The notes below the pieces were generated by a model. It saw only the letters and a program-made list of their open reading frames with translations. It was not told where the DNA came from and made no database searches. This document shows positions 1 to 35,921 of a stretch of DNA of 35,921 nucleotides, one piece after another. A program made the translations under genes and the position numbers. The stretch spans positions 1 through 35,921 of the forward strand of contig DVKM01000013.1 of NCBI GenBank assembly GCA_018716015.1. Direction: 5' to 3'. The DNA is from Candidatus Enterenecus stercoripullorum (lineage in GTDB: Bacteria > Bacillota > Clostridia > Oscillospirales > Oscillospiraceae). How positions within the stretch are numbered: the stretch's first letter is position 1; every line of letters begins with the position of its first letter.

Positions 1-370
1 CCCCCTGCTTGTAAAAGCTGATGACCGCGTCCTCGGGCAGATCGTGGATGAGCTCCACCTTGTAGGGCTCGCCCTTCTCCTCCATGAACTTCACAGCCTC
101 TTCCCGGGGCAGCTCGAACCGCTCCAGGCGCAGCTTTTCCTTGCAGATTTTGCGCATCTCCCCCTCCAGCTCGGCCAGCTGGTCCTCGGTGAAGGGCTCG
201 GGGGTGTCGAAGTCGTAGTAAAAGCCGTTTTCAATGGCCGGACCGATGGCCAGCTTCACCTCGGGGTGCAGCCGCTTCATGGCCTGGGCCAGGATGTGGG
301 AGCAGGTGTGCCAGTAGGTGTGGCGGTACTCCGGGTTTTCAAAGGTATACTGATTGTTTTCTTCGGCCAT
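1..370 (-). CDS. thrS: Threonyl-tRNA synthetase, N-terminal part (runs off window start)
   Basis: Minus-strand translation [55 protein letters not shown]... matches the ThrRS editing-domain signature ([26 protein letters not shown]); the T-box upstream carries a Thr specifier. Confidence 0.92.
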
Positions 371-412
371 TTTGATTGCCTCCTGTCGTGTGTTGTCGGG
401 GCAAAACAGAAA

Positions 413-448
413 AGCGCTTCACCCCTGATGGTTCAGGGGTGAAGCGCT
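413..448 (-). terminator. Regulated intrinsic terminator of the thrS T-box leader
   Basis: Perfect 16-bp stem with 4-nt loop, AGCGCTTCACCCCTGA-ACCA-TCAGGGGTGAAGCGCT, followed on the minus strand by TTTCTGTTTT. Confidence 0.85.
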
Positions 449-471
449 GTATGTGATCACGCTGCGGATTG

Positions 472-575
472 GACACGCGGCCGGGTCGCTTTCCCTGCGA
501 CTCGCCTCACAAACAGAATTGCGGCGCAATTCTTGGTTTGCAAGGCTCGCTCCAGTCCAAGCTCCCCTGCGTGTC
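472..575. repeat. Nested inverted-repeat element between thrS T-box core and terminator
   Basis: Outer arms GACACGC/GCGTGTC (472-478/569-575) enclose an 8-bp hairpin agaattgc-ggc-gcaattct (515-533), flanking caaac/gtttg and gcct/aggc pairings, and gtcgc/gcgac. Confidence 0.6.
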
Positions 576-792
576 TATCCTCGCGCTTCTACGCTCCACG
601 GTTCCACCCTAATTACAGCGGATTCGCTGTCACTTTGTGCGCGCTGTAACGGGCGCTTTCCCGTCCCGGTCGTCCCGGGCGGCTCGGGAGTGGTACCGCC
701 CGCCGCTCACCGTAAGACCCTTCCACCAAGCGGGCCTCTCTCTGTACGGTACTTTGTGGGCTCTTCTCCGTCTGTGCCGTTTTGACGAGGGT

Positions 793-821
793 AGTGTATC
801 ACCGGGCGGTGGAATTGTCAA
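793..821 (-). promoter_or_regulatory. Predicted sigma-A promoter for thrS leader
   Basis: Minus strand TTGACA-17 nt-TACACT. Confidence 0.75.
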
Positions 822-853
822 GGGCATCGGCTTCACAATTTGGGCACATGGTA

Positions 854-1108
854 TTAGGTTGCTCCCTCATGCCGCCGGGTGGAAAGGCCCTCCGCATGGA
901 AAGCGTCCACAATGGCGTCAATGCGGTAGAAACATTCAGAGTCACTCAAGGCAGGGTTGTCTAAAATATCTTTGATTTGCGCCAAAAGGGTGATTGAGTT
1001 GTGGTTTACCCGCTCAATCAGCGCCGCACTGTCGGTCAAATCTATACAGCGCAGAATTTCTTGTCCAAGTGCTTTGGCCAGCAGCCCATCCAAAATAGAA
1101 TCTTTCAT
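854..1108 (-). CDS. Hypothetical 84-aa protein divergent from HTH gene
   Basis: MKDSILDGLLAKALGQEILRCIDLTDSAALIERVNHNS...; RBS AGGTGAT upstream of ATG at 1108. Family not recognised. Confidence 0.6.
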   Translation of the reverse strand: MKDSILDGLLAKALGQEILRCIDLTDSAALIERVNHNSITLLAQIKDILDNPALSDSECFYRIDAIVDAFHAEGLSTRRHEGAT

Positions 1109-1121
1109 AGAAATCACCTCA

Positions 1122-1157
1122 TCTTGAATATACCCGACATATCGGGAATATTCAAGA
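1122..1157. promoter_or_regulatory. 36-bp near-perfect palindrome in divergent intergenic region (candidate operator)
   Basis: TCTTGAATATaCCCGA-CATA-TCGGGaATATTCAAGA: 16-bp arms, 15/16 paired. Confidence 0.7.
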
Positions 1158-1201
1158 GCTTTTTGCCAAAATATAATAAGAACAAAGGCGAGGTGAGTCC
1201 A

Positions 1202-1414
1202 ATGATTTCTTTCGATCCGCTGTGGGAAACGATGCGGGTAAAAGGTATCACAACATATAAGCTGGTGGAGACATATAAGTTTAGCCGTGGAACACTGGAC
1301 TCGCTGAAACACAACCGCAATGTGACCACTGCGACATTGAATGATCTGTGTCGTATGCTTGACTGCGGGTTGGATGAGATTGCGGTATATGTTCCAGATG
1401 AAGAAGATAAATAA
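1202..1414 (+). CDS. Small Cro/C1-type helix-turn-helix regulator (70 aa)
   Basis: MISFDPLWETMRVKGITTYKLVETYKFSRGTLDSLKHNRNVTTATLNDLCRMLDCGLDEIAVYV, a typical XRE/Cro HTH pattern. Confidence 0.85.
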   Translation: MISFDPLWETMRVKGITTYKLVETYKFSRGTLDSLKHNRNVTTATLNDLCRMLDCGLDEIAVYVPDEEDK

Positions 1415-1453
1415 AGGGTCATGGGAGAATCAAAATCTTCCATGACCCTTTTT
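1413..1453. terminator. Bidirectional intrinsic terminator between HTH gene and rpiB
   Basis: aaagggtcatgg / ccatgaccctttt stem, T-rich on plus strand. Confidence 0.75.
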
Positions 1454-1479
1454 CCGCCTGTATACGGAAAGCGGAGACC

Positions 1480-1923
1480 TCATAATAAGGACTCCGTCTC
1501 CATGACCAGATTGACCCGGCGCTCATGCCGGCCGCCCTCAAACTCGGTGGTGAGGAAGGCGTCCACCAGGCGCTCGGCCTCAAAATTGCCGGTGAAGCCC
1601 CCGGCCAGGGCCAGCATGTTGGCGTCGTTATGCTTCCGGGTGAGCTGGGCGGAGAGCAGGTCCCGGCACAGGGCGCACCGGACGCCCTTGACCTTGTTGG
1701 CGGTGATGGACACGCCGATGCCGGTGGTGCACAGCACGATGCCCCGGTCGCACTCGCCGCCGGCCACCTTCTGGGCGGCGGCCCGGGCAAAGAGGGGGTA
1801 GTCGCAGCTGTCGGTGGAGTTGGTGCCGCAGTCCACCACCCTGTGGCCCTGGCCGGTGAGGTAGGTTTTCAGATGTTCCTTCAGGGCATAGGCCCCGTGG
1901 TCACAGCCCAGTGAGATGTTCAT
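1480..1923 (-). CDS. rpiB: Ribose-5-phosphate isomerase B / RpiB-LacAB family
   Basis: MNISLGCDHGAYALKEHLKTYLTGQGHRVVDCGT...CDYPLFA...GIVLCTTGIGVSITANKVKGVRCAL, the RpiB signature. Confidence 0.92.
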   Translation of the reverse strand: MNISLGCDHGAYALKEHLKTYLTGQGHRVVDCGTNSTDSCDYPLFARAAAQKVAGGECDRGIVLCTTGIGVSITANKVKGVRCALCRDLLSAQLTRKHNDANMLALAGGFTGNFEAERLVDAFLTTEFEGGRHERRVNLVMETESLL

Positions 1924-1937
1924 GGATTCAGGCTCCT

Positions 1938-2759
1938 TTATTCTGATATTGTATGGGGCATAGGCTTGCGCTTTTCGTAGGTGGTCACATAGCGGAACCC
2001 CGCCTGGGAGAGCAGCTGGGCGGCCTCCCGCAGCCCCTTGGCTAAATCCTGGGGGCGGTGGGCGTCGGACCCCAGAGTGACGTATTCCCCGCCGCACTCC
2101 CGGAACCAGCCCAGCAGGGGCTTCCACTCAGCGAGGCTGCGGCCCCGGCAGGTATTCACCTCCAGGGCATGGCCCGTGCGGGCAACCTGGGTGAAGATGG
2201 CCCGCACCTGTTCCTCATACCCGTCCAGGGTGAGGGAGAGGCCGTCCCGCTGGATATAGCGCAGGGGGTAAATGATATGGGCCAGGCTGTCGTAGCAGTC
2301 GGGGCAGTCTGTTACCAGGGTCCAGGTGTGAGCCAGGCAGCGCTCCACGCAGTGGCGGGCCAGGGCGGAGTCGCTGGTGTAATCGGTGTAGTACAGGTCG
2401 ATGTTGTCCCGCTCCCCCAGCCAGTTGTGGAGGGAGCCCAGCACGAAGTCCAGCTCGGGCGAGCCATGGGCCAGAATGCGCCGGGCCAGGTCGGGGTCAT
2501 ATACCGCCGAGCCCAGCTCCAGCCCCAGGCGCAGGGTGAGCTTATTCCCCACCTGGGCCTGGACCCGGCGAACCTGCTCCTTGGCGGCGGGCCAGTCAAA
2601 GGCGTCTATCGGCTGGCCGGAGCCGTCCACCAGGTCGCAGTGGTCGGTGACGCACAGCTCGTCCAGGCCCAGGCTGACGGCCTGCCGGGCCATGTCCGCC
2701 AAAGGCGCGTCGCTGTCCGGGGAGATCAAAGAGTGGGTATGGTTGTCGCAGAAGAACAA
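1938..2759 (-). CDS. PHP-domain histidinol-phosphatase (HisJ/HisK family)
   Basis: DNHTHSLISPDSDAPLADMARQAVSLGLDELCVTDHCD...GSLHNWLG...LEVNTCRG...VTLGSDAHRPQDL: PHP metal-binding motifs. Confidence 0.85.
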   Translation of the reverse strand: MFFCDNHTHSLISPDSDAPLADMARQAVSLGLDELCVTDHCDLVDGSGQPIDAFDWPAAKEQVRRVQAQVGNKLTLRLGLELGSAVYDPDLARRILAHGSPELDFVLGSLHNWLGERDNIDLYYTDYTSDSALARHCVERCLAHTWTLVTDCPDCYDSLAHIIYPLRYIQRDGLSLTLDGYEEQVRAIFTQVARTGHALEVNTCRGRSLAEWKPLLGWFRECGGEYVTLGSDAHRPQDLAKGLREAAQLLSQAGFRYVTTYEKRKPMPHTISE

Positions 2760-2841
2760 GAAAGGTCACCTCAAAATCAGAGTGGAGCGTGAAGATAGGA
2801 GATCGCGGGGCAGAGCCCTGCTAGTTCATTCGTGCCCCCTG

Positions 2842-2964
2842 GCGGGAATGAATTGCAAACCGTTTTCGGACGGGGCGTGTACCTGGCCGAAAACACTTCT
2901 CGGTCCCCAAGCGTGCGAGCCGTGCCCCTTGCGGCGAGTGCGATGCAGGGGACCGCAATCCCGC
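2842..2964. repeat. Nested multi-hairpin intergenic element
   Basis: Outer helix gcggg..attgc (2842-2856) / gcaatcccgc (2955-2964) encloses two hairpins: gttttcgg/ccgaaaac (2862-2894) and ggtcccc/ggggacc (2902-2954). Confidence 0.55.
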
Positions 2965-2989
2965 AGGGAAAGGCATGCCTTTCCCTGCG
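2962..2989. repeat. 28-bp perfect palindrome, T-tract on plus side
   Basis: CGCAGGGAAAGGCATGCCTTTCCCTGCG followed by ATTTTTAT; directly after the PMT stop codon on the minus strand. Confidence 0.8.
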
Positions 2990-2993
2990 ATTT

Positions 2994-5069
2994 TTATAGC
3001 GGCCAGCTGGGCAGCCAGCGCAGGAAGGCCTGGCTGTACCACAATGGCATATAAAGACCGGTGAGGGCGGGGTAGAACAGGGCGTACAGCGCCACGGCGC
3101 AGCCGGTGAAGCCGTACACCGCCAGCCGGTAGCCCCGGCGCCGCCGGGTGAACATGTCGTTCATCAGATAGGTGATGGCGAACACCAGAAACAGGATGGT
3201 GGGGAAGTAGTGGTAGGCGAACAGGATGCGCCCGATGAACAGCCAGGGGACGAGCTGGGACAGGATGGCGATGAGGATCAGCAGCCCCCGCCCGCTCTTG
3301 CGCCGGATGGTCTGGATGAGCACGGCAAAGAAGGCCAGCAGTCCCTCCCAGGACACCAGGGGATTGTTGAAGGAGGCAAACAGGCTCTTGACGCCCAGGG
3401 TATTGGCGTAGTCCAGGTCCCGGTAGTACAGGATGGGCCGGCCGTCGAAGATCCACTGATACCAGTAGGACTCGTAGGGGTGGGGGGTGTGGACCCCCTG
3501 GTGGTAAGTGAGCATGAACACCTGGTTGTCCCACACGATGCCCAGCAGGCTTTGCAGGGTGAGCTGGGTGCCGTCCCGGGCTGCGGCGGCAGTGACGTAG
3601 GGGAGATAGGCAGCCACGTAAATACAGATGGGAATGAAAACGAAAAATATAACAGACAGTGCGATAGTGCCCGCCACATAGGCGCCAAACCGGGGCAGGG
3701 AGGCATATTCCAGACTGCTTTCCTGTTCGTCGGCCAGCTTTTGCCACTCCCGGCGCTTGAAAATGAGGCCCAGCAGCCACAGCAGGGCCAGACCTGCCCC
3801 GGCGTATACCACCGTCCACTTGCTGGCGCAGCCGATACCCCAGAACAGCCCGCACAAAAACAGGGAGGGCACGGACTTGCGCAGCTTGGCCCCTGCCGGG
3901 ACGGTGAGCCAGCGGTACATGAAATAGTAGGACACCAGGATGAAGAACACCCCGTAGGTGTCGATGGTGGCGATGCGGGTCTGCACCAGGTGCATGAAGT
4001 CAAAGGCGAACAGGCAGGTGCCGCACACAGCCACGGGGGTCTTGCCGAACAGATTTTTTAGAAAAACATAGAGAACGGGCAGCATGAGCACGCCGAACAG
4101 GGCGCCCATGAACCGCCAGCCGAAGGGGGTCATGCCGAACAGCAGGATGCCCAGGGAGATGATGAGTTTGCCCAGGGGCGGGTGGGACACCTCGTAGGGA
4201 TAGATGTTATTCAGGTGCTCCAGGGCGGTGCGGGGGTGGTAGATCTCGTCAAAATAGGAGGAGTTCATATAGGTGGCCTTGTCCGCCCACACGTCGGACT
4301 CGTCGAACAGCGCCTCGCCGCCGGAGGACACATACTGGGGCACCAGGGGCTCCCCGTTATGCCACAGGGCCAGCTCCGCCAGCCACAGCCCTTCGTACCG
4401 CTGCACCGAGCCGGCGGAGATGCGCCACATGCCGGCGGTGATGGGGCCGTGGGCCTGCTCCTCATCCTCGCCCGGCTGGGTCAGGTCCATCACCTCCCAC
4501 TTCAGCAGGGTGTTGTAGGCCTGGTCCAGGGTAATGCTCTGCCAGCTTTCCCCGTTGTCCGGGGAGTATTCCAGCCGGTAGCTGCCAGAGCCCAGGGTGG
4601 TGTAGTAGGAGAGCTTGTCCACCGTTACCGGCTGGCTGAAGGAGAAGGTGAAGGAGGTGCCTTGCTGGAAAACGGTGTAGGTCTGGGGCACGTCAAAGTC
4701 GCCCAGGCGGAAGAAGGCGGTGGCGGCATACACCACCGTGATCAGCAGCATGGGCAGCACGTCCCGCCTCTGGAAAGGATGCCGCTTCAGGGTGAGGGTC
4801 ATCTGCCGGGGCCTGGCCCGGGTCTCCGCCATGGCGATCCACTCCAGGGAGTGGGGCCGGGGCTTGAGACAGTGCCAGTAGTAGAGGAAGAAGGCCAGGC
4901 AGACGGCCAGGGCCACCAGCACCCAGACGGCGGCGGGGGCCAGGTTGCCGAAGAACCAGGACAGCCCGTAGGAAACGGCATCCCACGCAGCGGCAATCCC
5001 CCCGCCCTGAGATGGGGAGGGCGAGGCGGACAGGGCAAGGCCGGGCAATGGCAAGATCAAACTGTTCAT
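2994..5069 (-). CDS. Membrane phospholipid-carrier glycosyltransferase, protein O-mannosyltransferase (GT39)-like
   Basis: Multi-TM protein with PMT-type stretches (SYFDEIYHPRTALEHLNNIYPYEVSHPPLGKLIISLGILLFGMTPFGWRFMGALFGVLMLPVLY), discoidin-like extracellular segment, and a conserved C-terminal block (YHYFPTILFLVFAITYLM). Confidence 0.85.
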   Translation of the reverse strand: MNSLILPLPGLALSASPSPSQGGGIAAAWDAVSYGLSWFFGNLAPAAVWVLVALAVCLAFFLYYWHCLKPRPHSLEWIAMAETRARPRQMTLTLKRHPFQRRDVLPMLLITVVYAATAFFRLGDFDVPQTYTVFQQGTSFTFSFSQPVTVDKLSYYTTLGSGSYRLEYSPDNGESWQSITLDQAYNTLLKWEVMDLTQPGEDEEQAHGPITAGMWRISAGSVQRYEGLWLAELALWHNGEPLVPQYVSSGGEALFDESDVWADKATYMNSSYFDEIYHPRTALEHLNNIYPYEVSHPPLGKLIISLGILLFGMTPFGWRFMGALFGVLMLPVLYVFLKNLFGKTPVAVCGTCLFAFDFMHLVQTRIATIDTYGVFFILVSYYFMYRWLTVPAGAKLRKSVPSLFLCGLFWGIGCASKWTVVYAGAGLALLWLLGLIFKRREWQKLADEQESSLEYASLPRFGAYVAGTIALSVIFFVFIPICIYVAAYLPYVTAAAARDGTQLTLQSLLGIVWDNQVFMLTYHQGVHTPHPYESYWYQWIFDGRPILYYRDLDYANTLGVKSLFASFNNPLVSWEGLLAFFAVLIQTIRRKSGRGLLILIAILSQLVPWLFIGRILFAYHYFPTILFLVFAITYLMNDMFTRRRRGYRLAVYGFTGCAVALYALFYPALTGLYMPLWYSQAFLRWLPSWPL

Positions 5070-5268
5070 GACAGCCTCCTATCGCTGGTGGAACAGCACA
5101 TGGTTTTGATACCTGTTTATCATACTACGAAACCGGGCGAAAGGAAAGTATTTCTTTCAAACGCCGGGGGGTGGGGACAGGATTTTTAGCAATCCATTCA
5201 TTCTGCTGCGAAAACTGCCGCTGAATTTTGCAGACAGAAACATTCACATTTCGTTTACAACTGGCCTA

Positions 5269-5297
5269 TTGACATTCTGTCCGGCAAGTGGTACAGT
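5269..5297 (+). promoter_or_regulatory. Predicted sigma-A promoter for hrcA operon
   Basis: TTGACA-17 nt-TACAGT immediately upstream of CIRCE. Confidence 0.8.
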
Positions 5298-5301
5298 ATC
5301 A

Positions 5302-5328
5302 TTAGCACTCAGGTAAGAAGAGTGCTAA
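5302..5328 (+). promoter_or_regulatory. CIRCE element (HrcA operator)
   Basis: Exact TTAGCACTC-N9-GAGTGCTAA. Confidence 0.97.
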
Positions 5329-5351
5329 ATCTGAAACAGGAGGACGGCGCT

Positions 5352-6416
5352 GTGGAACTGAGCGAACGCAAAAAGAAAATTTTGCGCGCCGTGGTGGAAA
5401 GCTATATCCGCACGGCGGAACCGGTGGGTTCTAAAGCCATTCAGGAACTGGCCGATCTGAATGTGTCCTCCGCCACCATCCGCAATGAGCTGGCCGACCT
5501 GACGGAGCAGGGCTATCTGGAACAGCCCCACACCTCCGCCGGGCGCATCCCCTCTCCCAAAGGCTACCGGCTGTACGTCAACGAGCTGATGCAGGAGCAG
5601 CGGCTGAGTCTGGAGGAGACCCGCCAGATCAACGAGGCGCTGCATTTGAAGATGCAGGAGCTGGACAAGGTCATCGACCAGGCCGGACGGATGGTGTCCC
5701 AACTGACCAATTACCCGGCCTTTGCCCTGGCGGGCAACGCCCGCAAGGTAACCATCCGCCGCTTCGACCTCATCATGGTGGACGGCAATTCCTTCATCGT
5801 GGTGGTCATGACGGACAGCAGCGTGGTACGCAACAAGCTTATCCGTCTGCCGGTGGACCTGTCCGAGCCTCAGCTGCAGCTGCTGACCACCCTGCTCAAC
5901 ACCTCCTTTGTGGGCAAGACTCTAGACGAGCTCACCCCCGAACTAATGCGGGTGGCGGAGCACGCCGCCGGCAGTTCCTATGGGCTGATTTCCCTGGTGG
6001 TGTCCTTTGCCATGGAGGTGCTGGAGGGCCTGGAGCACAGCGCGGTATATACCGCCGGGACCAGCCATATCCTGGACCATCCGGAGTACCGGGACGTGGG
6101 CAAGGCCCAGAAGCTGATGAGCTACCTGTCCGAGGAGCAGGCGCTGGCCGAATCCCTGCCCATGCCCGCCATAGGAGACGACAATACCAAGATCCTTATC
6201 GGCCCGGAAAACGTGGCCGAGGAGCTGAAAGATACCAGCGTGGTGCTGGCCAGCTACGACATCGGAGACGGCATGAAAGGCGTCATCGGTGTGGTGGGGC
6301 CTACCCGGATGGACTACGCCAAGGTGGCCGCCAAGCTGTCCTATGTGGCCGACGGGCTGAGCAAACTGTTTGGACAGACCGAGCTGCCTCCGGGCAAGCC
6401 GGAAAAGGAGGAATAG
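5352..6416 (+). CDS. hrcA: Heat-inducible transcription repressor HrcA
   Basis: VELSERKKKILRAVVESYIRTAEPVGSKAIQELADLNVSSATIRNELADLTEQGYLEQPHTSAGRIPSPKGYRLYV. GTG start preferred (RBS acaggagg) because the track start at 5322 lies inside the CIRCE. Confidence 0.95.
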   Translation: MELSERKKKILRAVVESYIRTAEPVGSKAIQELADLNVSSATIRNELADLTEQGYLEQPHTSAGRIPSPKGYRLYVNELMQEQRLSLEETRQINEALHLKMQELDKVIDQAGRMVSQLTNYPAFALAGNARKVTIRRFDLIMVDGNSFIVVVMTDSSVVRNKLIRLPVDLSEPQLQLLTTLLNTSFVGKTLDELTPELMRVAEHAAGSSYGLISLVVSFAMEVLEGLEHSAVYTAGTSHILDHPEYRDVGKAQKLMSYLSEEQALAESLPMPAIGDDNTKILIGPENVAEELKDTSVVLASYDIGDGMKGVIGVVGPTRMDYAKVAAKLSYVADGLSKLFGQTELPPGKPEKEE

Positions 6417-6422
6417 CATCCC

Positions 6423-6983
6423 ATGTCTGAAAAGAAGAAAGACAAAGAGAAAGCATCCCGGCAAGAAACGGTGCAGGAAGATCCCGCGCAGGTGCAGGAC
6501 GCTGCGGCCCCGCAGGAGGGGCAGCCGGGTAAGGAACCTGAGGACGCCGCCCTCCAGGCCGCCAAGGCGGCCCTGGCGGAAAAGGAGGACCAGTATCTCC
6601 GGCTGGCCGCGGAATATGACAACTACCGCAAGCGCACTGCCAAGGAAAAGGAATCGGCCTGGACCCAGGCCAAGGCGGACACTGTGGCCGCCTTCCTCCC
6701 CGTCTACGACAACCTGGAGCGGGCCCTGAAGCAGGACACCAGCGACGAGGCCTACGCCAAGGGCGTGGAGATGACCATGAAGGGCCTGCAGGATGTGCTG
6801 GCCAAGCTGGGGGTGGAAGTGATCCCCGCCCTGGGGGAGACCTTCGATCCCAACTGCCATAACGCGGTGATGCATGTGGAGGATGAAGCCGTGGGTGAAA
6901 ACACCGTGGTGGAAGTTTTCCAGCAGGGCTTTACCTGCGGAGACAAGGTCATCCGGTTCGCCATGGTGAAAGTGGCCAACTGA
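6423..6983 (+). CDS. grpE: Nucleotide exchange factor GrpE
   Basis: YLRLAAEYDNYRKRTAKEKE...FLPVYDNLERAL...GVEVIPALGETFDPNCHNAVMHVED, GrpE signature; operon position. Confidence 0.95.
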   Translation: MSEKKKDKEKASRQETVQEDPAQVQDAAAPQEGQPGKEPEDAALQAAKAALAEKEDQYLRLAAEYDNYRKRTAKEKESAWTQAKADTVAAFLPVYDNLERALKQDTSDEAYAKGVEMTMKGLQDVLAKLGVEVIPALGETFDPNCHNAVMHVEDEAVGENTVVEVFQQGFTCGDKVIRFAMVKVAN

Positions 6984-7176
6984 TCAGAAGTGCGGAGCCG
7001 TCGTGAGCCGCCCGGATGGACGGTCGCGAGGACGAGCGCAGGGCCGCACAGCGCCCCCGCAAACCAGAGCTCTCACAGTCCGGGGAAACTGTCCCCGGCT
7101 CTGTCAGATAAAAATAAAAGCAAATTACCACTCATTTTGTTAAATACACTTTTCATATATTTAGGAGGAATTCATT

Positions 7177-9030
7177 ATGTCTAAGATTATCGGCATCGAC
7201 CTGGGCACGACCAACTCCTGTGTGGCTGTGATGGAGGGCGGCGAGGCCGTCGTCATCCCCAACGCGGAAGGCAACCGCACCACCCCTTCTGTGGTGGCGT
7301 TCTCCAAGGATGGAGAGCGTATGGTGGGCCAGGTGGCCAAACGTCAGGCCATCACCAATCCTGACCGGACGGTCATCTCCATCAAGCGGGAGATGGGCAC
7401 CGATTATAAGGTAAATATCGACGGCAAGAAGTACACCCACCAGGATATCAGCGCCATGATCCTGCAAAAGCTGAAGGCGGACGCCGAGGCCTATCTGGGC
7501 CAGAGCGTCACCGAGGCGGTCATCACGGTCCCCGCCTACTTCACCGACGCCCAGCGCCAGGCCACCAAGGATGCGGGCAAGATCGCCGGGCTGGATGTGA
7601 AGCGGATCATCAACGAGCCCACCGCCGCCGCTCTGGCCTACGGCGTGGACAAGGAGTCCGACCAGAAGATTATGGTCTACGATCTGGGCGGCGGCACCTT
7701 CGACGTGTCCGTGCTGGAAGTGGGCGACGGCGTCATCGAGGTGCTGGCCACCGCCGGCAATAACCGCCTGGGCGGCGACGACTTCGACAAGTGCATCATG
7801 GACTGGATGGCTGCGGAGTTCAAGAAGTCGGAGGGCATCGACCTGACGGGTGACAAAGTCGCCATGCAGCGGCTGAAGGAGGCCGCGGAGAAGGCCAAGA
7901 TCGAGCTCAGTGGCGTCACCTCCACTTCCATCAACCTGCCCTATATTACCGCCGACGCCACCGGGCCCAAGCACCTGGAGCTGACCCTGACCCGGGCCAA
8001 GTTCGACCAGCTCACCGCCCACCTGGTGGAGGCCACCGCCGGCCCTGTGCGCCAGGCAATGAGCGACGCCGGCCTGACGGGCAACGACATCCAGAAGGTG
8101 CTGATGGTGGGCGGCTCCAGCCGGATCCCCGCCGTGCAGGAGATGGTGAAGAAGCTCACCGGCAAGGAGGGCTTCAAGGGCATCAACCCTGACGAGTGCG
8201 TGGCCATCGGCGCGGCCCTTCAGGGCGGCGTGCTGGTGGGCGATGTGAAGGGCCTGCTGCTGCTGGACGTCACCCCCCTGTCCCTGGGCATTGAGACCAT
8301 GGGCGGCGTAATGACTAAGCTCATCGAGCGCAACACCACCATTCCCGCCAAGAAGAGCCAGATCTTCACCACCGCCGCGGACAACCAGACCTCTGTGGAG
8401 GTCCATGTACTCCAGGGCGAGCGTGAAATGGCGCAATACAACAAGACCCTGGGCCGCTTCCATCTGGACGGCATCGCCCCCGCCCGCCGGGGCGTGCCTC
8501 AGATCGAGGTCACCTTCGATATCGATGCCAACGGCATCGTGAACGTGTCCGCCAAGGACCTGGGTACCGGTAAGGAGCAGCATATCACCATCACCTCCTC
8601 CACCAACATGTCCAAGGAGGACGTGGAGAAGGCCGTCCGGGAGGCGGAGCAGTTCGCCGCCGAGGACGCCAAGCGCAAGGAAGAGGTGGACACCCGCAAC
8701 CAGGCCGACCAGATGGTCTACCAGACCGAAAAGACCCTGGAGGACATGGGCGATAAGATCCCCGCTTCCGACAAGTCCGACATCGAGAGCAAGCTCAATG
8801 CCCTGAAGGATACCCTCAAGGGCACCGACACTCAGGCCATCAAGAACGCCACGGAGGAGCTGACGAAGGCCTTCTACGCCGTCAGTGAAAAGCTGTACAG
8901 CCAGCAGGGCGGCCAGGCTGGCCCCGACATGGGCGGAGCTGCCGGCGGAGCTGCCGGCGGCAGCAACGGCGGCGACGACAACGTGGTGGACGCCGACTAT
9001 GAGGTCGTGGACGACGACAACAATAAGTAA
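7177..9030 (+). CDS. dnaK: Molecular chaperone DnaK
   Basis: [42 protein letters not shown]... through glycine-rich tail GGAAGGAAGG...[10 protein letters not shown]. Confidence 0.98.
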
Positions 9031-9104
9031 ATCAGCTTTATGGTCCGCGCGGGCGGGGCAGCGCCCCGCCTGCGCGGCGTCATGCGGAGCGTGGAAGGGG
9101 AAGC

Positions 9105-9132
9105 GTGAAGAGTGAAGAGTGAAGAGTGGAGA
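9105..9132 (+). repeat. GTGAAGA heptamer tandem repeat (3 exact copies + 1 variant) in dnaK-dnaJ spacer
   Basis: GTGAAGA GTGAAGA GTGAAGA GTGGAGA; AGCGTGAAGA at 9102-9111 is inverted at 9189-9198. Confidence 0.8.
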
Positions 9133-9236
9133 TATTGTATCCCGCGAAGCGCGATGAATCAAAAGGCTCGGCTGCCCCGGAAACCATATCTTCACGCTCA
9201 ACTCTTTCTTCTCCACTCTGAAAGTAGGTGAACAAC

Positions 9237-10403
9237 GTGCCCGATCAAAAACGAGATTATTATGAAGTCCTGGGGGTCTCCCGCACCGCCACGGACGAGG
9301 AACTGAAGAAAGCCTATCGGAAGCTGGCCAAACAGTATCACCCGGACATGAATCCGGGCAACAAGGAGGCCGAGGCCAAGTTTAAGGAGGTCAACGAGGC
9401 CTACGAGGTGCTGTCTGATAAGGAAAAGCGGGCAAAGTACGACCAGTTCGGCCATGCTGGGGTAGATCCCAACTTCGGTGCGGGCGGGGGCGGGTTCGGC
9501 GGCTTTGACATGGGAGATCTGGACCTGGGCGACCTGTTTGGCTCCTTCTTCGGCGGGGGCGGGTTCGGCGGCTTCGGCGGAAGCCAACGCCAGGCCAACC
9601 CCAACGCCCCCAAGCGGGGGGCCTCCCTGCGGGCCAACCTGACCATTAACTTCCGGGAGGCCATGTCCGGGGTGGAGAAGGAGATCAGCCTGACCCGGAC
9701 GGAAAACTGCGACACCTGCCACGGAACCGGCTGCGCCGCGGGAACCACGGCGGAGATCTGTCCCGACTGCCACGGCACCGGACAGGTGCGTATTCAGCGG
9801 GGGGGCGGAGGCTTCGCCTTCACCACGACCGCGCCCTGTTCCCGCTGCCGGGGCACCGGGAAGATCATCCATCAGCCCTGCCCCGACTGCCACGGGGACG
9901 GCCAGGTGCGCAAGCACAGGAAGATCAAGGTGCGTATCCCCACCGGCATCGATGACGGACAGACCATCTCCATGCGGGGGGAGGGCAACGGGGGGCTGAA
10001 CGGCGGGCCATCCGGCGACCTGCTGATCAACATCTCCGTCATCCCCGATCCCCGGTTTCAGCGGGAGGGCTCCGACCTGTATCTGGAGCAGCCAGTGTCT
10101 TTCACCCAGGCTGCCCTGGGCGCACAGCTCCAGATCGACACCATCGACGGCAAGGTGAAGTACAACCTGCCCTCCGGCACCCAGACGGGCACCACCTTCC
10201 GCCTGCGGGGTAAGGGCGCGCCCATGGTCAACGGCCGGGGCCGGGGCGACCAGTACGTCACTGTGCGGGTCCAGGTACCTACCAATCTCACCGAGCAGCA
10301 GCGCCGCGCGCTGGAGAACTATGCACAGACCATGGGGGAAGGCTCACCGGCGCCAGCCACGCCAGTACGAGACTTCTTTGAAAAGAAACGCAAGAAAAAG
10401 TGA
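9237..10403 (+). CDS. dnaJ: Molecular chaperone DnaJ
   Basis: [37 protein letters not shown]-rich region, four CxxCxGxG repeats. GTG at 9237 chosen over 9228 because the likely RBS (agtaggtg) overlaps 9228. Confidence 0.96.
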
Positions 10404-10405
10404 TA

Positions 10406-10440
10406 AAAAATTGCCAGCCCATTCGGGCTGGCAATTTTTT
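10406..10440. terminator. Bidirectional intrinsic terminator after dnaJ
   Basis: aaaaattgccagccc-attc-gggctggcaattttt. Confidence 0.9.
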
Positions 10441-10476
10441 ATGCCTGGGGGAAAGCTGCGGGCCGGAAAAAACTTC

Positions 10477-10884
10477 TCAGCAGTCCACGGTAATGTTGTC
10501 CGTACCGTGGGCCTCGAACTCGTCGATGTAGGCGTCGATGCGACGGTTGAGCTCATCCAGATTGCTCTCGTCGATGGGCACGTCGTCCATATCCCGGCGG
10601 GCCAGGTCCTCCGCCAGAATCTCAAAGAACACATTATTCTCATACTCCATAATGGCCTCGTGAATGCCGCCCTCGGCAAAGGCCCGGGAGGGGATGACCT
10701 CCCCCTGATACAGCTCGGCCAGGGTGGGCATGCCCTCCTTGGCCGCCTTGGAGAACAGCAGGCTTTCCACTTCGTCGTAATCCTTGAACCGGTCCTCCCC
10801 CCGGGTGGAGTTGAGGATCCAGTTGCCGATGTAAACCATGTCCAGCAGACGGCGAAACTGCTTGCGGGTCAGTTCCAGTTCCAT
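10477..10884 (-). CDS. Conserved hypothetical protein (acidic, 135 aa)
   Basis: MELELTRKQFRRLLDMVYIGNWILNSTRGEDRFKDYDEVESLLFSKAAKEG...; good RBS (ggagggc) upstream; family not recognised. Confidence 0.7.
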   Translation of the reverse strand: MELELTRKQFRRLLDMVYIGNWILNSTRGEDRFKDYDEVESLLFSKAAKEGMPTLAELYQGEVIPSRAFAEGGIHEAIMEYENNVFFEILAEDLARRDMDDVPIDESNLDELNRRIDAYIDEFEAHGTDNITVDC

Positions 10885-11035
10885 GGTCGAAGCCCTCCTT
10901 TTTGACTGGGATCTGAGGATGGGGCAGATTGGCTGCCAGGATTGTACCCTATTTTATACGGCATCCCGGTGGTTTGTCAATGGGCATACTTGCTGTTTCA
11001 GGAACATATATTCAGGTAGCTTGACGGAACGGAGC

Positions 11036-11674
11036 GTGATACCATTGGCGGAGCACACGGGGGAGAACAGAATCATTCTGCAGGGCGGGGTGGCCGCCCC
11101 TCCGGCCTTTTCCCACCGGAATCACGGGGTGGACTACTATACCATTCCCCTGCGGGTGCCCAGACTGTCCGGGGCGGAGGATCTGGTCAACCTGATTAGC
11201 GCCGACCCGGACCCTGCGCTGTGGAAGCCGGAAGGGTGGGTGGAGATCGAAGGCGAGGTGCGTTCCTACAACAACCGCACGGGGGTGGGCAGCCGGCTGG
11301 TGATCACCGTGCTGGTGCGCGCCGCCCGGCCCACCCGGCCGGGGGAGGGGGAGAACCACCTGATGCTGTCCGGGGCGCTGTGCAAGCCCCCTGTACGCCG
11401 GCGCACCCCTCTGGGCCGGGAGATCTGCGATTTGCTGCTGGCGGTGAACCGGCCCTATGGTCGGGCGGACTATCTGCCCTGCATTGCCTGGGGATCCCTG
11501 GCGGTGTTGTGCGGCGGAATGAAGGTGGGAGATCATCTGCGCCTGGAGGGGCGGCTGCAAAGCCGGCAGTACCGCAAGGTGGTGGACGGGCAGGAGACAA
11601 CCCGCACCGCCTACGAGGTGTCGGTGATGAACCTGCTGCCCCCATTGGGGGAGGAGGAAGTGCCGGGGGTTTAG
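11036..11674 (+). CDS. SSB-like protein with two putative OB folds
   Basis: C-terminal half YGRADYLPCIAWGSLAVLCGGMKVGDHLRLEGRLQSRQYRKVVDGQETTRTAYEVSV resembles SSB; N-terminal half VDYYTIPLRVPRLSG...WVEIEGEVRSYNNRTGVGSRLVITVLV looks like a second OB fold. GTG start inferred. Confidence 0.7.
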   Translation: MIPLAEHTGENRIILQGGVAAPPAFSHRNHGVDYYTIPLRVPRLSGAEDLVNLISADPDPALWKPEGWVEIEGEVRSYNNRTGVGSRLVITVLVRAARPTRPGEGENHLMLSGALCKPPVRRRTPLGREICDLLLAVNRPYGRADYLPCIAWGSLAVLCGGMKVGDHLRLEGRLQSRQYRKVVDGQETTRTAYEVSVMNLLPPLGEEEVPGV

Positions 11675-12240
11675 TAAGTGCGTGGGCACACCTGGCGGAT
11701 CTTCTCCCGGATGGCGCGCAGGTCCACAAAGGTGTCCGGCTTCTTGCCCGGGTCCCGGAGCAGAGCGGCGGGGTGGTAGATAGAAGTATACCAGATGCCG
11801 TCCTTCTCCACCCACTGGCCGTGTTCCTTGGTGATCTTGTAGTCGTCGTGGATCAGGCGGTTGGCGGCGATGCGCCCCAGGCACACAATGATTTTGGGCC
11901 CCACCAGGGCGATCTGTTCCCGCAGGTAGCCGATGCAGGCGTCCTGCTCGGTGTTCAGCGGATCCCGGTTCCGGGGCGGGCGACACTTGACAATGTTGGC
12001 GATGTAGAAATTCTTGTCCCGGTAGAGGCCGATGAGGGAGAGCATGTCGTCCAGCAGCTGGCCGCCCCGGCCCACGAAGGGCTCTCCCTGGAGATCCTCG
12101 TTTTCCCCGGGGCCCTCGCCCACGAACATGACTTCCGCATCCTTCTGCCCTGCGCCGAACACCACATGGGTGCGGCTGTCCGCCAGGGCGCAGCGCTGGC
12201 AGGCCAGGCACCGCCGCTCTAATTCTTCCCAGTTTGCCAT
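11671..12240 (-). CDS. Uracil-DNA glycosylase, family 4 (Fe-S type)
   Basis: CLACQRCALADSRTHVVFGAG...VMFVGEGPGENEDLQGEPFVGRGGQLLDDML...YIANIVKCRPPRNRDPLNTE...IYHPAALLRDPGKK. Confidence 0.93.
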   Translation of the reverse strand: MANWEELERRCLACQRCALADSRTHVVFGAGQKDAEVMFVGEGPGENEDLQGEPFVGRGGQLLDDMLSLIGLYRDKNFYIANIVKCRPPRNRDPLNTEQDACIGYLREQIALVGPKIIVCLGRIAANRLIHDDYKITKEHGQWVEKDGIWYTSIYHPAALLRDPGKKPDTFVDLRAIREKIRQVCPRTY

Positions 12241-12413
12241 GGGTCATTCCCCCTGCATCATCATTTCTTTTAGGCTATGATACCACAAAAACACCGGGAT
12301 GGCTATGGGGAAAAGCCAGCGGGCCGCTCCTGAGAGGGGGCGGCCCGTTTGTGCGTCCACCCCGCCGGGATGCGGGAAAGCACACAAAAAATCGAGGGAA
12401 AACAAGAAATATC

Positions 12414-12442
12414 TGGACAAATTCCCTTTGATATGGTAAATT
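12414..12442 (+). promoter_or_regulatory. Predicted promoter for small-ORF unit
   Basis: TGGACA-17 nt-TAAATT. Confidence 0.5.
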
Positions 12443-12499
12443 GAAATCGCCAAGGAGGGGAGCGGCAATTGTGGGCCGGGGATGCCCTTGGCAAGGAGG

Positions 12500-12637
12500 A
12501 TGATGCGCTCCTTTGAGGGTTTCGCTGGTTTTGTCCCGGGTGGGATCGCGTTTGACTATAATTATATAATGGGAGCTATCGGGATGATTGTGCCGACCAT
12601 GCGTGTTTGGTTCCCCGCGGTTCAGAATATGAGGTGA
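12500..12637 (+). CDS. Candidate 45-aa small ORF (absent from supplied ORF track)
   Basis: MMRSFEGFAGFVPGGIAFDYNYIMGAIGMIVPTMRVWFPAVQNMR*; aaggagg immediately upstream; stop 5 bp before next start. Coding status uncertain. Confidence 0.35.
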   Translation: MMRSFEGFAGFVPGGIAFDYNYIMGAIGMIVPTMRVWFPAVQNMR

Positions 12638-12642
12638 CAGTG

Positions 12643-12831
12643 ATGAAATGGAACCGAAGTTTGGCCGGAAAGATCGCCGCCAGCGGTGCTGTGATGGGCC
12701 TGCTAGTGCTGTACACGCTGCACTGGATTTCCGCGCCGGTTTACGCGGCCCTGACCATGGTGGTGCTTCTCTGCTTCTGGCGATTCAGTCCCAAGGGTAA
12801 CAATAGCGACAGGGATGCCCGAGCCCGCTGA
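12643..12831 (+). CDS. Small putative membrane protein (62 aa)
   Basis: MKWNRSLAGKIAASGAVMGLLVLYTLHWISAPVYAALTMVVLLCFWRFSPKG...; RBS gaggtgac; two hydrophobic segments. Confidence 0.6.
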   Translation: MKWNRSLAGKIAASGAVMGLLVLYTLHWISAPVYAALTMVVLLCFWRFSPKGNNSDRDARAR

Positions 12832-12947
12832 TTGCCCGGGAGGAGGAACGGCATCTCCGGCATGACGCCGCCGGCCATTTGGGATTTTCCCGCAAAAAAT
12901 GGGGCCACAGCTGAGTAAACCCTGGGCAGAATGCCGAAAAATTGCCA

Positions 12948-12976
12948 TTGACTTTGCCCCATTTCTGGGGTAGAAT
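12948..12976 (+). promoter_or_regulatory. Predicted sigma-A promoter for T-box/aspS-gatCAB
   Basis: TTGACT-17 nt-TAGAAT. Confidence 0.75.
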
Positions 12977-12982
12977 AACTTC

Positions 12983-13270
12983 AATCCAATAAAGCAAAGG
13001 CATCGACGAAGACCGCCTCCCATGGCGTCCGACAGAGAACGCGGGCCACCGACTGAGAGCCCGCCGCGGAAAGACGGGATGGCGCAACGCTTCTGAGCCG
13101 GCGGTTCGAACCCCCAAAGACGGTGCGGTGTAGGGCTGCCCGTCCTCCCCACGTTACCGGGGCTCGAGAGAGGTCCCTTGCTGGAGGGGCAACGCGGGTG
13201 GTACCGCGGAAATCATACTGTGACTTCCGTCCCGGATTGTACAAACGTACAATCCGGGACTTTTATTTTT
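12983..13270 (+). ncRNA. T-box riboswitch leader of aspS-gatCAB
   Basis: T-box core AACGCGGGTGGTACCGCGG (13191-13209), specifier-loop-like GCGCAACGCTTCTGAGCC (AAC at 13086-13088), terminator at 13229-13270. Confidence 0.93.
13229..13270 (+). terminator. Regulated terminator of T-box leader
   Basis: GTCCCGGATTGTAC-AAAC-GTACAATCCGGGAC followed by TTTTATTTTT. Confidence 0.93.
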
Positions 13271-13401
13271 GTGGGGTCCCACCGAAGCCCAGCAGCACGG
13301 GCTGGGTAGGGGGAGAAAGCGCAAGAGAGCGGGCGCCGCTTTCGCCGCAGGCGGAACGGGCGCACAGCGGACTTTGCGACGATGAGAAAGGACTGAGAAA
13401 C

Positions 13402-14721
13402 ATGAAGTTCGTCACTGGCGAAACGAAACAGACCATCAGCTATCAGACCATCGCGGAGGGCGGGCTCAATCATCAGTCCGTCACTGTCCACGGCGCGGTC
13501 CATGCCCTGCGGGATATGGGAGGCATCACCTTTCTGACCCTGCGCATGGCAGACGGGGCCATCCAGTGCGTGTGTGCCCCGGAGGTTGTCCCCCGGGGAC
13601 TGGCCGAGGAGTGCGCCGTGGAGCTGTCCGGCACGGTGCGCACGGAGCCCCGAGCTCCCGGCGGCTGGGAGATTGGGGTGGAGTCCATCGCTGTACTGAC
13701 CCGGCCCGCCGCCCCCATGCCCGTGTCCCTGGGCAAGCGGAAGCTGGGGCTGCACCTAGACACCGAGCTGCCCCTGCGGCCGGTGATCCTCCGGGACCTG
13801 CGCCGCCGGGCGGTGTTCAAGATCCAGGAGGGGCTGACCCGGGCCTTCCGGGAATACCTCACTGGGGTGGGGTTTACCGAGATTCATACCCCCAAGATCG
13901 TCAGCGCCGGGGCGGAGGGGGGCTCCAACATCTTCAAGCTGGACTACTTCGGCAAGAAGGCCTACCTGGCCCAGTCCCCCCAGATTTACAAGCAGACCAT
14001 GGTGGGGGTGTATGAGCGGGTATTTGAGGTGGGCCCCGTCTTCCGGGCGGAAAAGCATGCCACGGCCCGGCATCTCAACGAGTACACCGGCCTGGACTTT
14101 GAGATGGGATATATCCGGTCCATCTACGACGTGATGGAGGTGGAGACGGGATTCCTGGCCTATGCCATGGCGCTGCTGAAACGAGAATATAGCCGGGAGG
14201 TGGCGCTGCTGGGAGTGGTTCTGCCCGATGTAACCAAGATTCCTTGCCTGCGCTTTGATGAGGCTAAACGGCTGGCCGCCGAAAAATATGGGTATCAGAT
14301 TCGGGATCCCTTTGACCTGGAGCCGGAGGAGGAGGCCCACATCGGCCGGTACGCCAGGGAGGAGATGGGCAGCGACTTGGTGTTTATCACCCACTACCCC
14401 GCCAAGAAGCGGCCTTTCTACGCCATGGACGACCTAGAGGACCCCAAGTACACCCTGTCCTTTGATCTTTTGTTCCGGGGGCTGGAGGTGACCACCGGCG
14501 GCCAGCGCATCCACGACTACCACCAGCAGGTGGCCAAGATGGAGGGCCGGGGGATGGACCCGGCGGACTTTGAGAGCTACCTGATGATCCACAAGTGCGG
14601 CATGCCCCCCCACGGGGGGCTGGGAATTGGCCTGGAGCGGCTGACCATGCAGCTGTGCTCACTGGACAACATCCGCGCCGCCAGCCTGTTCCCCCGGGAC
14701 CGCAGCCGCCTGGACCCCTGA
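13402..14721 (+). CDS. aspS: Aspartyl-tRNA synthetase, archaeal-type / probably non-discriminating (AspRS2)
   Basis: Class II synthetase with GSNIFKLDYFGKKAYLAQSPQIYKQ, VFRAEKHATARHLNEYTGLDFEMG, and GLGIGLERLTMQLCSLDNIRAASLFPRDRSRLDP; about 440 aa without bacterial insertion domain; followed by gatCAB. Confidence 0.9.
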   Translation: MKFVTGETKQTISYQTIAEGGLNHQSVTVHGAVHALRDMGGITFLTLRMADGAIQCVCAPEVVPRGLAEECAVELSGTVRTEPRAPGGWEIGVESIAVLTRPAAPMPVSLGKRKLGLHLDTELPLRPVILRDLRRRAVFKIQEGLTRAFREYLTGVGFTEIHTPKIVSAGAEGGSNIFKLDYFGKKAYLAQSPQIYKQTMVGVYERVFEVGPVFRAEKHATARHLNEYTGLDFEMGYIRSIYDVMEVETGFLAYAMALLKREYSREVALLGVVLPDVTKIPCLRFDEAKRLAAEKYGYQIRDPFDLEPEEEAHIGRYAREEMGSDLVFITHYPAKKRPFYAMDDLEDPKYTLSFDLLFRGLEVTTGGQRIHDYHQQVAKMEGRGMDPADFESYLMIHKCGMPPHGGLGIGLERLTMQLCSLDNIRAASLFPRDRSRLDP

Positions 14722-14752
14722 TGAAAACGCCATAAGAGAGGAAGCGTGAGCC

Positions 14753-15040
14753 ATGAAGATCACCACTGAAATGGTAGAGTATATTTCCCAGCTGTCCCGG
14801 CTGTCCCTGCCGGAGGAGGAAAAACAGGCCATGACCGCCCAGCTGGAGCAGATTGTGGACTATATGGACGTCTTAAATCAGCTGGACACCACCGGCATTG
14901 AGCCCATGAGCCATGTGTTCCCGGTGAAAAACGTGCTCCGGGAGGACGTGGTGGAGCCCTCCTTTGACCGGGCGTTGCTGCTGGCCAACGCGCCGGTGCC
15001 CGACGAAGAGGCGTTCCTCACGCCCAAGAGCGTGGAGTGA
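14753..15040 (+). CDS. gatC: Asp/Glu-tRNA amidotransferase subunit C
   Basis: MKITTEMVEYISQLSRLSLPEEEKQAMTAQLEQIVDYMDVLNQLDTTGIEPMSHVFPVKNVLREDVV. Confidence 0.95.
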   Translation: MKITTEMVEYISQLSRLSLPEEEKQAMTAQLEQIVDYMDVLNQLDTTGIEPMSHVFPVKNVLREDVVEPSFDRALLLANAPVPDEEAFLTPKSVE

Positions 15041-15054
15041 GAGGGGGAGAAGAT

Positions 15055-16521
15055 ATGGAACTGAGAGAACGCACCGCCCTGGAGCTGGGGGCGGCCATCC
15101 AAAAAGGGGAGGTGTCCGTGGCTGAGGCCACCCAAGCCGCCCTGGACGCCATTGGGGAGCAGGACGGGACACTGAACAGCTTTATCACCGTGACGGGGGA
15201 GCGGGCCCTGGAGCGGGCAGAGAGACTGCAAAAGGGCGTGAAGGACGCCGCCAGCCCCCTGTACGGCGTGCCCATGGCCCTGAAGGACAACATCTGCACC
15301 AAGGGGGTGAAAACCTCCTGTGCCTCCAAAATCCTGGGGGATTTTAAGCCCCCCTATGACGCCACGGTGGTGGAGAAGCTGGCCGCCGCCGGGGCAGTGA
15401 GCCTGGGCAAGCTGAATATGGACGAGTTCGCCATGGGCTCCACCAGCGAGACCTCCTACTACGGCCCCACCCGCAACCCCTGGGACCTGGACCGGGCCCC
15501 CGGCGGCTCCTCCGGCGGGGCGGCGGCCGCGGTGGCGGCGGGGCTGGGCTGGTACGCCATCGGCTCGGACACCGGCGGGTCCATCCGCCAGCCGGCGGCC
15601 TACTGCGGGATCACCGGCATGAAGCCCACCTATGGCACGGTGTCCCGGTACGGCCTCATCGCCTACGCCTCCTCCCTGGACCAGATGGGCCCCCTGTGCC
15701 GGGACGCAGCGGACTGCGCCGCCGTCCTGGACGTGCTCCAGGGCAGGGACCGGCGGGACTCCACCAGTCTGGAGGGGGACTACGGCCATCTGCTCGCCTC
15801 CCTCACCGGGGATATGCGGGGCATGAGGATCGGCATTCCCTCTGAGTGCTTCGCAGACGGCCTGGACGATGAGGTGCGCAGGTCCGTGCTGGCGGTGGCC
15901 GACGTGCTGAAGCGCCGGGGGGCGCAGTTGGTGGAGCTGTCCTTCCCGGTGATGGAGTATGTGGTGCCCACCTACTATATCATCGCCGCCGCTGAGGCCT
16001 CCTCCAACCTGTCCCGGTTTGACGGGGTGAAGTACGGCTGGCGGGCGGAAGGGTACGAGGATCTCACCGACCTCTACAACAAAACCCGCACCCAGGGCTT
16101 CGGCCTGGAGGTGAAGCGGCGCATCTTGCTGGGCACCTTCGTACTCTCCACCGGCTACTACGACGCCTATTACAAAAAGGCTCTCCAGGTGAAGGCGGTC
16201 ATCAAGCGGGCCTTTGATGAGACGTTTACCCGCTGCGATATGCTCCTCACCCCGGTGTCCCCCACCACAGCCCCCAAGCTGGGGGCGAGCCTCAGCGACC
16301 CGCTGAAAATGTACCTGAGCGACATTTACACCGTTTCGGTGAACCTGGCGGGACTGCCCGGCCTCAGCATGCCCTGCGGTTTTGACGCCAAGGGCCTGCC
16401 CATCGGGGCACAGCTCATCGGCCCCCACTTCGGGGAGGGCAGGCTCTTAAACGCTGCCTATGCCTTCCAGCAGGACACCGACTACCACAAGCAGATGCCG
16501 AAAGGAGGGGAGCGGGCATGA
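15055..16521 (+). CDS. gatA: Asp/Glu-tRNA amidotransferase subunit A
   Basis: Amidase signature GGSSGGAAAAVAAGLGWYAIGSDTGGSIRQPAAYCGITGMKPTYG. Confidence 0.97.
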   Translation: MELRERTALELGAAIQKGEVSVAEATQAALDAIGEQDGTLNSFITVTGERALERAERLQKGVKDAASPLYGVPMALKDNICTKGVKTSCASKILGDFKPPYDATVVEKLAAAGAVSLGKLNMDEFAMGSTSETSYYGPTRNPWDLDRAPGGSSGGAAAAVAAGLGWYAIGSDTGGSIRQPAAYCGITGMKPTYGTVSRYGLIAYASSLDQMGPLCRDAADCAAVLDVLQGRDRRDSTSLEGDYGHLLASLTGDMRGMRIGIPSECFADGLDDEVRRSVLAVADVLKRRGAQLVELSFPVMEYVVPTYYIIAAAEASSNLSRFDGVKYGWRAEGYEDLTDLYNKTRTQGFGLEVKRRILLGTFVLSTGYYDAYYKKALQVKAVIKRAFDETFTRCDMLLTPVSPTTAPKLGASLSDPLKMYLSDIYTVSVNLAGLPGLSMPCGFDAKGLPIGAQLIGPHFGEGRLLNAAYAFQQDTDYHKQMPKGGERA

Positions 16522-17951
16522 CCTGGGAGACTGTCATCGGCCTGGAGACCCATGTGGAGCTGGCCACCAGGACCAAGATCTTCTGCTCCTGCACCACCCA
16601 GTTCGGGGGCGCGCCCAACACCCACTGCTGCCCGGTGTGCACCGGGATGCCCGGTGCCCTGCCGGTGCTGAACCGCGCGGTGCTGGAGTTCGCCGTCAAG
16701 GCGGGGCTGGCCCTGAACTGCCAGATCACCCGGTACAGCAAGTTTGACCGGAAGAACTACTTCTACCCCGACCTGCCCAAGGCCTATCAGATCAGCCAGC
16801 TCTACCTGCCCATCGCCCGGGGCGGCCGGGTGGAGCTGCACACCCCGGCGGGGGACAGCGCTGTGGGCATCCACGAGATCCACATGGAGGAGGACGCGGG
16901 CAAGCTGGTCCACGACCCCTGGATCGACCAGACCAGGGCGGACTACAACCGCTGTGGCGTGCCCCTTATCGAGATCGTCACAGAGCCGGACTTCCGAAGC
17001 GCCGACCAGGTCATCGCCTACCTGGAAAAGCTCAAGGAGACTCTGCAATATTTGGGCGTGTCCGACTGCAAGATGCAGGAGGGATCTCTCCGGTGCGACG
17101 TGAACCTGTCGGTGCGCCCCATGGGCAGCACGGAGTTTGGCACCCGCACGGAGATGAAGAACCTCAACTCCTTTAAGGCCATCGCCCGGGCCATCGACTA
17201 CGAGGCCCGCCGGCAGATCGAGCTGCTGGAGGAGGGCAGGCGGGTGGTCCAGGAGACCCGGCGGTGGGATGAGAACAAGGACGCCACCTACGCCATGCGC
17301 TCCAAGGAGAACGCCCAGGACTACCGGTACTTCCCCGAGCCGGACATCCCGCCCATCGAGCTGAGCGAGGAGTACCTGGATGAACTTCGGGCCAGCCAGC
17401 CTGAGCTGGCGGAGGAAAAGCGGGCGCGGTATCAGGCCCAGTACGGCCTGCCCGCCTACGACTGCCAGATGATCACCTTGGACAAGGCGCTGGCCGACTT
17501 TTTCGAGGAGCTGGTAGAGCTGGGTACACCGGCCAAGCAGGCAGCCAACTGGATCATGGGGGAAGTGCTGGGAGCCCTGTCCACCAAGGGGTTGGAGCCC
17601 CGGGACATGAAGCTGACGGCAAAAACCCTGGCCCATCTCATCGCTCTGGTGGGGGCGGGCAAGCTCAACCGGAACACCGCCGTGAAGGTGTTTGAGGCCG
17701 TCTTTGACGAGGACGGCGACGTGGATGCCTACGTGAAAGACCACGGTCTGGAGCAGGTGAGCGACGCCGGCGTGTTGGAGGATGCAGTGACCCAAGTTCT
17801 CGCCGCCAACCCCCAGTCGGTGGCCGACTTCCAGGGGGGCAAGGAAAAGGCCTTCGGCTTCCTGGTGGGCCAGGTGATGCGCCAGCTCAAGGGCAAGGCC
17901 GACCCCAAGCTGGTGAATGCTCTGCTGCGTAAAGCACTGGGCGGGGCGTAA
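16518..17951 (+). CDS. gatB: Asp/Glu-tRNA amidotransferase subunit B
   Basis: ETVIGLETHVELATRTKIFCSC...NRKNYFYPDLPKAYQISQ-type motif, RPMGSTEFGTRTEMKNLNSF; overlaps gatA stop by ATGA. Confidence 0.97.
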   Translation: MTWETVIGLETHVELATRTKIFCSCTTQFGGAPNTHCCPVCTGMPGALPVLNRAVLEFAVKAGLALNCQITRYSKFDRKNYFYPDLPKAYQISQLYLPIARGGRVELHTPAGDSAVGIHEIHMEEDAGKLVHDPWIDQTRADYNRCGVPLIEIVTEPDFRSADQVIAYLEKLKETLQYLGVSDCKMQEGSLRCDVNLSVRPMGSTEFGTRTEMKNLNSFKAIARAIDYEARRQIELLEEGRRVVQETRRWDENKDATYAMRSKENAQDYRYFPEPDIPPIELSEEYLDELRASQPELAEEKRARYQAQYGLPAYDCQMITLDKALADFFEELVELGTPAKQAANWIMGEVLGALSTKGLEPRDMKLTAKTLAHLIALVGAGKLNRNTAVKVFEAVFDEDGDVDAYVKDHGLEQVSDAGVLEDAVTQVLAANPQSVADFQGGKEKAFGFLVGQVMRQLKGKADPKLVNALLRKALGGA

Positions 17952-17993
17952 GCCGGGAAAACCAGTGGAAAATCTGCCTTTTATGTGATAGAA

Positions 17994-18029
17994 TTTGCGG
18001 GAGCCGGACGGTGGTTTGGCTCCCGCAAA
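17994..18029 (+). promoter_or_regulatory. Strong hairpin in gatB-thiN spacer, no T tract
   Basis: TTTGCGGGAGCC-12 nt-GGCTCCCGCAAA, perfect 12-bp stem ending upstream of the thiN RBS. Confidence 0.55.
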
Positions 18030-18054
18030 GTATGTTGGAAAGGTGGTGGCCGCC

Positions 18055-18696
18055 ATGGCCATCTGCTATATTTTCGGTTCCGGGGAGTACGGGGCACAGT
18101 GGCCCCAAATGGGGGAGGGCGATCTGGTTATCGCCGCGGACGGCGGCTACGCCCAGCTGGAGCGTCGGGGGATTGTGCCTCATCTGCTGGTGGGGGATTT
18201 CGACTCCCTGGGCTATGTGCCGCCCCACCCCCACATCATCCGGCACCCAGTGAGGAAGGACGATACGGACACCGCCCTGGCCCTCCGGGAGGGGTGGAAG
18301 CGGGGGTTTCGGGAGTTTCACATCTACGGCGGCATGGGAGGGCGGCTTGACCATACCCTGGCCAACCTCCAACTGCTGGTGGGACTGGCCGAGCAGGGCG
18401 GCACCGGTTTCCTAGTGGGGGAGGGATCGGTGGCCACCGCCCTGACGGGGGGCACGATCGTCTTCCCGGCGGGCTGCCGGGGCACCCTGTCCGTGTTTGC
18501 CGCCAATGGCCCGGCGGAGGGCGTTACCCTGACGGGCCTGCTCTATCCCCTAAAACATGCCCGGCTCACCGGGGATGTGCCTTTAGGGGTGAGTAATGAA
18601 TTTCTGGACGTGCCCGCCTCCGTCACCGTGGCGGAGGGGACGGTGCTGGTGCTGTGGCGGCCCCAACCCGGGCTGCCCCTGCCGCAGCGGCATTGA
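18055..18696 (+). CDS. thiN: Thiamine pyrophosphokinase
   Basis: VIAADGGYAQLERRGIVPHLLVGDFDSLG...RKDDTDTALALREGWKRGFREFHIYGGMGGRLDHTLANLQLL. Confidence 0.93.
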   Translation: MAICYIFGSGEYGAQWPQMGEGDLVIAADGGYAQLERRGIVPHLLVGDFDSLGYVPPHPHIIRHPVRKDDTDTALALREGWKRGFREFHIYGGMGGRLDHTLANLQLLVGLAEQGGTGFLVGEGSVATALTGGTIVFPAGCRGTLSVFAANGPAEGVTLTGLLYPLKHARLTGDVPLGVSNEFLDVPASVTVAEGTVLVLWRPQPGLPLPQRH

Positions 18697-18716
18697 GAGA
18701 GCGGCAGCTCATAAAA

Positions 18717-18756
18717 GCATCCCCAGTCCGGGGCTTTCCGCCCGGACTGGGGATGC
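18717..18756. terminator. Strong hairpin / terminator after thiN
   Basis: GCATCCCCAGTCCGGG-8 nt-CCCGGACTGGGGATGC, 16-bp perfect stem. Confidence 0.65.
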
Positions 18757-18810
18757 TGCGTGTTGGGGAAAGGCCCATTGGCGGCGAGGGCCGCATCAGG
18801 AAAGACAAAA

Positions 18811-18838
18811 GCGGGGGCGCCTGAAATGGCGCCCCCGC
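18811..18838 (-). terminator. Intrinsic terminator of hsp20
   Basis: GCGGGGGCGCC-ATTTCA-GGCGCCCCCGC followed by TTTTGTCTTT on minus strand. Confidence 0.85.
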
Positions 18839-18844
18839 GATTCC

Positions 18845-19288
18845 TTAGCCGATGGCAATGGTCGTACTCTTGGGCAGTTCCTTTTTTGCCTGCTTGGGCA
18901 GGGAAATCTTCAGGATGCCGTCCTCGTACTTGGCGGACACATCGGTAGATTCCACATCACCCACATAGAAGCTCCGGCTGCAGGCGCCGGCATACCGCTC
19001 CTGACGGATATATTTACCCTGCTTATCCTGCTGGTCCCGGTCCAGCCCCTTGGCGGCGCTGACGGTCAGGTAGCCGTCCTTCAGATCCAGCTTGATCTCG
19101 TCCTTCTTGAAGCCGGGCAGGTCGATATCCACCTCATAGGTGTTCTCGGTCTCCCTCACGTCGGTCTTCATCAGGTTCTTGGCGTGCTTGCCATATAGGG
19201 GATTGCGGCCGCCCCAGACGGGGAAACGCATAAAGTCATCGTCAAAGAAATCATCAAGCAAGTTCTCGCTGAAAATGCTGGGCAACAT
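18845..19288 (-). CDS. Hsp20/alpha-crystallin small heat shock protein
   Basis: KTDVRETENTYEVDIDLPGFKKDEIKLDLKDGYLTVSAAKG...RQERYAGACSRSFYVGDVESTDVSAKYEDGILKISLPK. Confidence 0.95.
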   Translation of the reverse strand: MLPSIFSENLLDDFFDDDFMRFPVWGGRNPLYGKHAKNLMKTDVRETENTYEVDIDLPGFKKDEIKLDLKDGYLTVSAAKGLDRDQQDKQGKYIRQERYAGACSRSFYVGDVESTDVSAKYEDGILKISLPKQAKKELPKSTTIAIG

Positions 19289-19367
19289 AAGTCATACCTC
19301 CATTCAACACACTTATCCTTTGCCCTTTGGAGGGGAGCCTTTTGCCCCTCTCCCTTGGAACATCTTC

Positions 19368-19395
19368 AGTATAGCACAAAAATTAGCACTGTCAA
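19368..19395 (-). promoter_or_regulatory. Predicted hsp20 promoter overlapping CIRCE
   Basis: Minus strand TTGACA-16 nt-TATACT. Confidence 0.7.
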
Positions 19396-19409
19396 TAGGA
19401 GAGTGCTAA
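19383..19409 (-). promoter_or_regulatory. Second CIRCE-type HrcA operator, upstream of hsp20
   Basis: TTAGCACTG-N9-GAGTGCTAA on plus strand: one mismatch from consensus; overlaps the hsp20 -35. Confidence 0.88.
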
Positions 19410-19501
19410 TTTTAACAAAAGAACTGAAATTTGTTCACAAAATATCGGATTTTCCGGCGGGGACAGGGGAGAGGCCCGCAGACCGACCTTGCCGCACCGC
19501 C

Positions 19502-19530
19502 TTGACAGGCTGTGCACCCGTCCCTATAAT
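19502..19530 (+). promoter_or_regulatory. Consensus sigma-A promoter for EamA gene
   Basis: TTGACA-17 nt-TATAAT. Confidence 0.85.
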
Positions 19531-19662
19531 CAGCTTGTACTATGTTCCCAGCCACCGCCTGGAGGCTGGAGCCGGCCGGGCGGCGCGGGTGTGGGCGCGG
19601 AGGGTATGGCGTCCAAGCGCTGGGCAGGGGAACCCCGCGAAATGAGGTAAGGTGAGACAACT

Positions 19663-20526
19663 ATGTGGCTTGCGTTTGCGGCGGGATCCGCTTTTTTTGC
19701 CGGGATCACGGCGATCCTGGCCAAGTGCGGCATCCGAAAAGCAGACTCCACCGTGGCCACCGCGATGCGTACCATCGTGGTGCTGGCCTTCGCGTGGGGC
19801 ATGGTGTTTGTGGTGGGCTCCCAGGACCAGCTGGGGGAGCTGGAACCGGCCGCACTGCTGTTTCTCGTCCTGTCCGGGCTGGCCACCGGGGCCTCCTGGC
19901 TGTGCTATTTCAAGGCGCTCCAGATCGGCGATATCAACAAAGTTGTCCCCATTGACAAGTCCAGCACGGTACTCACCATCCTGCTGGCGTTCCTTCTGCT
20001 GGGGGAGCCCATTGGGCTGTTCCAGGGGCTGGGGGTGGTGCTGATCGGTGCGGGCACCTTTCTGATGATCGAGCGAGAGCCTGCCCCGGCGGGCGGGCGC
20101 GCCCGGGGGAAGGGCTGGCTGTTCTACGCCTCCGGCTCCGCCGTGTTCGCCAGCCTCACCGCCATTTTGGGCAAGGTGGGAATCCAGGGGGTGGAGTCCA
20201 ACCTGGGCACCGCAGTGCGCACCGGCGTGGTGCTGGTCATGGCCTGGGTGATGGTGGCAGTGACAGGGAAGGCAAAGCTGGTGCGGCAGGTACCCAGGGG
20301 AGAGCTTGCCTTCATCTGCCTGTCCGGGCTGGCCACCGGGGCCTCCTGGCTGTGCTATTATCGGGCCCTGCAGGATGGGCCAGCCAGCGTGGTGGTTCCC
20401 ATAGACAAGCTGAGTATCCTGGTCACCGTGGCGTTCTCCCGCCTGGTATTCCGGGAGAGGCTCACCCCCCGGTCCGGATGGGGGTTGGCTCTCATCGTAT
20501 TGGGGACGTTGGTCCTGCTGGTGTAA
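19663..20526 (+). CDS. EamA/DMT-family transporter (two repeated EamA domains)
   Basis: WLAFAAGSAFFAGITAILAKCGIRKADSTVATAMRT... and WLFYASGSAVFASLTAILGKVGIQGVESNLGTAVRT... duplicated halves, each with LSGLATGASWLCY. Confidence 0.92.
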   Translation: MWLAFAAGSAFFAGITAILAKCGIRKADSTVATAMRTIVVLAFAWGMVFVVGSQDQLGELEPAALLFLVLSGLATGASWLCYFKALQIGDINKVVPIDKSSTVLTILLAFLLLGEPIGLFQGLGVVLIGAGTFLMIEREPAPAGGRARGKGWLFYASGSAVFASLTAILGKVGIQGVESNLGTAVRTGVVLVMAWVMVAVTGKAKLVRQVPRGELAFICLSGLATGASWLCYYRALQDGPASVVVPIDKLSILVTVAFSRLVFRERLTPRSGWGLALIVLGTLVLLV

Positions 20527-20536
20527 AAAAGGGGGA

Positions 20537-20577
20537 GGCCCCGCTCGCCGTGTGGCGAGCGGGGCCCTCTTTTTTTA
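20537..20577. terminator. Bidirectional terminator between EamA gene and lysR
   Basis: GGCCCCGCTCGCC-GTGT-GGCGAGCGGGGCC then CTCTTTTTTT. Confidence 0.9.
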
Positions 20578-21468
20578 TGCCTGCAACTTGGCGAAGTGTT
20601 CACAGATATGCTCAAACAGCTGGGCGGAGGCGAAGGAATGGTAGCCCTGTCTGCGCCGGATGACGGCGATGTCCCACTGGATACGGGGGGACAAGGGCAC
20701 GGTGGTCAGCTCGTCGCACAGGTTATGGAGAATGAGGGGTAGGGGCAGCACGGCAATGCACTCGCCCATGGCCACCATCTTGAAGCTGAAACCGGGCATC
20801 AGGCTCTTGTAGGCCACGTGGGGGGAGAAGCCCTCCGCTTCGCACATCTGAATGAAGGTGTCATGCAGGGTAGCCGTCTCGCTGAAGGTCAGGATGGTCT
20901 CCCCCTTCAGATCCGAGATATGTACGCTGGGCATCCAGGCGAAGGGGTGATCCTTTCGCACCACCAGATGGCACACGTCGGAGACCAGCAGCTGGGTTTC
21001 AAACCGGGCGGGGCCTTCAATGGGGAGCATGACCAGCCCCAGATCCGCCCTGCCCGCACCCACGGCGGCGGTCACCAGCTTGGAGCCCTCTTCTACCGCG
21101 CTGATGTCGATACCGGGGAACCGCTTGTGGAAGCTGGAGAACAGGGGAGTGAAATACAGATCCAGCAGCACGCCCGGAATGCTCAGCTGCACCGAGCCGG
21201 TCTTGACAGAGCGCACGTCCGCCATGGTCTGGAAAATCTCGTCATACCGCAAGAGGAATTCCTGGGCCTGATCGTACAGGATGCGCCCGGCGTCGGTCAG
21301 GCGGAAGCTCTTGCTGGTCCGCTCGATGAGCAGGACATTCAGAGATTCCTCCAGCTGCTTGATGGCACGGGTCAGCATGGGCTGGGTCACATAGAGCTGA
21401 GCAGCCGCTCGGGTAAAGCTCTTCTGCCGTACCACCTCAAGGAAGTACTTTAATTGCTGAATCTCCAT
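20575..21468 (-). CDS. LysR-family transcriptional regulator
   Basis: MEIQQLKYFLEVVRQKSFTRAAAQLYVTQPMLTRAIKQLEESLNVLLIERTSKSFRLTDAGRILYDQA. Confidence 0.95.
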   Translation of the reverse strand: MEIQQLKYFLEVVRQKSFTRAAAQLYVTQPMLTRAIKQLEESLNVLLIERTSKSFRLTDAGRILYDQAQEFLLRYDEIFQTMADVRSVKTGSVQLSIPGVLLDLYFTPLFSSFHKRFPGIDISAVEEGSKLVTAAVGAGRADLGLVMLPIEGPARFETQLLVSDVCHLVVRKDHPFAWMPSVHISDLKGETILTFSETATLHDTFIQMCEAEGFSPHVAYKSLMPGFSFKMVAMGECIAVLPLPLILHNLCDELTTVPLSPRIQWDIAVIRRRQGYHSFASAQLFEHICEHFAKLQA

Positions 21469-21833
21469 AATTGCCTCCTGTTCCGGTATGTTGTAGTGAT
21501 TTCATTATATATGGAGGAGGGGATGGATTACCAGAAAAAAGTTGAACAAAATTTCATTTAGTGAATTGTCGAAAAGCGGCAAAAGCATTCTAGGAAAGCA
21601 TATGAGTATATGGAAAAACTATGATAATGTGAAAAGGGCACAAAAAATCGAGATACGATTATACCATTTTGTGCAATCCATAACCTTTTTGAAATGAACG
21701 GGACAAATTCTTCATTTTACAAAACCGCAGGTGCAGGGGTATACTCAGCCCAACAGCGCAGGGCAGCCGCGCTTGCGTTCATCCCGGCAAACGGGAATTT
21801 TTATTTCATCAAACGGAAAGGGAGTGGTGGACT

Positions 21834-23387
21834 ATGCCAAAGATTCTCTCAGCACGGGAAGTGGTACGCCAGTGTATCCGCGACGGGGACACCGTCACCT
21901 TCGGCGGATTTGCCAGCGGCCTGATGCATCCGGAGGAAATCATGGTGGCGCTGGAGGAGGCGGCGCTGGCCGGGGAGGGGCCCAAGGACCTCACCGTCAT
22001 TTACGCATCCGGCCAGGGCGACAGCGACAGCCGGGGTCTCAATCACCTGGGTGTGGAGGGCCTGTGCAAAAAGGTGATCGGAGGGCACTGGGGGCTGGCG
22101 CCCAAGCTGGGCAAGCTGGCGGCGGAAAATAAGCTGGCCGGCTACAACCTGCCCCAGGGCACCATCGCCCAGCTCTTTCGGGAGATCGCCGCCGGACGCC
22201 CGGGCGTCATCACCCACGTGGGTTTGGGCACCTTCGCCGACCCCCGGCTGGAGGGCGGAAAGCTCAACCAGGCCGCCTATGACGCGGGGGACGTGGTGAA
22301 GGTGATCGAGTTTGAGGGCCAGGAGAAGCTGTTCTACCCCTCCATGCCCATCCATGTGGCCGTGCTCCGGGCCAGCTACGCCGACACCAAGGGCAACTGC
22401 TCCTTCGAGCGGGAGGGCGTCTACGCCGAGACCCTGGCCCAGGCTCAGGCCGCCCGGAACTCCGGCGGTATCGTCATCGTCCAGGTGGAGCGCATCGTGG
22501 AGGCCGGCTCGCTGGACACCCGGCTGGTCCGCCTGCCCGGCATCTATGTGGACGTACTGGTGGAGGCCGAGCCGGAGAACCATATGCAGTCCTTTGGCAC
22601 CCAGTACAACCCCGCCTTCTCCGGCGAGATCCGGGTCCCCCTGGGCTCTCTGGCCCCCCTGCCCATGGGCGAGCGGAAGATCATCGCCCGCCGGGCCGCC
22701 ATGGAGCTGGTGCCCAACGCCGTGACCAACCTGGGCATCGGCATGCCCGAGGGTGTGGCGGCGGTGGCCGCCGAGGAGGGACTGGAGGGCATGGTGCTGA
22801 CCACCGAGGTGGGCGCCATCGGCGGTGTGCCCGCCGGCGGCAAGGACTTCGGCGCGGCCACCAATGCCGACTGCGTGCTGGACCAGCCCAGCCAGTTCGA
22901 TTTCTATGACGGCGGCGGCCTGGATGTGGCCTTCCTGGGCCTGGCCCAGATGGATGCGGCGGGCAACATCAACGTGTCCAAGTTCGGCCCCAAGATCACC
23001 GGCTGCGGCGGCTTTGTCAACATCACACAGAACGCCAAGAAGGTGGTGTACTGCGGCACCTTCAAGGCCAGCGGCCTGAAGGTGGACGTGGAGGACGGCA
23101 AGCTGCGCATCAACCAGGAGGGCAAGGTGCAAAAGCTCATCCCTCAGGTGGAGCAGGTTACCTTCTCCGGCGCTTACGCCGCCCAGCACGGACAGCCGGT
23201 GCTGTACGTCACCGAGCGGGCGGTATTCCAGCTCACCCCAGAGGGCGTGGAACTGAAGGAGATCGCCCCGGGCGTGGACATCCAAAAGGACGTGCTGGAC
23301 CAGATGGGCTTCGCCCCCATCGTCCGGGACGTGAAGGAGATGGACCCCCGCATCTTCCGCCCCGAACCTATGGGTCTCACCCTGTAA
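21834..23387 (+). CDS. Acyl-CoA:carboxylate CoA-transferase (propionate CoA-transferase/YdiF type)
   Basis: Fused alpha-beta CoA-transferase; GLGTFADPRLEGGKLNQ, VTNLGIGMPEGVAAVAAEEGL, catalytic-Glu region LTTEVGAIGGVPAGGKDFGAATNADCVLDQPSQFDFYDGGGLDVAFLGLAQMD. Confidence 0.9.
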   Translation: MPKILSAREVVRQCIRDGDTVTFGGFASGLMHPEEIMVALEEAALAGEGPKDLTVIYASGQGDSDSRGLNHLGVEGLCKKVIGGHWGLAPKLGKLAAENKLAGYNLPQGTIAQLFREIAAGRPGVITHVGLGTFADPRLEGGKLNQAAYDAGDVVKVIEFEGQEKLFYPSMPIHVAVLRASYADTKGNCSFEREGVYAETLAQAQAARNSGGIVIVQVERIVEAGSLDTRLVRLPGIYVDVLVEAEPENHMQSFGTQYNPAFSGEIRVPLGSLAPLPMGERKIIARRAAMELVPNAVTNLGIGMPEGVAAVAAEEGLEGMVLTTEVGAIGGVPAGGKDFGAATNADCVLDQPSQFDFYDGGGLDVAFLGLAQMDAAGNINVSKFGPKITGCGGFVNITQNAKKVVYCGTFKASGLKVDVEDGKLRINQEGKVQKLIPQVEQVTFSGAYAAQHGQPVLYVTERAVFQLTPEGVELKEIAPGVDIQKDVLDQMGFAPIVRDVKEMDPRIFRPEPMGLTL

Positions 23388-23428
23388 AAGGTGCAGATAA
23401 AGAAAGATTGTAGAGGAGGAAAATACGC

Positions 23429-24766
23429 ATGAGTCTATTCGGTATTGTTCTGGGCCTTGTTCTGCTGATGCTGCTGGCCTACCGCGGTTACTCCATCATC
23501 TGGGTCGCGCCCGTGTGCGCCATCGTGGTGGCGGTGCTCAGCGGCTACGCCATTCTGGACGCCTACATCGGCGACTACATGAGGGGCATGGCCGACTATG
23601 TGTTTGAGTGGTTCCCTGCCTTCTTCCTGGGGGCGGTGTATGGCAAGGTCATGGACATGACCGGCTCTGCCCGAAGCCTGGGCAACGCCCTAGTCAAGCT
23701 CATCGGTTCCCGGTTCGCCGTGGCGGCGGTGGTCATCCCCTGCCTGGCCATGACCTACGGCGGCATTTCCCTGTTCGTGGTGGTGTTCGTCATCTACCCC
23801 ATGGGCTACTCCATTTACCGGGCTGCTGATCTGCCCCGCACCCTGCTGCCCGGGGCCATCGCCACCGGCGCCTTCGGCATCACCATGACCGCCATCCCCG
23901 GCACCCCGCAGATCCAGAACATCATCCCAACCCGGTATTTCGACACCACCGCCACGGCGGCGCCCCTGCTGTCCATCGTGGCCGTGATCGTGATGTTCGT
24001 CCCCGCCTACGCTTACCTGGAGTGGCGGGCCCACTCAGCTCGGAAGAAGGGGCTGCACTTCGTGCCCGATCCCAAGCACAAGGAAGTGGATCACGGAGAG
24101 AAGAACCTGCCCTCCTGGCACTGGGTTACCGGCCTGATCCCCCTGATCGTGGTGGTGCTCATGCTCAACCTGTTCCCCTTCCTGATGGAGAAGTACGCCG
24201 CGATTGAATTCACAGCATCCCAGTCCATGGTCATCGCCCTGGTGTGCGGCATCCTGGTGGCCTGCCTGCTCAACCTCAACCAGGTCAAGACCCTGCTGCC
24301 CGCCATCAACGAGGGGGCCAACGGCTCCATGGGGGCCATCATGAACACCGCCTGCGCCGTGGGCTTCGGCTCGGTGGTCAAGGTGGTGCCCGGTTTCGCC
24401 GTGCTGACCAACCTGGCCCTGAACATGCCTGGTTCCATCCTGTTCTCTGAGGCGGTGGCCGTCAACCTGCTGGCCGGCGCCACGGGCTCGGCCTCCGGCG
24501 GTATGTCCATTGCCCTGGAAGCGCTGGGCCCCCAGTTCGCGGATATGGCCGCAGGCAACACCCAGATGCTGGAGGCCCTGCACCGCATCGCCTCCATCTC
24601 TTCCGGCGGCCTGGACACCCTGCCCCACAACGGCGCGGTACTCACCCTGCTGGCCGTGTCCAACTGTACCCACAAGGAGTCTTACATCGACATCTGTGTG
24701 ACCACCTGTATCATCCCGCTGGTGGCCTCTCTGGTCCTGGCCCTGGCCTGGGGTGCGTTCCTGTAA
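23429..24766 (+). CDS. GntP-family permease (organic acid transporter)
   Basis: IVLGLVLLMLLAYRGYSIIWVAPVCAIVVAVLSG...FFLGAVYGKVMDMTGSARSLGNALVKLIGSRFAV; many TM segments. Confidence 0.85.
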   Translation: MSLFGIVLGLVLLMLLAYRGYSIIWVAPVCAIVVAVLSGYAILDAYIGDYMRGMADYVFEWFPAFFLGAVYGKVMDMTGSARSLGNALVKLIGSRFAVAAVVIPCLAMTYGGISLFVVVFVIYPMGYSIYRAADLPRTLLPGAIATGAFGITMTAIPGTPQIQNIIPTRYFDTTATAAPLLSIVAVIVMFVPAYAYLEWRAHSARKKGLHFVPDPKHKEVDHGEKNLPSWHWVTGLIPLIVVVLMLNLFPFLMEKYAAIEFTASQSMVIALVCGILVACLLNLNQVKTLLPAINEGANGSMGAIMNTACAVGFGSVVKVVPGFAVLTNLALNMPGSILFSEAVAVNLLAGATGSASGGMSIALEALGPQFADMAAGNTQMLEALHRIASISSGGLDTLPHNGAVLTLLAVSNCTHKESYIDICVTTCIIPLVASLVLALAWGAFL

Positions 24767-24797
24767 TCCTATCCTCTGACAGAAAGGATTTGATTTT

Positions 24798-25208
24798 ATG
24801 ACAATCCATGAGCTGAAAGTCGGCGACAGCGCCAGTATGGCCAAGACCGTCACCGAGACCGATGTGTACCTGTTTGCGGGCATCACCGGGGATCTGAACC
24901 CCGCTCACGTCAATGAGCAGGTCTCCAGCCAGACTCCCTTCGGCGGACGCATCGCCCACGGGATGCTCAGCGCCGGCCTGATCTCCGCAGTGCTGGCCAT
25001 GAAGCTGCCCGGTCCCGGCACCATCTACCTGGGCCAGGAGCTGAAGTTCACTAAGCCAGTCCGGTTTGGCGACACCGTCACCGCCACCTGCACCGTGAGC
25101 GAGATTGTGGCGGAGAAGAACATCGTCAAGCTGGAGACCGTCTGCACCAACCAGAACGGCGAGGTGGTCATCAAGGGCATGGCCACGGTCATGCCGCCCA
25201 AGGCGTGA
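24798..25208 (+). CDS. MaoC/PhaJ-like (R)-specific enoyl-CoA hydratase
   Basis: VTETDVYLFAGITGDLNPAHVNEQVSSQTPFGGRIAHGMLSAGLISAVL: hot-dog hydratase motif (D-x4-H, FGGRIAHG). Confidence 0.92.
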   Translation: MTIHELKVGDSASMAKTVTETDVYLFAGITGDLNPAHVNEQVSSQTPFGGRIAHGMLSAGLISAVLAMKLPGPGTIYLGQELKFTKPVRFGDTVTATCTVSEIVAEKNIVKLETVCTNQNGEVVIKGMATVMPPKA

Positions 25209-25232
25209 CAATCCCCTGTTTCTCTCCATTGC

Positions 25233-25268
25233 GGTTGACCCCGGGTGTGAAAGCACCCGGGGTCAACC
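25233..25268. terminator. Convergent bidirectional hairpin
   Basis: GGTTGACCCCGGGTG-TGAAAG-CACCCGGGGTCAACC, 15-bp perfect stem between convergent operons. Confidence 0.75.
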
Positions 25269-25308
25269 ATTTGTGGCAAAAGAGGATGGGATTGCGGCGC
25301 AGCCGGGG

Positions 25309-25464
25309 TCACACCCCGGGAGGAGCATCCCGGCCGTCTTTGCCGGAGGGCGTCCGGCTGAGCCGGGTGAGCACGCTGACGATGCCGATGATCACCAGGA
25401 TGACCACGAAGATGGCCAGCATGCCAAGGCCCATGACTTCCAGGGCAATGAGGGTGTTTTTCAT
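25309..25464 (-). CDS. 51-aa single-TM OadG/MmdE-like small subunit (absent from supplied ORF track)
   Basis: MKNTLIALEVMGLGMLAIFVVILVIIGIVSVLTRLSRTPSGKDGRDAPPGV*; 15 bp downstream of the beta-subunit stop; MGLGM...IG.VS resembles OadG N-terminal TM. Confidence 0.7.
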   Translation of the reverse strand: MKNTLIALEVMGLGMLAIFVVILVIIGIVSVLTRLSRTPSGKDGRDAPPGV

Positions 25465-25479
25465 CGTCAATGCCTCCAA

Positions 25480-26625
25480 TCAGATCAGGGCGGGGATCAG
25501 GTTGAGCAGGATGCCGCCGGCCAGCACCGAGCCGATCTGGCCGGAGACGTTGGCGCCGATGGCGTGCATCAGCAGGTGGTTCTGGTCGTCCTCCTGGAGG
25601 GCCATTTTCTGAATCACCCGGGCGGACATGGGGAAGGCGGAGATGCCCGCGGCCCCGATCATGGGGTTGATCTTCCCGCCCTGGGGCAGGAACAGGTTCA
25701 TGACCTTGGCGCACAGCACGCCGCCGATGGTGTCCATGATGAAGCCCAGCAGGCCCAGGCACATGATGAGAATGGTCTGCAGGTTCACAAACTGGTCGGC
25801 CTTCATGGAGAAGGAGATGGTAATGCCCAGCAGCAGGGTGATGATATTGGCAAACTCATTTTGCGCGGTCTGGGATAGGGAGGACAGCACCCCGCACTCC
25901 CGCAGCAGGTTGCCAAACATGAGAAAGCCCACCAGAGATACGGACATGGGGGCCACCAGCCCGGCGATGATGGTCACGATGATGGGAAACAGGATGCGGG
26001 TGGTTCTGGAGATGTTCCGGGGGTTGTAGGGCATGCGGATGAGCCGCTCCTTCCTGGTGGTGACCAACTTGATGGCAAAGGGCTGTACAATGGGCACCAG
26101 GGCCATGTAGGAGTAGGCGGCCACGGCGATGGCGCCGATGTAGTTGGAGTTGAAGATCTGGGACACCAGCAGGGCGGTGGGCCCGTCGGCAGCGGCCACG
26201 CTGGCGATGGAGGCGGCGTCCAGCAGGCCGAAGCCCAGCAGGGTGGCCACCACCAGGGAGAAGAAGACACCGAACTGGGCGGCCGCGCCGAAGATCATCA
26301 TCTTGGGGTTGGACAGCAGGGGGCCGAAGTCGATCATGGCCCCGATGCCGATGAAGAGCAGGATGGGCAGGGCCTCGGAGGCCTCGATGGTGGTCTCAAA
26401 CAGCCACTGGATGATGCCGGGGGCCTCGATGCCCCCCTGGAGGGTCTGGTCCAGCACCCCGGAAAAGGGGAGGTTGACCAGGATGGCGCCAAAGCCCATG
26501 GGCAGGAGCAGGGCGGGCTCAAAGCCCTTTTGGATGGCCAGGTAGATCAGCACGCCGCCGATGACATACATGATCAGCTGCTGCCAGGTGATGGCCATAA
26601 TGCCGGAAAGCAGGAAATCCAACAA
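25480..26625 (-). CDS. oadB: Sodium-translocating decarboxylase subunit beta (OadB/GcdB/MmdB family)
   Basis: ILLFIGIGAMIDFGPLLSNPKMMIFGAAAQFGVF..DGPTALLVSQIF..AVAAYSYMALVPIVQP..GFLMFGNLLRECGV..NPMIGAAGISAFPMSARV. Confidence 0.95.
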   Translation of the reverse strand: MLDFLLSGIMAITWQQLIMYVIGGVLIYLAIQKGFEPALLLPMGFGAILVNLPFSGVLDQTLQGGIEAPGIIQWLFETTIEASEALPILLFIGIGAMIDFGPLLSNPKMMIFGAAAQFGVFFSLVVATLLGFGLLDAASIASVAAADGPTALLVSQIFNSNYIGAIAVAAYSYMALVPIVQPFAIKLVTTRKERLIRMPYNPRNISRTTRILFPIIVTIIAGLVAPMSVSLVGFLMFGNLLRECGVLSSLSQTAQNEFANIITLLLGITISFSMKADQFVNLQTILIMCLGLLGFIMDTIGGVLCAKVMNLFLPQGGKINPMIGAAGISAFPMSARVIQKMALQEDDQNHLLMHAIGANVSGQIGSVLAGGILLNLIPALI

Positions 26626-26657
26626 ATAACACTCCCTTCAGTTGTAAGCCCGTTTCC

Positions 26658-27035
26658 TCAGTTCAGAACGGCCAGCACCGCGTTGGCGTCCACGCTGTCG
26701 CCCTGGCTGACCAGGACCTGGATCACGGCGCTGTCCCGGGGGGCGGTGATCTCGTTCTCCATCTTCATGGCCTCCAGGATCATCAGCACCTGTCCCTTCT
26801 TCACCGGCGTGCCCGCCGCCGCCTGCACCGACACGATGGTGCCGGGCATGGGGGCCCTGACCGGCTCTCCGGCAGCCGGGGCCGGAGCGGCGGTGGGAGC
26901 CGCCGGGACAGGCGCGGCAGCCTGGACCGGGGCGTGGGCAGGGGTGGGGATGTCGGTCACGCTGAGCAGGGTGGCCTGGGCGTTTTCCACCTCCACCTCG
27001 TAGTTTTTTCCGTTCAATGTCACAATATATTTCAT
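26658..27035 (-). CDS. Biotin carboxyl carrier protein subunit
   Basis: Ala/Pro-rich linker then [44 protein letters not shown], biotinyl-lysine motif EAMKMEN. Confidence 0.95.
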
Positions 27036-27052
27036 GATGTTTTCCTCCGGCC

Positions 27053-27382
27053 TTAGAGTGGTCTGATAGACGTGACCTGTTTTCCGTTGAAGTCATCCCC
27101 CAGGGTGTCGGCCACGATGGCGATGATGAGCGCGGCAGTCTGCTCGTCACAGTTCACCAGCTTGCATTGGGCAAGGATGGGACCGCCGGGGGCGGGGGTG
27201 ATCGGGGGGACTTGGGTCTCCGGTTGAGCGGCCTGCCCCGGCGCGGCCTGGGCGGCGGCGCGCTTGTTTCGAGCCGAGGACACGATATAGGTGATTACAG
27301 CCAGCGCAATGGCCAGCACGGCCAGCACCGCCAGCATGCCCAGCTCGGACAGTCCCAGGGTTTGGGCAATACTTTTTTCCAT
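27053..27382 (-). CDS. OadG-family gamma subunit
   Basis: Single N-terminal TM ([21 protein letters not shown]), Pro/Ala linker, polar C terminus; operon context. Confidence 0.75.
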
Positions 27383-27393
27383 ATGCCTTCACC

Positions 27394-28770
27394 TCACGCC
27401 TTTCGGATGGAATAGGTCACGGTCCGGCTCTCCTTGTCTAGCCGCTTCTGGAAGAAGTTTTTGGCCACCACCGGGAACAGCGCATAGGACAGCACATCCT
27501 CCTCTGAGCGGGCCAGCGCTCCGATTTCAGCCTTGCATACCTCGTAGCCCGGCTTCAGGGTGTCGGCGAAGCGGCCCTCAATCACCGGCTCGCCGCCCAG
27601 CACCTTCCGGCGCAGTTCCTCGCTGACCGTGCCGGGGGCCCGGCCGTATTCCCCCCGCAGATAGGCCTTGATCTCCTTGGAGACGTTTTTGTACCGCTGG
27701 CCGGCCAGCACGTTGGCTACGGCCTGCGCCCCCACCATCTGGCTGGAGGGGGTCACCAGGGGAGGATAGCCCAGGTCAGCCCGCACCCGGGGGGTCTCCT
27801 CCAGCACTTCCGGCAGGCGGTCCAGGGCGTTTTGCGCCGTCAGCTGGGCCACCAGGTTGGACAGCATACCCCCGGGGATCTGGTAGGTCAGGGCGTCGGT
27901 TTCGGTGGTCATGACGATGGGGGTGAGCAGGCCGCTCTTCAGGGCCCGGGCCTGGATGGGCTTGAAGTAATCGTTGATCTGCTTGAGCAGGTCTTCCCGC
28001 AGCCCGGTGTCCAGCCCCATCTCCTTCAGGGCGTAGTGCATGGACTCGGTGGGGGGCTGGGAAGTGCCGCCGGAGAAGCAGGAGATGGCGCAGTCGATGG
28101 TGTCCGCCCCCGCCTCGGCGGCCTTGAGCAGCGTCATGGAGGCCAGGCCCGTGGTACTGTGGGTGTGTACCACGATGGGCAGTTTGACATGCTTTTTCAG
28201 GGCAGTGACCAGTTCATAGGCCACCTTTGGAGTCATGATGCCCGCCATGTCCTTGATGCACACGCTGTGGCAGCCCATGGCCTCCAGATCCTTACCCAGC
28301 TCCACAAAGCTGTCCAGGCTGTGGATGGGGCTGGTGGTGTAACACAGGGCGCCCTGGACCTGGGCGCCGGCCTTCCTGGCCTCGTCCACCGCCACCTCTA
28401 TGTTGCGCAGGTCGTTGAGCGCGTCGAAGATGCGAATGACGTCAATGCCGTTTTCCACCGATTTTCTTACAAATTTCCGGACAATGTCGTCGGGGTAGTG
28501 CTTGTAGCCCAGCAGGTTCTGGCCCCGCAGCAGCATTTGCAGCCTGGTGTGTTTCACATGCTTGCGGATGGTGCGTAGCCGCTCCCAGGGGTCCTCGTCC
28601 AGGTACCGCAGGCAGGAGTCGAAGGTGGCCCCGCCCCAGCACTCCAGGGAGGCGTAGCCCGCCTGGTCCATCACCTCCAGAATGGGCTGGAAGTCCTTCA
28701 GAGGCATGCGGGTGGCGATCAGCGACTGGTTGGCGTCTCTCAGCATGGTTTCTGTGATATGGATCTTCAT
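27394..28770 (-). CDS. oadA: Oxaloacetate decarboxylase-type carboxyltransferase (alpha subunit without biotin domain)
   Basis: ITETMLRDANQSLIATRMPLKDFQPILEVMDQAGYASLECWGGATFDSCLRYLDEDPWERLRTIRK..LRGQNLLGYKHYPDDIV..RIFDALND: 5S/OadA signature. Confidence 0.95.
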   Translation of the reverse strand: MKIHITETMLRDANQSLIATRMPLKDFQPILEVMDQAGYASLECWGGATFDSCLRYLDEDPWERLRTIRKHVKHTRLQMLLRGQNLLGYKHYPDDIVRKFVRKSVENGIDVIRIFDALNDLRNIEVAVDEARKAGAQVQGALCYTTSPIHSLDSFVELGKDLEAMGCHSVCIKDMAGIMTPKVAYELVTALKKHVKLPIVVHTHSTTGLASMTLLKAAEAGADTIDCAISCFSGGTSQPPTESMHYALKEMGLDTGLREDLLKQINDYFKPIQARALKSGLLTPIVMTTETDALTYQIPGGMLSNLVAQLTAQNALDRLPEVLEETPRVRADLGYPPLVTPSSQMVGAQAVANVLAGQRYKNVSKEIKAYLRGEYGRAPGTVSEELRRKVLGGEPVIEGRFADTLKPGYEVCKAEIGALARSEEDVLSYALFPVVAKNFFQKRLDKESRTVTYSIRKA

Positions 28771-28866
28771 GCGCTCACTCCTTCACGTTATATATTGCAA
28801 AATATAAAAAATATGCTTGATACATGCTTTTTATGTTGTAGAAAACATACAAAGCGTTCAAGTTAT

Positions 28867-28894
28867 ATAATACCATAAACCACACATTTTGCAA
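28867..28894 (-). promoter_or_regulatory. Predicted promoter for decarboxylase operon
   Basis: Minus strand TTGCAA-16 nt-TATTAT. Confidence 0.55.
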
Positions 28895-29032
28895 GAGAAA
28901 GAAGAAAGAATTTGCCAAATTTGTATGGCGGGGCCTGCCGCGCGGAAGGGTGGGGAGCCGTCTTTGGGAGGACGGCCGATCTCTGCGCCTGGTTTTTGGA
29001 AAAAGGAGGAGAGCGCCCCGGAAAAACAGCAC

Positions 29033-29063
29033 GGCTCCCGCGGCCTATCTGGCCGCGGGAGCC
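29033..29063 (-). terminator. Terminator downstream of lipoprotein
   Basis: GGCTCCCGCGGCC-5 nt-GGCCGCGGGAGCC, then TGTTTTTCC on minus strand. Confidence 0.8.
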
Positions 29064-29096
29064 GCGGGTTCTCTTTGGAGCATTGGGATTTGGCGC

Positions 29097-29804
29097 TCAG
29101 CTGTTCAGATCCACCGCCTGACCGTTGCCGTCGGTACCCTGGGCGGTGGTGCGGTCCACGGTGTACCAGGCGCAGGTGGAGTTGTGGTCCCCCAGGTTCT
29201 CATAGACCTGGATGGTCACGGTGCCGTCCTCGTTGGTCTGGGCCGCTGCGGTGAGGTTCTCATTGCCCTGGGCGCCGTTCTGCTTTTTGCAGTAGGCCAG
29301 GGCCAGGTCGCACAGCTCCCGGTTGGAGTGGAACTGGAACTGGCCGGAACTCTGCTGGGAGACGTAGGTGAGCCGCTCCGTCGCGCCGTCCTCCCACAGG
29401 AAGGTAAGCGTGCCCTCTCCTTGGGTGACGTCACAGGACTGGGAGGAGTCTGCCCCACCCATGGAGAAGGAGGCCTGGTTCCCGTCCAGGATATAGGTGA
29501 AGCCAACCCCTGTGCCGTCCTCCAGGCTGGCGGTGCGGCCGGTGGCGCCGTCCGCGTCAAAGAACCAGTACTGCCCCAGGTCGGACAGCCAAGTGCCGGC
29601 CTGGAAGGTGGCGCCGGTGGCCTGGGATCCGGAGGTGGAGGGGGATTCAGAGGGCGCTTCTGAGACGCCGGACGCGGGAGATTCCGAACCCGGCTGGGAG
29701 GAATCCGCCGGGGTGTTGCCACAGCCGGCCAGGGCCAGGGTGAAGCTGAGGGACAGGGCCAGCAGGCCCACGGTCAAAAACTTGCGACTAAATTTTGTTT
29801 TCAT
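29097..29804 (-). CDS. Putative secreted lipoprotein of unknown function
   Basis: MKTKFSRKFLTVGLLALSLSFTLALAGCGNTPADSSQPGSES: signal peptide with lipobox LALAGC; Ser/Pro-rich linker. Confidence 0.85.
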   Translation of the reverse strand: MKTKFSRKFLTVGLLALSLSFTLALAGCGNTPADSSQPGSESPASGVSEAPSESPSTSGSQATGATFQAGTWLSDLGQYWFFDADGATGRTASLEDGTGVGFTYILDGNQASFSMGGADSSQSCDVTQGEGTLTFLWEDGATERLTYVSQQSSGQFQFHSNRELCDLALAYCKKQNGAQGNENLTAAAQTNEDGTVTIQVYENLGDHNSTCAWYTVDRTTAQGTDGNGQAVDLNS

Positions 29805-29977
29805 GGTAATTTTGGCTCCTTTCGCGATGCCCCGGAAGGGGGCGGGTGCCGGGGCTGGGAACTGGCGGCCCCGGGAGTCTGATTATAGCACGTGGGAGGT
29901 GGGAAAACCAATTAAAAATCGTTGAAGGTTTTGATACAAAACGGATACATTGAAAACAAATTGGAAACAAAATCCCC

Positions 29978-29998
29978 GCCCCGGCACTCAGCCGGGGC
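29978..29998 (-). terminator. Terminator downstream of nrdB
   Basis: GCCCCGGC-TGAGT-GCCGGGGC then GGGGATTTTGTTT on minus strand. Confidence 0.75.
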
Positions 29999-30095
29999 AG
30001 GGAGCCTCTGATCGAAAAAGCCTTGCAGAGTTTGCACCCGCGGGTGCGAATCCCTCAATGCTTCCGCTGGGAAAGGCTGTGCCTAGTACGACGGC

Positions 30096-31139
30096 TCAAA
30101 GGTCGTCCACCAGGGCGGTACTCTTGGCGTAGGCGGTGCTCTTGGCCTCAAAAAAGTCGGTTTTCACCAGGTTGGCGTTAGAGTACTGGCTCACCCAGGC
30201 CATATTCTCCGGCTCGCTGTCGCAGCCCTCAAACAGGCTGCCGTAGCCCAGCCCCGACCAGCGCAGGTTGCCCAGGTATTTGATGTAGTCGGTGACCATG
30301 TCCCGGGTCAGGCCGGGGATGTCGTCGCCAATGACGTAGTGGCCCCAGGCGATCTCCTGGCGCACCCCCTCCTCCAGCATTTCCCGGAGGACCTGGACGT
30401 TCTCGGGGGTGAACAGCTCGGGGTTCTCCTGCTGCAGCTCGTGGATAATATTGCGAAACAGCCACAAGTGGGTGTTCTCGTCCCGGTTGATGTACCGGAT
30501 TTCCTGGGCGGAGCCGGGCATCTTGCCCATGCGGGCCAGGTTGTAGAAAAACATGAAGCCGGAGTAGAAGTAGATACCCTCCAAGATGTAGTTGGCCATC
30601 ATCACCTTCAGCAGAGTGAAAGCGTCCTTATGCTGCTGAAACTCGTTGTACAGATCCCCGATGAAGGTGTTGCGGCGCAGCAGGTGCTCGTCGGTCTTCC
30701 ACTGGTAGAGGATGTCGTCCCGCTGGGTGGGAGAGCAGATGGTGTCCAGCATATAGCTGTAACTCTGACTGTGGACGCACTCCTGGAAGGTCTGGATGGA
30801 CAGGCACAGGTTGACCTCGTTGGCGGTGACGTACTCGCCGATGCAGGGCAGGTTGGCCGTCTGGATGGAGTCCAGGAACACCAGGAAGCTGAGGATCTTG
30901 TCGTAGGCGGTGCGCTCGGGGGCGGACAGATTGGGGTAGTCCTTCACGTCCTGGGCCAGGTTGATCTCCTCGGGGATCCAGAAGTTGTTCATGGCCTGGC
31001 GGTACCAGTCGCTCACCCAGGGATAGCGCAGGTTATTGAAGTCGTTGAGGTTGGTGGTGTTGCCGCCGATCATTCGGCGCAGGCGCACCTCGGTGTCGCC
31101 GGTGGGGTTGAACAGGGGCTTTTTCTTCAGTTCTGCCAT
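30096..31139 (-). CDS. nrdB: Class I ribonucleoside-diphosphate reductase beta subunit
   Basis: YPWVSDWYRQAMNNFWIPEEINLAQD..FLVFLDSIQTANL..QTFQECVHSQSYSYMLDTI..IRYINRDENTHLWLFRNII: NrdB ligand motifs. Confidence 0.95.
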   Translation of the reverse strand: MAELKKKPLFNPTGDTEVRLRRMIGGNTTNLNDFNNLRYPWVSDWYRQAMNNFWIPEEINLAQDVKDYPNLSAPERTAYDKILSFLVFLDSIQTANLPCIGEYVTANEVNLCLSIQTFQECVHSQSYSYMLDTICSPTQRDDILYQWKTDEHLLRRNTFIGDLYNEFQQHKDAFTLLKVMMANYILEGIYFYSGFMFFYNLARMGKMPGSAQEIRYINRDENTHLWLFRNIIHELQQENPELFTPENVQVLREMLEEGVRQEIAWGHYVIGDDIPGLTRDMVTDYIKYLGNLRWSGLGYGSLFEGCDSEPENMAWVSQYSNANLVKTDFFEAKSTAYAKSTALVDDL

Positions 31140-31164
31140 GATGTTTCTCCTCTCCGCCCGCGCG

Positions 31165-33678
31165 TCAGGACGCGCAGCTCTCGCACTCCTCCACCTCCAG
31201 GGACTTGGAGCGCACGTAGTAGATGGTCTTCACCCCGCTGCGCCAGGCCAGCAGGTACAGATCCAGCACCTGGCGCATGGTAAAGTCGTTGGTGATGTAA
31301 AGGTTCATGCTCTGGGCCTGGTCCACATGGCGCTGGCGCGCCCCGCAGGCCCGCACGCTCCAGCTCTGGTCGATGAGGTGGGCGTTCTTGTAGTACCAGT
31401 AGGTGGCGGGGGACAGCTCGGGGGCCACCCGGGGGAGCATGCTGCCCTTCTTCTCCTCCAGGAAGAAGCGGTTCATCACCGGGTCCAGCCCGGCGGTGGT
31501 GCCCGCGAGAATGCTGGTGCTGGAAGTGGGGGCCACGGCCAGCAGGTAGGCGTTGCGCATGCCCTGGCGCGCCACGGTGGCGGCCAGCTCCCGCCACTCG
31601 GGAGAGGAGTAGCCCCGCTTTTCAAAATAGGCCCCCGTCTGCCAGTCGCTGCCCTCAAAGTAGGCGTAGCTGCCCTTCTCCCCGGCAATGGCGGTGGAGG
31701 CGGCGATGGCAGCGTGGTTGATGCGCTCAAACACCCGGTCGGCGAAGGCCAAGTGTTCCTCGCTCTCCCAGGAGATGCCCCGCTTGGCCAGCATGTGGTG
31801 GTAACCGCTCACCCCCAGGCCGATGCTGCGGTAGCGCCGGTTGGTGAGCTTGGCGTAGGGCAGGGGGTAGAAGTTCAGGTCGATGACGTTGTCCAGGGCC
31901 CGCACCACGGTGCCCACCAGCTCATGGAGGTAGGCGTCGTCCTCCACCGGGATGTTGCCCAGCACCAGGGAGGCCAGGTTACACACCACGAAATCCCCGG
32001 GCCGGGTAATGGTGACCACCACCGTGTCCCCGTCCTGGGTGCGCACTTCGGTGGAGACGCTCTCGATGGGGGACATGTTCTGGGCGATCTCGGTGCACAG
32101 GTTGGAGCAGTAGATGATACCTTTGTGGCCGTTGGGGTTGGCCCGGTTCACCGCGTCCCGGTTGAAGGTGAAAGGGGTGCCCGTCTCCACGGCGGACTTG
32201 AGCACCAGACGGATGATCTCCTTGACGGTGACGGTGCGCTTGGAGATGCGGGGATCGTTCACACACTCCAGGTAGCGCCGCTCCCACTCTTCCCCATAGT
32301 AGTCCTCCAGGGCGTAGCCCTTGACAGCGAGCACCTCGTGGGGGCACAGAAGGTGCCAGGGCTGGTTGAGATCCTCCTGGGCCAGACGCCAGAACAGGTC
32401 GGGATAGCACACCGCGGGGAAGATGTCGTGGGCCTTCATCCGATCGTCGCCGTTGTTGGTGCGCAGCTGGAGAAACTCCGGCAGGTCCTTGTGCCAGGCG
32501 TCCAGGTACACCGCCGCCGCCCCCTGGCGCATGCCCAGCTGGTCCACCGCCACGGCGGTGTCGTTGACCAGCTTGATCCACCGGATCACGCCGCCGGCCG
32601 CCCCCTCAAAGCCCCGGATGCTGCCACCTGTGGCCCGCACCTTGCCGAAGTACAGCCCCATGCCGCCACCAAATTTGCTCACCTGGGCAAAGTTGTCGAT
32701 GGAGCGGTAGATGCCCTCCAAACTGTCGGGCACGGTGTCGATGAAGCAGCTGGACAGCTGGTGGTAGGGCTTGCGGGCGTTGGACAGGGTGGGGGTGGCC
32801 ATGGTCACCTCCATTTTGCTGAGCATATCGTAGAATTTTTTCACCCAGCCCAGCCGGTCGGTTTTCTCCTCCATAGCCAGGTGCAGGGCGATGCCCAGGT
32901 ACATTTCCTGGGGAGTCTCCAAGGGCACCCGCTGGTGGGTGCGGATGACATAGCGCTTGAGCAGCAGGTCCAGCCCCGCATAGGTGAGCAGTTTGTCCCG
33001 CTCCGGGCGGAGAAAGCGCGCGGCCTGCTCCAGCTCCTGCTGGGAGTAGTGCTCCAGGATGTAGGGGCCGTACAGCCCCTCATCGGTGAGGTAGCGCAGC
33101 TTGTCATAGAAGCTATGGATGCCCCGCCGCGCCAGTTCCCCGTCCAGCTCCTGCCCGAAGCGGTAGCTGAGCAGGCGGGCGGCGATGAACTCCCACCGAG
33201 GGGCCTGCTGGGTGGTGAGCTCCACCGCCGCCTTCACCAGCGCGCCCAGCGCCTCCTGCCGGGACATGCCGTCCTTTCGGAAGCTGGAGAATTTACCGCT
33301 CAGGGCGGTGAGGGAGTACGCCTCCTGGGGAAAATCCCGCTGGATGTCCATCAGGCACGCCTCCAGTCCGGGATCCCCCACCCCGTCGGCCAGCGCTTTG
33401 CGGGCCGCACGCAGCTGGGAGCGGTTCTGCCGGTACAGAATATAGCTCTTGGCTACGGCGTAAAAGCCGCCTGCCATCAGCACCTGCTCCACCTGGTCCT
33501 GGATGGCCTCCACCGTGTGGGGGCCATCCCCCATGGCCTGTTCCACGGCGTGGAGCAGCCCCTGCAAGGTGTCCCCATCCCAGGCCTGCCCCACGCTGAC
33601 AAAGGCCTTCTCCATGGCCGCAATGATTTTTTGGGCGTCATAGGTCTGTACGGCGCCGCTTCGCTTGATCACTTCCAT
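31165..33678 (-). CDS. nrdA: Class I ribonucleoside-diphosphate reductase alpha subunit
   Basis: ATP-cone start MEVIKRSGAVQTYDAQKIIAAMEKAF, catalytic NLCTEI, C-terminal redox CESCAS; RBS aggtgggcag. Confidence 0.95.
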   Translation of the reverse strand: MEVIKRSGAVQTYDAQKIIAAMEKAFVSVGQAWDGDTLQGLLHAVEQAMGDGPHTVEAIQDQVEQVLMAGGFYAVAKSYILYRQNRSQLRAARKALADGVGDPGLEACLMDIQRDFPQEAYSLTALSGKFSSFRKDGMSRQEALGALVKAAVELTTQQAPRWEFIAARLLSYRFGQELDGELARRGIHSFYDKLRYLTDEGLYGPYILEHYSQQELEQAARFLRPERDKLLTYAGLDLLLKRYVIRTHQRVPLETPQEMYLGIALHLAMEEKTDRLGWVKKFYDMLSKMEVTMATPTLSNARKPYHQLSSCFIDTVPDSLEGIYRSIDNFAQVSKFGGGMGLYFGKVRATGGSIRGFEGAAGGVIRWIKLVNDTAVAVDQLGMRQGAAAVYLDAWHKDLPEFLQLRTNNGDDRMKAHDIFPAVCYPDLFWRLAQEDLNQPWHLLCPHEVLAVKGYALEDYYGEEWERRYLECVNDPRISKRTVTVKEIIRLVLKSAVETGTPFTFNRDAVNRANPNGHKGIIYCSNLCTEIAQNMSPIESVSTEVRTQDGDTVVVTITRPGDFVVCNLASLVLGNIPVEDDAYLHELVGTVVRALDNVIDLNFYPLPYAKLTNRRYRSIGLGVSGYHHMLAKRGISWESEEHLAFADRVFERINHAAIAASTAIAGEKGSYAYFEGSDWQTGAYFEKRGYSSPEWRELAATVARQGMRNAYLLAVAPTSSTSILAGTTAGLDPVMNRFFLEEKKGSMLPRVAPELSPATYWYYKNAHLIDQSWSVRACGARQRHVDQAQSMNLYITNDFTMRQVLDLYLLAWRSGVKTIYYVRSKSLEVEECESCAS

Positions 33679-33785
33679 CTGCCCACCTGCTCTCTGTGTT
33701 TGATTTGCCGGAACGCGCCTGGCGACTGGGAACGCGCTGGCCGCGGGTCCCCGCACCGCGGGGAGAAAATGTTGACGTAACAGGC

Positions 33786-33814
33786 ATTATACACTAGATA
33801 TAGATTCTTTGCAA
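33786..33814 (-). promoter_or_regulatory. Predicted nrdA-nrdB promoter
   Basis: Minus strand TTGCAA-17 nt-TATAAT. Confidence 0.8.
33791..33806 (-). promoter_or_regulatory. NrdR-box-like site within the nrd promoter spacer
   Basis: Plus strand ACACTAGATATAGATT versus NrdR consensus ACACWATATATWGTGT: 13/16 by eye. Confidence 0.65.
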
Positions 33815-33915
33815 GCGGTAAAGCGCAAAATGTTGACCAGAGTGTCTGGGACAATTTTGTATTTTGGGACGTGGCAGGAAGCTGGAGGATTTCCTCCTCA
33901 CCCTGCGGGCTGCCC

Positions 33916-33944
33916 TTGGCTTTTTTCCCCGGGGATGGTATAAT
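33916..33944 (+). promoter_or_regulatory. Predicted recG promoter
   Basis: TTGGCT-17 nt-TATAAT upstream of ATG 33977. Confidence 0.65.
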
Positions 33945-33976
33945 GTCCGGGAAACAGCAGGCAAGGGAGGCACAGA

Positions 33977-35921
33977 TATGGCGGAGAAACAGGGGATTGC
34001 TCTGACCCGGATCCCAGGGATTGGCCAGGCCCGGGCGGGCAAGCTGGCCAAGCTGGGGCTGGAGCGGCTGGAGGATCTGCTGGACTACTTCCCCTCCCGC
34101 TATGAGGACCGCCGGGGGGTGTACACCGTCCGGGAGGCCCCGGTGGGGGAGAGCTGCTGCATCTGCGCCATGGTGGCCCACACGCCCACCCTCTCCCGCA
34201 TTCGCAAGGGGCTGGAGCTGGTGAAGGTGCAGGCGGTGGACCACACCGGGGCGCTGAACCTGACCTTTTTCAACCAGGCCTATCTGAAGGATACCCTGCG
34301 CCCGGGGGAGAGCTATGTGTTTTACGGCCGGGTGGAGGCTCTGGGGCGGAGACGGTCTATGACCAACCCGGTCTTCGAGCGGGAGGGGGCGGGCCAGGTG
34401 ACGGGCCGCATCCTGCCCATCTATCCCCTGACGGCGGGGATCACCAACCGCTTGGTGGCGGACCTGGCCCGGCGGGCCCTGGAGCTGTACGCCCCCCGGC
34501 GGGAGGAGACCATCCCCGAGCAGGTGCGGCTGGCCCACAGCCTATGCCAGGTGGAGTTTGCCTATCAGAACATCCATTTCCCCGAGAATTTTGAGGCGCT
34601 GGAGATCGCCCGCCGCCGGATGATCTTTGAGGAGCTGCTCACCCTCACCTGCGGCATGGCCCTTTTGAAGGACCGCCGGGGCCAGGGGGCGGGCCGTGTC
34701 CTGTGCCGGGGCAGCGTGGACGAGTTCGTCCGGCTGCTCCCCTTCGCCCCCACCGGGGCCCAGCGCCGGGCCATGGAGGACATGGCTGGGGATCTGGCTT
34801 CCGGACGGGCCATGAACCGGCTGGTCCAGGGGGACGTGGGTTCGGGCAAGACGGCGGTGGCCGCCTTTGGGGCCTGGATGTGCGCCCAAAACGGCTGCCA
34901 GTGCGCCCTGATGGCCCCCACTGAGCTGCTGGCTGAGCAGCACGCCAAAACCATGGACGAGATGCTCTCCCCCGCCGGGGTGCGGGTGGGGCTGCTCACC
35001 GGGTCGGTGAAGGGGGCGGCGAGAAACAGTTTGCTGGCCGCCTTGACGGCGGGAGAACTGGACTTGATCGTGGGCACCCATGCCCTGTTCTCCCAGGGGG
35101 TGGAGTACGCGAACCTGGGGCTGGTCATCGCCGACGAGCAGCACCGCTTCGGCGTGGCCCAGCGAGCGGCCCTGGCCGCGAAAGGGGCCACGCCGGGGGC
35201 CCCATCGCAGATGGGGCGCCGCGGAAGCGGCGAAGGCGGGGGGAATTCATTTTCCCCCGCCGCAGATGAAACCGGCTTGGGGGTCCCCGCTTCGGCCTAC
35301 CGCAGTGGGGAGGCCCAGCGAGCGGCCCTGGCCGCGAAAGGGGCTGATATAGGCCATGCCCTCCAAACACATATGCTCGTCATGTCCGCCACCCCGATCC
35401 CCAGGACGCTGGCCCTCATCATCTACGGGGATCTGGACGTATCCGTGATGGACGAGCTGCCCCCCGGCCGCACCCCCGTGGCCACCTATGTGGTGGGGGA
35501 GGACAAGCGGCAGCGCCTGTACGGCTTTGTCCGGGCTCAGGCGGCCCAGGGCCGGCAGGTGTACATCATCTGCCCGGCGGTGGACGAGGGGGAGGCCGGC
35601 CCTCAGTGGGGGCAGGAGGAGGGCTCCGCCATGGACCTGAAAGCGGTGACCACCTACGCCAAAGACCTCCAGGCAAAGGTATTCCCCGACCTGCGGGTGG
35701 GGCTGGTCCACGGCAAGATGAAGAGCAAGGAGAAGGACGCGGTTATGACTGCTTTTGCCGCCGGGGAACTGGATGTGCTGGTATCCACCACCGTCATCGA
35801 GGTGGGGGTGGACGTGCCTAACGCCGCCCTGATGATCGTGGAGAACGCCGACCGCTTCGGCCTTTCCCAGCTCCACCAGCTGCGGGGCCGGGTGGGCCGT
35901 GGCAAGCACCAGTCCTACTGC
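33977..35921 (+). CDS. recG: ATP-dependent DNA helicase RecG (truncated at window end; absent from supplied ORF track)
   Basis: MAEKQGIALTRIPGIGQARAGKLAKLGLERLEDLLDYFPSRYEDRR...RLVQGDVGSGKTAVA..MAPTELLAEQHA..LVIADEQHRFGVAQRAAL..VMSATPIPRTLALIIYGDLDVSVMDELPPGRTPV..STTVIEVGVDVPNA..QLHQLRGRVGRGKHQSYC. Confidence 0.96.
35156..35188 (+). repeat. 33-bp exact direct repeat, copy 1, in recG
   Basis: ggcccagcgagcggccctggccgcgaaaggggc. Confidence 0.95.
35312..35344 (+). repeat. 33-bp exact direct repeat, copy 2, in recG (offset 156 bp)
   Basis: Identical to 35156-35188; offset is 52 codons so the frame is kept. Confidence 0.95.

What the first reader, a model, noticed from the sequence alone, without database searches (positions are those of the whole stretch)
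35156..35344. In-frame palindromic insertion inside recG, bounded by an exact 33-bp direct repeat
Seen: RecG reads ...DEQHRFGVAQRAALAAKGA|TPGAPSQMGRRGSGEGGGNSFSPAADETGLGVPASAYRSGEAQRAALAAKGA|DIGHALQTHMLVMSATPIPRT.... The 33-bp segment ggcccagcgagcggccctggccgcgaaaggggc occurs at 35156 and 35312, exactly 156 bp (52 codons) apart. The roughly 123 bp between copies has no RecG character and is rich in inverted repeats (ccccatc/gatgggg; ggcggggg..cccccgcc at 35235-35261). Established: in typical RecG proteins motif II (DEQH) and motif III (TATPIPRT) are joined by a short linker. Inference: a palindromic mobile element, or an insertion with segment duplication, entered an essential-motif region yet kept the frame, adding a peptide in the ATPase core. 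This is analogous to Rickettsia palindromic elements that are tolerated inside ORFs.
Basis: partly seen in the sequence, partly recalled or inferred. Interest (0 to 1): 0.78.

Follow-up and report, generated by a model that had tools for sequence, protein, structure and literature searches.

The report
Guide-carrying mini mobile element in recG
The odd insert in the DNA-repair gene recG is one copy of an apparently undescribed family of tiny mobile DNA pieces in gut bacteria, which carry a short stretch complementary to their own landing site and usually a spare end for the gene they land in, so the gene survives the insertion.

Summary
In detail: an exact 33-bp repeat, 156 bp apart, brackets a hairpin-rich, stop-free insert between RecG motifs II and III. 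It is not a one-off. Three sister species share it in frame, one as a tandem pair; 15 other genus recGs that I translated have a short linker. The 116-nt hairpin core is a multi-copy family: 8 copies in this genome, 37 of 42 genus genomes, up to 36 copies per genome, 103 contig stretches, phage contigs. No Rfam family matches.

Most copies share one anatomy. The host gene's end is duplicated on both sides of the core. Just 5' of the core lies an 8-17-nt 'guide', the reverse complement of the insertion junction. Guides co-vary with their own junctions across 24 target genes. The two gene-end copies differ mainly synonymously (142 of 192 changed codons; 22% expected by chance), so the element probably brings a foreign gene end and displaces the native one.

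Best reading: a non-autonomous element inserted at a guide-matched site by an enzyme acting in trans. In recG the insertion is mid-gene and survives because it stays open and in frame. The enzyme is unknown: IS200/IS605, TnpB, IscB, IS110 and reverse-transcriptase genes do not track the element.

The parts
33978..35921 (+). recG (cut by the contig end), the host gene
   Evidence: Pfam RecG_wedge, DEAD and Helicase_C; best solved relative is T. maritima RecG 1GM5, E 9.6e-123. The window is the whole of contig C108 of its assembly.
35150..35155 (+). 5' flank CGGCGT, the last 6 nt before the insertion junction, complementary to the 3' half of the guide
   Evidence: Across 23 hand-listed target genes position -2 is G in 21 and +1 is G in 17.
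35156..35188 (+). Direct repeat copy 1, next to the gene body; reads AQRAALAAKGA
35185..35195 (+). Guide GGGCCACGCCG, exact reverse complement of 35150-35160
   Evidence: Family-wide test against mismatched pairs.
35196..35311 (+). Structured core, the family-defining part; matches covariance model R1 at 79 bits. This copy is one of the sequences R1 was built from.
35200..35216 (+). Hairpin H1 CCCCATC-GCA-GATGGGG
35217..35232 (+). Hairpin H2 CGCCGC-GGAA-GCGGCG; H3 of other copies is absent here
35235..35261 (+). Hairpin H4 GGCGGGGG...CCCCCGCC with the AATTCATTT-type loop; H4 stem pairs co-vary in the family
35265..35271 (+). GATGAAA, possible pseudoknot partner of the TTCAT in the H4 loop (inference, not tested)
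   Evidence: Read from the sequences
35285..35310 (+). Terminal hairpin H5 CCCC...GGGG, ending 1 nt before the right junction
35312..35344 (+). Direct repeat copy 2, followed by the native recG linker and motif III

Best explanation
The insert is one member of a family of small, structured, non-autonomous mobile elements. Shown by sequence: a conserved hairpin core of about 115-145 nt; directly 5' of it a short guide that is the reverse complement of the element's own insertion junction; a duplicate of the host gene's end, so that [gene body]|[carried gene end, guide, core]|[displaced native gene end]. Inferred: the element inserts exactly at the junction, located by base pairing of the guide, brings its own copy of the rest of the gene (so essential genes survive) and pushes the native end downstream; the enzyme comes from elsewhere. 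I favour pairing at the level of folded single-stranded DNA, as in IS608, over pairing through an RNA. In recG the site is mid-gene, so no gene end could be supplied; the insertion persisted because the 156-bp unit is open and a multiple of three, and it is read as 52 extra residues in a loop between motifs II and III.
For: Same insert in frame in four species. 8 copies in the own genome, 37/42 genus genomes, more families of the order. 97 of 113 cores have flanking direct repeats; guide-to-junction complement of 11 nt or more in 52/97 versus 4/1810 mismatched pairs. Within one gene, guides fit their own junction better than a relative's: 90 better, 43 tied, 1 worse (this set was chosen for having a guide match). 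Gene-end copies differ synonymously in 142/192 codons, 22% expected, and 144/223 changes are at codon position 3. Stems are almost purely Watson-Crick (3.8% G-U), and several copies lie beyond the gene's hairpin terminator, which fits pairing in DNA. A guide 5' of a hairpin that pairs with the retained left flank is the IS608 arrangement (PMC5934647).
Against: No element-linked or copy-number-linked enzyme was found: Y1 transposase, RT, IS110, TnpB and IscB are absent from G035, which has 27 copies, and no core lies next to any such gene examined. No transposition event was observed. 34 of 97 repeat-flanked cores have no guide match of 9 nt or more under my window definition. How a new target gene acquires a matching guide is unexplained. 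Low G-U content is only weak support for DNA over RNA.
Confidence: 0.6

Rival explanations
1. RNA-guided homing. The core is a guide RNA for a nuclease acting in trans (OMEGA/Cas9-like logic, guide at the 5' end of a scaffold). It cuts empty alleles, and repair copies the element from a donor allele, as yeast WHO elements do with a protein endonuclease.
For: Guide sits 5' of a structured scaffold; the foreign-gene-end pattern is the one reported for WHO elements; tandem arrays occur.
Against: The occupied allele keeps the full target (flank plus repeat copy 1), so it would be cut again. IscB is in 1 of 37 genus genomes above cut-off and TnpB is absent from several rich genomes. No Rfam match to HEARO or others even at E<5.
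Confidence: 0.2
2. Ordinary MITE or Rickettsia-type palindromic element with a long staggered-cut target duplication; the guide has no function.
For: Small, palindromic, multi-copy, non-coding; one in-frame case; one gene-end pair is 100% identical over 71 bp (L109), as a local duplication would give.
Against: No terminal inverted repeats of the whole element seen. Repeat copies are long and variable and differ synonymously. The guide-junction match is far above chance and junction-specific.
Confidence: 0.12
3. The guide match is maintained by template switching in a quasi-palindrome (replication correcting one arm from the other), not by selection for target pairing.
For: Would explain near-perfect stems and low G-U without any enzyme.
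Against: Does not explain mobility into 24 genes, gene-end replacement, or why one arm always ends next to the core.
Confidence: 0.06
4. One-off segment duplication or assembly artefact in recG.
For: None beyond the direct repeat itself.
Against: Four genomes, tandem variants, dispersed copies, complete genomes.
Confidence: 0.01

Closest known systems
WHO elements of Torulaspora and Lachancea yeasts (PMC7282813) and mitochondrial mobile ORFs of arbuscular mycorrhizal fungi (PMC3630166)
   Same: Insertion into a conserved gene replaces the gene's 3' end with a donor end; the native end is left downstream as a fragment; tandem arrays (WHO).
   Different: Those carry an endonuclease gene. Here there is no protein gene; a hairpin core and a junction-complementary guide stand in its place, and many different genes are targeted.
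IS200/IS605 family (IS608) and REP/TnpA-REP elements (PMC5934647, PMC8266576)
   Same: A guide 5' of a hairpin pairs with the retained left flank; insertion 3' of that flank; subterminal hairpins; non-autonomous palindromic copies exist.
   Different: IS608 guide is 4 nt with one fixed target; here 8-17 nt and specific to each site. No gene end is carried in IS608. No Y1 transposase in many carriers.
Rickettsia palindromic elements (PMC10969869)
   Same: About 150-bp palindromic repeats found in frame inside unrelated protein genes.
   Different: RPEs are described as encoding a conserved peptide. Here the peptide is not conserved, in-frame residence was seen only in recG, and most copies sit at gene ends with a replaced end and a guide.
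IS110 bridge RNA systems (PMC11208160)
   Same: Target recognised by base pairing across the insertion point.
   Different: Bridge RNA pairs with both strands through two loop segments and needs the IS110 recombinase, absent from several rich carriers; here one continuous guide pairs with one strand.

Membership tests
IS200/IS605 non-autonomous derivative | Y1 (HUH) transposase in the genome or a linked autonomous copy | tested here: not met
   PF01797 found in 16/42 genus genomes, absent from G000, G003, G035 and G062, present in zero-copy G007, G012, G015 and G026; no core near the transposase genes examined
IS200/IS605 non-autonomous derivative | Guide 5' of a hairpin complementary to the left-flank cleavage site | tested here: met
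   definition from PMC5934647. Longer than the known 4 nt.
MITE | Terminal inverted repeats plus short target duplication of a known IS | tested here: not met
   Repeats of the family are about 20-135 bp, gene-end derived and synonymously diverged; no terminal inverted repeats of the whole element found
Rickettsia palindromic elements | In-frame insertion in coding genes with a conserved encoded peptide | tested here: not met
   In frame in recG only; peptide not conserved: 19 nonsynonymous versus 6 synonymous changed codons, window versus G035
WHO-type homing element | Gene-end replacement by a donor end | tested here: met
   Synonymous divergence of the two gene-end copies
WHO-type homing element | Encodes a homing endonuclease | tested here: not met
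   Repeat units of about 150-380 bp, without room for such a gene
HEARO / OMEGA RNA | Match to the Rfam RNA family and an IscB-type protein | tested here: not met
   No Rfam match to it at E<5 on 20 loci; IscB domain over cut-off in 1 genome
IS110 bridge RNA element | IS110 recombinase | tested here: not met
   PF02371 absent from G035, G003, G062 and G002, all with 15 or more copies
Retroelement (group II or RT-borne) | Reverse transcriptase | tested here: not met
   PF00078 absent from G000, G020, G035 and G062

The most novel reading that the evidence does not exclude
A bacterial class of selfish element without a protein gene whose only moving parts are a structured nucleic acid, a site-specific guide that is re-matched to each target gene, and a spare gene end: nucleic-acid-guided insertion into essential genes with simultaneous repair of the gene.
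Probability: 0.4. Interest if true: 0.92.

Novelty: new variant of a known kind. Interest (0 to 1): 0.77.

Why it matters
If the guide directs insertion, this is a natural, very small, retargetable insertion system that lands in essential genes without killing them, present in gut Oscillospirales and phages. Because guide, junction and carried gene end are all readable from sequence, the open question of how a non-coding element changes its target gene can be tested directly with strain series. The recG copy separately shows a helicase core in which a 52-residue insert of non-conserved sequence has persisted through divergence into four species.

Tried and rejected
One-off duplication and assembly artefact: rejected. 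Self-splicing intron (pairing resembles group I P1/P10): rejected because the recG unit is kept in frame and stop-free, which an efficiently spliced intron would not need, the core is too small, the U-G pair at the splice site is absent, and no Rfam intron matched. IscB, TnpB, IS110, Y1 and RT as the enzyme: presence does not follow copy number. Autonomous copies with a gene inside: none among repeat-flanked cores; cores without a repeat were followed for up to 6 kb, one contig with three cores proved to be lepA with elements at both ends, and phage contigs showed only structural genes nearby. A second target-matching segment inside the core: none above control. AlphaFold2 on RecG with 16 sequences: mean pLDDT 58, insert region below 50, not informative. 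Literature searches for a description of the family found none; subscription journals are not covered.

Full report
Observation. The 33-bp repeat at 35156 and 35312 is exact and 156 bp apart, and a 23-bp piece of it has no other match in the window. The frame is open. The protein is RecG: wedge, DEAD and Helicase_C domains, best solved relative 1GM5. The solved protein aligns up to its residue 515 and again from 519, so the insert sits in the short linker between motif II (DEQH) and motif III (SATPIPRT). An AlphaFold2 model was too weak to place the loop.

Not a one-off. A DNA search of 60 relatives found the insert in recG of G020 (two tandem units), G003 (one plus a partial) and G035. Fifteen other recGs of relatives that I translated have only AQRAALAEKG-xxxx-PHVLVMSATPIPRT or similar. 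The four carriers are the mutually closest RecGs in my alignment (77-82% identity to the window, others 66-71%), so one insertion in a common ancestor is likely. All five units compared are exactly 156 bp and stop-free in the recG frame, yet most changed codons are non-synonymous (window versus G035: 19 to 6). The frame is kept; the peptide is not.

A dispersed family. The core alone hits other places. A pattern for its first hairpins gave 103 stretches in genome contigs, by their record titles mostly Flavonifractor, Pseudoflavonifractor, Intestinimonas and other Oscillospiraceae, including complete genomes, and 6 phage contigs, of which 5 carry it at the end of the terminase gene. A covariance model of 35 copies hits 37 of 42 genus genomes, up to 36 copies each, 8 places in the window's own genome at E<1e-7, and other families of the order. 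H4 stem pairs change on both sides in up to 16 of 35 sequences; H1 and H2 are invariant, partly because the search pattern fixed them. No Rfam family matches.

Anatomy. At most sites the element lies at the 3' end of a conserved gene: groES, uvrA, uvrB, rpsI, rplL, pgk, nfo, tsaD, rubrerythrin, phage terminase and others. These names are my reading of the peptides and were not checked by family search. It can also lie, in antisense, at a gene's 5' end (lepA, an S4-domain gene). The end of the gene, often with its stop and sometimes its terminator, is present on both sides of the core. Immediately 5' of the core is a guide that is the reverse complement of about 6 nt of flank plus 5-10 nt of repeat. 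In an unselected set of 113 cores, 97 had repeats; of these 63 had a guide-junction complement of 9 nt or more and 52 of 11 nt or more, against 9 and 4 of 1810 mismatched pairs. In a set chosen for having guides (54 elements, 24 genes), guides of the same gene follow their own junction: 90 better, 43 tied, 1 worse. In lepA, for example, GGATTTTCC / GGATTTGCC / GGATTTCCC pair with guides GGAAAATCC / GGCAAATCC / GGGAAATCC. Because the 54 were selected for a match, one search is the fair test of existence and of specificity. In my hand-listed 23 targets, position -2 is G in 21. The window copy fits: junction CGGCGT|GGCCC, guide GGGCCACGCCG.

What the repeats are. In 50 repeat pairs, 142 of 192 changed codons are synonymous, where 22% of random changes would be; 144 of 223 changes are at codon position 3 and the displaced copy is rarely broken. 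The displaced copy is no longer read, so both copies must have diverged while coding. The simplest account is that copy 1 came with the element from another genome and copy 2 is the native end. Some pairs are identical (for example 71 bp in L109), so recent local duplication or gene conversion also occurs. Mismatch is lower within 30 nt of the junction (5-8%) than beyond (12-15%), though local alignment edges bias this.

Mechanism. The topology, a guide 5' of a hairpin that pairs with a retained left flank, is that of IS608, where the transposase does not read the cleavage site itself. Low G-U content of the stems (3.8%) and copies beyond gene terminators lean towards folded single-stranded DNA, weakly. 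An RNA guide is not excluded; its difficulty is that the occupied allele keeps the target intact. That same property would explain the frequent tandem arrays. The enzyme is not identified: Y1 transposase, RT, IS110, TnpB and IscB are all missing from G035 with 27 copies, and zero-copy genomes have several of them. How a new gene is colonised, with a new guide, is unexplained.

Comparison. Gene-end replacement with displaced native fragments is known from yeast WHO elements and fungal mitochondrial mobile ORFs, both driven by encoded endonucleases. In-frame palindromic repeats are known from Rickettsia. The combination seen here fails at least one defining test of each family considered, so I file it under none of them.

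Limits. Everything is comparative sequence analysis on unnamed and often draft genomes. No transposition, transcript or protein was observed. RecG activity with the insert is untested.

Noticed in passing
L285 (G132:C74), 3029-3352 and 5210-5322: lepA carries elements at both ends: two tandem units in antisense at the start of the gene and one at the stop, each with its own guide and duplicated gene end.
   Followed up: partly
L076, L077, L079, L081 (phage contigs), near 1.3-1.6 kb or 4.7-5.0 kb: The terminase large subunit gene of several phage contigs ends in one or two element units, so phages are likely carriers between hosts.
   Followed up: partly
L259 98-238 and 3799-3939 on the minus strand: Two copies between phage structural genes, from just after a stop codon to the next ribosome-binding site, with a different H1 and no visible repeat or guide; possibly a different or older form.
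   Followed up: partly
L287-L298 (G069, another family of the order): At least 15 copies, mostly intergenic, with degenerate H1 and mostly without gene-end repeats; looks like an amplified side branch.
   Followed up: no
L147, L148, L162: Truncated copies keep gene end, guide and first hairpin but lack the rest and the second repeat, perhaps remnants of deletion.
   Followed up: no
L142, L078: The complement of the junction extends imperfectly to about 21-27 nt, suggesting that guides may originally be longer than the perfect 8-17 nt.
   Followed up: no
window 31165-33756, minus strand: An 863-aa ORF upstream of recG reads like a ribonucleotide reductase (by eye only).
   Followed up: no
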